Below are positions 1-64,000 of a stretch of DNA of 64,000 nucleotides, piece after piece. The notes beneath the pieces are model-generated. The model saw nothing but the letters and a program-made list of their open reading frames with translations, was not told where the DNA came from and ran no database searches. How positions within the stretch are numbered: position 1 is the stretch's first letter; every line of letters begins with the position of its first letter. The stretch is from Achromobacter xylosoxidans A8 (GTDB lineage: Bacteria; Pseudomonadota; Gammaproteobacteria; Burkholderiales; Burkholderiaceae_B). The DNA is taken from NCBI RefSeq assembly GCF_000165835.1, contig NC_014640.1, forward strand, positions 2,542,001 through 2,606,000, in the 5' to 3' direction. The position numbers were made by a program, and so were the translations under genes.

Positions 1-16
1 GATGAGGCCCCGTAGC

Positions 17-745
17 ATGCAACCCCGCGTCAACGCTTACCAGCAACCCATCGGCCCGGACATGACGGGCTGGACCACGCGTCCGCGTCCGCCCCTGACG
101 CCCATCACCGGCCGCTATTGCCGGCTGGAGCCGCTGTCGGCCGAGCGCCACGCCGAGGACCTGTACCAGGCATTCAGCCAGGCGCCGGACGACAGCGACT
201 GGACCTATATGTCGGTGGGACCTTTCGCGGACCTGGCGGCCTATCGCCAGTTCGCCGAGAAGGCGCAGGCCGGCAACGACCCCTTGCACCACGCCATCAT
301 CGACCTGGAAACGGGCCGCGCCATCGGCACGCTGGCGCTGATGCGCATCGACCCGGCCAACGGCGCGATCGAGGTCGGCTTCGTGTCGTTCTCGCGCCAG
401 CTCAAGCGCACCCGCATCGCCACCGAGGCCCAGTTCCTGCTGATGAGCCGCGCCTTCGACGAGCTGGGCTACCGCCGCTACGAATGGAAGTGCGACAGCC
501 TGAACGCGCCGTCGCGCGCGGCCGCTGCCCGCCTGGGTTTCGAGTTCGAAGGCATCTTTCGCCAGGCCACGGTGTACAAGGGCCGCAGCCGCGACACGGC
601 CTGGTTCGCCATGGTCGACGGCGACTGGCCCGCGCTGCGCGCCGCCTATGAACGCTGGCTGAGCCCGGACAATTTCGATGCGCAAGGCCGGCAGCGGCAG
701 GGCCTGTCCGAACTGACGGCAGAGGCGCGCGCCGCGTGCGCCTGA
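17..745 (+). CDS. GNAT-family N-acetyltransferase (RimL-like)
   Basis: Predicted cytosolic acyltransferase of 242 residues that would transfer an acetyl group from acetyl-CoA to an amine; the substrate cannot be read from sequence. The RimL-type GNAT fold is recognisable: an N-terminal RLEPL strand, a GTLALMRIDP beta hairpin, the acetyl-CoA-binding region with RQLKRTRIATEA at about residues 125-137, and the C-terminal ARLGFEFEGIFRQA strand typical of the family. ATG at 17 is preferred, but an in-frame ATG lies at position 2 and the upstream sequence is outside the window, so the true start is uncertain. Its last 10 bases overlap the GTG start of the following transporter gene, so the two are probably translated together. 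Confidence 0.8.
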   Translation: MQPRVNAYQQPIGPDMTGWTTRPRPPLTPITGRYCRLEPLSAERHAEDLYQAFSQAPDDSDWTYMSVGPFADLAAYRQFAEKAQAGNDPLHHAIIDLETGRAIGTLALMRIDPANGAIEVGFVSFSRQLKRTRIATEAQFLLMSRAFDELGYRRYEWKCDSLNAPSRAAAARLGFEFEGIFRQATVYKGRSRDTAWFAMVDGDWPALRAAYERWLSPDNFDAQGRQRQGLSELTAEARAACA

Positions 746-1635
746 TCCCGGTGGCGCTGGCCCTGTTCTGGGGCCTGAACTGGCCGGCGGTGAAGATCAT
801 CCTGTCGATCTTCCCGCCGTTCACCTTGCGCCTGCTCGGCCTGGGCAGCGGCGCGGTGCTGCTGTTGCTGCTGGCGCGCGCCAAGCGGGTGCCGCTGTTG
901 CCGCCGCGCGAGTCGTGGCGGGGCATCGTCGTGGGCGGCCTGCTTGCCGTTGCCGCCTTCAATCTGCTGGTGGCCTGGGCGCAGCTCAGCACCAGCACCT
1001 CGCGCGCGGCGGTGCTGACTTTCACCATGCCGATGATGTCGGCCGTGCTGGCCTGGGCGGTGCTGGGCGAACGGCTGGACCGGCGCCGGGCGCTGGCCTT
1101 GCTGCTGGGCGCGGCCGGGGTCTCCATCCTGGCCTGGCCGGTGCTGCGCGCGGTCTTCGGCGAGCACGACGCCGCCGCGGCCAAGGGCCTGGTGTTTCCG
1201 CTGGTGGCGGCCTTCGGCTGGGCCGCGGGCACGGTCTACCTGAAGGGCTGGCCGGTGGCCGGCGACCGCATCGTCGTCACCGCCTGGCAGTTGGCGGTGG
1301 GCGCGGCCTGCGCCCTGGGCGGCATGCTGATCGCGGGCGAATCGTTTCCCACGCAGGGCTGGAACGGCCGCGTGGTGGCGGCGCTGTCATTCCACATCAT
1401 CTTGGGTACTGCCGTCGCGTACTGGCTCTGGTTCGTGCTGAGCGAGCGCGTCAGCGCCACGGTGGCGGCGCTGACCACATTGATGGTGCCGGTGGTGGGC
1501 GTGTTGGGCGCGATGGCGCTGGTAGGCGACCGACCCGCCGCCCTGGACTGGTGGGGCTTTGCCCTGGTGCTGGGCGGGGCGGCGCTGATCGTGCTGAATC
1601 TGGGCGCCGCGCCGGCGCCGCGAACCAGGCCATAA
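736..1635 (+). CDS. EamA/DMT-superfamily transporter
   Basis: Inner-membrane protein of 299 residues with about ten hydrophobic helices arranged as two EamA repeats. The first begins at ALFWGLNWPAVK and the second near AAFGWAAGTVYLKG. Members of this drug/metabolite transporter superfamily export amino acids, metabolites or toxic compounds; this one carries no substrate-specific signature I can read. Start is GTG at 736, within the end of the acetyltransferase gene (10-base overlap), indicating translational coupling. It converges on the minus-strand EamA gene ending at 1647, leaving only 11 bases between the two stops. The two EamA proteins of this locus differ clearly in sequence and are not a recent duplication. 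Confidence 0.85.
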   Translation: MRLIPVALALFWGLNWPAVKIILSIFPPFTLRLLGLGSGAVLLLLLARAKRVPLLPPRESWRGIVVGGLLAVAAFNLLVAWAQLSTSTSRAAVLTFTMPMMSAVLAWAVLGERLDRRRALALLLGAAGVSILAWPVLRAVFGEHDAAAAKGLVFPLVAAFGWAAGTVYLKGWPVAGDRIVVTAWQLAVGAACALGGMLIAGESFPTQGWNGRVVAALSFHIILGTAVAYWLWFVLSERVSATVAALTTLMVPVVGVLGAMALVGDRPAALDWWGFALVLGGAALIVLNLGAAPAPRTRP

Positions 1636-1646
1636 GCACGGGCGGC

Positions 1647-2585
1647 TCAGCGGGTGCGCCGCAACTTCTCGCGCAGCAGTTCGGCGCCGCTGACCAGGGT
1701 GATGCCGGCCAGCACCAGCAGGGCGCCCAGCACGAAGCCGCCGTCCAGCGGCTCGTCCAGGATGATCACGCCGAAACTCACGCCGAACAGCGGCGTCATG
1801 AACGACAGGATGGACAGGCGCGAGGCCAGGTAGCGGCGCAGCAGCCAGAACCACGCCAGGTAGCTGGATAGAGCCACGACCACCGACTGGAAGGCGACGC
1901 TGAGCACTGCCGCCTGCGTGTAGCGGAAGCCGGCGTTGCCGGTGGCCGCCGCGAATGCCAGCAGGGTGATGGCCGCGACCGCCATCTGGTAGAACAGCGT
2001 CTTGGCGGGCGCGGCTTCCGACAGCGAGGTCTTGCGGATCGCCACCGTGGTGGCGCCCCAGAACAGGCCTGCCAGCAGTCCCATCGCGTCGCCCAGCAGC
2101 ATGTTCGGAGCGGCGGCGGAGCCTGCGGGCTGGCCCTTGCCCAGGAAGGCCACGGCGATGCCGCAAAAGGCGATGACCACGCCCAGCCACTGCAGCGGCT
2201 TCAGGCGCTCCTCGGGCAGCAGCCAGTGCAGCCCCAGCGCAGCGAAGATGGGCGCGGTGTACAGGAACACCGACATGTGCGAGGCCGTGGTGTAGACCAG
2301 GCCTTGCGCCACGAACAGGAATTCTCCGGCGAACAGCAGGCCCACGATCAAGCCGGGCAGCGCCGTGCCATCGGTGAAGGCGCGCAGGCCTTCGCGCCGC
2401 CACACGGCCACCGCCAGCACCAGCGCCGCGAAGGCCGAGCGCAGTCCGATCTGCATGATGGGCGAGACGTCCGCGGCCACCAGTTTGATGGCGATCTGCT
2501 GGAAGCCCCAGCAGACGCACAACAGCAGCATGGCGCCGGTGGCCAGTCCGTCCAGCGGCTGGCGCAAGGGTTTGGGGCCGTTCAC
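1647..2585 (-). CDS. EamA/DMT-superfamily transporter
   Basis: 312-residue integral membrane protein with about ten helices in two EamA repeats, beginning with the helix ATGAMLLLCVCWGFQQIAIK, which carries the WG..... pattern common in this family. The long open frame continues upstream, but the homologous part starts at GTG 2585. That GTG overlaps the TGA of the thioredoxin-like gene by four bases (GTGA), a typical coupled start. Substrate unknown. It is the last gene of a minus-strand run MFS - M20 hydrolase - thioredoxin-like - EamA, although a hairpin at 2981-3007 may separate the last two from the first two. Confidence 0.85.
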   Translation of the reverse strand: MNGPKPLRQPLDGLATGAMLLLCVCWGFQQIAIKLVAADVSPIMQIGLRSAFAALVLAVAVWRREGLRAFTDGTALPGLIVGLLFAGEFLFVAQGLVYTTASHMSVFLYTAPIFAALGLHWLLPEERLKPLQWLGVVIAFCGIAVAFLGKGQPAGSAAAPNMLLGDAMGLLAGLFWGATTVAIRKTSLSEAAPAKTLFYQMAVAAITLLAFAAATGNAGFRYTQAAVLSVAFQSVVVALSSYLAWFWLLRRYLASRLSILSFMTPLFGVSFGVIILDEPLDGGFVLGALLVLAGITLVSGAELLREKLRRTR

Positions 2586-2917
2586 GGCAGTTCGGCGGGG
2601 TAGCTGTCCAGGGCCAGGCCGATCTGCTGGCGCAGGTCCCATTCCGCCAGGGTCGATTGGACCGGGCCGAAGAAGGCGCCGTCGCGAGTCACGAACATGG
2701 CGGGCAGGTGGAAGACCTCGTAGCGCTCGACCATGCCGCGGTTGTCGCCGGCGTCGACCCAGCACACGCGTTCCACGGGCAGCTCCAGCTGCGGCAGTTG
2801 TTCGCGGGCGATGCGGCAGGTGCCGCAGGTGCGGCTGTGGAAGACCAGCAGGGACAGGCCGGGCGCGTCCAGCAGGTAGCGGTCGGCGGTGCTGTCGTTG
2901 AGTTCTATCTGTTCCAT
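2582..2917 (-). CDS. Thioredoxin-like protein
   Basis: Small 111-residue thioredoxin-fold protein without a signal peptide or membrane segment, so probably cytosolic. The redox motif CGTC is at residues 31-34, preceded by LLVFHSRT in the usual beta strand position. The cis-proline loop (HLPAMF) has its proline near residue 72. CGTC differs from the classical CGPC of TrxA, which usually shifts redox potential; the partner protein is unknown. Length fits single-domain thioredoxins. The stop codon overlaps the GTG start of the EamA gene that follows, so the two are likely co-expressed, but no functional link is obvious. Confidence 0.8.
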   Translation of the reverse strand: MEQIELNDSTADRYLLDAPGLSLLVFHSRTCGTCRIAREQLPQLELPVERVCWVDAGDNRGMVERYEVFHLPAMFVTRDGAFFGPVQSTLAEWDLRQQIGLALDSYPAELP

Positions 2918-2980
2918 GGGGGGCAGGGCTGCGCAGGGGGCGCCGGTTGCGGCGCGAGGCGCCCATTATGGCAGCGCGGC

Positions 2981-3007
2981 GCCCGCGGGCGGGAGATACC
3001 CGCGGGC
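2981..3007. terminator. Perfect GC-rich stem-loop, terminator-like
   Basis: GCCCGCGGG at 2981-2989 pairs with CCCGCGGGC at 2999-3007 around a 9-base loop. It lies between the stop of the M20 hydrolase gene (3028) and the start of the thioredoxin-like gene (2917). No T-run follows on either strand, so it is not a classical intrinsic terminator. It could attenuate read-through or stabilise the upstream mRNA end. Confidence 0.5.
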
Positions 3008-3027
3008 CTGGAGGGGACGCCCCGTGT

Positions 3028-4293
3028 TCAGGCGGCGCGCAGTTTTCGGTCCAGTTCCAGCACCGACTGGTACAGCACGCGGGTGCCGTCCAGCAATTGC
3101 GAGGGCTCGATCCACTCTTCCGGGCAGTGGCTGCGGCCGTTCAGGCAGGGGATGAAGATCATGCCGATGGGACCGGTGGGCGCCATGTAGACCGCGTCGT
3201 GTCCGGCGCCGCTGGGCAGGCGCATCGAGGCATAGCCCAACTGATCCGCGGCGGCCTGCACCGCGTCCATCACCAGCGGCGTGCAGTCGGTGGGACGGGC
3301 GCGGCTCAGTTGCGTGAAGCTGGCGGTCAGGCGCAGCGCCTTGAGATCGCCCGCCACGCCTGCCATCAAGGTTTCCGGAAACGCATCCAGCACGGCATCG
3401 CTGTCGCTGCGCATTTCCAGCGTCAGTTCGACGCGCCCCGGCACCGCGTTGGCGGCGTTGGGCGTCATCGACAGGCGGCCCACGGTGGCGACCACGTAAT
3501 GCGGATTGCCGCTGGCGGCGCTGGCCTGGCGGTTGGCCGCGTCGATAATGCGGGCCGCGCCCACCAGGGCGTCGCGGCGGATGTCCATGGGCGTGGTGCC
3601 GGCATGGTCGGGCTGGCCTTCCACCGTGATCTGCACGCGGCGGATGCCGACGATGTTGGTGACCACGCCGATGGGCAGGCCGCGGCTTTCCAGCACCGGG
3701 CCTTGTTCGATATGCAGTTCGACGAAGGCGGCAGTGCCGCCTGGGCCGCGCAGCGGCGCGCCCAGCGCCGAGGGGTCGCCGCCGATGCGGGCAATGCCAG
3801 CCGCCAGCGTTTCGCCATCGGGGTTGCGGGCCTGCAGCATGTCGGGCGTCAACTGGCCGCAGAGAGCGCGGCTGCCGACGCAGGAAATGCCGTAGTCGCT
3901 GGGCTCTTCGGACAGGAAGTCGATGACCTCGAAAGGGTGCTCCAGCTGCACGCCTTGCTCGCGCAGGCTGTGGGCCACTTCGATGCCGGCCAGCACGCCG
4001 ATGATGCCGTCGAACCGGCCGCCGGCCATGACGGTGTCGCAGTGCGAGCCGGTGGCGATGGGCTGGCGCGCCGGATCGCGCCCGGCCAGCGTGCCGACCA
4101 GGTTGCCGCCGGCGTCCAGGCGGGTCGAGAGGCCCGCGGCTTCGAATTCGCCGCGCAGCCAGGCGCGGGCTTCGTCGAACAGCGGCGAGAACGCGCGGCG
4201 CGTCCAGGGGACGTCGGGCAGCGTGTATCGGGAAAGGGTTTCGACGCGGGCCCAGAGGCGCTCGGCGTTCAGGGGAGGAAAAGCGTGTGGCAT
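3028..4293 (-). CDS. M20-family Zn-dependent hydrolase (carbamoylase / allantoate amidohydrolase type)
   Basis: 421-residue metallo-amidohydrolase of the hydantoinase/carbamoylase branch of peptidase family M20. These enzymes cleave N-carbamoyl amino acids or allantoate. Visible signatures are GSHCDTV at about residues 82-88 (His84, Asp86), Asp95 in GGRFDG, the SEEPSDYG segment at about 128-135 that supplies the acidic metal ligands, and GQPDHAGTTPMDIRRDAL of the dimerisation domain. Length is normal for the family. AGGAAG precedes the ATG by about five bases. The gene starts 26 bases after the MFS gene stop, so transporter and hydrolase probably form one transcript, as expected if the transporter handles the substrate or product. 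Carbamoylase versus ureide specificity cannot be settled from sequence alone. Confidence 0.85.
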   Translation of the reverse strand: MPHAFPPLNAERLWARVETLSRYTLPDVPWTRRAFSPLFDEARAWLRGEFEAAGLSTRLDAGGNLVGTLAGRDPARQPIATGSHCDTVMAGGRFDGIIGVLAGIEVAHSLREQGVQLEHPFEVIDFLSEEPSDYGISCVGSRALCGQLTPDMLQARNPDGETLAAGIARIGGDPSALGAPLRGPGGTAAFVELHIEQGPVLESRGLPIGVVTNIVGIRRVQITVEGQPDHAGTTPMDIRRDALVGAARIIDAANRQASAASGNPHYVVATVGRLSMTPNAANAVPGRVELTLEMRSDSDAVLDAFPETLMAGVAGDLKALRLTASFTQLSRARPTDCTPLVMDAVQAAADQLGYASMRLPSGAGHDAVYMAPTGPIGMIFIPCLNGRSHCPEEWIEPSQLLDGTRVLYQSVLELDRKLRAA

Positions 4294-4319
4294 GAGACTT
4301 CCTGAAATTGCGCCTGGAA

Positions 4320-5819
4320 TTATGGCATGCGTGTCTGCAGCGTCTGGCTGCGCGGGGCATCCAGGAACAGCGCCACCACCGCAGCGCAGGCCAGGGTGAT
4401 CGCGACCAGCGCGTGCGGCAGTTGGCGGAAGGCGTCGTCATAAGCCTGGCGCAGCAGCGCCGGGCCCGCGCCGGGCAGGTGGGCCAGGGCCTGCGCCATG
4501 TCGCCGGCCGCGAGGTATTGCGCGGCGGGGCCGGGATCCGCGCCGAGCCGATGGGCGATCAGCAAGCTCAGCAAGGCGTTGACGCTGGCCAGCGCGATGC
4601 CTTCTCCGGCCACGCGGGTGGTGCTGAAGATGCCGGCGGCCATGCCTGCGCGCTCGGGCGGCGCGACGCTCATCGAGAGGCCGTCCATAAGGCCCCAGGG
4701 CAGGCCGGTGCCGGCGCCGATCAGCAGCATGGGCCAGAGCGCGGCCTGGGCCGGCTGCGCGACGTCGATGCGGCTGAGCCAATACAGGCCCAGGGCGGCG
4801 GCAAGCAGGCCCAGTGCGCAACTGCGGCCCGCGCTCATCCAGCGCGTGGTCCAGACGGCCACCGCCGGCATGAAGAGCAGCGGCGCGGACAGGGCCGCCA
4901 TCGCCAGTCCCGCGCCGGCTTCGCCGCGCCCCTCGATGCCGATGAAACGGATCGGCAGCAGCACCAGCAGCACCACATAGCAATAGCAGGTCGCCACGGG
5001 CAGCATCTGCACGCCCACAAAGCGCGGATAGCGCAAGAGCGCCAGGTCCAGCATCGGCCGGCGCACGCGCCGCTCTATCGCCACGAAGGCCAGCAGGCAC
5101 AGCGCCGCGGCGGTCAGCAGTTTCCAGGCCAGCGCCGACGCGCCGCGCGCGGCGGGTGTTTCCAGGATGCCCCAGGTCAATAGCGCCAGCGCGCAGGTGA
5201 AGGCCAGGCTGCCGGCCCAGTCCAGCGGGCCTGCTTGCGGGTCCCGCGATTCCTGCATCCGGGGCAGGGCGAGGGCCAGCGCCAGCGCGCCGACCGCGGC
5301 GCTCGACAGGAAGACCGCGCGCCAACCCAGGCTGTCGATCAGCAGTCCGGCCAGCATCGGTCCCAGCGCCAGGCCCGCGCCGAAACTGGCGCCGAGCACG
5401 CCGAAGGCGCGGGTGCGCGCCGGACCCGGGCAGGCGTGGGCCAGGGACGCCGAGCCGCCGGCCAGGGCCGCGGCGGCGCCCGCGCCTTGCAGCGCGCGCA
5501 GGCCGTCCAGCCAGGCCACCGTGGGTGCGAGCGCCAGCGCAACCGATACCAGCACGAACAAGGCCACGCCGGACACGAACAGGCGCTTGCGGCCATAGGC
5601 GTCGGCCAGCGTGCCGGCCGCCATCAGCAGGCTGCCGAAGCTCAGCATGAAGGCGTTGGTGATCCAGCCGAGCGCCTGGGCGCCGCCGCCCAGGTCGCGG
5701 CCGATGGCGGGCGTGGCGATGGCGCCGCCAGAAAAGCTCAAGGGCAGGATGAGGGCGGCCGTGCAGACGGCAAGCACGGTCCAGCCCGGGGAAACGGGAA
5801 CAGAGGCAGAGGAAGGCAT
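4320..5819 (-). CDS. MFS transporter, DHA2 (14-helix) type
   Basis: 499-residue inner-membrane protein with about fourteen hydrophobic helices. It has the MFS motif A region GTLADAYGRKRLF after helix 2 and the GAGAAAALAGG segment of helix 4, consistent with the DHA2 drug:proton antiporter family. Such proteins export toxic or metabolic compounds by proton antiport. It is transcribed divergently from the LysR gene at 5939, with 119 bases between the two starts, so that regulator is the natural candidate to control it. It is followed after 26 bases by the M20 amidohydrolase gene. Confidence 0.85.
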   Translation of the reverse strand: MPSSASVPVSPGWTVLAVCTAALILPLSFSGGAIATPAIGRDLGGGAQALGWITNAFMLSFGSLLMAAGTLADAYGRKRLFVSGVALFVLVSVALALAPTVAWLDGLRALQGAGAAAALAGGSASLAHACPGPARTRAFGVLGASFGAGLALGPMLAGLLIDSLGWRAVFLSSAAVGALALALALPRMQESRDPQAGPLDWAGSLAFTCALALLTWGILETPAARGASALAWKLLTAAALCLLAFVAIERRVRRPMLDLALLRYPRFVGVQMLPVATCYCYVVLLVLLPIRFIGIEGRGEAGAGLAMAALSAPLLFMPAVAVWTTRWMSAGRSCALGLLAAALGLYWLSRIDVAQPAQAALWPMLLIGAGTGLPWGLMDGLSMSVAPPERAGMAAGIFSTTRVAGEGIALASVNALLSLLIAHRLGADPGPAAQYLAAGDMAQALAHLPGAGPALLRQAYDDAFRQLPHALVAITLACAAVVALFLDAPRSQTLQTRMP

Positions 5820-5897
5820 CGACGAATCAGGTTGGAATAGCCGGGATAGGCGTCGATGAAGGATAAAATTGCGTCAATGAAACAGAAATACCGCAGA

Positions 5898-5927
5898 TAT
5901 CCTGTCTGAGCGGATAAATATTCCTTA
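5898..5927. promoter_or_regulatory. Candidate LysR-type operator between MFS and lysR genes
   Basis: Two dyads sit just upstream of the LysR start. TATCC and GGATA (5898-5902, 5912-5916) are separated by nine bases. TAA-N7-TTA at 5915-5927 fits the T-N11-A dyad expected of LysR-type boxes. The words CTGTCTGAGC (5902-5911) and GGATAAATATT (5912-5922) recur, nearly or exactly, upstream of the SDR gene at 7682-7712. Confidence 0.45.
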
Positions 5928-5938
5928 ATGGGGCGGAA

Positions 5939-6817
5939 ATGGACAGCCTGAACGGAATACACGCCTTCGTCCACGCCGCCCAGCGCGGCAGCTATGTCGC
6001 GGCCGCGGAGCATCTGGGCCTGTCGGCCTCGGCCGTGGGCAAGAGCGTGGCGCGGCTGGAGGACAGGCTGGGCGTGCGCCTGCTCAACCGCAGCACGCGG
6101 CGCATCAGCCTGACCGAGGAGGGCGCGCTCTACCTGGAGCGCTGCCTGCGCATCGTGAACGAACTGGATGAGGCCGAGGCCGAGGTAACCCGGGGCCGCG
6201 AGGCGCCGCGCGGCCGGCTGCGGGTCAGCGTGCCGGCCATCGGCTACCGCCTGCTGCTGCCGCTGCTGCCCGAGTTCACCCGCCGCTATCCGGAGATCGA
6301 GCTGGAGCTGGATTTCAACGACCGCATCGTCGATGTCATCGGCGAGGGGTTGGATGCGGTGATACGCAGCGGGGAGTTCGCCGATTCGCGCTTGCGGGCG
6401 CGGCCGCTGCGGCCTTATCGCTTCGTGGTGGCGGGCGCGCCCGCCTATCTGGCCGCCCGCGGCAGGCCGCGAGCGCCGGGCGACCTGGACGGCCATGCCA
6501 GGCTGGCCTATCGCTATCCGGGCACGAGCCAGGTACAGCCATGGCAGTTCCGCGACGGCCCTGTCGCGCCCGCGCCGGCGGCGCTGAGCTTCAACAGCGT
6601 GGAGGCGTTGATCGGCGCGGCCCAAGCTGGGTTGGGCCTGGCCTACCTGCCTGATTTCGCGCTGCGGGCGGCCTTGGACGAAGGCCGTCTCGCCACCGTG
6701 TTGGACGACTGTCTCGATGCAGACGGCCGTTTTTCCGTGCTGTGGCCGGACAGCAGGCATCCGCTGCCCAAGCTGCGGGCCTTCGTCGATTTCATGGCCG
6801 AACGGCTGGGCGCCTAG
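5939..6817 (+). CDS. LysR-family transcriptional regulator
   Basis: 292-residue regulator with the N-terminal winged helix-turn-helix at residues 1-60 (SYVAAAEHLGLSASAVGKSVARLEDRLGVR) and a periplasmic-binding-protein-like effector domain from about residue 90. The pattern SASAVGKSVARLE and the NRSTRRISLTEEG wing are typical of the large LysR subgroup represented by DmlR and AaeR. It is divergent from the MFS gene and ends tail-to-tail with the crotonase gene, with a four-base overlap of the stop codons. Targets may include its own promoter, the MFS-M20 operon and, judging from shared operator words, the crotonase/SDR divergent promoter. The effector is unknown. Confidence 0.88.
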   Translation: MDSLNGIHAFVHAAQRGSYVAAAEHLGLSASAVGKSVARLEDRLGVRLLNRSTRRISLTEEGALYLERCLRIVNELDEAEAEVTRGREAPRGRLRVSVPAIGYRLLLPLLPEFTRRYPEIELELDFNDRIVDVIGEGLDAVIRSGEFADSRLRARPLRPYRFVVAGAPAYLAARGRPRAPGDLDGHARLAYRYPGTSQVQPWQFRDGPVAPAPAALSFNSVEALIGAAQAGLGLAYLPDFALRAALDEGRLATVLDDCLDADGRFSVLWPDSRHPLPKLRAFVDFMAERLGA

Positions 6818-7608
6818 CGCTTCGCGCGCCAGGCGGGTTCGCGCTTTTCCAGGAAGGCGCTGACGCCTTCGCGCGCTTCGTCCGTGCTGCGCACGGCCGC
6901 GATGCGTTCCACCGTGTCGGCGATGAGCGCGGCGTCGATGTCCTGGCCGGCGAAGTCGCGCACCAGCCGCTTGCTGGCCTGCACCGCGCCGGGGCCGTTG
7001 TCGCACAGGGCGAGGCACAGCGCCTCGGCGCGCTGCGGCAGCTCGGCCAGGGGCGCGATGTCGTGCACCAGGCCCAGCCGGAAAGCGGTCGCCGCGTCGA
7101 AGCGTTCGGCGGTCAGGAAGTAACGGTTGGCCGCGCGCTCGCCCATGGCGCGCAGCACATAGGGGCTGATCGTGGCGGGTAGCAGCCCCAGCCGGGTTTC
7201 CGACAGGCAGAAGTGCGCGCTGTCCGCGGCGATGGCGATGTCGCAGGCCGACACCAGGCCCATGCCGCCGGCATAGGCGTCGCCGTTGACGCAGGCCACC
7301 ACCGGCTTGGGGCAGGACCAGATCGCGTGCAGCATGCTGGCCAACTTGGTCGCGTCGGCGCGGTTCTCGGCGTCGGTCAGCGTGGCCATCTTGCGCATCC
7401 AGTTCAGGTCGCCGCCCGCGCAGAAGGCCTTGCCCGCGCCGGTCAGCAGCAGCACGCGCACGGCCGGATCGTCCACCGCCGCCTGCACGGCGCTGGTCAG
7501 GGCGGCGATCAGCGTGTCGTCGAACGCGTTGCGCATCTCGGGGCGATTCAGCGTCAGGCGGGCGATGGGGCCGTCGTGGGCGACGTCCAGCGGGGCGGGC
7601 GTGGTCAT
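6814..7608 (-). CDS. Enoyl-CoA hydratase/isomerase family protein (methylglutaconyl-CoA hydratase-like)
   Basis: 264-residue crotonase. The oxyanion-hole segments GAGKAFCAGGDL and NGDAYAGGMGL are clear. The LSETRLGLLPATISPYV stretch resembles LiuC/AtuE-type hydratases of leucine and acyclic-terpene degradation more than classical fatty-acid enoyl-CoA hydratases; that narrower assignment is inference. The start at 7608 is chosen for its homologous N-terminus (MTTPAPLDVAHDGPIARLTLNRP) and the GGAG/CCAGGA sequence upstream; a longer frame starts at 7644. It is divergent from the SDR gene (136 bases between starts), suggesting a shared regulatory region and a common acyl-CoA pathway with the acyl-CoA synthetase nearby. 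Confidence 0.85.
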   Translation of the reverse strand: MTTPAPLDVAHDGPIARLTLNRPEMRNAFDDTLIAALTSAVQAAVDDPAVRVLLLTGAGKAFCAGGDLNWMRKMATLTDAENRADATKLASMLHAIWSCPKPVVACVNGDAYAGGMGLVSACDIAIAADSAHFCLSETRLGLLPATISPYVLRAMGERAANRYFLTAERFDAATAFRLGLVHDIAPLAELPQRAEALCLALCDNGPGAVQASKRLVRDFAGQDIDAALIADTVERIAAVRSTDEAREGVSAFLEKREPAWRAKR

Positions 7609-7681
7609 TCCTGGTCTCCAGTTTTCTTGATTCAGGCTCAACAAAGCAACGGGACTAGCGCTCGATTCTAGGTTGAAAATT

Positions 7682-7721
7682 CTGTCTCAGCCATCGAATC
7701 GGGATAAATATTGAGTTATCC
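7682..7721. promoter_or_regulatory. Candidate operator in crotonase/SDR divergent promoter
   Basis: GGATAA (7702-7707) and TTATCC (7716-7721) form a perfect six-base inverted repeat with an eight-base spacer, 23 bases before the SDR start. CTGTCTCAGC at 7682-7691 and GGATAAATATT at 7702-7712 match words in the lysR promoter at 5902-5922, with one mismatch and none respectively. This suggests a common regulator. Confidence 0.45.
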
Positions 7722-7744
7722 TCAAAAAAATAATGGAGCGAGAC

Positions 7745-8656
7745 ATGAGCCAGCACCCAGGCAGCGCGGCCGGCGGCCAGCGCTACGCGTCGGTATTCCG
7801 GCCGGGCCTCTATGAGGGCAAGACCATCCTGGTGACGGGGGGCGGCAGCGGCCTGGGCCGCTGCACCGCGCACGAGCTGGCGTCGCTGGGCGCCGGCCTG
7901 GCGCTGGCGGGGCGCAAGCTGGACAAGCTGCAGGCGGCGCAGGACGAGATTTCCCGGATTTATCCGGAAGCCGCCGGCCGCATCAGCCTGCACGCCTGCG
8001 ACATCCGCGACGAAGCCGGCGTGCGCGGCGCGGTTTCTGATGTGCTGGCGCGCCACGGCGCCATTGACGGCCTGTTCAATTGCGCGGGCGGGCAGTTCCC
8101 CGCGCCGCTGGACCGCATCAGCTACAACGGCTGGAACGCGGTGGTGCAGAACAATCTGCACGGCACCTTCCTGATGTCGCGCGAGGTCTATACCCAGCAC
8201 ATGCGCCAGCATGGCGGCGCCATCGTCAATATGTTGGCCGACATCTGGGGCGGCATGCCGGGCATGGGGCATTCGGGCGCGGCGCGCGCCGGTGTCTGGA
8301 ACCTGACCGAAACCGCCGCCTGCGAATGGGCCCATGCGGGCGTGCGCGTCAACGCGGTGGCGCCGGGCTGGATCGCCTCCAGCGGCATGGACAGCTACGA
8401 CGAGGATTACCGCGCCGTGCTGCGCGAATTGAAAACGAAAGTGCCGCTGCAGCGCTTCGGCACCGAAGCCGAGCTGGCGGCGGCGGTAGTGTTCCTGCTG
8501 TCGCCGGCCGCGGCCTTCATCAACGGCAGCGTCATCCGGGTGGATGGCGGCGTGCCCAACGCCCGCCATTCCTGGAGCCTGGCGCCCGCCGAGCGGGGCG
8601 AGGCCTACAACGGCTTTCCTCAGTACGAGCCGCCGTCCTTGTTTTCCGACGATTGA
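7745..8656 (+). CDS. SDR-family oxidoreductase with altered active-site motif
   Basis: 303-residue short-chain dehydrogenase/reductase. The NAD(P)-binding turn TGGGSGLGR and the NCAGG strand are intact. The usual catalytic YxxxK is not: the aligned position reads GHSGAARAG, so tyrosine is replaced by histidine and the lysine position is not conserved. The APGW segment and C-terminal VDGG region are normal. Enoyl-CoA and dienoyl-CoA reductase branches of the SDR family also depart from the classical triad, so an acyl-CoA substrate fits the neighbouring crotonase and acyl-CoA synthetase. ATG 7745 is preferred over 7733 because GGAG lies six bases upstream of it. The last 37 bases overlap the convergent TetR gene. 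Confidence 0.85.
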   Translation: MSQHPGSAAGGQRYASVFRPGLYEGKTILVTGGGSGLGRCTAHELASLGAGLALAGRKLDKLQAAQDEISRIYPEAAGRISLHACDIRDEAGVRGAVSDVLARHGAIDGLFNCAGGQFPAPLDRISYNGWNAVVQNNLHGTFLMSREVYTQHMRQHGGAIVNMLADIWGGMPGMGHSGAARAGVWNLTETAACEWAHAGVRVNAVAPGWIASSGMDSYDEDYRAVLRELKTKVPLQRFGTEAELAAAVVFLLSPAAAFINGSVIRVDGGVPNARHSWSLAPAERGEAYNGFPQYEPPSLFSDD

Positions 8657-9345
8657 AGCCGATGCAGGGCATCCCGCACGTCGCCGCGGAACTGCGCCAG
8701 CGCCAGCGCGTCCTGCGCGGGCGGCTGCAGCGCCTGCCACAGAAAGCCGACCAGCTGGTCAGCGGTGGCGGCCACGTCCACCCGCGCGCCGCGCAGGATG
8801 GCGTCCCACAGCACATGCTCCATCGGCCCGTAGACCGCCGAGCGCAAGAGGCGCAGCGGCATGTCGCGGCGGATGTCGCCGTCAGCCTGGCCCTGGGCCA
8901 GGATGCGCATCAGCGGCGCGGTGTAGCGGCGCTGCAATTGCGCGTAGACCTCGCCGAAGTCGTCGTTGCGCGCGCGTCCCTCAGACAGGATGAAGGCGCA
9001 CAGCCCGGTGCCTTCGGCCAGCAGGTGGCGCAGGTGCGCATGTACCAGGTAATGCAGCTGGGCCCGCGCGCCATGCACGTGGGGCAGGTTGTCCTCGACC
9101 TTGGCGATGATTTCGTCGTACCAGTCGCTGATCACCCGCACGCAGAGTTCGCGCTTGCCGCCGAAATAGGTGAACACCGTGGCCTCGGACACGCCCAGGC
9201 GCTGCGCGATCTCGGTGGTGGTGGCGGCCTGGAAGCCGGCTTCGGAAAAGACCTGGCGGGCGACGCGCAGGATGTCGCGGATGCGCTGTTCGGATTTGGC
9301 GCTGGCCGGCGGGCGGCGCATCGGGACGGTGGCGGCTTTTTCCAT
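8620..9345 (-). CDS. TetR-family transcriptional regulator
   Basis: 241-residue regulator. The N-terminal DNA-binding domain reads ILRVARQVFSEAGFQAATTTEIAQRLGVSEATVFTYFGGKRELC, a textbook TetR helix-turn-helix, followed by an all-helical ligand-binding domain. ATG 9345 (MEKAATVPMRR) was chosen; the open frame extends far upstream, but that part is antisense to the acyl-CoA synthetase gene and is not coding. It is divergent from the acyl-CoA synthetase (123 bases between starts), its likely target; ligands of such regulators are often acyl-CoAs. Its 3' end overlaps the SDR gene by 37 bases on the opposite strand. Confidence 0.87.
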   Translation of the reverse strand: MEKAATVPMRRPPASAKSEQRIRDILRVARQVFSEAGFQAATTTEIAQRLGVSEATVFTYFGGKRELCVRVISDWYDEIIAKVEDNLPHVHGARAQLHYLVHAHLRHLLAEGTGLCAFILSEGRARNDDFGEVYAQLQRRYTAPLMRILAQGQADGDIRRDMPLRLLRSAVYGPMEHVLWDAILRGARVDVAATADQLVGFLWQALQPPAQDALALAQFRGDVRDALHRLQSSENKDGGSY

Positions 9346-9468
9346 GCGATGGGGAAGGGGCTGCGGGTGGGCGGGGCTTATTATTGAGCCAGGGTCAAGT
9401 TTGAGGCAAGACGTTACATCGCTGGCGCCTGGCGCCGGCGCGTTCGACAACAACATCAGAGACAAACC

Positions 9469-11091
9469 ATGCTGTCCAGAGCCGATTCCTACACGCAGCT
9501 TGCGTCCCAGTTCCAATGGCAGGTGCCTGCGGCCTACAACATCGGCGTCGACGCCTGCGACAAATGGGCCGACGGCAGCGGCCGCCTGGCGCTGATCTAC
9601 GAGAAGAGCGACGGCGCGCAATCGCGCTACACGTTCGATCAGATCAAGGCGCTGTCCAACCGCCTGGCGCACAGCCTGGAACGCCATGGCGTCAAGCGCG
9701 GCGACCGCGTCGCCGTCTACCTGCCGCAGGCCCCGGAAACCGCGGTGACCCATATCGCCGTCTACAAGATGGGCGCGGTGGCGGTGCCGCTGTTCACGCT
9801 GTTCGGGGTGGACGCGATCCAGTACCGCCTGGCCAACAGCGGCGCGGCGGCGCTGGTGACCGACGCCGAAGGCTGCCGCAAGCTGCGCGAGATCCGCGCC
9901 AGCCTGCCGGACCTGAAGGTGGTCTATTGCATCGACCCGGACTGCCCGGACGACGCCGTGCCGTTCCACGCCGCGCTGGCGGCCGAATCCGACGATTACA
10001 CGCCGGCGGCGACCGCGGCCGACGACCCGGCCGTCATCATCTATACCTCGGGCACCACCGGCAAGCCCAAGGGCGCGCTGCATGCGCACCGGGTGTTGCT
10101 GGGCCACCTGCCGGGCGTGGAGATGTCGCACGAGTTCTTCCCGGAAAACGCCGCGCTGATGTGGACGCCGGCCGACTGGGCCTGGATCGGCGGCCTGCTG
10201 GACGTGTTGTTGCCGTCCTGGCATCACGGCGTGCCGGTGCTGGCGCGCCGCTTCGAGAAATTCGACGGCGCCAGCGCCTTCGAGCTGATGGCGCGCCACG
10301 GCGTGACCCACACCTTCCTGCCGCCGACCGCGCTGAAGATGATGCGCGGCACCGAGCTTCCCGCCGGGGCCGGCGCGCTGGCGCTGCGCTCGGTCGCCAG
10401 CGGCGGCGAGTCGCTGGGAGCGGAACTCATCGATTGGGGCCGGCGCGTGCTGGGCGTGACCATCAACGAGTTCTACGGCCAGACCGAATGCAACATGCTG
10501 GTGTCGTCCTGCTCGTCCCTGTTCGACCCCTGCATCGGCGCCATTGGCCGCGCGGCGCCGGGCCACCGCGTTGCTATTGTGGATGACAGTGGCGTCGAAG
10601 TGGCGGATGGACAGGAGGGCAATATCGGCGTATTGCGCCCAGACCCAGTGATGTTCCTGGGGTACTGGAACAACCCCGAGGCCACCGCCGAAAAGTTCGC
10701 GGGCGACTATCTGCTGACCGGCGACCAGGGCGTGCGCGACGCCGAGGGCTTCATCCGCTTCGTCGGCCGCAACGACGACGTCATCACCAGCGCCGGCTAC
10801 CGCATCGGCCCTGGCCCGATCGAGGACTGCCTGATCGGCCACCCCGCGGTGCGCATGGCGGCGGTGGTTGGCGTGCCTGACGCCCAGCGCACCGAGATCG
10901 TGATGGCCTATGTGGTGCTGAACGAAGGCTACGAGGGTAACGACGCGTTGGTGAAGGATCTTCAAGCCCATGTGCGCAAGCGCCTGGCGGCCCATGAGTA
11001 TCCGCGCGCGATCCGATTTGTAACCAGTTTGCCAACCACTGCCACCGGCAAGATCATCCGCCGCGAGTTGCGCGACGGCAGCTACTCCTGA
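9469..11091 (+). CDS. AMP-dependent acyl-CoA synthetase (acetyl/medium-chain type)
   Basis: 540-residue adenylate-forming enzyme that activates a carboxylic acid with ATP and joins it to CoA. The motif YTSGTTGKPKG is near residues 190-200, EFYGQTECN (A5) near 333, the GYR.GP hinge region near 443, and the catalytic lysine in TATGKIIRR near 528. The sequence resembles the acetyl-CoA-synthetase-like/medium-chain branch (the WTPADWAWIGG region), but chain-length preference cannot be read safely. It is divergent from TetR and close to the crotonase and SDR genes, which together suggest degradation of a specific organic acid through CoA thioesters. Confidence 0.88.
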   Translation: MLSRADSYTQLASQFQWQVPAAYNIGVDACDKWADGSGRLALIYEKSDGAQSRYTFDQIKALSNRLAHSLERHGVKRGDRVAVYLPQAPETAVTHIAVYKMGAVAVPLFTLFGVDAIQYRLANSGAAALVTDAEGCRKLREIRASLPDLKVVYCIDPDCPDDAVPFHAALAAESDDYTPAATAADDPAVIIYTSGTTGKPKGALHAHRVLLGHLPGVEMSHEFFPENAALMWTPADWAWIGGLLDVLLPSWHHGVPVLARRFEKFDGASAFELMARHGVTHTFLPPTALKMMRGTELPAGAGALALRSVASGGESLGAELIDWGRRVLGVTINEFYGQTECNMLVSSCSSLFDPCIGAIGRAAPGHRVAIVDDSGVEVADGQEGNIGVLRPDPVMFLGYWNNPEATAEKFAGDYLLTGDQGVRDAEGFIRFVGRNDDVITSAGYRIGPGPIEDCLIGHPAVRMAAVVGVPDAQRTEIVMAYVVLNEGYEGNDALVKDLQAHVRKRLAAHEYPRAIRFVTSLPTTATGKIIRRELRDGSYS

Positions 11092-11130
11092 CCCGTCTCA
11101 ACCGGTGACAATGTCGTCCAAGAGGATGGG

Positions 11131-11161
11131 TTGACGGGCAACCAGCCGCTGCAAGTATGAT
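11131..11161 (+). promoter_or_regulatory. Candidate sigma-70 promoter of pckG
   Basis: TTGACG (11131-11136) and TATGAT (11156-11161) are good -35 and -10 matches, though their 19-base spacing is longer than ideal. Transcription would start near 11168, just ahead of the stem-loop at 11174-11200. Confidence 0.4.
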
Positions 11162-11173
11162 GGCGCAAATTGC

Positions 11174-11200
11174 TACGGCCCCATGTCATTTGGGGCCGTA
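11174..11200 (+). promoter_or_regulatory. Ten-bp stem-loop in the pckG leader
   Basis: TACGGCCCCA (11174-11183) pairs perfectly with TGGGGCCGTA (11191-11200) around loop TGTCATT. No T-run follows, and the structure ends 36 bases before the pckG ATG. If the promoter at 11131-11161 is real, this hairpin forms the very 5' end of the mRNA. It could equally be a terminator remnant of the upstream synthetase gene. Confidence 0.5.
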
Positions 11201-11236
11201 TCACCATTAGCCTTACTAGTATGGAGATAAACCCCG

Positions 11237-13093
11237 ATGAATAAGCCTTTGGATGGGGGATTGGCAGCCTTGAACGTGCCTGCCTACGTGAAGCACCGCG
11301 GCCTGATCGACTGGGTCGCCAGCTTTGTTGCCCTGGCCAAGCCGGACCAGGTCGTGTGGTGCGACGGTTCCCAGGAAGAATATGACCGGCTGTGCGAGCA
11401 GATGGTCCAAGCGGGCACCATGCGCAGGCTGAACCCCGCCAAGCGGCCTAATTCCTTCCTGGCGTGCTCGGATCCTTCCGACGTCGCCCGCGTGGAGGAC
11501 CGCACCTTTATTTGTTCCGACCGTGCCGAAGACGCCGGCCCGACCAACAACTGGGCCGAGCCCGCCGCCATGCGCGACACGCTCAACGGCCTGTTCGACG
11601 GCGCCATGCGCGGCCGTACGCTGTACGTGGTGCCGTTCTCGATGGGCCCGCTGGGTTCGGACATCGCTCACATCGGCGTGGAACTGTCCGACAGCCCCTA
11701 CGTGGCCGTGAACATGCGCATCATGACGCGCATGGGCAAGCAGGTGTATGACGTGCTGGGCGCCGACGGCGACTTCGTCCCCTGTGTGCATTCGGTGGGC
11801 AAGCCCCTGGCCGCAGGCGAGGCCGACGTGGCCTGGCCGTGCAACCCGACCAAGTACATCGTCCATTTCCCCAAGACCCGCGAAATCTGGAGCTTCGGCT
11901 CGGGCTACGGCGGCAACGCGCTGCTGGGCAAGAAGTGCTTCGCGCTGCGCATCGCGTCCACCATGGGCCGCGACCAGGGCTGGCTGGCCGAACACATGCT
12001 GATCCTGGGCGTGACCTCGCCCAAGGGCCGCAAGTACCACGTGGCCGCGGCGTTCCCGTCGGCCTGCGGCAAGACCAACTTCGCCATGCTGATCCCGCCG
12101 CAAGGCATGGACGGCTGGAAGGTCACCACCATCGGCGACGACATCGCCTGGATCAAGCCGGGCAAGGACGGCCGCCTGCACGCCATCAACCCCGAAGCCG
12201 GCTATTTCGGCGTGGCCCCGGGCACCAGCGAGCAGACCAACTTCAACGCCATGGCCACGCTCAAGGCCAACGTCATCTTCACCAACGTGGCGCTCACCGA
12301 TGACGGCGACGTCTGGTGGGAAGGCATGACGGACACGCCGCCGGCGCACCTGATCGACTGGCAGGGCCAGGACTGGACACCCGCCATCGCGCGCGAAACT
12401 GGCCGCAAGGCCGCGCATCCGAACGCGCGCTTCACCGCGCCGGCCGCGCAATGCCCGTCCATCGACCCCGAATGGGAAAACCCCGAAGGCGTGGTCATCG
12501 ACGCCTTCATCTTCGGCGGCCGCCGCTCCACCACCGTGCCGCTGGTCACCGAAGCCCGCAACTGGGTCGAAGGCGTCTACATGGCCGCCACCATGGGTTC
12601 GGAAACCACCGCTGCGGCCGCCGGCCAGCAGGGCGTGGTGCGCCGCGATCCCTTCGCCATGCTGCCGTTCTGCGGCTACAACATGAGCGACTACTTCAGC
12701 CACTGGCTGAAGCTGGGCAAGCAGCTGGAAGCCGCCGGCGCCACCTTGCCGCGCATCTACTGCGTCAACTGGTTCCGCAAGGGTCCGGACGGCAAGTTCG
12801 TCTGGCCCGGCTTCGGCGACAACATGCGCGTGCTGCGCTGGATGCTGGGCCGCATCGACGGCCAGTCCAAGGGCGTGGACCAGGTGTTCGGCATTTCGCC
12901 CAGCTACCAGGACATCGACTGGACCGGCCTGGAATTCAGCCCGGACAAGTTCGAGCAGGTCATGTCGGTGGATGCCGCCGCCTGGCGCGACGAACTGGCG
13001 CTGCATGACGAGCTGTTCGCCCAGTTGGCGCAGGGCCTGCCCGAGGATCTGCCGGCCGCCAAGGCCAAGATCGAAGGGCGGCTGGCGGCCTGA
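11237..13093 (+). CDS. pckG: Phosphoenolpyruvate carboxykinase (GTP)
   Basis: 618-residue cytosolic enzyme that converts oxaloacetate and GTP to phosphoenolpyruvate, GDP and CO2, the entry step of gluconeogenesis. The GTP-type family is identified by the nucleotide-binding loop FPSACGKTN near residues 272-280, the VGDDIAWI metal-site region, RRSTTVPLV, and the GPTNNW guanine/PEP region. Length matches GTP-dependent enzymes (about 600-620) rather than the about 530-residue ATP type. GGAG lies about ten bases ahead of the ATG. It appears monocistronic, with its own candidate promoter and leader hairpin upstream and a stem-loop 25 bases after the stop. Confidence 0.96.
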
Positions 13094-13118
13094 GGGCCGG
13101 CGACGCGCGTTGTCAGGC

Positions 13119-13151
13119 TGTCAGGCACCGGCGCCCGCCAGGTGCCTGACA
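13119..13151. terminator. Eleven-bp inverted repeat after pckG
   Basis: TGTCAGGCACC (13119-13129) is the exact reverse complement of GGTGCCTGACA (13141-13151); the loop is 11 bases. Its position right after pckG suggests transcription termination or mRNA 3'-end protection, but no U-run follows. The GTCAGGCACC word looks like a dispersed intergenic palindrome, which I cannot verify here. Confidence 0.5.
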
Positions 13152-13246
13152 CCTCATGGTAAAGCTGATCTACCCGAGTGCCAGTCACCCGGGCAGATCC
13201 GCTTTCCGACTTCGGCTGCATGCCGCTTTTGCGGCACAATGGCCGC

Positions 13247-13876
13247 ATGAAACTCGACGCCGAAGACCTCGCCAAAATCAGTTCCCTGACCGTCGCGCAT
13301 TATCAAGAGAATGCGGACTCGTTCGAGGCCGGCACCCGGGACCACGACGTCAGCCAGAACATCGCGGCGCTCTTGCGCTACATCGAAGGCGATCCTCCCT
13401 ACGACATCCTGGACTTCGGCTGCGGGCCGGGGCGCGACCTGAAAACGTTCGCCGCGCTGGGCCATCGCGCGGTCGGCCTGGACGGCACGCCGCGCTTCGT
13501 CGAGATGGCGCGGCAGGCGAGCGGCTGCGAGGTCTGGCAGCAGGACTTTCTGCGCCTGGCGCTGCCGCCAGGCCGCTTCGACGGCATATTCGCCAATGCC
13601 GCCTTGTTTCATGTGCCTGGCCAGGAGCTGCCGCAGGTACTGCAAGCCTTGCACGGCGCGCTCAAGCCGCGCGGCGTGCTGTTCAGTTCAAACCCGCGTG
13701 GCGGCAACCAGGAAGGCTGGAATCGCGGCCGCTACGGCGCCTACCATGACCTGGAAGGCTGGAGCGCCCTGATGACGGCGGCGGGCTTCGAGGAACTTGA
13801 ACACTACTACCGGCCGCAGGGCCTGCCGCGCGAGCAGCAGCCCTGGCTGGCCAGCGTCTGGCGGCGGGCGGGCTAG
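13247..13876 (+). CDS. Class I SAM-dependent methyltransferase
   Basis: 209-residue cytosolic protein with the Rossmann-type methyltransferase fold. Motif I DFGCGPGRD sits near residues 55-63, the acidic motif II loop around VGLDGTPRFVEMA, and the motif IV region reads FDGIFANAALFHVP. These are typical of methyltransferase domains 11/25. The acceptor is unknown; a small molecule is more likely than nucleic acid given the size. ATG 13247 (MKLDAEDLAK) matches the start of the folded domain; the frame is open 23 codons further upstream. It stands alone between the pckG hairpin and the convergent ureidoglycolate-lyase-like gene. Confidence 0.82.
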   Translation: MKLDAEDLAKISSLTVAHYQENADSFEAGTRDHDVSQNIAALLRYIEGDPPYDILDFGCGPGRDLKTFAALGHRAVGLDGTPRFVEMARQASGCEVWQQDFLRLALPPGRFDGIFANAALFHVPGQELPQVLQALHGALKPRGVLFSSNPRGGNQEGWNRGRYGAYHDLEGWSALMTAAGFEELEHYYRPQGLPREQQPWLASVWRRAG

Positions 13877-13923
13877 CGGCCGGCCGATACTGAAGGCAAC
13901 CGCGGACAAAGCCTGGCCTGGAC

Positions 13924-14421
13924 TCAAGCGGCCTGGATCGTCCAGGGCGCGTTGGGCAGATCCGCCAACTCACAATCCACCGCGGGACCGGCGCGTTCCA
14001 GCACTGCGAATTCGCCGTCGGCCAGCGCCATCAGCGGGTGATGCCAGACATCCCGGCGCAGCGTGATGCCCACGCCCGCGCCAGCAATGAAGGCGCGCAA
14101 GGTGGCAGGGTCCGGCGCGTCCGCGCCCAGCGCCACCAGCACCACATACGGCGTGCCCGCCAGCGGCAGGAAGGTCTGGCTGCCCAGACGGTGGCGTTCC
14201 AGCATGCGCGCGGCAAAGGGCAGGGCGATCGCTTGCGCGCGGAATACCGACAGCGACGGCCGGCCGCCCGCGTCCAGCAGATCGGGTTCGCCCATTTCCA
14301 CCCGCAGCGAGGTGCCGGCGTTGATGGAACGGCCGGCGCGGTCCGCGCTGCTGACGACCTCGCCGTAGGGCGCGAAGGCGGCGGCGGACAGGGGCTGCGC
14401 GGTGAGAGTCCGGGCGGCCAT
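13924..14421 (-). CDS. Ureidoglycolate lyase family protein (AllA-like)
   Basis: 165-residue cupin-like protein of the ureidoglycolate lyase family (PF04115), whose characterised members split ureidoglycolate into glyoxylate and urea. Family features are the ERHRLGSQTFLPLAG strand, PYVVLVALG, and ITLRRDVWHHPLMAL near the C-terminus. It is the last gene of the ABC importer operon: its ATG overlaps the TGA of the livF-type gene by one base (TGATG). No allantoinase or allantoicase gene is in view, so its substrate may be another ureido or amide acid linked to the amidase upstream; that is inference. Confidence 0.82.
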   Translation of the reverse strand: MAARTLTAQPLSAAAFAPYGEVVSSADRAGRSINAGTSLRVEMGEPDLLDAGGRPSLSVFRAQAIALPFAARMLERHRLGSQTFLPLAGTPYVVLVALGADAPDPATLRAFIAGAGVGITLRRDVWHHPLMALADGEFAVLERAGPAVDCELADLPNAPWTIQAA

Positions 14422-15155
14422 CAGAAGTTGATCCCCAGCCATTCGCGCACCTGCTCGTGCAGGTCGCCGGCGAAATCCTCGGGCGAGCCGGATGCGGTGA
14501 TCTCGCCCAGGCTCAGCACATAGATGTGATTGGACATGGCCACCACCCGGCGTACGTTGTGGTCCACCAGCAGGATGCCCATGCCGGCGTCGGCGAAGGC
14601 GCGGATCCATTGGAACACTTCGGCCGCGACGCGCGGCGCTAGGCCGATGCTGGGCTCGTCGATCAGGCAGACCTGCGGCTGCACCATATAGGCCTTGGCG
14701 AATTCCAGCGACTTCTGCTGGCCGCCGGACAGGTTACCGGCCTGGTCCTTGAGCTTTTCCTTCAGCACCGGAAAGCGCTCCAGCGTTTCCGTGAAGCGCG
14801 GCTCCAGCACGTCGCCGTAGCGCTTGCGCCGGCCTTCCAGCGGCAGGCGCAGGTTCTCCTCCACCGTCAGGTAGGGGAATAGGCTGGATTCCTGCGGGAT
14901 GTACCAGAGGCCATCGTCGATCATGCGGTGCGGCGGCTGGCCCGAGATGTCGCGCCCGGCGCGGGTGACGCGGCCGGACTTGGGCCGCAGAAAACCGCAG
15001 ATGGCCTTCATCAGCGTGGATTTGCCCGCGCCGTTCAGGCCGATCAGGCCGCTGATGCGGCCGGCCTGCACCGTGAGCGAGACGTTGCGCAGCACGTCGA
15101 TGTCGCCCATATAGCCCGCGGTCACGCCTTCCATGGCGAGCAGCGTGTCAGGCAT
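14421..15155 (-). CDS. livF: ABC transporter ATP-binding protein, LivF type
   Basis: 244-residue ATPase of the branched-chain-amino-acid/amide importer family. Walker A GLNGAGKST at residues 39-47, signature LSGGQQK near 142, Walker B VCLIDEP near 160 and the switch histidine in LLVDHN are all present. It lacks a membrane segment and would dimerise with the LivG-type ATPase on the cytoplasmic face of the permease pair. Its start overlaps the end of livG by eight bases and its stop overlaps the ureidoglycolate-lyase-like start. LivF is a family label; the substrate is probably an amide or ureide judging from the flanking amidase and lyase. Confidence 0.88.
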   Translation of the reverse strand: MPDTLLAMEGVTAGYMGDIDVLRNVSLTVQAGRISGLIGLNGAGKSTLMKAICGFLRPKSGRVTRAGRDISGQPPHRMIDDGLWYIPQESSLFPYLTVEENLRLPLEGRRKRYGDVLEPRFTETLERFPVLKEKLKDQAGNLSGGQQKSLEFAKAYMVQPQVCLIDEPSIGLAPRVAAEVFQWIRAFADAGMGILLVDHNVRRVVAMSNHIYVLSLGEITASGSPEDFAGDLHEQVREWLGINF

Positions 15156-15885
15156 GGTCCTGCTCCTCTTGTCCCTGTTCGCCCAGATAGGCCTCGATCA
15201 CCGCGGGTTCGCGCAGCACCTGCTGCGTGGGGCCGTCGGCCAGCACCCGGCCGGCGTTCATGCACACCGAGCGCGGGCACAGGTCCACCACCACCGGCAT
15301 GTCGTGGCTGACCAGGATGAAGGTCTGGCCGCTCTGGTTGCGGCGGCGGATGAACTCCGACATGGTTTCCTTCATGACCGGGTGCACGGCGGCGAAGGGC
15401 TCGTCCAGCAAGGCGATGCGCGGCGGCGCCATGAAGCAGGCGCCGAACTCCAGCAGCTTCTTCTGCCCGCCCGACAGCTGGCCGGCGTCCAGGTGCATGA
15501 CGTGCATCAGCTTCAGCTCTGCCAGCAGCTCCAGTGCGCGGCGGCTGGCGGCCGCCTCGTCCAGGCCCATGGCCAGCCCGCACACGATCAGGTTGTCGTA
15601 GGCGCTGACCCGGTTGAAGACCCGGGTCATCTGGAACATGCGCAGCACGCCCAGGCGCGTCAGTTGAGTGGGGTTCAGGCCCAGCACGCTGCGGCCGTCC
15701 AGGCGCACTTGGCCCGCGTCCGCAGCCAGGTGGCCGGACAGCACGTTGAGCAAGGTGGTCTTGCCGGAACCGTTGGGGCCGATCAGCCCCAGCAGTTCGC
15801 CGTCGGCGACGTCCATGCCCGCGCCGTTCACGGCCAGCAGCCCGCCGAAGCGCTTCTGTATTCCGGAAATCTGCAACAGTGCCAT
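15148..15885 (-). CDS. livG: ABC transporter ATP-binding protein, LivG type
   Basis: 245-residue ATPase with Walker A GPNGSGKTT at residues 36-44, the LivG-typical FQMTRVFNRVSAYDNL segment, signature LSGGQKK and Walker B IALLDEP. The start at 15885 (MALLQISGIQKRFGG) is chosen because it overlaps the livM TGA by one base and fits the family; the frame is open for 23 codons upstream inside livM. It is the second ATPase of the same importer and is translationally coupled on both sides. Confidence 0.88.
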   Translation of the reverse strand: MALLQISGIQKRFGGLLAVNGAGMDVADGELLGLIGPNGSGKTTLLNVLSGHLAADAGQVRLDGRSVLGLNPTQLTRLGVLRMFQMTRVFNRVSAYDNLIVCGLAMGLDEAAASRRALELLAELKLMHVMHLDAGQLSGGQKKLLEFGACFMAPPRIALLDEPFAAVHPVMKETMSEFIRRRNQSGQTFILVSHDMPVVVDLCPRSVCMNAGRVLADGPTQQVLREPAVIEAYLGEQGQEEQDHA

Positions 15886-16865
15886 CAGGCCCCCTTGGCG
15901 CTGGCGCGGGCGTCGGTGGAACGGCGCAGGAAGGCGCGGCGCGCCAGGCCCCACAGCCCTTCACGGAAGAAGCGCGCGAAGATGATGACCAGCAGCGCGA
16001 ACACGATCATCTGGATGTTGCCCACGTCGCGCAGCAGTTCCGATGCGACGTACACCAGCACCGCGCCCAAGAGCGGTCCGACCAGCGTGCCCATGCCGCC
16101 GATCACGACCATGGCGATCACCATGCCGGTCTGCGTCACGATGCCGAGTTCCGGGCTGACCAGCTGCGCGAAGGTGCCGTACAGGCCGCCGGCGAAGCCG
16201 CAGATGGCGCAGCTGACCAGGAAGGCCAGCGTCTTGTAGCGCACCACGTCTATGCCGCGGCTGGCCGCGCCGATTTCGTCGTCGCGGATCGCTTGCAGGA
16301 AGCGTCCAGGACGCGCCCGCAGCAACAGGAAGATCAGCAAGGTCACCGCCGCCAGCGCGGCCAGGAACAGGTAGTAATTGCCGACCCGGCTTTCCAGCAG
16401 CGCCGGCACGTGCAGCCCCTGGTCGCCGCGGGTGAAGTCGATGGAGTTGTAGATCACCAGGCGCACGATCTCGGCGAAGGACAGCGTGGTCAGCGCCAGG
16501 TAGGGGCCCGACAGCCGCAGCACGATGCGGCCGAGCACCAGGCCGACCAGCCCCGGCACCACCGCCGACAGCGGCAGGCCCAGCCACAACGGCACCTTCC
16601 AGTGATAGGCCAGGAGGCCGGTGGTGTAGCCGCCCAGCATGGCGAAGGCGGCCGGCGCCAGCGAGAACTGGCCGGCGTAGCCCGCCAGCAGGTTCCAGCC
16701 GCAGGCCAGCATGGCGAAGTACATGCTGACGATCAGCACGCCCAGCCAGTAGGGCGAGGACACGCCCAGCGGCAATAGCGCCAGCACCGCCAGGAACAGC
16801 AGCGACAGCCGCATTTCCTGGCTCAGCTTGTTGCGCAGCAGATTGGGATGGGCCAGCGGTTCCAT
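15885..16865 (-). CDS. livM: ABC transporter permease, LivM type
   Basis: 326-residue inner-membrane permease with about nine to ten helices. The LivM family segment GWNLLAGYAGQFSLAPAAF and the EAA-like loop around FRDDEIGAASRGID-type residues (read as AIRDDEIGAASRG) that contacts the ATPases are visible. It pairs with the LivH-type permease encoded two bases upstream to form the translocation pore. Family members transport branched-chain amino acids, urea or short amides; specificity lies in the binding protein. Confidence 0.87.
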   Translation of the reverse strand: MEPLAHPNLLRNKLSQEMRLSLLFLAVLALLPLGVSSPYWLGVLIVSMYFAMLACGWNLLAGYAGQFSLAPAAFAMLGGYTTGLLAYHWKVPLWLGLPLSAVVPGLVGLVLGRIVLRLSGPYLALTTLSFAEIVRLVIYNSIDFTRGDQGLHVPALLESRVGNYYLFLAALAAVTLLIFLLLRARPGRFLQAIRDDEIGAASRGIDVVRYKTLAFLVSCAICGFAGGLYGTFAQLVSPELGIVTQTGMVIAMVVIGGMGTLVGPLLGAVLVYVASELLRDVGNIQMIVFALLVIIFARFFREGLWGLARRAFLRRSTDARASAKGA

Positions 16866-16867
16866 GG

Positions 16868-17758
16868 TCAGACCTCCCGCGCGCGTTCGCCGAACAGACC
16901 CTTGGGCCGGAACAGCAGAATCAGGATCAACAGCGCCAGCCCGAAGGTGTCGCGGTAGTCATAGGACAGGTAGACCGCGCCGAAGCTCTCCAGCACGCCC
17001 AGCGCCAGCGCCGCCACGATGCTGCCGGGAATGGAACCCATGCCGCCGATCACCACGATCACATAGGACTTGATGGCCGGGAACGCGCCCACGTCCGGCG
17101 CCGGATTGATGACCGGCGCCAGCAGCGCACCGGCCAGCGCCGCCAGCACGCCGGAGGCCATGAAGATGATGCTGCTGGCGCGCGCCGTATCGATGCCGGC
17201 GATGGACGCGCCCAGTCGGTTCTGTGCCACCGCCTGCACCTGCCGGCCCCATAGCGAGCGCTTGATGAACAGCGCCAGCCCGATCAGCAGCACGATGGAC
17301 AGGCCCGCGGTGATCAGCTTCTGGCCGCTCATCATGAAGGGGCCGACGGCCATGCGCGTCACGTCGGACAGCGCCGGGCCGCGCATGGGGTAGGGGCCCA
17401 CGACCTTGTCCACCAGGTTGATCAGCAGCAGCGACAGGCCGAAGGTGACGACCACTGCGTACTCGTCCTTCATCAACCCCCATGAACCGTAGCCGGCATA
17501 CAGCGGGCGCATCAGCCAGCGTTCCGTGGCCCAGCCCAGCAGCGCGCCGGCGGCGGCGGCGATGGGCAGCGCCAGCCAGGGCGGTACGCCCAGGGCCAGC
17601 GAGACCAGGGTGTAGGTGTAGGCGCCTATCATGTAGAACTCGCCGTGGGCGAAGTTCACGACCTTCAGGATGCCGAAGATCATGGTCAGGCCGACCGCCA
17701 TCAGCGCGTAGTACAGGCCGATGATCAGGCCGTTGACGAACAGGTCCAATGCCAGCAC
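16868..17758 (-). CDS. livH: ABC transporter permease, LivH type
   Basis: 296-residue inner-membrane permease of the LivH family, recognised by NGLIIGLYYALMAVGLTMIFG and NFAHGEFYMIGAY near the N-terminus and VIGGMGSIPGSIVAALALG near the C-terminus. The start is GTG 17758: the first hydrophobic helix follows at once and GGAGAA lies about seven bases upstream. The frame is open to 17854 but that extension is unrelated to the family. It lies 147 bases downstream of the binding-protein gene, with a hairpin-bearing intergenic repeat between them. Confidence 0.87.
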   Translation of the reverse strand: MLALDLFVNGLIIGLYYALMAVGLTMIFGILKVVNFAHGEFYMIGAYTYTLVSLALGVPPWLALPIAAAAGALLGWATERWLMRPLYAGYGSWGLMKDEYAVVVTFGLSLLLINLVDKVVGPYPMRGPALSDVTRMAVGPFMMSGQKLITAGLSIVLLIGLALFIKRSLWGRQVQAVAQNRLGASIAGIDTARASSIIFMASGVLAALAGALLAPVINPAPDVGAFPAIKSYVIVVIGGMGSIPGSIVAALALGVLESFGAVYLSYDYRDTFGLALLILILLFRPKGLFGERAREV

Positions 17759-17840
17759 TCGATTCTCCCTGGCGCCGGGGCGTGGCCCCGGCGTGTTGCG
17801 GTCATGCTGTGGAGGTGATCCGGTTCTTTTTGCCGCCGGG

Positions 17841-17900
17841 CCGCCCCAAGGCAAAAAGCGCCCCCTCGGGGGGCAGCAAGCCGAAGGCGCGGCGTGGGGG
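17841..17900. repeat. Intergenic hairpin repeat of Alcaligenaceae/Burkholderiales type
   Basis: The sequence CCGCCCCAAGGC, a core hairpin GCCCCC-TCG-GGGGGC (17860-17874), then CCGAAGGCGCGGCGTGGGGG resembles an abundant intergenic repeat I recall from Bordetella/Achromobacter and relatives; only one copy is in this window. It sits between the binding-protein gene and livH, where it may act as a partial terminator setting a higher level of the binding protein than of the permease. Confidence 0.55.
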
Positions 17901-17905
17901 TACCG

Positions 17906-19114
17906 TTACTTGGCAGGCTTGACGAGTTTGTCGACCTGCAGCGGCTGGCCGGTGGCCTGGATCAGCGTGGTCTTGCTCAGCGGCTGGTCCACCTCGGTCA
18001 GCTGATAGGTGACGTAGGGAATGTCGACCCATTGCTGGTAGGTGTAGCCCGGCTGCTGCGAGAAACCGAACTTGCCGCGCACGCCTTCGAACTGCATGCC
18101 TTGCAGCGCCTTGATGATGGCGGCGCTGTCGGTGGACTTGGCCTCTTCGATCGCGCGGGCGATCAGCAGCACCGAGTCCGCGGCCTGGAAGATCAGGCGG
18201 TTGGGTTCGGTCTTGGCCTGCTTCTGGTAAGTGGCGGCCACGTCCATGCCGATCTGCGGCATGGGCATTTGCGGGTGGTACAGGCCGAAGGCCAGCATGT
18301 ACTTGCCGGCTTCCTTCACGTTCTTCCAGAAGTCGGGGTAGTCGGCGATGCCGGCGCCGTCATAGAACCAGGTCTTGGCGCTGGGCGCCACGCCCTGTTC
18401 GTACAACTGGTTCATTAGGATGTAGGCGGCCGGCGGCAGCATGATGTTGACCACCAGGTCGGGCGGACTGGCGCGCAGGGGCAGCACGGCAGGCGTGAAG
18501 TCCTTGCCGGCGCGGTCCAGCGCGATGTACTTGTACTGGGTTTGCGGCGCGGCCTTCTTGAGGAATTCGCCCAGCAGCTTGGCCTGGCCGATGCCGTAGT
18601 CGGTGTTCTCGGCGAAGGCGACCACGCTCTTGACCTTCAGCGCGGCGATGGTGTCGGCCATGGCGCTGGAAACGCGGGTGTTGTAGTTGGCCGGATTGAA
18701 GACTTCCGGATAGCCCTTGGCGCGCACGTCGTCGGACCAGCAATTGGTGTTGACGTAGGGCACCTTGTAGCGGTGCGCGACTTCGATCTCGGCCAGGCAG
18801 ACCGAGCTCTGGTGGCCGCCCGTCACCGCCACGACCTTGTCGCGCGAGATCAGTTTTTCGGCCGCCGCGCGGCCCTTTTCCGGGATGCCCTGGTTGTCTT
18901 CGTAGATGATCTTCAGCGGCCGGCCCAGCACGCCGCCCTTGTCGTTGATCATCTTGGCGATGATCTCCACGCCGTCTTTGACCTGGGTGCCTTGCACCAC
19001 CGAGCCGGGCGGCGATTGCGCGATGCTCACGCCGATGACCACGGGATCGGCGCCATGGGCGGCAGAGGCGAGTACGACCGCGGATACGGCTGCGGCGAGG
19101 CGGAGCAGTTTCAT
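17906..19114 (-). CDS. ABC transporter substrate-binding protein (Leu/Ile/Val or amide type)
   Basis: 402-residue periplasmic protein with a Sec signal peptide (MKLLRLAAAVSAVVLASAAHGA, cleavage near residue 22). It has the type I periplasmic-binding fold of the LivK/AmiC family: VVIGVSIAQSPPG at the N-terminus, GGVLGRPLKIIYEDNQG and the GGHQSSVCLA ligand-loop region. It delivers substrate to the LivHMGF permease complex encoded downstream. The flanking amidase and the lyase at the operon end suggest an amide or ureide ligand rather than leucine, which is inference. A FadR-type operator lies about 100 bases upstream of the start. Confidence 0.88.
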   Translation of the reverse strand: MKLLRLAAAVSAVVLASAAHGADPVVIGVSIAQSPPGSVVQGTQVKDGVEIIAKMINDKGGVLGRPLKIIYEDNQGIPEKGRAAAEKLISRDKVVAVTGGHQSSVCLAEIEVAHRYKVPYVNTNCWSDDVRAKGYPEVFNPANYNTRVSSAMADTIAALKVKSVVAFAENTDYGIGQAKLLGEFLKKAAPQTQYKYIALDRAGKDFTPAVLPLRASPPDLVVNIMLPPAAYILMNQLYEQGVAPSAKTWFYDGAGIADYPDFWKNVKEAGKYMLAFGLYHPQMPMPQIGMDVAATYQKQAKTEPNRLIFQAADSVLLIARAIEEAKSTDSAAIIKALQGMQFEGVRGKFGFSQQPGYTYQQWVDIPYVTYQLTEVDQPLSKTTLIQATGQPLQVDKLVKPAK

Positions 19115-19214
19115 CGTGGTTTCCTTTTGGAAAGGAGATACGGCGATGCCGCCATTCGCGCGGGCGAACGGTGTCGGCGGGCGGGAATTCTGCCTGTTTT
19201 TTTAATCCTGTAGT

Positions 19215-19229
19215 ACCGGTCTGACCAGT
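19215..19229. promoter_or_regulatory. FadR/GntR-type operator upstream of the ABC importer
   Basis: ACCGGTCTGACCAGT has the GGTC-N-GACC core with matching outer A-C and G-T bases, and one C/A mismatch pair. The E. coli FadR consensus contains TGGTCNGACC. The same 15 bases, differing only at the centre, occur at 20948-20962 between the amidase and gntR genes. Confidence 0.7.
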
Positions 19230-19303
19230 TAGGGCTTACCAGCAGTTTGAGCTTGTCAGCATGATGGCTGGCGCCAGCGAGGGCGCCGGCCATTACCGTG
19301 GCG

Positions 19304-20872
<1,569 letters not shown>

Positions 20873-20947
20873 GAGCGGCGCTATGAACAAGAAGGGGCGT
20901 GGGGCCCGCGGCCGTGCCGGGGCGCTTTGCAGTACGGCTTTATCCTA

Positions 20948-20962
20948 ACCGGTCAGACCAGT
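20948..20962. promoter_or_regulatory. FadR/GntR-type operator between amidase and gntR
   Basis: ACCGGTCAGACCAGT is identical to the site at 19215-19229 except for the central base. It lies 76 bases upstream of the amidase start and 85 bases upstream of the gntR start, so it can control both divergent promoters. Confidence 0.7.
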
Positions 20963-21046
20963 TGAATGTCATAATGCCCAGGCAGTATATGGCTGTCAAC
21001 GCCAAACCGGGCGACCGCCGCGCGCCCACGCCTTGAGAATTCCGCG

Positions 21047-21736
21047 ATGAACACCGTCGAACACATAGCCCAGCAGTTGCAGGCCCGTATCCGCCAGCGC
21101 GATTGGGCCGAGGCCGGCAAACTGCCCGGGCAACGCCAGTTGGCCGAGGAACTAGGCGTCAGCCGCGCCTCGCTGCGCGAGGCCATCACCATGCTGGAAG
21201 GGCTGGGGCTGCTGCGCAGCGAAGCCGGCCGCGGCGTGTTCATCGCCCGGCCTGGCGAAAAAGGCCTGGGCAGCGCTTATGGCCGTTGGCGCTTCCAGGG
21301 CCGCTATGCCTTGCGCGACGTCTATCTGGTGCGTAATCAGCTGGAAGAACTGGCCGCTGGTCTGGCGGCGGGCGTCGTCACGCAGGCGGGGCTGGCCCGC
21401 CTGCGCGCCACTATCACGTACATGGAACAGGCTGCCGACGCCGGCGACCTGGTGGCGATGTCGGAAGGCGACAGCGCCTTTCACGCCTGCCTGTACGAGA
21501 TCGCCGGCAGCCCGATGCTGCTGGACCTGGCCGAGAGCATCGCCGATGTGGTCGACGGCAGCCGGCAGGTGGCGTTCGCCGATCCCGCGCGCGTGCGCGA
21601 GCCGATATACGAACATGCGGCCATCATCGATGCCCTGGCGACGGGGTCGGCCGACGCTGCGCGCCGCGCCATGCGCGCCCACATCTGCAATGTGGCCGAC
21701 CGCGCGGGCCTGTCGCTGACGATCCCGGGCGCCTAG
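21047..21736 (+). CDS. GntR/FadR-family transcriptional regulator
   Basis: 229-residue regulator with an N-terminal winged helix (LPGQRQLAEELGVSRASLRE, then AITMLEGLGLL, residues about 26-56) and a C-terminal helical FCD ligand domain carrying the metal-site-type FHACLYEIAG and H-containing RAHICNVA segments. FadR-subfamily proteins usually repress catabolic genes until an organic-acid effector binds. Divergent from the amidase, with two matching operators in the neighbourhood, it is the probable repressor of the amidase and importer genes and of itself. It is followed by a strong stem-loop at 21741-21763. Confidence 0.9.
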   Translation: MNTVEHIAQQLQARIRQRDWAEAGKLPGQRQLAEELGVSRASLREAITMLEGLGLLRSEAGRGVFIARPGEKGLGSAYGRWRFQGRYALRDVYLVRNQLEELAAGLAAGVVTQAGLARLRATITYMEQAADAGDLVAMSEGDSAFHACLYEIAGSPMLLDLAESIADVVDGSRQVAFADPARVREPIYEHAAIIDALATGSADAARRAMRAHICNVADRAGLSLTIPGA

Positions 21737-21740
21737 GACT

Positions 21741-21763
21741 CTGCGCGCCTCCCTGGCGCGCAG
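21741..21763. terminator. Bidirectional stem-loop between convergent genes
   Basis: CTGCGCGCC (21741-21749) pairs perfectly with GGCGCGCAG (21755-21763), with loop TCCCT. It lies 5 bases after the gntR stop and 14 bases after the DUF1185 gene stop on the other strand. It is a likely terminator for both, although it has no U-run. Confidence 0.65.
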
Positions 21764-21776
21764 ACCTGCACAGCCG

Positions 21777-22358
21777 CTACCGTTGCCCGTCGTGCACCGC
21801 CACGGCTTCCTTGGTCAACCCGCCCAGCCGCGAATGCACCCGGCCGCCCGTGCCCATGACCAGGGCGAACAGAATCTCATTGGCGCGCGGCGCGTCCTGG
21901 ATGCCGATCTCGATGCTGTTGAAGTGGCTGCGCACGTAGGAAGCGTGGATGTAGTGCACCGGCACCATCATGCGGTAGCCGGCCACGGCCACGGCCTTGA
22001 CGGCGGGCACCATGGCGCGGGGCTCGCCCAGCACGCTGCGCATGGCCCAGCCGCCGGCCTCGTGCCAGACCGCGCCATGCTCCATTTCGCCGTCCAGGCC
22101 GACGATGGCGGCCTTGCTGTAGACCTCGATCTGGTCCTTGCCGCCCAGCGTGTCCACCAACTCGGTCGCCAGCAGCGTGCCCAGGCTGCGCAGTTCGGCC
22201 ATGAAGGGCGTCAGGTCCGGTTCGTAGCGGCCGGCATAGGGATTGCGGATGACGGCGCAGGCGGCGGCAAGCTTGAGCGGCCGCTCGGGCGCCGGGCCGT
22301 TCTCGTGGTAGGTAGTCTCGACGATGAGGCAGCGTTTGCGGATATCGATCAGCGACAT
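21777..22358 (-). CDS. DUF1185 amino acid synthesis family protein
   Basis: 193-residue protein of the DUF1185 (amino acid synthesis) family, recognised by RKRCLIVETTYHENGP, a conserved RNPYAGRYEPDL segment, and the central EHGAVWHEAGGWAMR and HYIHASYVRSHFNSIE stretches. No reaction is established for the family that I can name with confidence; members are usually found in catabolic operons beside dehydrogenases and transporters, as here. It has no signal peptide or membrane helix. It is the last gene of a probable operon with the Bug binding protein and hydroxyisobutyrate-dehydrogenase-like genes. Confidence 0.8.
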   Translation of the reverse strand: MSLIDIRKRCLIVETTYHENGPAPERPLKLAAACAVIRNPYAGRYEPDLTPFMAELRSLGTLLATELVDTLGGKDQIEVYSKAAIVGLDGEMEHGAVWHEAGGWAMRSVLGEPRAMVPAVKAVAVAGYRMMVPVHYIHASYVRSHFNSIEIGIQDAPRANEILFALVMGTGGRVHSRLGGLTKEAVAVHDGQR

Positions 22359-22392
22359 GCGGTGAATTCCAAGTTGCGGTTGAAGAGGGCGT

Positions 22393-23358
22393 TCATTGCG
22401 GCGGAATGCCGGTTTCCTTGACGATGGCCGCCCATTTGTCGATCTCGGCGCGTACGAAGCCGCCGAATTCGGCCGGGGTCTGCTGCTTGACGGTCAGGCC
22501 CTGGCGTTCATAGGTCTGCTTGAGTTCGCCATTGGCCAAGGCCTTGCCCAGCGATTGCGACAGGCGCTCGACCACGGGCGCGGGCAGGCCGGCCGGACCC
22601 ATCAGGCCGAACCACACGGTCAGGTCGAAGCCGGGGGCGCCGGTTTCGTTGAGCGTGGGGATGTCCGGCGCCAGCGGAAAGCGTTCCGGCGTACTGACGC
22701 CGTAGGTCTTAACCTTGCCGGCGCGCGCCTGCTGCAGGCCGTTGGCCAGGTCGGTGAAGGTCAGGTCGACGGTGCCGCCGATGACGTCGGTGAGCGCCTG
22801 CGGACCGCCGCGGTAGGGCACCGGCGTGACATTGATCTTGCCCATGGCCGCCAGCTTGGCGCCGAACACCTGCGCGCTGCCCGAGCCGTAGGCATAGGTC
22901 AGCTTGCCGGGATGCTGGGCGCCATAGGCGAACAGATCGGAGACCTGGGTGCCCGGCATGCGCGGCGAACCCACCAGCAGGTAAGGCGTTTCGGCGACGG
23001 CGCCGATGGGCGCGAGGTCGGTGGCGGGGTTGTAGGGCAGGTCCTTGAACAGGCTCACGCCGCTGGCCGCCGTGGACACGCCCACCACTACCAGGGTGTA
23101 GCCGTCAGGCTTGGCGCGGGCCACGTCGTGGGTGCCGATGATGCCGTTGGCGCCAGGCTTGTTCTCCACTACCACCGGCTGGCCCAAATCGTCGGCCATG
23201 GCTTTACCCAGGCTGCGCGCCACCACGTCGGTGATGCTGCCTGGCGGGAAGGGCACGACCATGCGGATGGGGTGGTCGGGATAGCCCGCGGCGCCGGCGG
23301 GCGCCAGCGGCGCGCCCAGCACCAGCGCCAGCGCGAGCGTGGCGGCGGATCGTTTCAT
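22393..23358 (-). CDS. Bug-family tripartite tricarboxylate transporter binding protein
   Basis: 321-residue periplasmic solute-binding protein. The signal peptide MKRSAATLALALVLGAPLAPAGA is followed by the diagnostic YPDHPIRMVVPFPPGSITDV and VENKPGANG.IG segments of the Bug (TctC-like) family that is greatly expanded in Bordetella and relatives. Bug proteins bind carboxylates, amino acids or amides such as nicotinamide. No TctA/TctB membrane partner is encoded nearby, which is common for orphan Bug genes. It probably belongs with the flanking dehydrogenase and DUF1185 genes in uptake and metabolism of one acid. Confidence 0.9.
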   Translation of the reverse strand: MKRSAATLALALVLGAPLAPAGAAGYPDHPIRMVVPFPPGSITDVVARSLGKAMADDLGQPVVVENKPGANGIIGTHDVARAKPDGYTLVVVGVSTAASGVSLFKDLPYNPATDLAPIGAVAETPYLLVGSPRMPGTQVSDLFAYGAQHPGKLTYAYGSGSAQVFGAKLAAMGKINVTPVPYRGGPQALTDVIGGTVDLTFTDLANGLQQARAGKVKTYGVSTPERFPLAPDIPTLNETGAPGFDLTVWFGLMGPAGLPAPVVERLSQSLGKALANGELKQTYERQGLTVKQQTPAEFGGFVRAEIDKWAAIVKETGIPPQ

Positions 23359-23401
23359 GCTTGTCTCCTGTGGATGTCTTTATTGTTGGGGCGGCGCGGG
23401 A

Positions 23402-24310
23402 TCAGGCCGGCGCGCGGGCTTGCAGGCGTTCCAGGTAGCGGTGGATCTCGGTGTTGTCCACGCCAGCGGGCATGTCCGCCAGCGCGCGCTGCCACAGTTC
23501 CGTGCACAGCGACAGTTGCGTGGCGGGAACGCCGGCCAGCGCCTGTAGCGCGTCGGCGGTGCGCAGGTCCTTGGCCATCAAGGCCAGGGCGAAGCCGCCG
23601 TTGTAGGTGCCGGGCACGATGAACTGGCGCAGTTTGGTTTCGGTGGCGACGTTGCGGCCGCTGGACGCGTTGAGCACGTCGGTGAACACCTCCAGGTCCA
23701 GGCCCATGCCTTGCGCGATCAGCAGCGCCTCGCTGGCCGCCAGCAGGCCGGCCGCGTAGACATAATTGTTCAGCGCCTTCATGGCGTGCGCGGAGCCCAC
23801 CGCCCCGGTGTGGATGAGCGAAGCGCCCATGCGCGAGAGCAGCGGACGCACGCGTTCCAGTCCGTCCGCGTCGGCGCCCACCATGATGGCCAGCGTGCCG
23901 GCGGCGGCTTTGGCCACCGCGCCCGATACGGGCGCGTCGATCAGCGTGATGCCCGCCTCGCGCAGGCGCGGCGCCAGCCGCAGCGTTTCGGCCGGATTGG
24001 ACGAGCCCATGTCCAGCAGCACGGAGCCGGGACGCATCGCGCCCGCCAGTCCGTGCTCGCCTTCGATGACCGCATTGGTGATGGCGCTGTCGGGCAGCAT
24101 GGTGATAACCACGTCGCAAGCGGCCAGGGCTTGCAGGCTGGCGGCCGGCTTGAGCGTCCGGTTCCATGCGGGATGCCCGGCCAGGCGCTCCAGGCGCGCG
24201 GGGTCGCGGTCATACGCCAGGATGTTGAAGCCTTCTTCGCCGCCGGCGAGGTTTTCCAGCATGGGCAGGCCCATCATGCCCAGGCCCACGAATCCTACTG
24301 TCAGTGTCAT
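23402..24310 (-). CDS. NAD(P)-dependent oxidoreductase, 3-hydroxyisobutyrate dehydrogenase family
   Basis: 302-residue beta-hydroxyacid dehydrogenase. The Rossmann motif GFVGLGMMGLPM is at the N-terminus, the substrate-binding signature DAPVSGAV lies mid-protein, and the catalytic-lysine region reads KALNNYVYA. The family oxidises 3-hydroxyisobutyrate, tartronate semialdehyde and related acids; the exact substrate is not evident. It is transcribed divergently from the LysR gene at 24436, with 125 bases between the starts, and leads the operon with the Bug and DUF1185 genes, which that LysR protein probably controls. Confidence 0.88.
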   Translation of the reverse strand: MTLTVGFVGLGMMGLPMLENLAGGEEGFNILAYDRDPARLERLAGHPAWNRTLKPAASLQALAACDVVITMLPDSAITNAVIEGEHGLAGAMRPGSVLLDMGSSNPAETLRLAPRLREAGITLIDAPVSGAVAKAAAGTLAIMVGADADGLERVRPLLSRMGASLIHTGAVGSAHAMKALNNYVYAAGLLAASEALLIAQGMGLDLEVFTDVLNASSGRNVATETKLRQFIVPGTYNGGFALALMAKDLRTADALQALAGVPATQLSLCTELWQRALADMPAGVDNTEIHRYLERLQARAPA

Positions 24311-24410
24311 GCATTCCCTTTATCGAATCGCCCTGGGATACGTGCCAGGAGCCATCTGGAATGCTAATGAATGCGTGATAGCAGCGCTTATGCTAAGTTG
24401 GCCAGGGGTT

Positions 24411-24425
24411 ATAACAAACGATTAT
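24411..24425. promoter_or_regulatory. LysR-type box before lysR
   Basis: ATAA-N7-TTAT, containing a T-N11-A dyad (TAACAAACGATTA), ends 10 bases before the lysR ATG and about 100 bases upstream of the divergent dehydrogenase gene. A second palindrome, GTTATAAC, overlaps it at 24408-24415. This is the expected arrangement for autoregulation and control of the divergent operon. Confidence 0.5.
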
Positions 24426-24435
24426 CGGATCAGCC

Positions 24436-25344
24436 ATGCGTTTCAAGCTCAGGCAGATGGAAGTGTTCCGGGCGGTGATGCTGACCGGTTCCATGAATGG
24501 CGCGGCCAAGCTGCTGTTCGTGTCGCAGCCAGCCATCAGCCGCCTCATCGCCCACACCGAGCAGAGCCTGGGCCTGCAGCTCTTCGAACGCGACAAGGGC
24601 AAGCTCACGCCCACCCCGGAAGCGCAGCGCCTGTTCGAGGAGGTGGGGGCGTTGTTCGACGAAGCCCTGCGCATCGATGAACTGGCGCGCGACCTGGCCG
24701 AACGGCCCGAGGGCGCATTGACCCTGTGTTCCAGCCCCAGCCTGGCGCTGAACTTCGTGCCGCCCGTGATTGCGCAGTACCTGGAGCTCTACCCCAAGGT
24801 CAGACTCAAGTTCCACACCACGCTGCTGTCCGACATGGCGCACGAACTGCTGGGGCGCAAGGCGGAACTGGCGGTGTCGGTGCTGCCCATCGACCATCCC
24901 AACCTGGTGGTGGAGCCGTTGGCCACCGGCGAGATGGTCTGCATCCTGCCGCAAGGCCATCCCCTGGCCGCGCGGCGGGCGGTGAGCCTGGCCGACCTGG
25001 CCGAGTGCAAGCTGATCCTCTACAACCGCAACATCCCGTTCGGGCAACTGGTGGCCGCGGCCTTCCAGCGCGCCGGCGTCAGCTGGAATCCGGCCGTGGA
25101 AATCGTGCGCGCCGAATTGGCCTGCGCGCTGGTGCGGGTGGGCGCGGGCGTGGCCATCGTCGATGAGTTCTCGGTCGGGCAGCAGGGCTGGCCCGGCGTG
25201 GTGACGCGGCCGCTGCGCGAGTCGATACCGTTGTCGCTGAGCCTGGTGCGTTCGCGCTTCGACCGCCCCAGCCGCCAGGTGCAGCGTTTCGTGCGCCTGA
25301 TCAAGGAGCATGCGCGCGCTTCGCGCAAGGCGGGCCGATCCTAG
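24436..25344 (+). CDS. LysR-family transcriptional regulator
   Basis: 302-residue regulator. The winged helix occupies residues 1-62 (MRFKLRQMEVFRAVMLTGSMNGAAKLLFVSQPAISR is its opening half, ending in the recognition helix) with the wing LFERDKGKLTPTPEA. The effector domain starts near residue 92 (LTLCSSPSLALNFVP). The overall pattern resembles NocR/OccR and CysB-like regulators of opine and amino-acid catabolism. It is divergent from the dehydrogenase-Bug-DUF1185 operon and has a T-N11-A box next to its own start. Confidence 0.88.
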   Translation: MRFKLRQMEVFRAVMLTGSMNGAAKLLFVSQPAISRLIAHTEQSLGLQLFERDKGKLTPTPEAQRLFEEVGALFDEALRIDELARDLAERPEGALTLCSSPSLALNFVPPVIAQYLELYPKVRLKFHTTLLSDMAHELLGRKAELAVSVLPIDHPNLVVEPLATGEMVCILPQGHPLAARRAVSLADLAECKLILYNRNIPFGQLVAAAFQRAGVSWNPAVEIVRAELACALVRVGAGVAIVDEFSVGQQGWPGVVTRPLRESIPLSLSLVRSRFDRPSRQVQRFVRLIKEHARASRKAGRS

Positions 25345-25482
25345 AGCGTGTTATGAACTTTGGAGCAGGTTGGCTGCATTTCCCTGCATCAGCATGCTGA
25401 AGACCACTTCGACGGAACTTGTGGCTGCGCCAAAGCCCCGCTAGCATCGGCTCAACTGCATTCCCGTTCTGCCCCCGCATCC

Positions 25483-26148
25483 ATGATGGAAGCCACCGTG
25501 ACCGAACCGACCGCCATTGAAGTTTCAGCCGAAGCCGCATCTCATAAGGGCGAATTTTTCCTGATCGACGCCAGCTTCTTGGAAAACGGCAGGGTTCCCG
25601 GCATCGAAATCGCCAACGAAGAGAAGCTGATCGACCCGGGAATGAATGTCGTCTCGCGCCCTAATGGAATGCCAGATCAGTATCCGGAGCGTCCCCACCT
25701 GGTTCATGTACCGGAGAAGGGCGGAATGCCACGCGATCTGGAAGAGCTCGCTGGCATATGGATTGTGTCGGAGCCGTTGAAGCAACTGTTTGAGCAGTTG
25801 GACGCCGAGGCGTTTGCATTTGTGGCATGCGACTTCAGCCTTGCTGACGGCAGCCCCGCTCCGCAGTACTACCTAGGCAATGTGCTGCGCAGACTCGATG
25901 CCCTGGATGAAGCCTCTTCTCGCGTGAGGATCAAGCTCGACCATAATTATCAGACCGGCGAGGACGAGAAACTTTATAGCCTCGTCGGCGGAGCCAGCTT
26001 GGTGTTCAAACAGGATGTTGTGGGAGATGCCCATATCTTCCGCCAGGATCGCATGGGAGCACCTCCCATCTGCGACCGCGCGATGTTTGATGCATTGAGT
26101 GCGGCCAACTTCTCCGGCGTACGGCTGCGCGATGTAGCCGATATTTAG
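25483..26148 (+). CDS. Imm11-type (DUF1629) immunity-like protein, orphan
   Basis: 221-residue cytosolic protein whose C-terminal part (LVFKQDVVGDAHIFRQDRMGAPPICDRAMFDAL, then GVRLRDV) matches what I know of the DUF1629/Imm11 family, immunity proteins of polymorphic toxin and contact-dependent systems. The match is strongest near the end; the rest fits in length and order. No toxin gene, Rhs, VgrG or two-partner secretion gene lies beside it, so it appears to be an orphan. Base composition is visibly less G+C-rich than its neighbours, a sign of transfer. ATG 25483 is uncertain (ATG 25486 is adjacent, and the frame is open to 25360). Upstream, GAGCGTGTTATGAACTTTGG at 25346 looks like the end of an insertion sequence. 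Confidence 0.65.
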   Translation: MMEATVTEPTAIEVSAEAASHKGEFFLIDASFLENGRVPGIEIANEEKLIDPGMNVVSRPNGMPDQYPERPHLVHVPEKGGMPRDLEELAGIWIVSEPLKQLFEQLDAEAFAFVACDFSLADGSPAPQYYLGNVLRRLDALDEASSRVRIKLDHNYQTGEDEKLYSLVGGASLVFKQDVVGDAHIFRQDRMGAPPICDRAMFDALSAANFSGVRLRDVADI

Positions 26149-26307
26149 TGTCAGCGCGTCTGGCGGCTCGCCGCGCCGCGGCGGCATCGGGCCGTCTGTC
26201 CGCCCCGCAGCCCGCGCGCTTGCACGAAGCGGACAGGCGCCGCAGTTTCCGGCCACGCCGCCTGGACATGGATCAGTCTTTCCCCGAATAAGCGCAGTCA
26301 GCGGATA

Positions 26308-26331
26308 GCGATAGCCGGATCCGGCTATCGC
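26308..26331. promoter_or_regulatory. Perfect 24-bp palindrome upstream of the oxygenase cluster
   Basis: GCGATAGCCGGA (26308-26319) is followed directly by its exact reverse complement TCCGGCTATCGC (26320-26331), with no spacer. It lies 60 bases before the SDR start that opens the cluster. A spacerless palindrome of this length fits a dimeric repressor operator of the TetR type better than an RNA hairpin. A role as terminator of the immunity gene is less likely because it is 160 bases away and lacks a U-run. Confidence 0.6.
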
Positions 26332-26391
26332 CGCCCCGGCGCGCGGCGCCAGTATTCGCCTCACTCAATCAGCTAACGGTGAGGTGATGCG

Positions 26392-27180
26392 ATGAAGGGT
26401 CTGGACAACAAGGTGGCCATCGTGACCGGCGGCGCCACGCTGATCGGCGCGGGCGTGGTTGCGGCGCTGCGGGCCAAGGGCGTGCGCGTGGCGCTGTTCG
26501 ACATCGATGCCGCCGGCGGCGAACGCGTGGCCGCCGCCGATCCGGCCGGCACGCGCTTCTGGCCGGTGGATATTGCGGACGACGCGCAGCTGGAGCGCGG
26601 CGTGGCTGACGCGGCAGCGCATTTCGGCCGCATCGATTTCCTGGTCAATCTGGCGGCCACCTATCTGGACGACGGCGCCGCGTCGGGCCGCGCCGACTGG
26701 CTGCGCGCGCTGGACGTCAACCTGGTCAGCGCCGTGATGGCCGCGCGCGCGGTCCATCCCCATCTGGTCGCGGCTGGCGGCGGGGCCATCGTCAATTTCA
26801 CCAGTATCTCGTCGCGCGTGGCGCAGACCGGGCGCTGGCTGTATCCGGTTTCCAAGGCGGCGCTGCTGCAAGTGACCCGCAACATGGCGATGGACTATGC
26901 CGCCGACGGCATACGCGTCAACTCCGTGTCGCCGGGCTGGACCTGGTCGCGCGTCATGGACGAGCTGACGCAGGGCGACCGCGCCAAGACCGACCGCGTG
27001 GCCGCGGATTACCACTTGCTGGGACGCGCGGGCGATCCGGCCGAAGTGGCCGAGGTGGTCGCCTTCCTGCTTTCAGACCATGCCAGTTTCGTCACCGGCG
27101 CTGATTACGCGGTGGACGGCGGCTACTCGGCCATGGGTCCCGAACAGGCCAAGCCCGCGATTCCGCGCCTGGCCGCCTAG
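26392..27180 (+). CDS. SDR-family oxidoreductase, first gene of oxygenase cluster
   Basis: 262-residue short-chain dehydrogenase. The NAD(P) turn is TGGATLIGAG (a variant of TGxxxGxG), followed by the D at the end of beta-2 (LFDID), the NLAAT strand, the catalytic serine in NFTSIS and a normal YPVSK active site. The C-terminus carries the VDGGYS motif. It would oxidise an alcohol or reduce a ketone. It opens a co-directional five-gene cluster (20 bases to the oxygenase gene), so it probably handles the hydroxylated or epoxide-derived product of that oxygenase. The perfect palindrome at 26308-26331 lies in its promoter region. Confidence 0.87.
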   Translation: MKGLDNKVAIVTGGATLIGAGVVAALRAKGVRVALFDIDAAGGERVAAADPAGTRFWPVDIADDAQLERGVADAAAHFGRIDFLVNLAATYLDDGAASGRADWLRALDVNLVSAVMAARAVHPHLVAAGGGAIVNFTSISSRVAQTGRWLYPVSKAALLQVTRNMAMDYAADGIRVNSVSPGWTWSRVMDELTQGDRAKTDRVAADYHLLGRAGDPAEVAEVVAFLLSDHASFVTGADYAVDGGYSAMGPEQAKPAIPRLAA

Positions 27181-27200
27181 ACATACAAAGGAGAGCAATC

Positions 27201-28442
27201 ATGCGTCGAATCGCAATCGTGGGTGGCGGGCAGGCGGGCTTGCCCCTGGCGCTGGGACTGCTGGACAAAGGCTATGAGGTGACCGTGGTCACCAACCGCG
27301 AGCCGGACCATATCCGCCAGGGCAAAGTGATGTCCAGCCAGTGCATGTTCGATGCCTCGCTGCAAGTCGAGCGCGACCTGGGCCTGAACCAGTGGGAAGC
27401 CGAATGCCCTACGGTGGACGGCATCGGCCTGGCGCTGCCGCATCCGGAACGGCCCGGCCACAAGCTGATCGATTGGGTCGCGCGCCTGGACCGGCCGGCG
27501 CAGGCGGTGGACCAGCGCATCAAGATGCCGGCGTGGATGGAACTGTTCGCGGCGCGCGGCGGCAGGCTGCTGATCCAGGACGGCGGCGTGGCCGAACTCG
27601 AATTGCTGGCGGCCTCGCACGACCTGGTGCTGCTGGCTGCGGGCAAGGGCGAAGTGGTCAAGCTGTTCGAGCGCGACGCGCTACGCTCGCGCTTCGACCG
27701 GCCGCAGCGCGCGCTGGCGCTGACCTATGTGCACGGCATGCGCGCGGCGCCGGATCATTCGCGGGTAGCCTTCAACCTGATTCCGGGCGTGGGCGAGTAC
27801 TTCGTGTTTCCGGCGCTGACCACCAGCGGCCCCTGCGAGATCATGGTGTTCGAAGGCGTGCCCGGCGGTCCGATGGATTGCTGGCGCGACATCAAGTCGC
27901 CGCAAGAGCACCTGGCGCAAAGCCTGCACATCCTGCACACCTACCTGCCCTGGGAGGCCGACCGTTGCGGTTCAGTGGAACTGACCGACGCCAACGGCAT
28001 CCTGGCCGGCAGCTTCGCGCCCACGGTGCGCAAGCCGGTGCTGACCCTGCCGTCGGGCCGGCTGGTGTTCGGCCTGGGCGACGCGGTGGTGACCAACGAC
28101 CCGATCACGGGGCAGGGTTCGAACAACGCCACCAAGGCCTGCGCCGTCTACCTGGACGCGATCCTGGCGCATGGCGACGCGACCTTTACCGCCGAATGGA
28201 TGCAGCGCACCTTCGAGCGCTTCTGGGACTATGGCGGCGCGGTGGTGGAATGGACCAACTCCATGCTGCTGCCGCCGGCGCCGCATCTGCTCAAGCTGTT
28301 GCAGGCCGCGGACCACACGCCTGCGATCGCCAGCGCCATCGCCAACGGCTTCAACCATCCGCCGTCGCTGTATCCCTGGTGGGGCGACGCCACGGCCTGC
28401 GAAGCCTTCATTGCGGCGCAACCGGCGCGGGCGGCGGCATGA
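27201..28442 (+). CDS. Styrene/indole monooxygenase-like flavoprotein, oxygenase component (StyA-like)
   Basis: 413-residue group E flavoprotein monooxygenase. These take reduced FAD from a separate reductase and epoxidise styrene, indole or related alkenes. The FAD-binding motif VGGGQAGLPLALGLL is at residues 7-21, RPQRALALTYVHGM corresponds to the RPQRAL segment of StyA, and GLGDAVVTNDPITGQGSNNA is the C-terminal FAD motif. Length equals that of StyA (about 415). An ATGA overlap couples it to the flavin reductase gene. Identity to true StyA looks modest, so the substrate may well not be styrene. Confidence 0.85.
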   Translation: MRRIAIVGGGQAGLPLALGLLDKGYEVTVVTNREPDHIRQGKVMSSQCMFDASLQVERDLGLNQWEAECPTVDGIGLALPHPERPGHKLIDWVARLDRPAQAVDQRIKMPAWMELFAARGGRLLIQDGGVAELELLAASHDLVLLAAGKGEVVKLFERDALRSRFDRPQRALALTYVHGMRAAPDHSRVAFNLIPGVGEYFVFPALTTSGPCEIMVFEGVPGGPMDCWRDIKSPQEHLAQSLHILHTYLPWEADRCGSVELTDANGILAGSFAPTVRKPVLTLPSGRLVFGLGDAVVTNDPITGQGSNNATKACAVYLDAILAHGDATFTAEWMQRTFERFWDYGGAVVEWTNSMLLPPAPHLLKLLQAADHTPAIASAIANGFNHPPSLYPWWGDATACEAFIAAQPARAAA

Positions 28443-28966
28443 TGACGGGCTGCGCAGCGGGCCTGCCTCTGGACTGGGGCTGCACCGATCTGCATCCCAA
28501 GGTCCTGCGCGGCGTGCTGGGCAGCTATCCGACCGGCGTGGCCATCGTCGCCACACGCTGTCCGGACGGCCGCCAGGTGGGCCTCACCATCAATTCCTTC
28601 GCCTCGTTGTCGCTGGATCCGCCGTTGGTGCTGTGGAGCCTGGTGAACCATTCGCCCAACCTGGCGGCGTTCCGCGATTGCAGCCACTTCACCATCAGCG
28701 TGCTGGCCTGCGGCCAGGAAGAACTGGCCATGCGTTTCGCCAGTTCCTCGGTTCCGGACAAGTTCGCGGGCGCGCCGGTGCACGACGTGCCGGAAGGCGT
28801 ACCCGCCATCGCCGGGGCCGTCGCCACGCTGGTCTGCGCCAACGACCAGCAAAGCCCCGCGGGCGACCATCTGCTGCTGTTCGGCCGGGTGCTGCGGGTG
28901 GCCAGCGTGGCGGCCACGCCGCTGGTGTTCCATGCCGGGCGCTTCACCGCGCTGACCGCCGCGTAG
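28439..28966 (+). CDS. Flavin reductase (StyB-like) partner of the monooxygenase
   Basis: 175-residue flavin:NAD(P)H reductase of the HpaC/StyB family. The FMN-binding fold is recognised by SYPTGVAIVATR, GLTINSFASLSLDPPLVLWSL and HFTISVLACGQEELAMRFAS. It supplies reduced flavin by diffusion to the oxygenase encoded just upstream. Its first ATG (28439) overlaps the oxygenase stop as ATGA, with a second ATG directly after it. Length is typical (170-190). The gene pair order oxygenase-reductase is the same as in styAB operons. Confidence 0.88.
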   Translation: MMTGCAAGLPLDWGCTDLHPKVLRGVLGSYPTGVAIVATRCPDGRQVGLTINSFASLSLDPPLVLWSLVNHSPNLAAFRDCSHFTISVLACGQEELAMRFASSSVPDKFAGAPVHDVPEGVPAIAGAVATLVCANDQQSPAGDHLLLFGRVLRVASVAATPLVFHAGRFTALTAA

Positions 28967-28992
28967 CGGCCTACTACTCATCGGAGCGCATC

Positions 28993-30603
28993 ATGTCCTT
29001 GGAGTCCGAGGCGCAGGTCATCATCGTCGGCAGCGGCATGAACTCGCTGGTCTGCGCGGCCTTGCTGGCGCAGCGCGGCAAGTCGGTGCTGGTGCTGGAA
29101 CGCAACGACAGGCTGGGCGGCTGCATCCGCACCGAGGAACTGTTCCCCGGCTACCGCCACGACGTGCTGTCCTGCTGGTACCCGCTGTTCATGGGCAGCC
29201 CCGCCTATGCGGCGCTCAAGCCGGCGTTGCGCGAGGCCGGACTGGAATTCATGCAAGGCGAGTACGCCACCGGGCTGGTGTTGCCGGACGGTTCGGGCCT
29301 GGCGCTCAAGCAGGACGTGGCGGACAGCGCGCGGCGGCTGGACGCCTGGGCGCCCGGCGACGGCGCGGCCTTCGCCGCCATGGCCCAGCGCCTGTTCGGC
29401 GCGGACGCCGCGCTGACCTTCGGCCTGCTGGGCCAGAACCCCTACGGCACCGGCATGCTCAAGCTGCTGTTCGGCGAATGGCGCAAACGAGGCATGGACG
29501 GTCTGGCCGCCTTCGCCGCCGATTCGATGGAGAGCTTTCGCCGCTGGTCCGAGCGCGCCTTGCAGTCGGACGCCGCGCGCGCCCTGATTGCGCCCTGGGT
29601 GCTGCACACCGGGCTGGGTCCGGACGATGCCTGTTCCGCATTGATCGGCAAGCTGACCTTCGCTGCGGTGGTGGCCGGCGGCATGCCGGTGGTCAAGGGC
29701 GGCGGCGGCGGCGTGGTGGATGCGCTGGCCGCCGTCATCGATCGGCACGGCGGCCGTTTGCAGACCGGCGCGCACGTCGAACGCATCGTCACGCGCGGCG
29801 AGGGCAGGCGCCGCCGGGCCGTGGGCGTAGTGGCGGCAGGGCGGGAGTACCGGGCCACCGAGGCGGTGGTCTGCAACGTGGCGCCGGGTCAGCTGTACGG
29901 GCAGTTGCTGCCCGACGCGCCGCCCGCCATGCGCGAACGCGCCGCCAATTACCGCTACGGCCGCGGCGGCATGCAGATCCATTTCGCGCTGGACGCGCCG
30001 CCGGACTGGCTCACGCCGGAGTTGCGCCATGTGCCGCTGGTGCATCTGACCGAGAGCATGGAGCAGGTCTGCACCTCGGTCACCGAGGCGAACAATGGCT
30101 TGCTGCCGGCGCGTCCCACGCTGGCCATCGGCCAGCCCGTCGCGGTCGATGCCACGCGCGCGCCGCCAGGCGGCTGGATCCTGTGGGTGCAGATGCAGGA
30201 GCTGCCGGCGCGGATCAAGGGCGACGCCGCGGGCGAGATCGCGGCGCCCGCCGACGGCCGCTGGAACGAGGCGGTGCGCGAGGCCATGGCCGACAGGGTG
30301 CAGGCGCGCATGGAGCGCGTGATGCCGGGCCTGACGCGGCGCATCGTCGGCCGCCGTGCCTACTCGCCGGCGGACCTGGAAGGCCTGAACTGCAACCTGG
30401 TCGGGGGCGATCCCTATTCGGGCGTGTGTTCGCCTGACCAGTTCTTCTGGCTGCGGCCCTTTGCTGGCGGCCATGGCGCGCGCGGCCACCGCACGCCGCT
30501 GCGCAATCTCTTTCATATCGGCGCCGCCACTCACCCGGGTCCCGGGCTGGGCGGCGGCTCCGGCTATCTCGTCGCACAACAAATAGGCAGGAGGGGAACA
30601 TGA
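28993..30603 (+). CDS. Phytoene-desaturase-like FAD-dependent oxidoreductase
   Basis: 536-residue flavoprotein of the carotenoid-desaturase/amine-oxidase superfamily. The dinucleotide motif VIIVGSGMNSLVCAALLA and the following LVLERNDRLGGCIRTEE segment are at the N-terminus. The C-terminal FAD motif reads FHIGAATHPGPGLGGGSGYLVAQQI. No crtB-like or other carotenoid gene is nearby, so a role in carotenoid synthesis is unlikely; saturation or desaturation of the oxygenase substrate is more plausible but is inference. GGAG lies seven bases before ATG 28993. Its stop overlaps the start of the channel gene (ATGA). Confidence 0.82.
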   Translation: MSLESEAQVIIVGSGMNSLVCAALLAQRGKSVLVLERNDRLGGCIRTEELFPGYRHDVLSCWYPLFMGSPAYAALKPALREAGLEFMQGEYATGLVLPDGSGLALKQDVADSARRLDAWAPGDGAAFAAMAQRLFGADAALTFGLLGQNPYGTGMLKLLFGEWRKRGMDGLAAFAADSMESFRRWSERALQSDAARALIAPWVLHTGLGPDDACSALIGKLTFAAVVAGGMPVVKGGGGGVVDALAAVIDRHGGRLQTGAHVERIVTRGEGRRRRAVGVVAAGREYRATEAVVCNVAPGQLYGQLLPDAPPAMRERAANYRYGRGGMQIHFALDAPPDWLTPELRHVPLVHLTESMEQVCTSVTEANNGLLPARPTLAIGQPVAVDATRAPPGGWILWVQMQELPARIKGDAAGEIAAPADGRWNEAVREAMADRVQARMERVMPGLTRRIVGRRAYSPADLEGLNCNLVGGDPYSGVCSPDQFFWLRPFAGGHGARGHRTPLRNLFHIGAATHPGPGLGGGSGYLVAQQIGRRGT

Positions 30604-31496
30604 GCGGACACCTGAAACTCCGGCGGCTGGCCAGCGCCACGGCATTGGCGCTGGCCAGCGCGGGGACCCAGGCCACCGAGGGCGGCGGCCTGGGCATCTA
30701 CCCGGACGGCCTGGAGAACTTCATGTCGGGCGCGCTGCCGCCACCCGGCGTGCACATGCTGGTCTATGCCGGCGGGGCGCGCTACGACACGCTGCGCGGC
30801 AACGACGGCGAGCGCGTGCCGGTGCCTGGCTTCAAGGTCGACGTCAACGTGCTGGCGCCGCGCCTGATCTGGGTCACGCAGCAGCAGGTCATGGGCGGAC
30901 AGCTGGCCTTCCACGCCATTGCGCCGCTGCTGGACGTGACCGCCAAGGCTGCCGGCCAGCGCAACCGCAGCACCGGGCTGGGCGACATGACGCTGGGCGT
31001 GGCGCTGGGCTATCACCCGTCCGAAAGCCTGCACTACGTGGTCGGGCTGGACATGTACGCGCCGACCGGCGAGTACAACCGCAAGGACCCGTCCAGCCTG
31101 GGCAAGAACTACTGGACTGCGCAGCCGGTGTTCGCGCTGAGCCGCATCAGTCCGGACGGCTTCAACGCCGACCTGAAAGTCATGTACGACTTCAACTTCA
31201 CCAACTCGGCCACCGATACGCGTTCGGGCCAGGCGCTGCACGCCGACTACGCGCTGGGCTGGGGCGTGGGCAAGGGCTGGGTGCTGGGGGTGGGCGGCTA
31301 CGCCTTCCAGCAGGTCACCGACGACAGCGGCCCCAACAGCGCCGCGGGCCGCGCCCGGGCTTTCGGCTTCGGCCCTTCGGTACGCTACATGAATGAAAAA
31401 GGCTGGCTGTTCACGGCGAAGTGGCAGCAGGACTTCAAGGTCAAGAACCGGCCCGAAGGCGCGCAGCTGTATGTGAAGCTGGGGATTCCGTTCTAG
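30600..31496 (+). CDS. Outer-membrane channel, SphA / phenol-MetA family
   Basis: 298-residue exported protein with an N-terminal signal peptide ending near TQATEG and a C-terminus YVKLGIPF, whose terminal phenylalanine is typical of outer-membrane beta-barrels. Alternating hydrophobic strands, the GLGDMTLGVALGYHP segment and DLYAPTGEYN-like motif (here LDMYAPTGEYN) identify the phenol_MetA_deg family, often found in aromatic or hydrophobic-compound catabolic operons. It probably admits the hydrophobic substrate of the flavoproteins encoded before it, with which it shares an ATGA overlap. It is the last gene of the cluster. Confidence 0.82.
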   Translation: MSGHLKLRRLASATALALASAGTQATEGGGLGIYPDGLENFMSGALPPPGVHMLVYAGGARYDTLRGNDGERVPVPGFKVDVNVLAPRLIWVTQQQVMGGQLAFHAIAPLLDVTAKAAGQRNRSTGLGDMTLGVALGYHPSESLHYVVGLDMYAPTGEYNRKDPSSLGKNYWTAQPVFALSRISPDGFNADLKVMYDFNFTNSATDTRSGQALHADYALGWGVGKGWVLGVGGYAFQQVTDDSGPNSAAGRARAFGFGPSVRYMNEKGWLFTAKWQQDFKVKNRPEGAQLYVKLGIPF

Positions 31497-31589
31497 GTCG
31501 GGCGTTCCTTCGGGCAGGCCCTGTCCGCCGCCAGTTTCCGGGGCGTGTCTGCTGGTATCGTTCCGCTGTCGATTGGACGGGGCAGGGAC

Positions 31590-31907
31590 ATGAATCTGTA
31601 CGAAGCGATACGCTGGGGCAACGAATCCGAGGACCCTTACACCGGCGGCCCGAACGGGGCGGATACCTGCTTTCTGGTGCGGGCCGGGTCGGTGGAGCAG
31701 GCCGGTCAGCTCGCGGATGCGGCATTGCGCGGCGCCCGGGGCGGGCTGGCCGACTGGACTCAGGTCCTGCATCTGCTAGGCACGGAACAGGCCACCGATA
31801 GCCAACCGCGCATCTTGCGCGGGCCTTATCTGCAGCATGCCTACCGGCACGGCTGGCGTCTCTGGAGCCGGGCCGAGGCCGCGGCGCCCTGGGTCGAACA
31901 GCCCTAG
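31590..31907 (+). CDS. Small hypothetical protein
   Basis: 105-residue soluble protein that I do not recognise as a named family. It starts MNLYEAIRWGNESEDPYTGGPNG and is rich in charged and small residues, with a QVLHLLGTEQ helix and a C-terminal YLQHAYRHGWRLWSR stretch. GCAGGG lies just ahead of the ATG, and third-position G/C is high as in genuine genes here. There is no signal peptide or membrane helix. It stands alone between the channel gene and a convergent secreted-protein gene (12 bases between stops). Confidence 0.6.
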   Translation: MNLYEAIRWGNESEDPYTGGPNGADTCFLVRAGSVEQAGQLADAALRGARGGLADWTQVLHLLGTEQATDSQPRILRGPYLQHAYRHGWRLWSRAEAAAPWVEQP

Positions 31908-31919
31908 GCGCGGGGCCGC

Positions 31920-32549
31920 TCAGCGGGACGACGGCTTGCCTTGGCCTTGAAGCTCCTGGACCGCAAACAGAACCAGCTCGGCCTTGTTGAGAGAGTTGTC
32001 GCGGTCCGCATTGTCCAGCAGATCGTCGATCTGTCCACGCAGATGCCGGCAGTCGCTGGATTCGCCTTTGGGATTGATCTTTTTTACCGCGACCCGTACT
32101 TGGGAAACCCAGTCGCGCTCGGCCTGAGCCAATTTTTGCAGTCGCTGCTGGCGCTTGGTTGCCGCCGCGACCGCTTCCGGCGTTCGGATTGCGTCTGTGG
32201 TCGCTTTCAAAATTGCTTTGGACTCATAGGGGACTTGGGCAAGAGGCTTGCCAAGGACCGCTTCCGCCACGGCCAGCGATGACAGTTTATTGATGTCGTC
32301 GATGGGAACGTCGATGGCGCAAGCGCCGGCGGCGGCGATGTGCGCGCCGGCCCGCTCGCCGAGCGGGATTTTCTGCAGGCGCGGTGAAAGCGCGGCGACG
32401 GCTGCGCGCCTGGCTTCGGCCTTCGCATCGGCCGAGCGCAAGGCCTGGCTCGAAGCCTCGAACGCCTGCATGTCGATATCGTCCGAAGCGCCTGCCGTCC
32501 CGATGGACAACGAAGCGCAAAGAAGAAGGCTGCTTTGTAGTGTTTTCAT
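31920..32549 (-). CDS. Secreted hypothetical protein, helical
   Basis: 209-residue protein with a Sec signal peptide (MKTLQSSLLLCASLSIGTAGAS) and a mature part predicted to be largely helical. It contains two cysteines that could form a disulphide (GACAIDV and SSDCRHL). Near the C-terminus the acidic stretch NADRDNSLNKAELVLFAV has the spacing of an EF-hand-like calcium loop (D-x-D-x-S-x-x-x-A-E), which is suggestive only. No family recognised. It is divergent from another secreted helical protein of similar size (32780), with 230 bases between starts. Confidence 0.7.
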   Translation of the reverse strand: MKTLQSSLLLCASLSIGTAGASDDIDMQAFEASSQALRSADAKAEARRAAVAALSPRLQKIPLGERAGAHIAAAGACAIDVPIDDINKLSSLAVAEAVLGKPLAQVPYESKAILKATTDAIRTPEAVAAATKRQQRLQKLAQAERDWVSQVRVAVKKINPKGESSDCRHLRGQIDDLLDNADRDNSLNKAELVLFAVQELQGQGKPSSR

Positions 32550-32779
32550 CGAGTGTCCTTCCCTGGGCTGCGCCAGACCTGCGGCCCCCTGTTGCGCGAG
32601 TTTCGTGGAAATCCACCTTCCATGCCATAGCGGCCAACGGTTGAGGAAAGCAGGCGTTGTTCGGATGCAACTGTAGGCCTGCTCTCGCGGGTGTTTTGGG
32701 ACCTCGCTCACCATTCTGGCTGATGCTGGAATAGCATCCGGCGTGGAGATATCCGCGCCGGCGAGCGCTCACGGGGAAC

Positions 32780-33391
32780 ATGATGAAAAGAACAATTTCG
32801 GCGCTGGCGCTTTTCTTGTGCAGCGGACTTGCCGCGGCGCAGAACACGAGCAGCAGCTTTGAAGTGCAGGAACCGATGCGCAATTCGTTGGGTTTTGCGA
32901 TGGGTAGCGACAGCGGCCAGGAGTGGCTGGGTGACAGGGCCGTCGCCCACATGGGTTTCATCGCCGCTTGCAAGCTGTACCCGGCAGACGGGCCGGAGGT
33001 GCAAGGGCTGGTGGCCATGGCCCTGGCGCAAGCGAGCCTGGGCATGGACCTGGCCCGCGCGCCGACAGACCCGGCTGCGCTGCGCGCCAAGCTCGCCCAG
33101 CGCCTGAACTCCCAGGAAGGGCGCAAGGACGCGGCGGAGAAAATCCAGGCGATGCGCAAGCGCGTTCTTGCCGAGCAGGCGCATGCCGGCAAGTTGATAG
33201 ACGCTTCCGTGGGTTTTACGGGCAAGAATCCGAATCCCTGCGAACTCGAGCGGTACTACGCGCGTCAGTTCCTGACGCAGCACAAGGACGGCGCCATGAA
33301 AGCGGCTCCCAAGATCAACCAGCTTGCGCGTGAGGTGATGGCGCAGGATTCCTCTGCCAAGGCAAAGCCGGCTGCGCCAGCCAGGCCCTGA
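32780..33391 (+). CDS. Secreted hypothetical protein, helical
   Basis: 203-residue protein with a signal peptide (MMKRTISALALFLCSGLAAAQ, cleavage after AAA-Q region). The mature part is helical, with two cysteines (AACKLYP and NPCELER) and a basic, alanine/proline-rich tail. ATG 32780 or 32783 could be used. I do not recognise a family. It resembles the divergent neighbour only in general plan (signal peptide, helical, two cysteines, about 200 residues), not clearly in sequence. It converges on the AraC gene with 12 bases between stops. Confidence 0.7.
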   Translation: MMKRTISALALFLCSGLAAAQNTSSSFEVQEPMRNSLGFAMGSDSGQEWLGDRAVAHMGFIAACKLYPADGPEVQGLVAMALAQASLGMDLARAPTDPAALRAKLAQRLNSQEGRKDAAEKIQAMRKRVLAEQAHAGKLIDASVGFTGKNPNPCELERYYARQFLTQHKDGAMKAAPKINQLAREVMAQDSSAKAKPAAPARP

Positions 33392-33403
33392 AGCGGCGCC
33401 GCC

Positions 33404-34432
33404 TCAGCCGCGCCGCCGCAGGCTCTGGCTGGGGCTTACGCCGTAGCGTTCCTTGTAGCCGGCGCTGAAGCGTCCCATGTGCGCGAAGCCCCAGCGCAGC
33501 GCCACGCCGGCGATGTTGCGGCTTTCACCCGAGACCAGCTCGGCGTGCGCGCGTTCCATGCGCAGGTCGCGCAGGTAGTGCATGGGACTCACGCCCAGGA
33601 ATTCCTTGAATCCCGCGTACAGGCTGCGCACGCTGACGCCGGCGATGCGCGCCAGCTGTTCGGCGCTGACGGATTCGTGCGCGTGCGCCTGCAGATAGTC
33701 CTGGACGCTGCGCACGTGGCGCGGCAGCACCGCGCCGCGGCGGCCCGGCAGCGCGCCGGTGTAGTTGTGAGGCTGGGCAGATAGCAGGGTGGCGGCGACC
33801 AGCTGTTCCATCTGATGCACGATGAGTTTGTGCTGGGCCAGGTTCGCGTGCTGCGTGGAGCAGTCCAGCAGATAGCTCATCAGGCAGCGCCAAGCGGGGC
33901 ATTCGCGCCAGCGGAATCCCAACTGGAAGCGCAGCGGCCGGTCCAGCGCACAGCCCAGATGTCCCACCAGGGTGCGTTCCAGCAGCGAGCGGCCCACGCG
34001 CAGCATGAACTGGTCGTTGTCCTCGGCCCAGCGCATGGCCAGGTCGTCGTCCGGGCTGACGACCGAGGCGACATCGGGCGTCGAATCCACTTGTTGCGGG
34101 CCGCTGCTGATGCGGGCACAGCCCGATAGCGGCATTTGCACCAGGAAAAAGTCTTCCAGCGGGCCGGGCCGGATCTCGACGTTGGCGCCGTAGCGCAGGC
34201 GGTTCAGCGAGACTTCGCCCAGCGGCTGGTGGTGCATGCGCGCGTCCAGGCGTTGCAGCGCGCCGACCACGCCCAGGTGGTGCGGACGCATCACGCGGCC
34301 GACCATGGAGCGGGCCTCGTCCAGATCGCCCGAGGCGAACAGTTGCTGCGCCGGCAAGCCCAGGACGGACTCGATCCGCGGTCCGGCCGTCGGCCAAGAA
34401 GTGCTGGTGGCGGACTGCGTCGTATCGAGCAT
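33404..34432 (-). CDS. AraC-family transcriptional regulator
   Basis: 342-residue regulator. The C-terminal AraC/XylS domain has two helix-turn-helix units (SAEQLARIAGVSVRSLYAGFKEFLG and SRNIAGVALRWGFAHMGRFSAGY) and ends with the conserved YKERYGVSPSQSLR. The N-terminal half matches the AraC_binding_2-like effector domain of AntR/OxoS-type regulators of aromatic catabolism. ATG 34432 has GGAG about ten bases upstream; the frame is open to 34585 without family similarity. Between it and the divergent marR gene lies a strong palindrome (34587-34624). Its target genes are not obvious here. Confidence 0.87.
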   Translation of the reverse strand: MLDTTQSATSTSWPTAGPRIESVLGLPAQQLFASGDLDEARSMVGRVMRPHHLGVVGALQRLDARMHHQPLGEVSLNRLRYGANVEIRPGPLEDFFLVQMPLSGCARISSGPQQVDSTPDVASVVSPDDDLAMRWAEDNDQFMLRVGRSLLERTLVGHLGCALDRPLRFQLGFRWRECPAWRCLMSYLLDCSTQHANLAQHKLIVHQMEQLVAATLLSAQPHNYTGALPGRRGAVLPRHVRSVQDYLQAHAHESVSAEQLARIAGVSVRSLYAGFKEFLGVSPMHYLRDLRMERAHAELVSGESRNIAGVALRWGFAHMGRFSAGYKERYGVSPSQSLRRRG

Positions 34433-34586
34433 GGTGGGGGACTCCACTGCCGGGGTCTTGAAGGCTTTGATAGTAAAGCTGCGCCGGACCGGGCGGACTG
34501 GTGGAAAACCCGTCCAGGGGCGGGGAGTTCTATCCATTTCTTGCGGCGGGTGTCCACGGAGCGCAGAAAACCAAGGCAAATTCATG

Positions 34587-34624
34587 TTGACAACCGGTTT
34601 TCATTAATGGAAACTGGTTGTCAA
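34587..34624. promoter_or_regulatory. 38-bp imperfect palindrome, probable MarR operator
   Basis: TTGACAACCGGTTTTCATT (34587-34605) is mirrored by AATGGAAACTGGTTGTCAA (34606-34624), with 17 of 19 base pairs matching. It ends 27 bases before the MarR gene start and is A+T-rich relative to its surroundings. It also contains an exact TTGACA on each strand at its outer ends, so bound repressor would block promoters in both directions. Confidence 0.7.
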
Positions 34625-34651
34625 TATAACGGACCACCAAGGAGACCACGC

Positions 34652-35119
34652 ATGAATCCGACCAAGGAAGAACGGCTCACCGGGGTGATCCTGACCTTGT
34701 TCCAGTTGAACGGCGCGCTGCTCGACTGGGGCGATGCCTTCGTCGCGCCCGAGGCGCTGACCAGCGCGCGCTGGCAGATGCTGGGCGCCCTGGCGCTGGC
34801 AGGCCAGCCCCTGAGCGCGCCGCAGCTTGCGGCCGCCATGGGCGTGACCCGCCAGGGCGCGCAGAAGCAGCTCAATCTGCTGTCCGAAGCGCGCCTGGTG
34901 GAGGTCCGCGCCAATCCGCAGCACAAGCGTTCGCCCTTGTACCGGCTGACCGATGAGGGCCGGCGCGTGTATGGGGCCATCGACGCGCGCTGGAAGGAGC
35001 GCGCGCGGCAACTGGCCGGCGGCTTCAGCGCGGCCGAACTGGAAACGGCGGGGAGGGTGCTGACCGGCTTGCTGGCCGCGCACGTTCCCGCGCCATCGGA
35101 GCAAGATCATGAAACATAG
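34652..35119 (+). CDS. MarR-family transcriptional regulator
   Basis: 155-residue winged-helix regulator. The DNA-binding part reads PLSAPQLAAAMGVTRQGAQKQLNLLSEARLVEVR, followed by the wing NPQHKRSPLYRLTDEGRRVY, as in MarR/HTH_20-type regulators that respond to small phenolic or oxidising ligands. ATG 34652 is preceded by GGAG. The long frame upstream is antisense to araC and non-coding. It overlaps the following membrane-protein gene by 11 bases, so the two form an operon probably autorepressed through the palindrome at 34587-34624. Confidence 0.87.
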   Translation: MNPTKEERLTGVILTLFQLNGALLDWGDAFVAPEALTSARWQMLGALALAGQPLSAPQLAAAMGVTRQGAQKQLNLLSEARLVEVRANPQHKRSPLYRLTDEGRRVYGAIDARWKERARQLAGGFSAAELETAGRVLTGLLAAHVPAPSEQDHET

Positions 35120-35567
35120 AATCCACGCGACGGCAGCCGTGCTGACGCTGCTGTTTCTGGCCGCATTCTGGATATCGACGGCGGTGTCCGAACTGTTCCT
35201 GGCGACCTCCGCGGTGGCGCAGGTCAAGCTGGCCATTGCCTATGCCTTGCTGGGCTTCGTGCCGGTCATGATGCTTACCGCCGCCAGCGGCTTCATGATG
35301 GGCGGCAAGGGCAGGCATCCGTTGCTGCTTGCCAAGCGCAGGCGCATGCCCTTTATCGCGGCCAATGGATTGTTGATTCTGGTGCCCGCGGCGCTGTTCC
35401 TGGCGCTGCGGGCGCAGGCAGGGCTGTTCGACGGGGTGTTTTACGGGGTGCAGGCGCTGGAGTTGGCGGCGGGCGCCGCCAACCTTGCGCTGATCGGTTT
35501 GAACATCCGCGACGGCATCAGGCTCGGGCGCTTGCGGCGGCGCCCGCAGGGGCGGGTCCTGGCTTAG
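35109..35567 (+). CDS. Four-helix membrane protein of unknown function
   Basis: 152-residue inner-membrane protein with about four hydrophobic segments (residues about 7-29, 38-62, 78-96 and 105-130) and a strongly basic C-terminal tail (RLGRLRRRPQGR). No family is named with confidence; small membrane proteins of this type often accompany a MarR repressor as its regulated target. The start ATG 35109 lies within the end of the marR gene. It is followed immediately by a strong stem-loop whose first base is the last base of its stop codon. Confidence 0.72.
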   Translation: MKHRIHATAAVLTLLFLAAFWISTAVSELFLATSAVAQVKLAIAYALLGFVPVMMLTAASGFMMGGKGRHPLLLAKRRRMPFIAANGLLILVPAALFLALRAQAGLFDGVFYGVQALELAAGAANLALIGLNIRDGIRLGRLRRRPQGRVLA

Positions 35568-35597
35568 TATCCCGCCTCGCGGTGCGAGGCGGGATAC
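35567..35597. terminator. Strong bidirectional stem-loop between convergent genes
   Basis: GTATCCCGCCTCGC (35567-35580) pairs perfectly over 14 bases with GCGAGGCGGGATAC (35584-35597), with loop GGT. It lies between the stops of the membrane-protein gene (+) and the pirin gene (-). No long U-run follows, as is common in these G+C-rich genomes. Confidence 0.8.
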
Positions 35598-35614
35598 CCG
35601 CCGGCCCTTTGGCC

Positions 35615-36478
35615 TCAGTGCATCTTGCCGTAGCGTCCGGCGTTGAAGTCCTGGATGGCCTCGACGATTTCCGCCTGCGTGTTCATCACGAAGGGGCCGT
35701 AGCCGACCACCGGCTCGTCGATGGGCTCGCCGCTCAACACCAGGAACATCGCGTCGTTGTTGGCTTCGACGGTGATGTCCTCGCCTTCCAGCGAGAACAG
35801 CGCCAGCTGCGCGTCGCGCGCCACGGTTTCGCCGTTGACCAGCACCGTGCCGCGCAGCACCACCAGCATGCTGTTGCGGCCCGCGGCGACGGGGAAGGTC
35901 GCCGACTTGCCGGCGGCCAGCTTCACGTCCCACACGTCCATCGGCGTGAAGGTGCGCGCCGGCCCCGCGTGGCCCGCGTAGTTGCCTGCGATCACGCGCA
36001 GCGTGCCCGCGCCGTCCGGCAATTCCACCGTCGGGATGTCCGCGTTGAGGATGCCCTGGTAGCCGGCCGGCGCCATCTTGTCCTTGGCGGGCAGGTTGAC
36101 CCAAAGCTGCACCATTTCCAGTTCTCCGCCATTGCGGGTGAAGTCGTGGGAATGGAATTCCTCGTGCAGGATGCCCGAGGCCGCCGTCATCCATTGCACG
36201 TCGCCGGGACCGATGACGCCGCCGTTGCCGGTGGAATCGCGGTGCTCGACTTCGCCGCTGTAGACGATGGTCACGGTTTCAAAGCCGCGGTGCGGATGCT
36301 GCCCGACGCCGCGCGGATGCTCGGCCGGTTCGAACTGGGCCGGGCCGGCGTAGTCCAGCAGCAGGAACGGGCTGGTGTTCTTGCCTTTGTCGTTGTAGGA
36401 GAACATGGAGCGCACCGGGAAGCCGTCGCCCACCCAGTGGGGACGGGGGCTGGCATGCAATCCGAGAATCTTCTTCAT
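35615..36478 (-). CDS. Pirin family protein
   Basis: 287-residue bicupin of the pirin family. The metal-binding N-terminal cupin is shown by HPHRGFETVTIVYSGEVEHRDS and the following ASGILHEEFHSH, which supply the three histidines and glutamate of the iron site. The C-terminal cupin (residues about 170-280) lacks these ligands, as usual. Bacterial pirins act as quercetin 2,3-dioxygenases or redox sensors; which applies here is unknown. ATG 36478 begins MKKILGLHASPRPHWVGDGF, the conserved pirin N-terminus. The upstream frame to 37462 is antisense and non-coding. It is cytosolic and monocistronic. Confidence 0.9.
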   Translation of the reverse strand: MKKILGLHASPRPHWVGDGFPVRSMFSYNDKGKNTSPFLLLDYAGPAQFEPAEHPRGVGQHPHRGFETVTIVYSGEVEHRDSTGNGGVIGPGDVQWMTAASGILHEEFHSHDFTRNGGELEMVQLWVNLPAKDKMAPAGYQGILNADIPTVELPDGAGTLRVIAGNYAGHAGPARTFTPMDVWDVKLAAGKSATFPVAAGRNSMLVVLRGTVLVNGETVARDAQLALFSLEGEDITVEANNDAMFLVLSGEPIDEPVVGYGPFVMNTQAEIVEAIQDFNAGRYGKMH

Positions 36479-36634
36479 GGTCGTATTTCCTGTTGCGCGG
36501 CCCCAGCGGGGCCGTTCGTCATAGTTAAGAAGATAAGGGCGCAAGCCCACGCGCGGTAGTCCCCCGCGCTGATAAGCACTGTTCCATGCATCGGACACTG
36601 GGGCGGGAACCGAGGGCTCGCGTATCCTTCGGGA

Positions 36635-37174
36635 ATGGCGGATACAGAGAGCGCAGCCCTGACGGGCCAAGAGAATCAGGTCCAGGGCTTTGCCCCGGTG
36701 GCGCAGGCCGGCGCGCGCGTGCTGGTGCTGGGTTCCATGCCGGGAGTGGCGTCGCTCAGGCAGGGCCGCTATTACGCCCACCCGCGCAACGCCTTCTGGC
36801 CCATCGCGGCCAGCGTCTTCGGCTTCGATCCCGGCCTGGATTACGCGCAGCGCCTGCATGCCCTGCAAGCCGCAGGCGTCGCCCTGTGGGACGTGCTGCA
36901 AGCCTGCGAACGACCCGGCAGCCTGGACGCCGACATCCGCGGCGACACTCTGGTCGCCAACGATTTCGCCGCATTCCTGGAACGGCACCCGGCCATCGTC
37001 CGGGTCTGTTTCAATGGCGCCAAGGCCGCGGCGCTGTACCGTCGCCACGTGCTGCCCGGGCTGGCCGTCCCGCTGGAGTACATGGACCTGCCGTCGACCA
37101 GCCCGGCGCACGCGGCGGCTTCGTTCGAGCACAAGCTGGCCGCTTGGCGCCGGGCGCTCAAGATCGAGGATTGA
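36635..37174 (+). CDS. DNA-deoxyinosine / uracil-DNA glycosylase family protein
   Basis: 179-residue DNA-repair enzyme of the uracil-DNA glycosylase superfamily, DNA-deoxyinosine glycosylase branch. Motif 1 LGSMPGVASLRQGRYYAHPRNAFW (given here in two parts: LGSMPG near residue 33 and YYAHPRNAFWP near 46) forms the active-site and substrate-recognition loops. The C-terminal motif LPSTSPAHA provides the DNA-intercalating loop. It would remove deaminated bases such as hypoxanthine or uracil from DNA. It is not obviously linked to its neighbours and lies divergent from the pirin gene. Confidence 0.87.
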   Translation: MADTESAALTGQENQVQGFAPVAQAGARVLVLGSMPGVASLRQGRYYAHPRNAFWPIAASVFGFDPGLDYAQRLHALQAAGVALWDVLQACERPGSLDADIRGDTLVANDFAAFLERHPAIVRVCFNGAKAAALYRRHVLPGLAVPLEYMDLPSTSPAHAAASFEHKLAAWRRALKIED

Positions 37175-37223
37175 CGGACTGGGGCCGTAGACCGGCCCGG
37201 TTTCGTACTTATCCGTCCCCAGT

Positions 37224-37237
37224 TTGATACTTATCAA
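37224..37237. promoter_or_regulatory. Perfect FNR/ANR box upstream of ttrB
   Basis: TTGAT-ACTT-ATCAA matches the FNR consensus TTGATNNNNATCAA at all ten specified positions. Its centre is 71 bases upstream of the ttrB ATG. In a class II arrangement transcription would start near 37272. This supports induction of the operon under oxygen limitation. Confidence 0.85.
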
Positions 37238-37262
37238 GCCTCTATATAACTCCAGGTGATAA

Positions 37263-37286
37263 GTTAATTCCTGTAACGGAATTAAC
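37263..37286 (+). promoter_or_regulatory. Inverted repeat in the ttrB leader
   Basis: GTTAATTCC (37263-37271) and GGAATTAAC (37278-37286) are exact reverse complements around a six-base spacer, ending 15 bases before the ttrB ATG. It could be an operator for a second regulator or a leader hairpin next to the ribosome-binding site GGAG (37291-37294). Confidence 0.5.
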
Positions 37287-37301
37287 GCTTGGAGAAGCAC
37301 C

Positions 37302-38072
37302 ATGAGTACCCCCGCCAGCCCCCCGGAACCGCCACTCCCGGGTAAACGAGGCTTTCTAAAGGGCTTACTGGGGTTGGGGGCTGCGGCCACTGTCATTCCC
37401 ATCCGCGCCGAGGCTACGGGCATCAACGGCCAGCCGCCGCGCCGCCCCGGCATGGCCGGCAAGCGCTACGGCATGGTCGTGGACATGCGCAAGTGCATCG
37501 GCTGCCAGTCCTGTACGGTCAGCTGTTCGATGGAGAACCTGCCGCCGATAGGGCAGTTCCGCACCACCGTCCTGCAATACGAAGTCCTGCCCGACTCTGG
37601 CGGCCCGGCCTCCATGGTGATGCTGCCGCGCCTGTGCAACCACTGCGACAACCCGCCTTGCGTGCCCGTCTGTCCGGTGCAGGCCACCTTCCAGCGCGAA
37701 GACGGCATCGTGCTGGTCGACAACGAACGCTGCGTGGGCTGCGCCTATTGCGTGCAGGCCTGTCCCTACGACGCCCGCTTCATCAACCACGAAACGCAGA
37801 CCGCCGACAAATGCACCTTCTGCGAGCACCGCCTGGAAGCGGGGCTGCTGCCGGCCTGCGTGGAAAGCTGCGTGGGCGGCGCGCGCGTCATCGGCGACCT
37901 GAACGATCCCGACAGCGCCATTTCCCAGCTGCTGGTCGAGCACAAGGCGGACATCAAGGTGCTCAAGCCCGAGATGAAGACCGATCCCCATGTCTATTAC
38001 ATCGGCCTGCCCGATGCGTTCGTCCATCAGGTCGACGGCCAGGCCGGCGTGCGGCTGGCTGGCGGCCATTGA
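37302..38072 (+). CDS. ttrB: Tetrathionate reductase subunit B (4Fe-4S ferredoxin-like)
   Basis: 256-residue iron-sulphur electron-transfer subunit. Four cysteine groups for four [4Fe-4S] clusters are visible: CIGCQSCTVSC, CNHCDNPPCVPVC, CVGCAYCVQAC and CTFC with CVESC. The N-terminus KRGFLKGLLGLGAAATVIP is a Tat signal with Lys-Arg in place of Arg-Arg; the characterised Salmonella TtrB is a known natural case of the same KR exception, supporting the assignment. It relays electrons from the membrane subunit TtrC to the molybdenum subunit TtrA on the periplasmic side. It is the first gene of ttrBCA, behind a perfect FNR box. Related polysulphide/thiosulphate reductases are the alternative. Confidence 0.86.
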   Translation: MSTPASPPEPPLPGKRGFLKGLLGLGAAATVIPIRAEATGINGQPPRRPGMAGKRYGMVVDMRKCIGCQSCTVSCSMENLPPIGQFRTTVLQYEVLPDSGGPASMVMLPRLCNHCDNPPCVPVCPVQATFQREDGIVLVDNERCVGCAYCVQACPYDARFINHETQTADKCTFCEHRLEAGLLPACVESCVGGARVIGDLNDPDSAISQLLVEHKADIKVLKPEMKTDPHVYYIGLPDAFVHQVDGQAGVRLAGGH

Positions 38073-38091
38073 GCCATCGAAGGGGATGAGC

Positions 38092-39126
38092 ATGCAGATC
38101 TCTGAATTGTTGACGCCGGTCTACGACGCCGCCTGGCTGCCGTGGGCCGTGCAGTACTTTTTCCTCATCGGCATCAGCGCCACCACCGCGCTGACCGCCG
38201 CCTTTGCGGCCTTCGGCAGCGCTGGCTCGCCGGCGCGGCGGTTGCTGCCCGCGGCGGTGACGGTGCTGCTGGTCAGCGCCATCGCTGCGCCCGTGTCCTT
38301 GCTGGCGGACCTGCACCAGCCGGGCCGCTTCTGGCATTTCTACGCGCATGTCACGCCTTGGTCGTGGATGTGGCTGGGCGCCTTGCTGCTGCCGGTGTTC
38401 GTGACGCTGGCGCTGCTGTTCTGCGCTGCCTGGTGGTGGGGCCGCATCGGCTGGGTGCGCGTGCTGGGCATGGCGCTGGCGGTGTCGGCGCTGTCCATCC
38501 TGGTCTACACCGGCGCCGAGGTCATGGTGCTGCGTTCGCGGCCCTTGTGGCACACGGTGTTCCTGCCGGTGAACTTCGCGCTGACCGCCTGGCTGGGCGC
38601 GCTCGGGGCCATGTTCCTGGTGGGCCGCTGGCTGCGCGGCGGTACGCAGGCCATGCCGGTGGAGCTGTTGCGCAGCCTCAGCCTGACCGCGGTGGTGATG
38701 ATGGCGCTGGGCGCCGGCGCCTGGACGCTGCTGGGCCTGCTGGGCCTGGACCCGTCGTTCGACGCCGCGCTGCGTCTGTTCGCGGAGTTCCCGATCTGGC
38801 GCGTCAGCCTGGCGGGCGCGGTGGCGACCGGCTTCTGCATGGTCGCGCTGCTGCAGCGTCCCGCGCGCACCTTGGCCGCGCCGCTGCCCTCGGCCGCGTT
38901 GGCGCTGACCATGCTGGCGGCCGCGTGGATCTTCCGCTGGGTGGTCTTCATGAGCGTGCAGGGCGTGCCGAAGTATGGCGCGGGACTCTATCTGTACGAG
39001 ATGCCCTGGGGCAGCGATGGCTTGCTGGGCATGCTGGGCGTGCTGGGCCTGTGCGTGGCGCTGATCGCCGCCGTGACCTACGCCCTGGAGCTGTTCCCGG
39101 CGCGCGCGCGAGGCCTGGCGGCCTGA
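38092..39126 (+). CDS. ttrC: Tetrathionate reductase subunit C (NrfD-type quinol dehydrogenase)
   Basis: 344-residue integral membrane protein of the NrfD/PsrC family with about nine helices. It anchors the enzyme and oxidises menaquinol or ubiquinol, passing electrons to TtrB. Recognisable parts are the LADLHQPGRFWHFY loop after helix 2 and RWVVFMSVQGVPKYGAGLY before the last helices. ATG 38092 is chosen because AAGGGG lies six bases upstream of it; ATG 38086 is too close to that site. It starts 19 bases after ttrB and is followed by ttrA after 52 bases, the order B-C-A of the Salmonella operon. Confidence 0.85.
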   Translation: MQISELLTPVYDAAWLPWAVQYFFLIGISATTALTAAFAAFGSAGSPARRLLPAAVTVLLVSAIAAPVSLLADLHQPGRFWHFYAHVTPWSWMWLGALLLPVFVTLALLFCAAWWWGRIGWVRVLGMALAVSALSILVYTGAEVMVLRSRPLWHTVFLPVNFALTAWLGALGAMFLVGRWLRGGTQAMPVELLRSLSLTAVVMMALGAGAWTLLGLLGLDPSFDAALRLFAEFPIWRVSLAGAVATGFCMVALLQRPARTLAAPLPSAALALTMLAAAWIFRWVVFMSVQGVPKYGAGLYLYEMPWGSDGLLGMLGVLGLCVALIAAVTYALELFPARARGLAA

Positions 39127-39178
39127 GCGCCGCCGCGTGGACCTGCCTGTGAACGGGTCCTGGACGAAAGAACATGGA

Positions 39179-42100
39179 ATGAAAGCAATGGACAAGCAAT
39201 ACGAAGACGACAAGCGCGGCGCCCCGCCGGACGAGGCTCCGGACCAGCCGCGCGATGAGGCGCGGCGCAAGCTGATGGTGCGCGGCGGCGTGGTCGCCGG
39301 CGGCATGGCGGCTTTTGCGGCGGGTTACGGCGAAACCGTGGTCCGGGCCGTGAAGGGCCTGGCGCAAGGTACGGCCGGCGTGCCCACGGCGCACGCGGTA
39401 CGCGGCAATTCGCTGACGCCGGAGTTCCGCATCGATCCCTTGACCGGCGTGCTTAGCGCCCAGCCGGGCCAGACGGTCAGTCCCTCCAGCTGCCTGGGCT
39501 GCTGGACCCAGTGCGGCGTGCGCCTGCGTGTGGACACGAAGGAAAACCGCATCCTGCGCGTGGCCGGCAATCCCTACCATCCGCTGGCCACGACCCGGCC
39601 GGCCGCCATGGAAGCGCCGGTGCGCGAGGTCTACGCGCAACTGGGCGGCGACAACGGCCTGGAAGGGCGCGCCACCTCCTGCGCCCGCGGCTCGGCCATG
39701 CTGGAACAGATGAACAGCCCCTTCCGCGTGCTGCAGCCGCTCAAGCGCGTGGGCAAGCGCGGCGAGGGCAAGTGGCAGACCATCTCGTTCGAACAGCTGG
39801 TGCAGGAAGTCTGCGAAGGCGGCGACCTGTTCGGCGAAGGCCAGGTGGACGGCCTGCGCGCCATCTTCGACCGCGAGACGCCGCTGGACCCGCAGAACCC
39901 CGAGTACGGCGCCAAGGTCAACCAGTTCCTCTTTACCGACGCGTCCAACGAAGGCCGCACCCCGCTGATCCAGCGCTTTGCCGGGCAATCCTTCGGCACG
40001 GTCAACTTCAGCAACCATGGTTCCTATTGCGGCCAGAGTTTCCGCGTGGGCGCGGGCGCCGCGCTGGGCGACTTGAAGGGCATGCCGCATGGCAAGCCGG
40101 ATTGGGACAATGCCCGCTTCGGCCTGTTCATCGGCGCAGCCCCGGCGCAGGCCGGCAACCCGTTCCAGCGCCAGGCCCGCCAGTTGGCCGAGGCCCGCGT
40201 GCGGCCGGAAGAAGCCAGTTTCACTTATGTGGTCGTGTCGCCCATGCTGCCGGCTTCGTCCAGCCTCTCGGCCGGATCGGGCAATGAGTGGGTCGCCGTC
40301 AATCCGGCCGGCGACCTGGGCCTGGCCATGGGCCTGATCCGTTGGATCCTGGATAACGAACGCTACGACGCCCGCGCGCTGGCGCAGCCCGGTCCCGAGG
40401 CCATGAAGGCCGCGGGCGAGGCGGCCTGGACCAACGCCACCCATCTGGTGGTGGCCGAGCCCGGCCATCCGCGCCTGGGCAGCTTCCTGCGCGGCGCCGA
40501 CCTGGGTTGGCCGCGTCCGGCCGATGCCGGCGAGAAGTGGGAAGACGTGTATGTGGTGCGCCTGGAAGACGGCACGCTGGCGCCGCACACCACGGCCGCG
40601 CCGGCCACGCTGTTCGTGGACGAGACGGTGGCCGCGCCCGGCATGGACGGGGCGCCCGAAGCCCTGCGCGTGCGCAGTTCGCTGTCGCTGCTGCGCGAGG
40701 AAGCGCGCCGCAAGACGCTGGGCGAATACGCGGCGCTGAGCGGCGTACCCGCCGCCAAGATCGCAGAGCTGGCCGAACGCTTCACCAGCTATGGCAAGCG
40801 GGCCGTGGCCGATGCGCACGGCGGCACGATGAGCGGCTCGGGTTTCTATACCGCCTATGCCATCGCCATGCTGAACACGCTGGTGGGCAACCTCAACGTC
40901 GAAGGCGGCCTGGTGCTGGACGCCGGCCCGTTCCCGCCCTACGGGCAGGGGCCGCGCTACAACATCGCCGGCTTCGCCAACCGCGCCACGCCCAAGGGCG
41001 TGGGCCTGTCGCGCAACCGCTTTCCGTACGAGAAGTCCAGCGAGTTCAAGCGCAAGAAGGCGGCGGGCCAGCCGGCCTATCCGGCCGCGGCGCCCTGGTA
41101 TCCGGCCACGGGTGGCCTCAGCTCGGAGATGCTGGCGTCGGCGTTGGCGGGCTATCCGTACCGCGCCAAGGTCTGGTTCAACCACATGAGCAACCCGATC
41201 TACGGCATTGCCGGCTTGAAGAGCGTCATCATCGACAAGATGAAGGATCCGGGCTTGCTACCGCTGTCGGTGTCGATCAACCCCTTCATCAACGAGACCA
41301 ACGCGCTGGCCGACTACATCGTGCCGGACACGGTCACGTACGAAAGCTGGGGCGTCTCGGCGCCCTGGGCCGACGTGGTCGCCAAGGCTTCCACCGTGCG
41401 CTGGCCCGCCGTGCAGCCGCGGGTGGCGCGCACGGCCACGGACGAGCCGGTCTGCCTGGAAACCTTCCTGATCGCCTGCGCCAAGCGGCTGGACATGCCG
41501 GGCTTCGGCGCCGGCGCCATCTCGGACAAGGACGGCGCCAAGTACGCGCTGGACACGCCCGAGGACTTCTTCCTGCGCGGCATGGCCAACATCGCTTTCG
41601 CGGCCGGCAAGCCCGTGTCCGAGGCCAGCGACGACGACATGGCGCTCACCGGAGTGGACCGCTATGGCGCGTTGCTGCAGCAGAAGCTCAAGCCGGGCGA
41701 ATGGCGCCAGGTCGCCATGCTGATGAGCCGCGGCGGGCGTTTCGACAAGATGCAGGACGCCTGGGTGGAAGCAGGCGGAGCGCGGCAGACGCGCGCCGCC
41801 TACGCCAAGCCCTTGCAGGTCTGGAGCGAGGAACTGGCGGGCTTTCGCCATTCCATGACGGGCGAGCGCTATAGCGGCTGTCCCACCTGGTATCCGACGC
41901 GCCTGGCGGACGGCCGCGACATGCGGGCGCAATACGCGCAGCAGGACTGGCCCTTCCTGCTCAGCTCCTTCAAGTCCAACCTGATGAGCTCCATGTCCAT
42001 CGGCGTGAATCGTTTGCGCCAGGTGCATCCGCACAACCCGGTGTCGATCAACCGGCAGGACGGCGAACGGCTCGGCATCCGCAACGGCGACGCGGTGCGC

Positions 42101-42388
42101 ATCGTGACGCCGGGCGGCGCGGTGACCGGACTGGCGCTGCTGCGCGACGGCATCCAGCCGGGCGCGGTGGGCATCGAGCACGGCTACGGCCATACCGAGT
42201 TGGGCGCACGCGCTCACGTCATCGACGGCAAGTCCATGCCGCACGATCCGGCGCTGGCCGCGGGCGTGAACTTGAACGACCTGGGGTTTGGCGATGCCAC
42301 GCGTGGCGAGCATGCCAACGTCTGGATCGATTGGGTGTCGGGCGCGGCGGTGCGCCAGGGGTTGCCGGCGCGGATCGAACGGGTCTGA
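39179..42388 (+). CDS. ttrA: Tetrathionate reductase subunit A (molybdopterin catalytic subunit)
   Basis: 1069-residue periplasmic catalytic subunit of the DMSO-reductase superfamily. A Tat signal RRKLMVRGGVVAGGM occurs near residues 31-45. The [4Fe-4S] motif is C-x2-C-x3-C (CLGCWTQCG, about residues 104-111) with the fourth cysteine in TSCARG near 168. The GSYCGQS cysteine near 283 is the plausible molybdenum ligand. The C-terminal molybdopterin-binding domain is intact (VSINRQDGERLGIRNGD). Length of about 1000-1070 and the CLGCW pattern fit TtrA better than NapA or PsrA. ATG 39179 or 39188 are both possible. It converges on ccmI with three bases between stops. The two-component genes ttrRS are not in the window. 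Confidence 0.86.
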   Translation: MKAMDKQYEDDKRGAPPDEAPDQPRDEARRKLMVRGGVVAGGMAAFAAGYGETVVRAVKGLAQGTAGVPTAHAVRGNSLTPEFRIDPLTGVLSAQPGQTVSPSSCLGCWTQCGVRLRVDTKENRILRVAGNPYHPLATTRPAAMEAPVREVYAQLGGDNGLEGRATSCARGSAMLEQMNSPFRVLQPLKRVGKRGEGKWQTISFEQLVQEVCEGGDLFGEGQVDGLRAIFDRETPLDPQNPEYGAKVNQFLFTDASNEGRTPLIQRFAGQSFGTVNFSNHGSYCGQSFRVGAGAALGDLKGMPHGKPDWDNARFGLFIGAAPAQAGNPFQRQARQLAEARVRPEEASFTYVVVSPMLPASSSLSAGSGNEWVAVNPAGDLGLAMGLIRWILDNERYDARALAQPGPEAMKAAGEAAWTNATHLVVAEPGHPRLGSFLRGADLGWPRPADAGEKWEDVYVVRLEDGTLAPHTTAAPATLFVDETVAAPGMDGAPEALRVRSSLSLLREEARRKTLGEYAALSGVPAAKIAELAERFTSYGKRAVADAHGGTMSGSGFYTAYAIAMLNTLVGNLNVEGGLVLDAGPFPPYGQGPRYNIAGFANRATPKGVGLSRNRFPYEKSSEFKRKKAAGQPAYPAAAPWYPATGGLSSEMLASALAGYPYRAKVWFNHMSNPIYGIAGLKSVIIDKMKDPGLLPLSVSINPFINETNALADYIVPDTVTYESWGVSAPWADVVAKASTVRWPAVQPRVARTATDEPVCLETFLIACAKRLDMPGFGAGAISDKDGAKYALDTPEDFFLRGMANIAFAAGKPVSEASDDDMALTGVDRYGALLQQKLKPGEWRQVAMLMSRGGRFDKMQDAWVEAGGARQTRAAYAKPLQVWSEELAGFRHSMTGERYSGCPTWYPTRLADGRDMRAQYAQQDWPFLLSSFKSNLMSSMSIGVNRLRQVHPHNPVSINRQDGERLGIRNGDAVRIVTPGGAVTGLALLRDGIQPGAVGIEHGYGHTELGARAHVIDGKSMPHDPALAAGVNLNDLGFGDATRGEHANVWIDWVSGAAVRQGLPARIERV

Positions 42389-42391
42389 GCG

Positions 42392-43726
42392 CTAGGGCAC
42401 GACGGTATCGGCCACCAGTTCCAGCCCGGCGGCATGGTTGCCGATGCCGACTAGGGAACCGCCCAGGTCGCCTGGTTTGGCGGCCGCCGTGCCAGACCGG
42501 CTGACGCGGATTTCTACGCGCACCTTGCCGGCTTTCGACAAGGTCGCGTCAGGCGACATGGCGCTGCTGTCGTCCAGCACGAAGTCCCGCGGCAGGTCGG
42601 ACACCTGCATGCGCAGGATGGCCAGCGGCATGCGCGACCCTTGCTCGGGCCGCGCCAGAATGAACACGGTATCGGAGGGCTGGACCCGGCCGCGCAGCGC
42701 GTCGGCGATGCTCGCGCGTCCGCTGATGCGGGCAGAGGACGCGGTGGCCGCAGGCGCGGGTGCCGAGCTGGCGGCGGGGGGAGTGGAGGCCGAAGGCGGC
42801 ACCGAGGCTGCGGATGCCGCCGCGGACGTCCCGGAAGAAGCAACAGCAGAGCTCGCGGCGGATGCTCCCGCAGGCGCGGCCGCCATGGCGCGCGCCTGTG
42901 CGATGTTCGACTGGATCTGCCGCGCCGCTTCCGATTCCGGCGGCAGCTGAGCTTGCAGGCGTTCCCAGTGCGCCAGCGCCTCGGCCGCGTCGCCACGGCG
43001 CAGCGCCATCATGCCGGCCAAGGCCAGGGCCTTAGGCTGGTCCGGCTGCGCGGCCAGCGCTTGCGCTACCGCCGCGATGGAGGCTTCGTCGGGATTGCCC
43101 TGGTTGGCCGAAAGCAACGCGTCGGCCAGGTCGGCCAGGACAGCAGGCTGTCCCGGCACCAGCCGCAGCACTTGTTGATAGGCGGCCACCGCATCGGTGT
43201 AGCGCCCCAGGGTTTCATATGAGCGCGCCAGCACGTACCAGCCGTCGGCGTCATCCGGCGCTGCCCGCAGCCGTAGCGCCAGCGCGTTGATGGCCTGTGT
43301 CATGTCATTGGCGGTTTCCGCGGCATGCGGCTCGGCCTGCTGGCCCACCCCGGCGCTGGCCGCCGCGCGCGGATTGCCCAGATGGCCGTACAGCAGCACG
43401 GCGGCCACCGGGATCAGCACGGTCAGCAGGCAGGCTGCGACGATTCCTGCGCGCTGCCCGGCCCAGGGTGTGCTGCGGGCCTGCCGCAACTCCAGGTCTT
43501 GCAGCAGGTCGCGCTGCAATTCATCCTCCGCCCGCGTCCATGCAGAGGCAGTGAGGCTGCCGTTGTTGAGGTCGCGTTGCAGCTGTTCGCGCTGCGCCCG
43601 ATAGAAATCGCGCACGTTGGCTTCGGAGGCCGGTTGCGCGGCTGGGGCGCGGCGCAGCAGGGGCGGGATCAGGCAGAGCAGCGTCGCCAGCAGCAAGAGC
43701 AGCACGATGAGCCAGAGCGACGTCAT
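42392..43726 (-). CDS. ccmI: Cytochrome c biogenesis protein CcmI
   Basis: 444-residue protein of the cytochrome c maturation system I. It has an N-terminal membrane helix (MTSLWLIVLLLLLATLLCLIP), a second helix near residues 92-110, then TPR repeats (ADGWYVLARSYETLGRYTDA and following) that bind the C-terminus of apocytochrome c. An Ala/Ser/Pro-rich linker at about 295-345 leads to a C-terminal domain (FILARPEQGSRMPLAILRM). CcmI chaperones apocytochrome to the CcmFH ligation complex. The start overlaps the ccmH stop as ATGA. It is the last gene of the long nap-ccm operon. Confidence 0.9.
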   Translation of the reverse strand: MTSLWLIVLLLLLATLLCLIPPLLRRAPAAQPASEANVRDFYRAQREQLQRDLNNGSLTASAWTRAEDELQRDLLQDLELRQARSTPWAGQRAGIVAACLLTVLIPVAAVLLYGHLGNPRAAASAGVGQQAEPHAAETANDMTQAINALALRLRAAPDDADGWYVLARSYETLGRYTDAVAAYQQVLRLVPGQPAVLADLADALLSANQGNPDEASIAAVAQALAAQPDQPKALALAGMMALRRGDAAEALAHWERLQAQLPPESEAARQIQSNIAQARAMAAAPAGASAASSAVASSGTSAAASAASVPPSASTPPAASSAPAPAATASSARISGRASIADALRGRVQPSDTVFILARPEQGSRMPLAILRMQVSDLPRDFVLDDSSAMSPDATLSKAGKVRVEIRVSRSGTAAAKPGDLGGSLVGIGNHAAGLELVADTVVP

Positions 43727-44247
43727 GATCCGGTATCCAGAAAGCGGGCGGCGCGCTCGCGTTCGTCCGCGGTCAGCGGCGCGCGCGCGCTGGCGCGACG
43801 CTTCAAGGTGCGCAACAGCACGAAGAAGCCCAGCGCCAGCAGCGCGAACGGCCCCAGCCACAGCAGCCAGGTAATGGGTTTGAAGGGCGGGTCATAGCGC
43901 ACGAAGTCGCCATAGCGGTCTTCGAAGAAACGCATGATCTGCGCGTCGCTGCGGCCAGCGGCCAATTGGTCGCGGATCAGCTTGCGCATGTCCTGGGCCA
44001 ATGGCGCGTTCGACTCGGCCAGGGTCTGGTTCTGGCATACCAGGCAGCGCAGTCCGTGGGCCAGCTTGTCGGCGCGTTGTTCCAGGACAGGCGGCAAGGG
44101 CTGCGCGGCGGACGCGTGGACTTGGGCGCGCGCGGCGCCGGGCAGGGCCAGCAGAAGGGCGCAAAGCCCAGCGCGGATCAGGGTGTAGAGTCTGGCCCGG
44201 CACGGATTGTGCAACAGGCGGCACAGCTGGGCAGGCAGCCGGATCAT
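43723..44247 (-). CDS. ccmH: Cytochrome c biogenesis protein CcmH
   Basis: 174-residue membrane-anchored thiol oxidoreductase that keeps the CxxCH motif of apocytochrome c reduced for haem attachment. The family motif LRCLVCQNQTLAESNAPLA carries the CxxC pair. A signal/anchor helix lies at the N-terminus (ALLLALPGAARAQ) and a membrane helix near the C-terminus (ITWLLWLGPFALLALGFFVLL). Four-base ATGA overlaps join it to ccmG upstream and ccmI downstream. Confidence 0.93.
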   Translation of the reverse strand: MIRLPAQLCRLLHNPCRARLYTLIRAGLCALLLALPGAARAQVHASAAQPLPPVLEQRADKLAHGLRCLVCQNQTLAESNAPLAQDMRKLIRDQLAAGRSDAQIMRFFEDRYGDFVRYDPPFKPITWLLWLGPFALLALGFFVLLRTLKRRASARAPLTADERERAARFLDTGS

Positions 44248-44764
44248 CGCAGCGCCTCTATCGCGGGCTGGATCCGGTCGCGCCAGATCTCGGGCGTGAT
44301 CAGGCCCAGCTGCTTGTAGCGGATGCGGCCGTCGCGGTCGATCACGAAGGTCTCGGGCACGCCGTAGACGCCATACTCGATGCCGACGCGGCCGTCGATG
44401 TCGCTGGCGGACGCGATGTAGGGATTGCCGTTGCGCGCCAGCCAGGCTTCGGCGTCTTCCGGCTTGTCCTTGTAGTTCAAGCCATACAGCGGAATGCCGT
44501 GGCGGCTGGCGGCCTCGCGCAGCACGGGCAGTTCGTCCTTGCACGGCCCGCACCAGGAGGCCCAAACATTCAGCAGCCAGACCTGGCCGCGCAGCGACTG
44601 CACCTCCAGCTTCTGGCCGGGCGTCAGCAATACGGGCAGGCCGATGGCGGGGGCGGGCTTGTCTATCATGGCCGAGGGTACGGCCCGCGGGTCGCGCGAC
44701 AGGCCCATCGCCAGGAACACGGCCATCGCCAGGAAGGCCGCCAACGGCACCAGGTAGCGCAACA

Positions 44765-44765
<1 letters not shown>
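44244..44765 (-). CDS. ccmG: Thiol:disulphide interchange protein CcmG/DsbE
   Basis: 173-residue membrane-tethered periplasmic thioredoxin. An N-terminal anchor helix (PLAAFLAMAVFLAMGL) is followed by the family's WLLNVWASWCGPCKDELPVL segment with the WCGPC active site near residue 72, and the acidic GVYGVPETFVIDRDG region with the cis-proline. It reduces CcmH and apocytochrome c. The start shares one base with the ccmF stop, and the stop overlaps the ccmH start. Confidence 0.93.
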
Positions 44766-46767
<2,002 letters not shown>

Positions 46768-46771
<4 letters not shown>

Positions 46772-47223
46772 TGCGCCTCCGCCCGCATGGTGCCCGCTCC
46801 GGCGCCCGCGCGCTTGAGCGCGTCGGCGGCCTCGGGCGGCATGTAGTTCTCGTCGTGCTTGGCCAGTACCTCGGTGGCGCGGAACACGCCGTCCGGCCCC
46901 AGCTTGCCGGCCACTACCACACCCTTGCCTTCCCGGAACAGGTCAGGCAGCAGGCCCTGATACGTCACCGGCACGGTGTGCGCGGTGTCCGTCACCACGA
47001 AGCGCAGCGTCAGGCCGTCGGCCTCGCGGCGCAGCGAGCCTTGCTCCACCAGGCCGCCGACGCGGAAGCTGCCGCTGGCCGGCGCTTCCCTGGCCACCAC
47101 TTGCGTGGGGCTGAAGAAAAACACCAGATTGGATTGCAGGGCATTGAGCACCAGCGCGGCGGCCGCGGCCAGCAGCCCCAGGCCGCCGACGATGGCCAGC
47201 GCGCGGCGCTTGCGCGGGCTCAT
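46768..47223 (-). CDS. ccmE: Periplasmic haem chaperone CcmE
   Basis: 151-residue membrane-anchored haem chaperone. After a short basic N-terminus ([11 protein letters not shown]) and one helix comes the OB-fold domain with FFFSPTQV and [11 protein letters not shown]. The haem-binding histidine is in [12 protein letters not shown] near residue 130, which binds haem covalently before transfer to CcmF. Typical length. It overlaps ccmD by four bases upstream and ccmF by four bases downstream. Confidence 0.95.
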
Positions 47224-47396
47224 GACGCAGCCCCGTCCGCGCGCCTGGCGGTTTGCTGCGCCGCGCGCCGGGCGCGGCTGCGGCTGCGGCGCCACAACAG
47301 CGCGGCTTCCAGTCCGATCAGGGCCAGCGTCACGCCATAGGCGCCCAGCAGGTAGGGGCTATGGCCCTGCAGCGAAAACAGCGCTTCCCAGCTCAT
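47220..47396 (-). CDS. ccmD: Haem exporter protein CcmD
   Basis: 58-residue single-helix membrane protein ([23 protein letters not shown]) with the basic C-terminal tail typical of CcmD. It stabilises the CcmABC complex and promotes release of haem-loaded CcmE. Identified by position between ccmC and ccmE, helix plus RRSRSRARR tail, and four-base overlaps on both sides. Confidence 0.88.
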
Positions 47397-48181
47397 GGCG
47401 CCTCCCGCCGCGCGCGGCCCGCGCGGACGGCGCCCGGCTCGCGCTCGGCGATGATGCCGCGCACGCGCGCCAGCGCCGCCGCCGCGCTGTAGAGCCAGAA
47501 CGCCGCCACCATCAGCAGCATCGACGTCACCATGATGTGGGCCATGCTGGGCGCGGTGGTGAGATTGATCGACGCGCCCTGGTGCAGGGTGCTCCACCAG
47601 CGCACCGAGAAATAAATGATGGGCACGTTGATCACGCCGGCCAGCACTAGGATGGCGCCGCCGCGGTCGGCCCGTTGCGTGTCGTCGTCGGCGGCCGCCT
47701 GCAAGGCCATGAAGCCCAGGTACAGGAACAGCAGTATCAGTTCGGAGGTGAGCCGCGCGTCCCATACCCACCAGGCGCCCCAGGTGGGCTTGCCCCACAG
47801 CGCGCCGGTCCACAGGGTCAGAAAGGTGAACAGCGCGCCGGTGGGCGCGAGCGCCCGCATCATCATGAACGACAAGCGGGTATTGAAGATCAGCCCCAGC
47901 GCGGCGTACAGCGCCATGACCAGATACAGGAACATCGACATCCACGCCGCCCCGACGTGGATGAACAGAATGCGGTAGACCTCGCCCTGCTGGCTGTCGG
48001 TGGGCGCCACGGCCAGCCCCACGTACAGGCCCGCAGCCGCGAACAGCGCGGCGCCCAACGCCAGCCATGGAATCATCCGGCCTGCCAGCGGATAGAAGGC
48101 GGCGGGCGAGGCGTACCGCAGCCAGCCCGCGCCTGCTGCGGCGGCGGGCGGATACGCGTCCAGGGCAGGGTGCTTGTGCAT
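47393..48181 (-). CDS. ccmC: Haem exporter protein CcmC
   Basis: 262-residue membrane protein with six helices. The WWD motif reads TWGAWWVWDARLTSELI near residues 140-156, and haem-ligand histidines lie in FIHVGAAWMS and WWSTLHQGASI. It loads haem onto CcmE. ATG 48181 gives MHKHPALDAYPP, somewhat longer at the N-terminus than E. coli CcmC. It overlaps ccmD by four bases; seven bases separate it from ccmB. Confidence 0.94.
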   Translation of the reverse strand: MHKHPALDAYPPAAAAGAGWLRYASPAAFYPLAGRMIPWLALGAALFAAAGLYVGLAVAPTDSQQGEVYRILFIHVGAAWMSMFLYLVMALYAALGLIFNTRLSFMMMRALAPTGALFTFLTLWTGALWGKPTWGAWWVWDARLTSELILLFLYLGFMALQAAADDDTQRADRGGAILVLAGVINVPIIYFSVRWWSTLHQGASINLTTAPSMAHIMVTSMLLMVAAFWLYSAAAALARVRGIIAEREPGAVRAGRARREAP

Positions 48182-48188
48182 GGCGTCC

Positions 48189-48854
48189 TCAGTCCAGCGC
48201 CACGCGCAGCGCCGCCGAGGCGCTCCAGGGGCATAACAGGATGGCCAGGCACAGGCATGCGCCCAGCAGCGACAGTTGCGGCCCGGCGCCCATGCCGGCA
48301 TGCGAGGCCGACACCGCGCCCGCGCCGAAGATCAGCACCGGCACGTACAGCGGCAGCACCAGCAGCGGCAGCAGGGCGCCGCCGCGCAGGCCCAGCGTCA
48401 GCGCCGCGCCCAGTCCGCCCACCAGCGCCAGCGTCGGCGTGCCCAGCAGCAGCGACAGGACCAGAATGCCGATGGCCTGCGGCGACAGGCCGAACTGCAG
48501 GGCCAGCACCGGACTAGCCAGGATCAAGGGCAGGCAGCTGCTGAACCAGTGCGCCGCCAGCTTCGCGCCCACCAGCAGCGGCAGCGGATGCGGCGACACC
48601 AGCAGTTGCTCCAGCGCGCCGTTGTCGTAGTCCTGGGCGAAGGGGCGGTTCAGTGTCAACAGAATGCCCAGCAGGGCGCAGACCCACAGCACGCCCGGCC
48701 CGATGGCCAGCAGCAGCGCGGGATCGGGACCGACCGCCAGGGGGAACAGCGTGCCGGCCACGATGAAGAACAAGGTGGCGCCCAGCGTGTCCGCGGGCCG
48801 TCTCCAGGCCAGGCGGATTTCACGCAACGCCAACTGCGACAGCGTAGCCAGCAT
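48189..48854 (-). CDS. ccmB: Haem exporter protein CcmB
   Basis: 221-residue permease subunit with six helices. The family-typical FAQDYDNGALEQLLVSPHPL segment between helices 2 and 3 and LLLGTPTLALVGGLGAALTLGLR are clear. With CcmA and CcmC it forms the ABC complex that uses ATP to release holo-CcmE. ATG 48854 lies inside the 3' end of ccmA (35-base overlap). Confidence 0.94.
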   Translation of the reverse strand: MLATLSQLALREIRLAWRRPADTLGATLFFIVAGTLFPLAVGPDPALLLAIGPGVLWVCALLGILLTLNRPFAQDYDNGALEQLLVSPHPLPLLVGAKLAAHWFSSCLPLILASPVLALQFGLSPQAIGILVLSLLLGTPTLALVGGLGAALTLGLRGGALLPLLVLPLYVPVLIFGAGAVSASHAGMGAGPQLSLLGACLCLAILLCPWSASAALRVALD

Positions 48855-49494
48855 CCGCGTAGTCATCCATGTCCAGGGTTTGGGTATGCGCGGCGGCGGT
48901 GCCCGGCTCGCGGTGCGAGGCGAGCACCACGGCGCCGCCGGCTGCCAGATGGGTTGCCAGCGCCAGGCGCAACTGTTCCAGGCTGGCCGAATCCAGGCCC
49001 GCATCGGGCTCGTCCAGCAGCCACAAGGGTTTGCCGCCGAGCACCACGGCAGCCAGCGCCAGCCGCCGGCCCTGGCCTTGGGACAGGCGCCGCGCGGGAG
49101 CATCGGCGCAGGACTCCAGGCGCCACGCGCGCAAGGTGTCCGATAGGCGTGTTTCCGCCTGCGGGGTGCCGGCGACATGCAGGGCGTAGCGCAGGTTTTC
49201 GGCGGCGCTCAGCTCGCCGCACAGGCCATTGCCGTGTCCCAGGTAGGCCATGCAGGCGCGGTAGCTTGCGGGATCGCGGCGTGCGTCGCTGCCGCGCCAA
49301 AGCACGCCGCCCGCCTGCGGCCGCAGCAGGCCCGAGAGCATGCGCAACAGGCTGGTCTTGCCGCTGCCATTGGCACCGCGCACGTGCAGCAGCTGGCCGC
49401 CATGCAGTTCGAAATCCACGGGCGCGCAATGGCCGCGACGGCTGGCGAGGCCGCGCGCGCAGAGCAGGGGCAACGGCGCGTCAGCGGGCCGCAT
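48820..49494 (-). CDS. ccmA: Haem exporter ATP-binding protein CcmA
   Basis: 224-residue ABC ATPase. Walker [10 protein letters not shown] near residues 41-49, the CcmA-typical [18 protein letters not shown] stretch, signature LSQGQGRR and Walker [13 protein letters not shown] are all present. It powers the CcmABCD step of holo-CcmE release. ATG 49494 overlaps the 3' end of napC by 14 bases, which physically fuses the nap and ccm parts of the operon. Confidence 0.94.
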
Positions 49495-50119
49495 GCGCCA
49501 CTTCCTTGGCCGGGCCGGCCGGCTCGGGCGCCATCGAGGTCGGGCCCGGGCCCATATTGGGCAGCTTGTGGGCGATGCCCTTGTGGCAGTCGATGCAGGT
49601 CTTGCTCTTGTCCGCCAGATAGGTGGAATGCATGTTCTGCGCGCGCGGGCTCTGGCGCGTGAAGTCCATGTACTCGTAGTTGTGGCAGTTGCGGCATTCC
49701 AGCGAGTCGTTGGCCTTGAAGCGTGCCCACTCGTGCTGGGCCAGTTCCAGGCGCTTTTCCACGAACTTTTCGCGCGTGTCGATGGTGCCGAAGATCTTGC
49801 CCCACACTTCCTTGGACGCCTGCATCTTGCGCGCAATCTTGTCGGTCCAGTTGTGTGGCACGTGGCAGTCCGAGCACAGCGCCCGCACGCCGGAACGGTT
49901 GGTGAAGTGAATCGTGCCCTTGAGTTCGGCGTACACGTTGTCGCGCATCTCGTGGCAGCCGGTGCAGAACTTCTCGGTGTTGGTGAGCTCCATGGCGGTG
50001 TTGAAGGCGCCCCAGAACAGGATGCCGCCGATGAATCCGCCGACCGTCAGGAAGCCCAGGCTGAAATGCACGCTGGGCCGTCGGATGATGTTCCAGTAGC
50101 GCTTGATGAGTCCGAGCAT
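49481..50119 (-). CDS. napC: Tetrahaem c-type cytochrome NapC
   Basis: 212-residue membrane-anchored quinol dehydrogenase of the NapC/NirT family. One N-terminal helix ([22 protein letters not shown]) is followed by four haem-binding motifs: CTGCH, CSDCH, CRNCH and CIDCH. It oxidises quinol and passes electrons to NapB and NapA. The C-terminal Pro/Ala-rich tail is in the part overlapping and adjoining ccmA. It is 16 bases downstream of napB. Confidence 0.95.
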
Positions 50120-50135
50120 GGCTGCCTCCGGTCGC

Positions 50136-50612
50136 TTACTTCTTGGCGGGCGCCGGGGCGGTCAGGCGCTTGAGGATCACGTCGATGTCCTGGTAGGTAT
50201 TGGACACCAGCGGCTTGGCCTCCGTTTGCGGCACGTGGCATTGCACACAGAAGTAGCGGCGCGGCGAGACTTCCGCCAGCACGTTGCTGTCGCGGTCCAT
50301 ATAGTGGGTCACGCTCAGGGGCGGGGCCTGGGTTTCCTCGGTGTTCACGCGCGCGTGACAGGCCAGGCAGCGGTTGAAGTCCTTGTCGACCTGATAGCCG
50401 TCGATCTTGTGCGGAATGGTGGGCGGCTGCATCGAATACGTCCGCATGCGCCGGATGTCCTTGTTTTCGACCGGGCTGATGAGCGGCGGGTCGGCTTCCT
50501 GCGCGATCGGGGTGGGGCCGCGCATCGGGTCTTCGACCTCCAGCGGTGGCGCCGCCCACGCGGCCGAACCGAGGATGACACACGTCGCGAGAGTAAGGGC
50601 GCGTAGGTTCAT
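50136..50612 (-). CDS. napB: Dihaem cytochrome NapB
   Basis: 158-residue periplasmic small subunit of the nitrate reductase. The signal peptide [20 protein letters not shown] is followed by two haem sites, CLACH and CVQCH, and the conserved [11 protein letters not shown] and RRYFCVQCH contexts including distal histidine ligands. It transfers electrons from NapC to NapA. ATG 50612 is used; the frame is open 16 codons upstream into the napA stop region. It is 20 bases after napA. Confidence 0.95.
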
Positions 50613-50632
50613 GGCTGTCTCCGGTTCGCCTT

Positions 50633-53128
50633 TCAGACCTTGACGATCTTGACCGCGCACTTCTTGAAGTCGGTCTGGAACGAGATCGGATCGGTGGCGT
50701 CCAGCGTGACCTTGTTGATCAGCTGGCCGGCGTCGAACCAGGGCACGAAGACCAGGCCGCGCGGCGGCTTGTCGCGGCCGCGGGTCTCCAGCCGGGTGCG
50801 CATCTTGCCGCGGCGCGATACGACCTCGACTTCGACGCCGCGCCGCAGGCCCATTTCCTGGGCGTCGTCGGGGTGCATGAAACAGACCGCGTTGGGGAAG
50901 GCTCGGTACAGCTCCGGCACCCGCCGGGTCATCGAGCCAGAATGCCAGTGTTCCAGCACGCGCCCGGTGGACAGCCAGAACGGGTACTCCTTGTCCGGCG
51001 ATTCCGCGGGCGGTTCATAAGGCAGGGCATAGATCACCGCGCGGCCGTCCGGGTTGCCGTAGAACTCGAAGCCCGCGCCCGCTTTCACGTAGGGGTCGCT
51101 GCCTTCGCGGTAGCGCCACAGCGTTTCCTTGCCCTTGACCACCGGCCAGCGCAGGCCGCGCACTTCATGATAGGTGTCGAACGGCGCCAGGTCGTGGCCG
51201 TGGCCGCGGCCGAATTCGGCGTATTCTTCGAACAGCCCCTTCTGCGCATAGAAGCCGAAAGCCTCGGCCTCCTGGTTGGCGTAGTCCTTGGCGCGCTCGG
51301 TATTGGGATAGCGGTTGACCTTGCCATTGGCGAACAACACGTCGAACAGCGTCTTGCCGCGGTATTCGGGTTTCTTGGCCAACAGGTCGGCGGGCCAGAC
51401 TTCCTCGACCTTGAAGCGCTTGGAAAATTCCATCAGCTGCCACAGGTCCGAGCGGGCATCGCCCGGCGCGTTGACCAGCTGGTGCCAGAACTGGGTGCGT
51501 CTTTCGGCGTTGCCGTAGGCGCCTTCCTTTTCCACCCACATGGCGGTGGGCAGGATCAGGTCGGCCGATATCGTCGTGACCGTGGGGTAGGCGTCCGAGA
51601 CCACGATGAAGTTCTCGGGGTTGCGATAGCCGGGCAGCCCCTCGTTCATCAGGTTGGCGGCCGCCTGCATATTGTTGTTGACCATCACCCAGTAGGCGTT
51701 GATCTTGCCGTCCTTCAGCATGCGGTTCTGCAACACCGCGTGCGCGCCCACCTTGCTGGGAATGGTGCCGTCGGGCAACTGCCAGATTTCCTCGGCGTGC
51801 GCGCGGTGCTTGGGATTTGTGACCACCAGGTCGGCCGGCAGACGGTGCGAGAACGTGCCCACTTCGCGGGCGGTGCCACAGGCGGAGGGTTGGCCGGTCA
51901 GCGAGAATGGGCTGTTGCCCGGGGTGGAGATCTTGCCGGTCAGCAGATGGATGTTGTAGGCCATGTTATTGGCCCACACGCCGCGCGTGTGCTGGTTGAA
52001 GCCCATGGTCCAGAACGAGGTCACGCGCACTTTCGGATCGGCATAGAGTTCGGCCAGCTCTTCCAGTTGCTTCTTGGGCACGCCGCTCAGCTTGGCGGTG
52101 TAGTCCAGGTCGTACTTGGAGACGAACTTGGCGAATTCATCGAAGGTCATCGGCTTGGAGCCGCCGGCGTCGCCCGCGTTCTTGGCGGCCTTTTGTAGGG
52201 GGTGGTCGGGGCGCAGTCCGTAGCCGATGTCGGTATTGCCTTCGCGGAACACCGTGTGCTTGTCGACGAAATCGCGGTTGACGCGCTTGGTCTGGATGAT
52301 GTGGTTGGCAATGTAGTTCAGGATTGCCAGGTCGGTCTGCGGCGTGAACGTCAGCGCACTGTCGGCCAGCTCGTAGGAGCGGTGTTCGAAGGTGGACAGC
52401 ACCACTACCCGGGTTTTGGGGGCGGACAAGCGGCGGTCGGTCACGCGGGTCCACAGGATGGGGTGCATCTCCGCCATGTTGGAGCCCCACAGCACGAAGG
52501 CATCGGCGTTTTCGATGTCGTCGTAGCAGCCCATGGGCTCGTCGGCACCAAAGGTGCGCATGAAGCCCACCGCTGCCGAGGCCATGCAATGGCGGGCATT
52601 GGGGTCCAGATTGTTGGTCCGGAAGCCCGCCTTCATCAGCTTGAGCGCGGCGTAGCCTTCCCAGACGGTCCATTGGCCCGAGCCGAACATGCCCACGGCC
52701 TCGGGACCCTTGTCCTTCAGCACCCGCTTGAACTGTTCGGCCATGACGTCGAAGGCCTGGTCCCAGGACACCGGCGCAAATTCACCGTCCTTGGCGTATT
52801 TGCCGTCCTTCATGCGCAAGAGCGGCGTGGTCAGCCGGTCGTTGCCGTACATGATCTTGGACAGGAAATAGCCCTTGACGCAATTCAGGCCCTTGTTCAC
52901 CTCGGCGTTGAAATCGCCGTGCGTGGCCACGACCTGGTTGTCCTTCACCGCGACGTTCACGCCGCAGCCGGTCCCACAGAACCTACAGGGCGCCTTGGAC
53001 CATTTGAGCTTGGCGGCCTCGGATTCGGTGACGATGTTCTGCGTATAGCCGACGATGGGGATGCCGGCCACCGTGGCGGCCGCGGCGGCGGCGGATTGCT
53101 TGATGAAGTCTCTACGAGCCATTGCCAT
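50633..53128 (-). CDS. napA: Periplasmic nitrate reductase catalytic subunit NapA
   Basis: 831-residue molybdoenzyme reducing nitrate to nitrite in the periplasm. The Tat signal [19 protein letters not shown] is at the N-terminus. The [4Fe-4S] site is [10 protein letters not shown] with the fourth cysteine in LNCVKGYF. The molybdenum-ligating cysteine lies in [11 protein letters not shown]. Length and the C-terminal [12 protein letters not shown] are as in proteobacterial NapA. ATG 53128 is chosen because AGGAG lies seven bases upstream; a TTG two codons earlier and an ATG two codons later are alternatives. It overlaps napD by 17 bases. Confidence 0.97.
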
Positions 53129-53453
53129 CGTCAATCTCCTCGTTCATCGCGTCCAGCGTATCGGCGTGCTGGTAAACCAGCGCCGAAGCCAGCACGCCAT
53201 CCAGGCGCTGGATCTCGGAGATCCGGGCCATCATGTCGTCGGTGGAGGGGGCTTCCAGGGTGACCACCAGTTTCCCGGTGTCGGAGGCGCCATGGATTTC
53301 CGCGCCGGCGATCGCAAGAATCGCCAGGCGGACGTCGGGCAAGCGGCGAGGCGTGGCATGCACCACCATGCTGGCGATATGCAGCTCTGGCGGCGCCGCA
53401 GGCGGCGCGGAATGGGGGAGCGCGGACATGGGAGGGGTTCCGTCGCGTCGCAT
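53112..53453 (-). CDS. napD: NapA signal-peptide chaperone NapD
   Basis: 113-residue cytosolic chaperone that binds the Tat signal of NapA to prevent premature export. The ferredoxin-like NapD fold is recognised by [35 protein letters not shown] and [11 protein letters not shown] 53453 overlaps the napE TGA as TGATG, indicating coupling; an internal ATG at 53429 would also give a complete domain. Confidence 0.88.
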
Positions 53454-53611
53454 CAGCTACCGGGGGGGCCGGCGATCAGCTGATAGAACCAGACCAGGAA
53501 ACCGTAGCCTGCCACGATGATGACCGACAGGACGGGGGCCATGACAGCCGTCAGGAACAGGAAACTGCGCAGTTCCTGAGGCTTGGTGTAGCCATCGGAC
53601 TCGTTTTGCAC
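53453..53611 (-). CDS. napE: Periplasmic nitrate reductase small membrane protein NapE
   Basis: 52-residue single-helix membrane protein not called by simple length cut-offs. From GTG 53611 it reads QNESDGYTKPQELRSFLF, then a helix LTAVMAPVLSVIIVAGYGFLV and the ending WFYQLIAGPPGS. The ELRSFLFL..V..P..S pattern followed by GFLVWFYQ is typical of NapE, whose function is not established. AGGTG lies a few bases before the GTG. It is the first gene of the operon and its stop overlaps the napD start. Confidence 0.85.
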   Translation of the reverse strand: MQNESDGYTKPQELRSFLFLTAVMAPVLSVIIVAGYGFLVWFYQLIAGPPGS

Positions 53612-53681
53612 ACACCACCTCACTACGACAGTTGGGGCATTGCGTTTAACGTGCGGATATCGAAGCTTTTAGCAGATGGCT

Positions 53682-53695
53682 TTGAAAGGCGTCAA
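53682..53695. promoter_or_regulatory. FNR-like box upstream of napE
   Basis: Read on the minus strand it is TTGAC-GCCT-TTCAA, matching the FNR consensus TTGATNNNNATCAA at eight of ten positions. Its centre is about 78 bases upstream of the napE GTG; a class II promoter would start near 53647. Plausible anaerobic control of the whole nap-ccm operon. Confidence 0.5.
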
Positions 53696-53845
53696 TGTTG
53701 CACCACGGCGTAACAATCCGCGCCCGCGCTATATAGCGAGACGCCAAACGGGCAGGGAAATGATGCAAAGCGTCGCCGTTGAACGGCTCAGAAGCGCATG
53801 GGCAATCGGCGTTCATTCCTGATGGCGCATAGGCCTTGGGCCAGT

Positions 53846-54754
53846 TCAAACGGCGGACTGCAGGAGCGCCGGAATGTCCCGCTTCAGCAGGTCGAGCACC
53901 GCCCGCACGCGCAAAGGCAACGGGCGCAGTGGCGGAATCAGCGCATTGAGCGGAAGAGACGGAACGCGATAGCCATCCAGCAGTTCCACGAGACGTCCTC
54001 GTGCCAGCGCCCTGGCGCATGCGGGATGCTGCAGGACGCCGATGCCGCCGCCCGAGAGGATCAGATCGTACATGGGACGCCAATGGCTGACCGTCATGGC
54101 GGTCTTGATGCGCGTTTGGACCACCGGCCCGTTCTCGCGCATGAGCGGCACCTGGTCGTTCATGAAAGCGGCCTTCACACGGATGAAAGGGTGGCAGGCC
54201 AGGTCCGCCGGCGTTTCCACCGGGCCGCGGGCCGCCAGGTAGGAGGGGGCCGCGACCAGCTTGCGGCCCACCCACCCGAGCGGAAAAGCGATATAGCCTC
54301 CGTTTTCGTTGAGGCGGCCCAGCCGCAGCGAGATGTCGACCCCTTCGATGACCGGATCGGAGATGGCGTCGCTCAGCGTAAGGTCCATGTGCAGCGCAGG
54401 ATGGGCTGCGCGCACGTTTATCAGGGCTCTGGGTACGACGGTCTCGCCGAGGCACTGCGGCGCGGCGAGCCTCAAGTTTCCTCGTATCTGTCCATCGCTG
54501 AATGTTACTGAATTTATCGTCATTTCGGCCGTATCGAGCAGGTGCTTGCCCTGCTCGTAGAACGTCCGGCCCTCAGCGGTACAGCTCAGCTTGCGGGAAC
54601 TGCGCACCAGCAGGCGGGCGCTGAGGAAACGTTCCAGCTTGTCGATGCGTTCGCTGACTGACGGTTGGCTCATGTCGAGATCGCGCGCCGCGCCAGAGAT
54701 GGTTCCGCGTTCAACCACGCGGAGAAAGATGCGTATTGTTGCCAGCAAATCCAT
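53846..54754 (-). CDS. LysR-family transcriptional regulator
   Basis: 302-residue regulator with the helix-turn-helix at residues 1-60 (TISGAARDLDMSQPSVSERIDKLERFLSARL) and the SSRKLSCTAEG wing. The effector domain begins near residue 90 (IRGNLRLAAPQCLGETVVP). It belongs to the same broad DmlR/AaeR-type subgroup as the regulator at 5939. It stands between the start region of the nap operon and the adhesin gene, facing away from the adhesin. Targets are unknown. Confidence 0.87.
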   Translation of the reverse strand: MDLLATIRIFLRVVERGTISGAARDLDMSQPSVSERIDKLERFLSARLLVRSSRKLSCTAEGRTFYEQGKHLLDTAEMTINSVTFSDGQIRGNLRLAAPQCLGETVVPRALINVRAAHPALHMDLTLSDAISDPVIEGVDISLRLGRLNENGGYIAFPLGWVGRKLVAAPSYLAARGPVETPADLACHPFIRVKAAFMNDQVPLMRENGPVVQTRIKTAMTVSHWRPMYDLILSGGGIGVLQHPACARALARGRLVELLDGYRVPSLPLNALIPPLRPLPLRVRAVLDLLKRDIPALLQSAV

Positions 54755-55218
54755 GGAGCCGCTCCTCGTGAAACCCCTGCCGACTCTAGGACGAATGAGC
54801 GGTCCATTTGTTTACTAACGGCAGGACGAAGGAAAACTTAACTGCGTGTGTTACCCGCCAGTGGCATCCCCGTATAGGTAGGCCAGGCCGATACACCCCA
54901 TAGGCCCGAATGCAATGTGCGATTGCAATTGCGCGCCGTAGTCTTGACCTCAATGCATCACCCGATGCAGTCGCTGCGGGATGTCAGCGCTGGCGAGCGA
55001 GGCGTCCCGTGTAGATCTCGGCTCATTTCCTTTTCCACCGTCATCAATAGATCGACCGCTAGTTTGGCGCGGTTGGCGACAGCCCTGCTTCGGCCAGAGC
55101 GCTTGCGAAGCAGGGGGGCGAGAGTAGCCGCAGCTTGTTCCCGGTCCCTGTCATGGAAGCAGGGAAAGGCTGCGGAGATGAGAGGTTCCATAGAGTTTTT
55201 GAACTGGAGCACCCATTC
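54755..55218. other. 464-base intergenic region upstream of the adhesin gene
   Basis: This stretch separates the divergent LysR and adhesin genes and is less G+C-rich than its surroundings. I see no convincing gene. A minus-strand frame of 77 codons (54958-55191, MEPLISAAFPCFHDRD...) has no ribosome-binding site and no recognisable family. The first 100 bases are relatively A+T-rich (TTTGTTTACTAAC) and may hold the lysR promoter and its operator. A GCAATTGC palindrome lies near 54920-54935. The last bases carry GGAG ahead of the adhesin ATG. Confidence 0.5.
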
Positions 55219-58200
55219 ATGACCAAGATACTCGGGAACGCATGGATCGACGCAGATGAACACGCGACGGTACGCGGGCAGTCCGCTGGGAAGCATTTGA
55301 AGCCGGACCTGCGCTTGGCGCCCATCGTGGCGGGGCTTGCGCTCTTTGCGGGCTTGGCGGGCGTGGGGCCGCAGGCCCACGCAGCAACGTACAACCCGAA
55401 TAGCTGCGCCTCTCCCAAAGGGACCGGGCCGGACGGCGTGGCCTATCCCGCGGGCAAGAATCCGAAGGACGGGTCCGGCCTGTGGTCCAACGTGCTCGGC
55501 TGCGATGCCGATGGCGGCGGCTACACCGGCGTGCAGGTCTTTGGCTTCAATGCGGCGGCGACAGGCAACGGCGCGACCGCCCTGGGTTTTGCGGCGACCG
55601 CGGCAATCCGGAGCACCGCCGTGGGCATGCAGGCCAGCGCCCTGGCGGCGGGCGCCACCGCGCTGGGCCAATGGGCCCGCGCCACGGCGGCCGGCAGCAT
55701 TGCCATCGGCGGCAATACGTCTTCCAACACGGCGGCGGCGGGCGCGCAGGCGTCTGGTGCTGGCGCCGTGGCGATTGCCGGGGAGTCGCGCGCCATGGGC
55801 TCCGACTCCGTCGCGATTGGCACGCAGGCGCAGGCGCGCCGCGATGGCGACGTGGCCATCGGCATCGGCAGCGTGGCTGATGGCGCCACAGGGAACTTCT
55901 CCGCGGTGGCCATCGGCCGCGACAGCTCGGCTATCGGTGAAAACTCGGTGGCGTTCGGCAATGCCAATCGGGCCACTGGAGCAGGGGCCGTCGCACTGGG
56001 CAATAGCTCGGCGGCTACGGGTGCGGCGGCCTTGGCCATTGGCAACGATGCCAACGCGCTGGCGGCGCGGAGCATGGCGTTGGGGTTCGACTCGGTCGCG
56101 ACAAACTCGGGCGACGTCGCGCTGGGGGCGGGATCCGCGACCGCGGCAGCCGTCGGCACCTCCGGCGCCGCAATCGCGGGGCGATCCTATTCGTTCGCTG
56201 GGTCGGCGCCCACCAGCACGGTCAGCGTGGGCAGCACAGGCGCGGAGCGCTCCATCACGAATGTCGCGGCAGGGCGGCTCGGCGCTCTCAGCACGGATGC
56301 CATCAACGGCTCGCAGCTCCATGCCACGAATCAGGCGGTGAACGCATTGGGCGACCGGGCGGTGGCCTATGACGGTAACGACGGTGAGCCAAAGGGCCTG
56401 GTTACCTTGGCTGGCCCTGCATCCACGGACGGCGGCGCGACGGGCGGCACCAAGCTCACCAACCTGGCTCGCGGGGCCGTGTCGGCCGCCAGCACCGACG
56501 CGGTGAACGGTTCGCAGCTGCACGAAACGAACCAGGACGTGCAGCGCGTGGGCGACAGGGTGACGACCATGGGCGATACGGTAAACAACCTGGGCAATAC
56601 CGTGACGAATCTGGGCGACACGGTGACAAGCATGGGCGATACGGTGACCAATCTGGGCGACACCGTGACGAGCATGGGCGATACCGTGACGAACCTCGGC
56701 GACACGGTGACGAGCATGGGAGGCACCGTGACGACGCTGGGCGACACGCTCACCAGCCTCGGTGGCACCTTGGCGAACCTGACCGGCGACACGAGCGTGG
56801 CATACACGGATGCCAACGGTCTGGGCATCCGCTATGCGCGGACGAATGAGCGGGGGCTGACGCCTGCAGATGCCTACGCCCAGAACCCCGGCAGCACGGC
56901 GCTGGGCTACAACGCGCGGTCCACGGCCGACGACGCGCTGGCGCTGGGCCGCGATGCCCAGGCCAGCCATGCGGGCAGCGTGGCGCTGGGCGCCAACGCG
57001 GTCGCCAATGGCGCGACGCTGGCCGCGTCTGCATACCGGTCGGGTACGGCGGCGGTGGCCGGCGCCGCGCCGGTGGGCGAGGTGAGCATAGGCTCGGCGG
57101 GGGCCGAGCGGCGCCTCACCAACCTGGCCGCAGGCGCGTCCGACACGGACGCGGTGAACGTGAGCCAGCTGAAGTCCGTGGCCGACAACGTCGGCAGCTT
57201 GAACGATCGTGCGGTGACCTACGACGGCCCGTCGGGAGATCCCAAGAACCTGATCACCCTGGCCGGCCCTGCATCCACGGACGGCGGCGCGACGGGCGGC
57301 ACCAAGCTCACCAACCTGGCGCGTGGGGCCGTGTCGGCCGCCAGTACCGACGCTGTGAACGGTTCGCAGCTGCACGAAACGAACCAGGACGTGCAGCGCG
57401 TGGGCGACAGGGTGACGACCATGGGCGATACGGTAAACAACCTGGGCAATACCGTGACGAATCTAGGCGACACGGTAACAAGCATGGGCGATACGGTGAC
57501 CAACTTGGGCGACACCGTGACGAGCATGGGCGATACCGTGACGAACCTCGGCGACACGGTGACGAACATGGGAGGCACCGTGACCACGCTGGGCGACAAG
57601 CTCACCAGCCTGGGTGGCACCTTGGCGAACCTGACCGGCGACACGAGCGTGGCATACACGGACGCCAACGGCCTGGGCATCCGCTATGCGCGGACCAATG
57701 AGCGGGGGCTGGCGCCTAGCGATGCGTACGCCCAGAATCCCGGCAGTTCGGCGCTGGGCTACAACGCGCGGGCCACGGCCGACAACGCGCTGGCGCTGGG
57801 CCGCGATGCCCAGGCCAGCCATGCGGGCAGCGTGGCACTGGGCGCCAACGCGGTCGCTAATGGCGCGGCGCTGGCCACGTCTGCATACCGGTCGGGTACG
57901 GCGGCGGTGGCTGGAGCAGCGCCGGTGGGCGAGGTGAGCATAGGCTCGGCGGGGGCCGAGCGGCGCCTCACCAACCTGGCCGCGGGCGCGTCCGACACGG
58001 ACGCGGTGAACGTAAGCCAGCTGAAGTCCGTGGCCGACAACGTCGGCAGCCTGGGCGACCGGGCGGTGACCTACGACGGCAAGTTGGGAGATCCCAAGAG
58101 CTTGATCACCCTGGCCGGTGCGGTGTCGGCGGATGGCGGCGCGACGGGCGGCACCAAGCTCACCAACCTGGCGCGCGGGGCCGTGTCGGCCGCCAGCACC

Positions 58201-60591
58201 GATGCGGTGAATGGTTCGCAGCTCTACGACATCAATCAGGATGTGCTGCGGATGGGCGACACGCTGACGACCATGGGCGATACGTACACGAACCTGGCGG
58301 GAGACAACAATCTGATCAGCAAGGCCGACAAAGGGCTTGGCCTGCGCTATGCGCGGACCAACGAGTCGGGGATGGCGGAAGATGATGCGTACGCGCAGGG
58401 CGTGGGCAGCACGGCGCTGGGCTACACCGCGCGAGCCACGGCCGGCAACGCGCTGGCGCTGGGCCACGACGCCGTGGCGAGTCAGGAAGGGAGCGTGGCG
58501 CTGGGTGCCGGTTCCGTATCCGGCCGGGCGTTGGCGTCGACCACGGGCAGCCTGGCGATAGGCAGCGGCGGCGCCTTGGTGCCGTTCAACACGGCGGATC
58601 TCACCTTGCTGGGGGCCGTGTCCGTTGGCCACGACGGCGCGTATCGCCAGATTACCAACGTGGCGGACGGTACCGAAGCGCATGACGCGGTGACCTTGCG
58701 TCAGTTGACCGGCGCGATCGGATCCTTGACGGCCACTGGCACTCAGTACTTCCACGCCAACTCGGCGGCATCCGATTCACTGGCGACAGGCTTGGAGTCG
58801 ATCGCCATCGGACCGCAGGCGGTGGTCAACGGCGACCGCGGCCTGGGAATCGGCGAGCGGGCCGTGGTGGATCAGAGCGCGCCCGGCGGTATCGCCCTGG
58901 GGCAGCAGGCGCGCACGACGTCCGCGGATGGCATCGCGGCGGGAACGCAGGCCTTGGCTGACGCGGTTCAGGGGGTGGCTCTGGGCGCGGGCAGCAGAGT
59001 TATCTCGGGGGGTGGCGTAGCGCTGGGCGCCGGGTCGATCGCCAAGGTGGTGGCCGGGGCGGATGGATACGTGCCCCTGGGCGGCGATGGCGCGGCCGTG
59101 AACGCCACGCGCAGCAAGTTGGCGGCGCTTTCCGTGGGTGACGTCGACGCTGGCAACTACCGGCAGATCACCGGAGTGGCGGCGGGGACGGTGGATTCCG
59201 ACGCGGTGAACGTCAGCCAGTTGAAAGCGCTGGCCTCGAACGTGACTGGCCTCGAAGCAGGTGGCGTGAAGTACGACCGCAATCAGGACGGCACCATCAA
59301 TTACGGCATGGTGACCTTGAACCCTGGCGGCGCGGCGACGGTGCTGAGGAACTTGGCGCGGGGCGCCCTGTCGGCAGAGAGTACTGACGCGGTCAACGGT
59401 TCGCAGCTGTTCGAGACCAATCAGTACGTCAAGTCGATAGGCGATACGATCGACACCTTTACCCAGGGCGGGGCTGGGATCAAGTACTTCCACGCCAATG
59501 GCGGGGCGTCGGCGGTCTTGCCGGATTCCTTGGCCAACGGTCTTGGCAGCATCGCAATGGGCCCGGGCGCGGCGGCCAACGGCGCCAACTCTGTGGCCTT
59601 GGGCAACGGTGCGGCCGCTGGCAAGGAGGGCGATGTGGCGCTGGGCGCGGGCGCCGTGGCGGACCGGGGCGCGGAGAGCTACACCGGCAAGTACTCGGAT
59701 GCGAAAAATCAGTCGGTGGGCACGGTGTCGGTAGGCGCGTCGGGCGCGGAGCGCACGCTCAGCAACTTGGCCGACGGCCGCGCGGCCACGGACGGCGTGA
59801 ACCTGCGGCAGCTGGACGGCGCGCTCAGGCAAGCCAACGATTACACCGACAAGCGCTTGCAGGAAGTGGCGGGCAATGTGCTCCAGGTCGGCGATCAGCT
59901 CACCGCGCTGGATGAGCGCGTGGCCGGCGTCGAAGGCGATGTGACGAACATCAGCAATGGCGCCGCCGGCATGTTCCAGACCAGTCAAGAGGAAAAGGCG
60001 GCCAAGCCGCCCAAGGCCAGCGGCAGAAACTCGGCGGCGGGCGGCGCGGGCGCCGTGGCTTCAGGCAAGAACAGCACCGCCATCGGCAACGACGCGCAGG
60101 CGTCTGGCGCTGGCGCGACGGCGCTGGGCAACGGCAGCAAGGCATCGGGCAGCAACGCGGTGGCCCTGGGCGCGGGCTCCGTCGCCGACCGCGACAACAC
60201 CGTGTCGGTCGGCGCCGAAGGGGCGGAGCGCCAGATCGCGTACGTGGCCCGCGGTACGGCGGGAACCGACGCGGTCAACGTGAACCAGCTGCGGGAAATC
60301 GAGAGCGGCTTGACCAATCAGGTGGCCGGTTTGCGCAAGGACGTGCAAGGACTGGACAACCGGCTGAGCGCCGGTGTCGCATCCGCCATGGCCATGTCCG
60401 CGTTGCCTCAGGCCTACCTGCCTGGCCGGAGCATGTTCAGCATGGGCGGTGGCACGTGGCGCGGCGAAAGCGGCTTCGCCATGGGGCTGTCGACGGTGTC
60501 GGACAGCGGCAAATGGGTGGTGAAGGGCCTGGCCAGCAGCAGTTCGCGCGGCGACTACGGCGCAAGCGTGGGAGTCGGGTATCAATGGTGA
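55219..60591 (+). CDS. Trimeric autotransporter adhesin (YadA/Hia-like)
   Basis: 1790-residue surface adhesin (type Vc secretion). A long signal region (residues 1-55) ends in LFAGLAGVGPQAHA. YadA-like head repeats with alternating A.G/S.A.G units run from about residue 100 to 330. Necks of the type ITNVAAG...DAINGSQL precede coiled-coil stalk segments with seven-residue periodicity (TVTNLGD, TVTSMGD). Residues about 383-950 are two copies of a 284-residue unit encoded by an exact 852-bp tandem period. The C-terminal anchor starts near GLDNRLSAGVASAMAMSALPQA and ends GYGASVGVGYQW-like (DYGASVGVGYQW), forming the 12-strand trimeric pore. ATG 55219 has GGAG upstream; the frame is open to 55135. 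A SecD-like lipoprotein gene follows. Confidence 0.93.
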   Translation: MTKILGNAWIDADEHATVRGQSAGKHLKPDLRLAPIVAGLALFAGLAGVGPQAHAATYNPNSCASPKGTGPDGVAYPAGKNPKDGSGLWSNVLGCDADGGGYTGVQVFGFNAAATGNGATALGFAATAAIRSTAVGMQASALAAGATALGQWARATAAGSIAIGGNTSSNTAAAGAQASGAGAVAIAGESRAMGSDSVAIGTQAQARRDGDVAIGIGSVADGATGNFSAVAIGRDSSAIGENSVAFGNANRATGAGAVALGNSSAATGAAALAIGNDANALAARSMALGFDSVATNSGDVALGAGSATAAAVGTSGAAIAGRSYSFAGSAPTSTVSVGSTGAERSITNVAAGRLGALSTDAINGSQLHATNQAVNALGDRAVAYDGNDGEPKGLVTLAGPASTDGGATGGTKLTNLARGAVSAASTDAVNGSQLHETNQDVQRVGDRVTTMGDTVNNLGNTVTNLGDTVTSMGDTVTNLGDTVTSMGDTVTNLGDTVTSMGGTVTTLGDTLTSLGGTLANLTGDTSVAYTDANGLGIRYARTNERGLTPADAYAQNPGSTALGYNARSTADDALALGRDAQASHAGSVALGANAVANGATLAASAYRSGTAAVAGAAPVGEVSIGSAGAERRLTNLAAGASDTDAVNVSQLKSVADNVGSLNDRAVTYDGPSGDPKNLITLAGPASTDGGATGGTKLTNLARGAVSAASTDAVNGSQLHETNQDVQRVGDRVTTMGDTVNNLGNTVTNLGDTVTSMGDTVTNLGDTVTSMGDTVTNLGDTVTNMGGTVTTLGDKLTSLGGTLANLTGDTSVAYTDANGLGIRYARTNERGLAPSDAYAQNPGSSALGYNARATADNALALGRDAQASHAGSVALGANAVANGAALATSAYRSGTAAVAGAAPVGEVSIGSAGAERRLTNLAAGASDTDAVNVSQLKSVADNVGSLGDRAVTYDGKLGDPKSLITLAGAVSADGGATGGTKLTNLARGAVSAASTDAVNGSQLYDINQDVLRMGDTLTTMGDTYTNLAGDNNLISKADKGLGLRYARTNESGMAEDDAYAQGVGSTALGYTARATAGNALALGHDAVASQEGSVALGAGSVSGRALASTTGSLAIGSGGALVPFNTADLTLLGAVSVGHDGAYRQITNVADGTEAHDAVTLRQLTGAIGSLTATGTQYFHANSAASDSLATGLESIAIGPQAVVNGDRGLGIGERAVVDQSAPGGIALGQQARTTSADGIAAGTQALADAVQGVALGAGSRVISGGGVALGAGSIAKVVAGADGYVPLGGDGAAVNATRSKLAALSVGDVDAGNYRQITGVAAGTVDSDAVNVSQLKALASNVTGLEAGGVKYDRNQDGTINYGMVTLNPGGAATVLRNLARGALSAESTDAVNGSQLFETNQYVKSIGDTIDTFTQGGAGIKYFHANGGASAVLPDSLANGLGSIAMGPGAAANGANSVALGNGAAAGKEGDVALGAGAVADRGAESYTGKYSDAKNQSVGTVSVGASGAERTLSNLADGRAATDGVNLRQLDGALRQANDYTDKRLQEVAGNVLQVGDQLTALDERVAGVEGDVTNISNGAAGMFQTSQEEKAAKPPKASGRNSAAGGAGAVASGKNSTAIGNDAQASGAGATALGNGSKASGSNAVALGAGSVADRDNTVSVGAEGAERQIAYVARGTAGTDAVNVNQLREIESGLTNQVAGLRKDVQGLDNRLSAGVASAMAMSALPQAYLPGRSMFSMGGGTWRGESGFAMGLSTVSDSGKWVVKGLASSSSRGDYGASVGVGYQW
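56365..58068 (+). repeat. Two tandem 852-bp units inside the adhesin gene
   Basis: Landmark words recur exactly 852 bases apart: GGCCCTGCATCCACGG at 56413 and 57265, and GACGTGCAGCGCGTGG at 56536 and 57388. A third, partial copy of the start follows at about 58069. The unit equals 284 codons, so gain or loss keeps the reading frame. Divergence between copies is low, mostly single substitutions, implying recent duplication or gene conversion. Confidence 0.9.
56575..56770 (+). repeat. Short stalk repeats, TVTNLGD/TVTSMGD type
   Basis: About nine heptads encoded by 21-base words alternating GTGACGAATCTGGGCGAC and GTGACAAGCATGGGCGAT with variations, giving the stalk coiled coil. The same array recurs 852 bases downstream at about 57427-57622. 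Short-period repeats nested in the long repeat are a second route to stalk-length change. Confidence 0.8.
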
Positions 60592-60662
60592 GCAGGTGCA
60601 GCTCGAACGCAGGCACGCGGCCAGCGGCCGCATCCTCAATGATTCTTGAGAGGTACACAGCC

Positions 60663-61193
60663 ATGACACGTCGCATCATTCTTCCCGCCGTGATCGCATC
60701 GAGCGCGTTGCTGGCCGCTTGCCAGCCCATGGCGGCGCAGAAGGGCGCCAATGCCGCGCCCCGCGTCGCCCAACCCGCGCCGGCGGTGCAAGACGCCGCC
60801 ACGCAGACGCAAACCGCCGTGCCGGCGGTCGAGTTCCGACTGGCGCAGGATCAGCCGGGCGCCGATCTGCGCGAGCTGCGCATGCCCGACAAGACCTACT
60901 ACTTCTTGCTGGCGCCCGCGCTTACCCGCGCCGACCTGAACGCCGCCACGCCGATGAAGAGCCGGGAGGGGCAGCCTTTCGTGAGCTTGCGCTTCACGCC
61001 GCCCGGCGCGCGCAAGCTGGCGCAGATCGGCCGCCAGTACCCGGGCAAGTGGCTGGTCTTCACCATCGACGGCAAGCTGGTGGGCGTGCCGCGCATTACA
61101 GGTCCCATGGATGAGGGCATCCTGAACCTGACGATGAATTCGGAAGAGCAGGCGATCAACGTCGCGCAAGCGATCCTGGGAGCGGCGCGCTAG
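60663..61193 (+). CDS. Lipoprotein with SecD P1-head-like domain
   Basis: 176-residue predicted lipoprotein: signal MTRRIILPAVIASSALLAAC with the lipobox LLAAC and lipidated cysteine 20. The C-terminal half (about residues 90-176: MKSREGQPFVSLRFTPPGARKLAQI, then GKLVGVPRITGPM and EEQAINVAQAIL) resembles the P1 head subdomain of SecD, but there are no membrane helices, so it is not SecD itself. It starts 71 bases after the adhesin stop on the same strand, so it may assist adhesin passage, by analogy with SadB and TpgA-type helpers; this is inference. The frame is open to 60456 upstream; GAGAGG precedes the chosen ATG. Confidence 0.75.
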   Translation: MTRRIILPAVIASSALLAACQPMAAQKGANAAPRVAQPAPAVQDAATQTQTAVPAVEFRLAQDQPGADLRELRMPDKTYYFLLAPALTRADLNAATPMKSREGQPFVSLRFTPPGARKLAQIGRQYPGKWLVFTIDGKLVGVPRITGPMDEGILNLTMNSEEQAINVAQAILGAAR

Positions 61194-61209
61194 CGCCGCC
61201 GTGGCCGCG

Positions 61210-62064
61210 TCAGCCGACCGCCCCGTAGATGCGGCGCGCGTCGGCCGCCGTGGCCAGCGGGCGGCCCAGCGCCTGCGCGCCTTGCGCGGCTTGCAGCACC
61301 AGCGCCGAATTGCCGGGCGCGGTGCTGCCGTCGCGCAGCTTCAGGTTGTTTTCGAAGCCCACGCGCATATGGCCGCCGAACGCCGCGGCCGTGGTAACGC
61401 AGGCATTTTCCTCGGGGCCGAAGGCGCAGACGGCCCAGGGCAGGGACTGATCGTACGCGGCCAGGAAGGGCAGCAGGTCATAGGCCGAGGAGGTCTGGCC
61501 CGCGCTATAGCGGCCCAGCACGAACAGCACCGACCACGCTCCTGGCGGCACCAGGCCGCGCGCGCGCAGCGACAGCCAGCGGCGCACGTCGCCTTCGTCG
61601 TACAGGATGATCTGCGTCATGATGCGGCGTTCGGCGATCCAGGCCAGGAAAGCCGCCAACTCGGTTTCCGGGATGTCCGGCACGGCGATCTCGCGCAGCC
61701 CGATGGACACGGCCTCGGGTTGCAGCTCGCGCACCAGGGCGATCTGCTCAGCCGCCTTGTAGACGCCGGCGGCTTCGCTGGTCACCTGCACCAGCAATTC
61801 GTCGCCGACGGCGACATGCACGGCGGCCAAGGCGTCGCGGTAGGCCTGGGCATCCAGCAGGTGGCTGCCGTCGGGTTTGCGCACGTGCATGTGCATCATG
61901 GCCGCGCCGGCGTCCAGGCAGGCGCGCGCTTCGCGCGCCAGGGCCTCGGCCGTGAGCGGCACGGCCGGATGGTCGGCGGTCTTCTTGTAGGCGCCATTGG
62001 GCGCCACCGTGATGATGACGGGCGAATCGGCCAGGGCGGCGCGGGGCGGAGCGGCGTTGCTCAT
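61210..62064 (-). CDS. BKACE family protein (beta-keto acid cleavage enzyme)
   Basis: 284-residue zinc-dependent enzyme of the BKACE (DUF849) family, which condenses a beta-keto acid with acetyl-CoA and cleaves it to a new acyl-CoA and acetoacetate. The zinc-ligand motif MHMHVRKPDG is near residues 49-58. VIITVAPNGAYKKTADHPAVP (here split: ITVAPNGA and HPAVP) matches the family's N-terminal active-site strand, and HMRVGFENNLKLRDG carries further active-site residues. ATG 62064 overlaps the stop of the dehydrogenase gene as ATGA. The paired dehydrogenase probably makes the beta-keto acid that this enzyme cleaves, as in carnitine degradation, but the substrate is not proven. Confidence 0.88.
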   Translation of the reverse strand: MSNAAPPRAALADSPVIITVAPNGAYKKTADHPAVPLTAEALAREARACLDAGAAMMHMHVRKPDGSHLLDAQAYRDALAAVHVAVGDELLVQVTSEAAGVYKAAEQIALVRELQPEAVSIGLREIAVPDIPETELAAFLAWIAERRIMTQIILYDEGDVRRWLSLRARGLVPPGAWSVLFVLGRYSAGQTSSAYDLLPFLAAYDQSLPWAVCAFGPEENACVTTAAAFGGHMRVGFENNLKLRDGSTAPGNSALVLQAAQGAQALGRPLATAADARRIYGAVG

Positions 62065-63023
62065 GGCTTGATCTCCGGCAGTTCGGGCGCAATCAGATCC
62101 AGGCCCGCGCGCAGCAGGCGGTCGTAGCGCGCGCGTTCGGCGGCGATGGTCTCGGGCGTCCAGGCGTAAAAGCCCTCGCCCGTCTTCATGCCGTGGCGGC
62201 CGTCCTGGGCGCGTTCGGTCAGGCAGCGCGCCGGCTGGCTGGCGTTGCAGAAGGTGGGATACATGGTGGCGCCGGCCGCGGCATGCACGTCGATGCCGGC
62301 ATGGTCGCGCTGCATCACGGGGCCCGCCGCCAGGAAGCGGAAGCCGAAGCCGAAGCGCACCGCCGCGTCCACGTCTTCCGGCGAGGCGATGCCGCGGTCG
62401 ATCAGGTCGAAGGCCTCGCGCGACAGCGCGTGCTGCAGGCGGTTGGCCAGAAAGCCTGGCAGGTCCTGCCGCACCTTCACCGGCACGCTGCCGCAGCGCC
62501 GCATGAATTCGATCAGGGTATCCGCGCAGCCATTGTCGCTGGCCTCGCCCAGCACCACTTCGACCAGCGGCACCAGGTGCGCGGGCATGAAGAAGTGCAG
62601 GCCCAGCATGCGGCCGCGGGTGTCCAGGCCTTGGCTGATGGCGCTGATCGGGAAGCTGGAACTGTTGCTGGCCAGGATGGCGTCGGGCCGGGCGCGCTGC
62701 GCCAGATCCGCGAACAGCGCCTGCTTGATGTCCAGGCGTTCGGGAATGCACTCGATGACCAGGTTCACGCTGGACCAGTCCACCTCGTCCAGGCTGGAGG
62801 CGGTGGATAGCAGGGCGGCGTTCGCTTCCCTGTCTATGGTCTTGAGGTTTTCCGCGACGCGGGCGGGCAAGCCCGACGCGCGTTCGGTATTTGATTCGAT
62901 TACCGTCGTGCGGCAGGCCGCGCGGGTCAACACCACGGCCACGTCGGCTCCCATGGTGCCGCCGCCCACCACCACCGCATGCGCCGCGCCCGGATTGGGC
63001 AGCGCTATCGCGTCCGTCTGCAT
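62061..63023 (-). CDS. 3-hydroxyacyl-CoA dehydrogenase family protein (carnitine dehydrogenase-like context)
   Basis: 320-residue NAD-dependent dehydrogenase. The Rossmann motif VVVGGGTMGADVA is near residues 18-30. The family active-site segments LASNSSSFPIS and GLHFFMPAHLVPLVEVV carry the serine and histidine positions, and GFLANRLQHALSREAF belongs to the C-terminal domain. It would oxidise a 3-hydroxy acid or its CoA ester or a hydroxylated quaternary amine. AAGGAG lies six bases before ATG 63023. It is coupled to the BKACE gene by ATGA and divergent from LysR. L-carnitine dehydrogenases share this fold and pairing, hence the tentative link. Confidence 0.83.
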   Translation of the reverse strand: MQTDAIALPNPGAAHAVVVGGGTMGADVAVVLTRAACRTTVIESNTERASGLPARVAENLKTIDREANAALLSTASSLDEVDWSSVNLVIECIPERLDIKQALFADLAQRARPDAILASNSSSFPISAISQGLDTRGRMLGLHFFMPAHLVPLVEVVLGEASDNGCADTLIEFMRRCGSVPVKVRQDLPGFLANRLQHALSREAFDLIDRGIASPEDVDAAVRFGFGFRFLAAGPVMQRDHAGIDVHAAAGATMYPTFCNASQPARCLTERAQDGRHGMKTGEGFYAWTPETIAAERARYDRLLRAGLDLIAPELPEIKP

Positions 63024-63108
63024 GGTTTGCTCCTTCATCTGTAATTTCGCTGGAGGCGAGTGTAGAGAAGCGAGTTTGATTGATGAATCAGATTTTTTGG
63101 ATAGAATG

Positions 63109-63123
63109 ATCTCCAATTTAGAT
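63109..63123. promoter_or_regulatory. LysR-type box in dehydrogenase/lysR divergent promoter
   Basis: ATCT-N7-AGAT, containing a T-N11-A dyad (TCTCCAATTTAGA), lies 22 bases before the lysR start. A second dyad, TGATT-GATG-AATCA at 63077-63090, lies nearer the dehydrogenase gene. Together they look like recognition and activation sites of the LysR protein. Confidence 0.5.
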
Positions 63124-63145
63124 CAATAACGGGGCCGCTCCCAGC

Positions 63146-64000
63146 ATGCAGATCAATCTTTCGATGCGCGATATCGACACGACATTGGTGCTGGGCCGCA
63201 CGCTCAACTTCCGCCAGGCGGCCGCGCAACTGCACCTGTCGCAATCGGCCCTGTCCACGCAGATCCAGCGCATCGAGGATGCGCTGGGCGTGCGGCTGTT
63301 CGACCGTACCACGCGCACCGTCCGCCTCACGGCCGCGGGAGAGGTCTTCATGCAGCAGGCGGCCACCCTGCAAGTGGCCTTCCGCGACGCCATCGCCGCG
63401 GTCAGCGGCATCGTCAACGCGGAACAGGGCCAGGTGTCGGTGGCGGCCTTGCCTTCGATCGCCGCTCGCCTGTTGCCGCGGGTGCTGATGGCCTACCGCC
63501 AGGCCCACCCGCAGGTCGCCCTGAAGGTGCGCGATACCTTGTCGGGGCCGGCCTTCGACTTGGTGCGCGCGGGCGAGGTCGACTTCGCCCTGACTGCCGC
63601 CGATCCGCAGCATGCCGACCTGCATTATGTGCCGCTGATGTCCGACAGCTTCCTGCTGCTGATTCCCGAAGCCCATCCGCTGGCGCGTGCCCGCGGCCCG
63701 CTGCGCTGGGCCGATACCGCCGATGCGGCGCACGTGTCGATGGTGCAGCCCAGCAGCGTGCGGCAATACACCGAATGGGCCTTTCTGCAGAACCGGATCC
63801 GCTTCACGCCGGCGTTCGAGGCCGAGCACCTGACCACCATCGTCGCCATGGTCGAATGCGGATTCGGCGTCGCGGCATTGCCTGAAATCGCCGCTGGCGC
63901 GGTGGCGCAAAATGGCATTGTTCAGCGTCCGCTGATCGGCCCGGTGGCCGAGCGTTCCATCGGCTTGGTGACCGCGCGCAACCGCAGCCTGTCGCCGGCC
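63146..64000 (+). CDS. LysR-family transcriptional regulator, truncated by window end
   Basis: 285 codons are visible and the frame is still open at the last base, so the C-terminus is missing. The helix-turn-helix (LNFRQAAAQLHLSQSALSTQIQRIEDALG, with wing FDRTTRTVRLTAAG) and the effector domain from about residue 90 (GQVSVAALPSIAARLLP) are typical LysR features. ATG 63146 is used; an ATG six codons later is also possible. It is divergent from the dehydrogenase-BKACE pair, which it probably regulates; two dyads lie in the 122-base gap. Confidence 0.88.
   Translation, partial: MQINLSMRDIDTTLVLGRTLNFRQAAAQLHLSQSALSTQIQRIEDALGVRLFDRTTRTVRLTAAGEVFMQQAATLQVAFRDAIAAVSGIVNAEQGQVSVAALPSIAARLLPRVLMAYRQAHPQVALKVRDTLSGPAFDLVRAGEVDFALTAADPQHADLHYVPLMSDSFLLLIPEAHPLARARGPLRWADTADAAHVSMVQPSSVRQYTEWAFLQNRIRFTPAFEAEHLTTIVAMVECGFGVAALPEIAAGAVAQNGIVQRPLIGPVAERSIGLVTARNRSLSPA

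Follow-up and report, generated by a model that had tools for sequence, protein, structure and literature searches.

A probable indole-degradation operon with a CrtI-family flavoprotein in Achromobacter xylosoxidans A8

The operon described here, which lies in a 64-kb stretch of the Achromobacter xylosoxidans A8 genome (the window), is the Achromobacter version of the indole cluster of Providencia rettgeri GS-2, and probably serves to degrade indole by way of an indole monooxygenase, in a form of the pathway that has isatin as an intermediate. Its five genes are all on the + strand and tightly packed (26392-31496), with intergenic gaps of 20 nt and 26 nt and ATGA overlaps of 4 nt each at 28439 and 30600. 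This co-directional arrangement, with a 24-bp spacerless palindrome ahead of it, is as reported in an initial annotation of the locus. The features are:

26308-26331, no strand: perfect 24-bp palindrome GCGATAGCCGGATCCGGCTATCGC, inside a partly conserved upstream block
26392-27180, +: SDR dehydrogenase of the IifB/DhoB/GS-B type (Pfam adh_short_C2)
27201-28442, +: predicted group E, FAD-dependent monooxygenase of indole, of the IndA/IifC/GS-C type (Smoa_sbd, fingerprint, trees)
28439-28966, +: flavin reductase of the IndB/IifD/GS-D type (Flavin_Reduct); its ATG overlaps the oxygenase stop
28993-30603, +: CrtI-family FAD oxidoreductase of the GS-O type (Amino_oxidase/NAD_binding_8)
30600-31496, +: porin-like protein, Phenol_MetA_deg (PF13557, 218.3 bits; position in related loci)
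33404-34585, -: AraC-family regulator of the GS-R type (Pfam), convergent to the operon, with two short genes between

The oxygenase and related indole clusters

The oxygenase and reductase had been taken for a StyA/StyB-like styrene pair, an assignment that the comparisons do not uphold. The oxygenase contains the styrene/indole monooxygenase substrate-binding domain (PF17885, 154.6 bits, cut-off 25), and scores 220.8 bits against the StyA NCBIfam equivalog model, whose cut-off is 550. It is 31.6% identical to StyA and 64-71% identical to indole enzymes, with 71.4% to the enzyme of the Providencia cluster and 63.8% to that of the A. baumannii iif-type cluster. All six residues of the indole-type fingerprint S46-Q48-M50-V/I73-I76-A96, in StyA numbering (PMC13101512), are present, and the residues differ from the styrene fingerprint N46-V48-H50-Y73-H76-S96. 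Positions 46, 48, 50 and 96 were read from a MAFFT alignment, and 73 (V) and 76 (I) from a HMMER alignment to StyA, as the L and P found at these two positions by MAFFT were judged to be misplaced. The nearest solved structures are 7z4x, which we take to be VpIndA1, and its relatives, and in placement the enzyme does not group with StyA. On its sequence, the oxygenase is thus of the indole and not the styrene type, so that the lack of StyC and StyD beside the operon, earlier regarded as an oddity, is not odd.

A role for the operon in the metabolism of styrene, other alkenes or terpenoids is very improbable. Group E enzymes do include styrene epoxidases (PMC6165268), and the flavoprotein resembles carotenoid enzymes; but the oxygenase is below the StyA cut-off and has no styrene fingerprint, the flavoprotein is far under the cut-offs of both carotenoid models (crtI_fam, 96 bits against 238.1; CrtO, 143.8 against 1000), and the neighbors in related loci include isatin hydrolase, IorAB-like and 2-aminobenzoyl-CoA-monooxygenase-like genes. 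On the fingerprint, the model scores and the neighbors we set these readings aside. Of the initial proposal of a catabolic or detoxifying route for a hydrophobic alkene, indole or terpenoid, the catabolic and indole elements are probably correct, while nothing points to an alkene or terpenoid.

The GS-2 cluster has the order GS-B, C, D, A, O, E, R (PMC9871250), and its SDR, indole monooxygenase, flavin reductase, GS-O, MetA-type channel and AraC regulator are all matched, in the same order, in the window. The difference is GS-A, which in P. rettgeri lies between the reductase and the flavoprotein. Neither the window cluster nor any of the 16 other complete Achromobacter clusters has it. The Providencia sequences used in the comparison come from strains other than GS-2 (YPR31 for locus L029). 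In GS-2 itself, GS-C and GS-D make indigo from indole and isatin was identified against a standard, whereas GS-O was seen only in Providencia and assigned no function (PMC9871250). We find GS-O relatives in such clusters of alpha-, beta- and gammaproteobacteria. A search of the literature on isatin with phytoene and related terms recovered the flavoprotein solely in PMC9871250, with an earlier account of it or of the hydrolase possible in work on the Burkholderia iif2 cluster (Ma et al. 2019) or in Sadauskas et al. 2017.

The iif/ind clusters of Acinetobacter and Cupriavidus and the dhoAB-ipoABC cluster of Pseudomonas savastanoi, as portrayed in PMC6221969 and PMC12538310, have the monooxygenase, reductase, SDR, channel and AraC regulator in common with the window, but carry the dienelactone-hydrolase-like IifA/DhoA, which the window cluster does not. 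In the classical iif pathway, the oxygenase IifA makes anthranilate directly. The iif-kind loci that we saw in Acinetobacter, Burkholderia and Cupriavidus had no in-cluster flavoprotein or isatin hydrolase. Conversely, the window cluster combines the SDR, oxygenase and reductase of an iif operon, and the IifA-type gene is absent from the locus, its nearest copy being unlinked and 73% identical. The SDR, predicted to convert indole-2,3-dihydrodiol to 3-hydroxyindolin-2-one, is 62% identical to that of the A. baumannii iif-type cluster, and adjoins the oxygenase in most flavoprotein-type and most IifA-type loci. The earlier suggestion that the desaturase-like enzyme and the SDR replace the standard lower steps seems right for the former and fails for the latter, which is of the usual IifB type.

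Two further systems are partly similar. The first oxygenase of a Variovorax paradoxus plasmid locus (VpIndA1/IndA2B) is 65.1% identical to the window oxygenase, but this locus differs in having a second oxygenase with reductase, described as a two-domain protein in PMC6017014, and an IifA-type gene. The iad auxin locus of Variovorax, Achromobacter and Alcaligenes (PMC12633357, PMC9613470) proceeds via C8H7NO2, a dioxindole-like compound, and its hydrolase belongs to the family found in the indole clusters, but it starts from indole-3-acetate and uses a Rieske oxygenase. The iad-type locus of the window genome has no close CrtI-like gene.

The flavoprotein and its association with isatin hydrolase

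The AlphaFold model of the flavoprotein (pLDDT 88.2) resembles solved CrtI-like flavoproteins. The carotenoid desaturase/amine oxidase flavoproteins 4rep and NicA2 have the overall fold in common with it, but at no more than 17% identity, and no carotenoid genes were seen adjoining the window gene. A role in carotenoid synthesis was rejected on the CrtI and CrtO scores given above. The protein is probably a dioxindole-to-isatin oxidoreductase, a prediction that draws on the company it keeps.

GS-A, a PF04199 'cyclase', is by sequence an isatin hydrolase, its best PDB match being RsIHA (5nmp, E 1.8e-134). The window genome encodes an unlinked hydrolase 64% identical to GS-A, which matches 5nmp with E 9.3e-118 as against E 1.2e-4 for kynurenine formamidase (4cob). 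Its sequence HTGTHFDAPAH conforms to the isatin hydrolase motif HxG[T/A]HxDxPxH (PMC6117287), so that similarity and motif alike place it in this family. The hydrolase gene adjoins the flavoprotein in many flavoprotein-type clusters, and lies away from the indole cluster in those genomes of Achromobacter and the Alcaligenes group that we examined. Its surroundings in the window genome and in four Alcaligenes-group genomes inspected are an auxin-degradation (iad-type) locus. This is where the only close isatin hydrolase of the window genome resides, and from gene order and annotation we read it as IadI. In Providencia, Burkholderia, Paraburkholderia and Trinickia, IorAB-like and 2-aminobenzoyl-CoA-monooxygenase-like genes are also linked to the clusters.

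Across 101 loci, the flavoprotein is near the oxygenase in 60 and an IifA-type gene is present in 29, with neither in 12 and both in none. In 78 genomes, flavoprotein and isatin hydrolase are both present in 53 and both absent in 23, with one discordant genome in each direction; in one of these two, part of a hydrolase gene adjoins the flavoprotein where the contig ends. In two genomes (L139, L140) the flavoprotein and a hydrolase of 47-48% identity are adjacent to each other away from the oxygenase, followed by IorAB-like genes. Both types occur in Cupriavidus sp. IDO, as one cluster each (L137, L058), and the second holds both flavoprotein and isatin hydrolase. Descent from a single clade as the source of the exclusivity between flavoprotein and IifA is weakened by the oxygenase tree, which requires at least three changes between cluster types with L120 still scored as 'none' (two changes in an earlier locus set). 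The outcomes named initially as refuting the proposal were not obtained, since the oxygenase stays apart from StyA and the five genes do recur elsewhere. Of 58 flavoprotein loci, 17 (the window among them, and every one from Achromobacter) have the identical order, and 23 more have one inserted gene. Wider sampling of 369 and 398 genomes gave 5 and 10 genomes besides that of the window; four from the former set are distant (39-43%) and represented by 4-kb loci without partner genes, and three from the latter are loci L028, L048 and L062, counted once.

These distributions bear on the alternative that the operon degrades indole but that the SDR product oxidises to isatin spontaneously and the flavoprotein acts otherwise, for example on substituted indoles or in clearing reactive indoxyl or indigoid by-products. 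In the scheme published for GS-2, isatin forms spontaneously, and effects were observed with four proteins in the absence of GS-O (PMC9871250); the flavoprotein fold, moreover, is common to enzymes of many substrates. A dispensable accessory gene, however, would not be expected to match the presence or absence of the hydrolase in 76 genomes out of 78, or to be lacking in all IifA-type loci, and we consider this alternative unlikely.

The main counter-evidence to an isatin route is the unlinked IifA-like gene of Achromobacter, where, as in B. anthina, a genome with the flavoprotein is thus not simply devoid of such genes; none was found in the Curvibacter gracilis genome searched. It could mean that Achromobacter uses the classical route, the IifA-like protein making anthranilate from dioxindole in trans and the flavoprotein being a relic or having a side activity. 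The gene (73% identity) occurs in the window genome and in all 17 other Achromobacter genomes searched, and in the window genome a 2-aminobenzoyl-CoA-monooxygenase-like gene lies ~8.5 kb before it. Yet the flavoprotein is full-length and stop-free in 17/17 Achromobacter loci that reach it (window included), the IifA-like gene is grouped with Rieske oxygenase and binding-protein genes, and 32 of the 33 non-Achromobacter genomes in the same list have no IifA-like gene at E <= 1e-100. We regard the classical route as distinctly improbable here, and prefer the route through isatin.

The proposed route through isatin

In the preferred pathway, the reductase would supply reduced FAD to the monooxygenase, which would oxidise indole at C2-C3, and the SDR would convert the product to 3-hydroxyindolin-2-one (dioxindole). 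From the gene identities, linkage and co-occurrence established above, we infer the flavoprotein reaction and all later steps: the CrtI-family enzyme would oxidise dioxindole to isatin in a two-electron step, isatin hydrolase would open this to isatinate, and isatinate would be converted to anthranilate. Where IorAB-like and 2-aminobenzoyl-CoA-monooxygenase-like genes are linked, isatinate might perhaps go straight to 2-aminobenzoyl-CoA. In keeping with this route, strains of Alcaligenes, a genus with flavoprotein-type clusters in our comparison, reportedly form isatin from indole (PMC6221969).

More tentatively, and as a reading that may well prove too broad, two lower indole pathways might operate on a shared upper module, the second comprising a CrtI-family dioxindole oxidoreductase, isatin hydrolase and an IorAB-like isatinate:ferredoxin oxidoreductase leading to 2-aminobenzoyl-CoA without free anthranilate, with the Achromobacter/Alcaligenes hydrolase borrowed from the auxin locus. 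Were this so, isatin would be a real intermediate in bacterial indole catabolism and not an artefact. A 2018 review questions the status of isatin as a real degradation intermediate, the iif cluster having no gene to make or use it (PMC6221969). On the present comparison, each view may hold for a different set of bacteria, IifA clusters bypassing isatin and clusters with flavoprotein and isatin hydrolase passing through it. GS-O would thereby gain a testable function, one hydrolase family would tie indole to auxin catabolism, and the flavoprotein might be useful in indigoid production, where isatin gives by-products.

Upstream region and regulators

The 24-bp palindrome is the sole perfect spacerless palindrome of at least 18 bp in the window, against a chance expectation of ~0.004 per 64 kb (arithmetic, equal base frequencies), and is single-copy in the 7.36-Mb genome even with 3 mismatches allowed. 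By visual count, the four nearest aligned relatives retain 10, 10, 10 and 9 of its 12 pairs. A conserved perfect operator was rejected, since no other locus in the comparison has perfect symmetry; the palindrome is a possible candidate operator. In an alignment of 18 Achromobacter loci, parts of the upstream block, CGGATA and a GCC..ATC.GG.TA stretch, are conserved ~60 bp 5' of the SDR start. No promoter-like sites were found 5' of the operon and terminator-like sites were at background level; on the minus strand there were 3 promoter-like sites, with 0.6 expected.

A LysR gene (24436-25344) was rejected as the operon regulator, as it has a match in only 5 of 80 loci. The AraC regulator is 62% identical to the one adjoining the Providencia cluster, and 62 of 81 loci, counting the window, contain an ORF of its BLAST family. 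It went unmentioned in the initial annotation.

The probable indole operon and its surroundings

The gene order proposed in the initial annotation, an SDR followed by an oxygenase, a flavin reductase, a CrtI-like flavoprotein and a porin-like channel, is correct. Genes overlap by 4 nt at 28439 and at 30600, and the naming of each of the five genes is backed by Pfam. The palindrome noted upstream (26308-26331) is likewise exact; it occurs once in the window genome and is rarer than chance. An AraC-family regulator, absent from that annotation, shares 62% identity over 322 residues with the regulator adjoining the indole cluster of Providencia rettgeri GS-2.

26392-27180, +, SDR
27201-28442, +, oxygenase
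28439-28966, +, flavin reductase
28993-30603, +, CrtI-like flavoprotein
30600-31496, +, porin-like channel
33404-34585, -, AraC-family regulator

The closest solved structures to the oxygenase are 7z4x and its relatives (about 600 bits), with StyA (3ihm) reaching only 149 bits. Its identity to StyA of Pseudomonas VLB120 is 31.6%, as against 71.4%, 65.1% and 63.8% to the Providencia, Variovorax and A. baumannii enzymes, and the nearest named relative is that of the A. xylosoxidans B_1 locus (98%). A published fingerprint separates indole from styrene enzymes, and all six of its residues (PMC13101512) are present if positions 73 and 76 are read from the HMMER alignment; a quick MAFFT alignment places different residues at these two positions. 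No second oxygenase of this kind was detected at E <= 0.001 in the window genome, which is Achromobacter-like and carries the window at G000:C1:2542001-2606000. The operon is real and conserved and most likely serves indole breakdown; its interest lies in its proposed isatin branch and in a flavoenzyme without an assigned role.

In P. rettgeri GS-2 the oxygenase GS-C and reductase GS-D form indigo, isatin was identified against a standard, and the flavoprotein GS-O, with or without the channel GS-E, gave no pigment; the authors describe GS-O as limited to Providencia and of unknown function (PMC9871250). The loci compared here correct the former statement, and a literature search of openly licensed papers recovered none assigning a function to the flavoprotein (other sources drawn on: PMC12538310, PMC6165268, PMC6221969, PMC11434297).

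Several neighboring genes lie outside the operon. An Imm11-type immunity gene (25360-26148, +; PF07791, 229 bits) between the LysR and SDR genes looks like an insertion, because only about 195 bp part LysR and SDR in three compared loci (L002, L003, L004). Two short genes (31920-32714, -; 32780-33391, +), neither with a Pfam match, lie between the porin and AraC genes; in locus L005 the regulator immediately follows the porin gene. A separate unit (21777-24310, -) codes for TctC-type binding, 3-hydroxyisobutyrate-dehydrogenase-like and AA_synth (PF06684) proteins, with a divergent LysR regulator (24436-25344, +).

Gene content and phylogeny of related loci

A genome scan with the oxygenase gave 465 relatives, and the best 80 of these, the window and 11 plasmid-record loci make up a set of 92. 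By content, 58 have a CrtI-like gene near the oxygenase (flavoprotein-type), 24 a dienelactone-hydrolase-like gene (IifA-type), 10 neither and none both. Among the ten are L103, which is a styrene control, L102, which is distant, L015 and L055, whose contigs stop early, and L030, whose genome carries a flavoprotein gene on the same contig beyond the locus. Eight extra loci from genome samples comprise five IifA-type, two with neither and one cut by a contig end (L120); as its last 449 bp match exactly the end of a contig bearing porin and flavoprotein genes, L120 was scored flavoprotein-type. With a second, flavoprotein-type cluster of Cupriavidus sp. IDO (L137), the totals for 101 loci (including the best 80 of 465 relatives, and leaving out four distant matches of 39-43% seen as 4-kb loci only) are 60 flavoprotein-type, 29 IifA-type, 12 neither and none both.

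Ten gene orders occur among the 58 flavoprotein loci of the 92-locus set. The initial annotation had asked whether the window's order recurs as a unit: it stands in 17 of the 58, all Achromobacter and the window among them, and in 23 with a PF04199 gene added ahead of the flavoprotein, other variants being less frequent. Three Pseudacidovorax loci have no reductase or SDR of this family nearby. On a Streptomyces plasmid (L100) an indole-type monooxygenase adjoins a fused oxygenase-reductase, an FAD monooxygenase and a VOC protein, with neither flavoprotein nor IifA gene at the locus; this set is perhaps another lower route.

After removal of 33 near-duplicates and two outgroup rows, the oxygenase tree of 66 rows (INDEPENDENCE) requires at least three changes of type, whose direction it does not set. 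L137 groups with IifA-type oxygenases (bootstrap 99, SH-aLRT 92, long branch) despite its flavoprotein and hydrolase; a further cluster of the same genome, L058, is IifA-type. In Azospirillum, cluster L098 likewise pairs flavoprotein and hydrolase, at a tree position with weak backbone support. The flavoproteins themselves form two main groups and an outlier, L037.

The predicted isatin hydrolase partner

The PF04199 protein, called an arylformamidase/cyclase in the P. rettgeri paper (PMC9871250), is by sequence a predicted isatin hydrolase. It matches RsIHA (5nmp, E 1.8e-134), LaIHA (5nna/5nnb, about 7e-101) and LaIHB (4j0n, 1.7e-78); the window genome's copy has the family motif (PMC6117287) and matches kynurenine formamidase (4cob) at only E 1.2e-4.

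Flavoprotein status, from loci and CrtI-like matches in the genomes, was compared with hydrolase presence (E <= 1e-60) in 78 genomes (51 + 27; L075 left out). Both occur in 53, neither in 23, the flavoprotein alone in G043, a 2.5-Mb assembly with a hydrolase fragment at a contig end adjoining the flavoprotein, and the hydrolase alone in G778, which is IifA-type. Fisher's test gives p = 1.6e-17, a value that ignores relatedness and concerns genomes all picked for an indole-type oxygenase. Two of the 24 IifA-type genomes have the hydrolase: G778 and G798, the latter also with a flavoprotein cluster. Exclusion of the IifA-like gene by the flavoprotein is weaker genome-wide than this co-occurrence: at E <= 1e-100 the gene is present in 18 of 50 genomes, namely every one of the 17 Achromobacter plus B. 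anthina. The window genome has it too. The other 32 lack it, and one of these (G040) also lacks the flavoprotein.

The window genome's unlinked IifA-like gene stands among periplasmic-binding and Rieske oxygenase genes. This gene (dienelactone hydrolase + SnoaL) accompanies Rieske oxygenase alpha and beta genes, with a 2-aminobenzoyl-CoA-monooxygenase-like gene nearby (L091 7905-11029 and G000:C1:623119-625452, G000 being the window genome).

The flavoprotein clusters of Achromobacter and Alcaligenes have no hydrolase, the gene lying elsewhere in their genomes. The window genome's copy (64% to Providencia GS-A) neighbors thiolase, CoA ligase, Rieske and indolepyruvate-oxidoreductase-like genes, which by content resembles the iad auxin locus. 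Its surroundings were examined in this genome and in four Alcaligenes-group genomes, where the hydrolase has neighbors of the same kind. For Variovorax, Alcaligenes and Achromobacter alike the reported iad prevalence exceeds 0.95 (PMC9613470). In Variovorax, C8H7NO2 is reported to accumulate upon iadI deletion, and a later C8H7NO3 is reported not to be N-formylanthranilate (PMC12633357). By our calculation isatinate is also C8H7NO3. In the proposed scheme the iad-locus hydrolase would serve the indole operon in Achromobacter and Alcaligenes.

Candidate downstream steps

IorA-like genes stand beside 13 of 81 loci (best 80 of 465 relatives and the window). All four sufficiently long loci (L025, L027, L036 and L145, which is Providencia L029 extended) show IorA, IorB and then a salicylyl-CoA 5-hydroxylase/2-aminobenzoyl-CoA-monooxygenase-like gene (NCBIfam); in three of them the locus stops within this last gene. 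Since isatinate belongs to the 2-oxo acids, a 2-oxoacid:ferredoxin oxidoreductase could yield 2-aminobenzoyl-CoA from it, the boldest and least supported step proposed here. The nine-gene Variovorax region iadC-K2, by its letters without iadA and iadB, already gives anthranilate, according to PMC12633357.

Two loci of alphaproteobacteria-like genomes, of the same phylum as the window but another class, carry a hydrolase-flavoprotein pair apart from the oxygenase, followed by IorA- and IorB-like genes (L139, L140); their hydrolases share only 47-48% identity with that of Providencia. A co-directional set in genome G252 (L142 5147-12780) comprises 2-aminobenzoyl-CoA-monooxygenase-like, isatin hydrolase, IorA- and IorB-like genes, with no CrtI-like gene within the 18-kb stretch. 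Two CrtI-like matches (G030:C1:1117567-1119153; G252:C36:3838-5409) contain one TGA each, which may reflect a sequencing error, a pseudogene or an artefact of frame. In L139 (7443-16397) and L140 (7091-16080), two divergent CrtI-like paralogues lie on either side of the isatin hydrolase gene.
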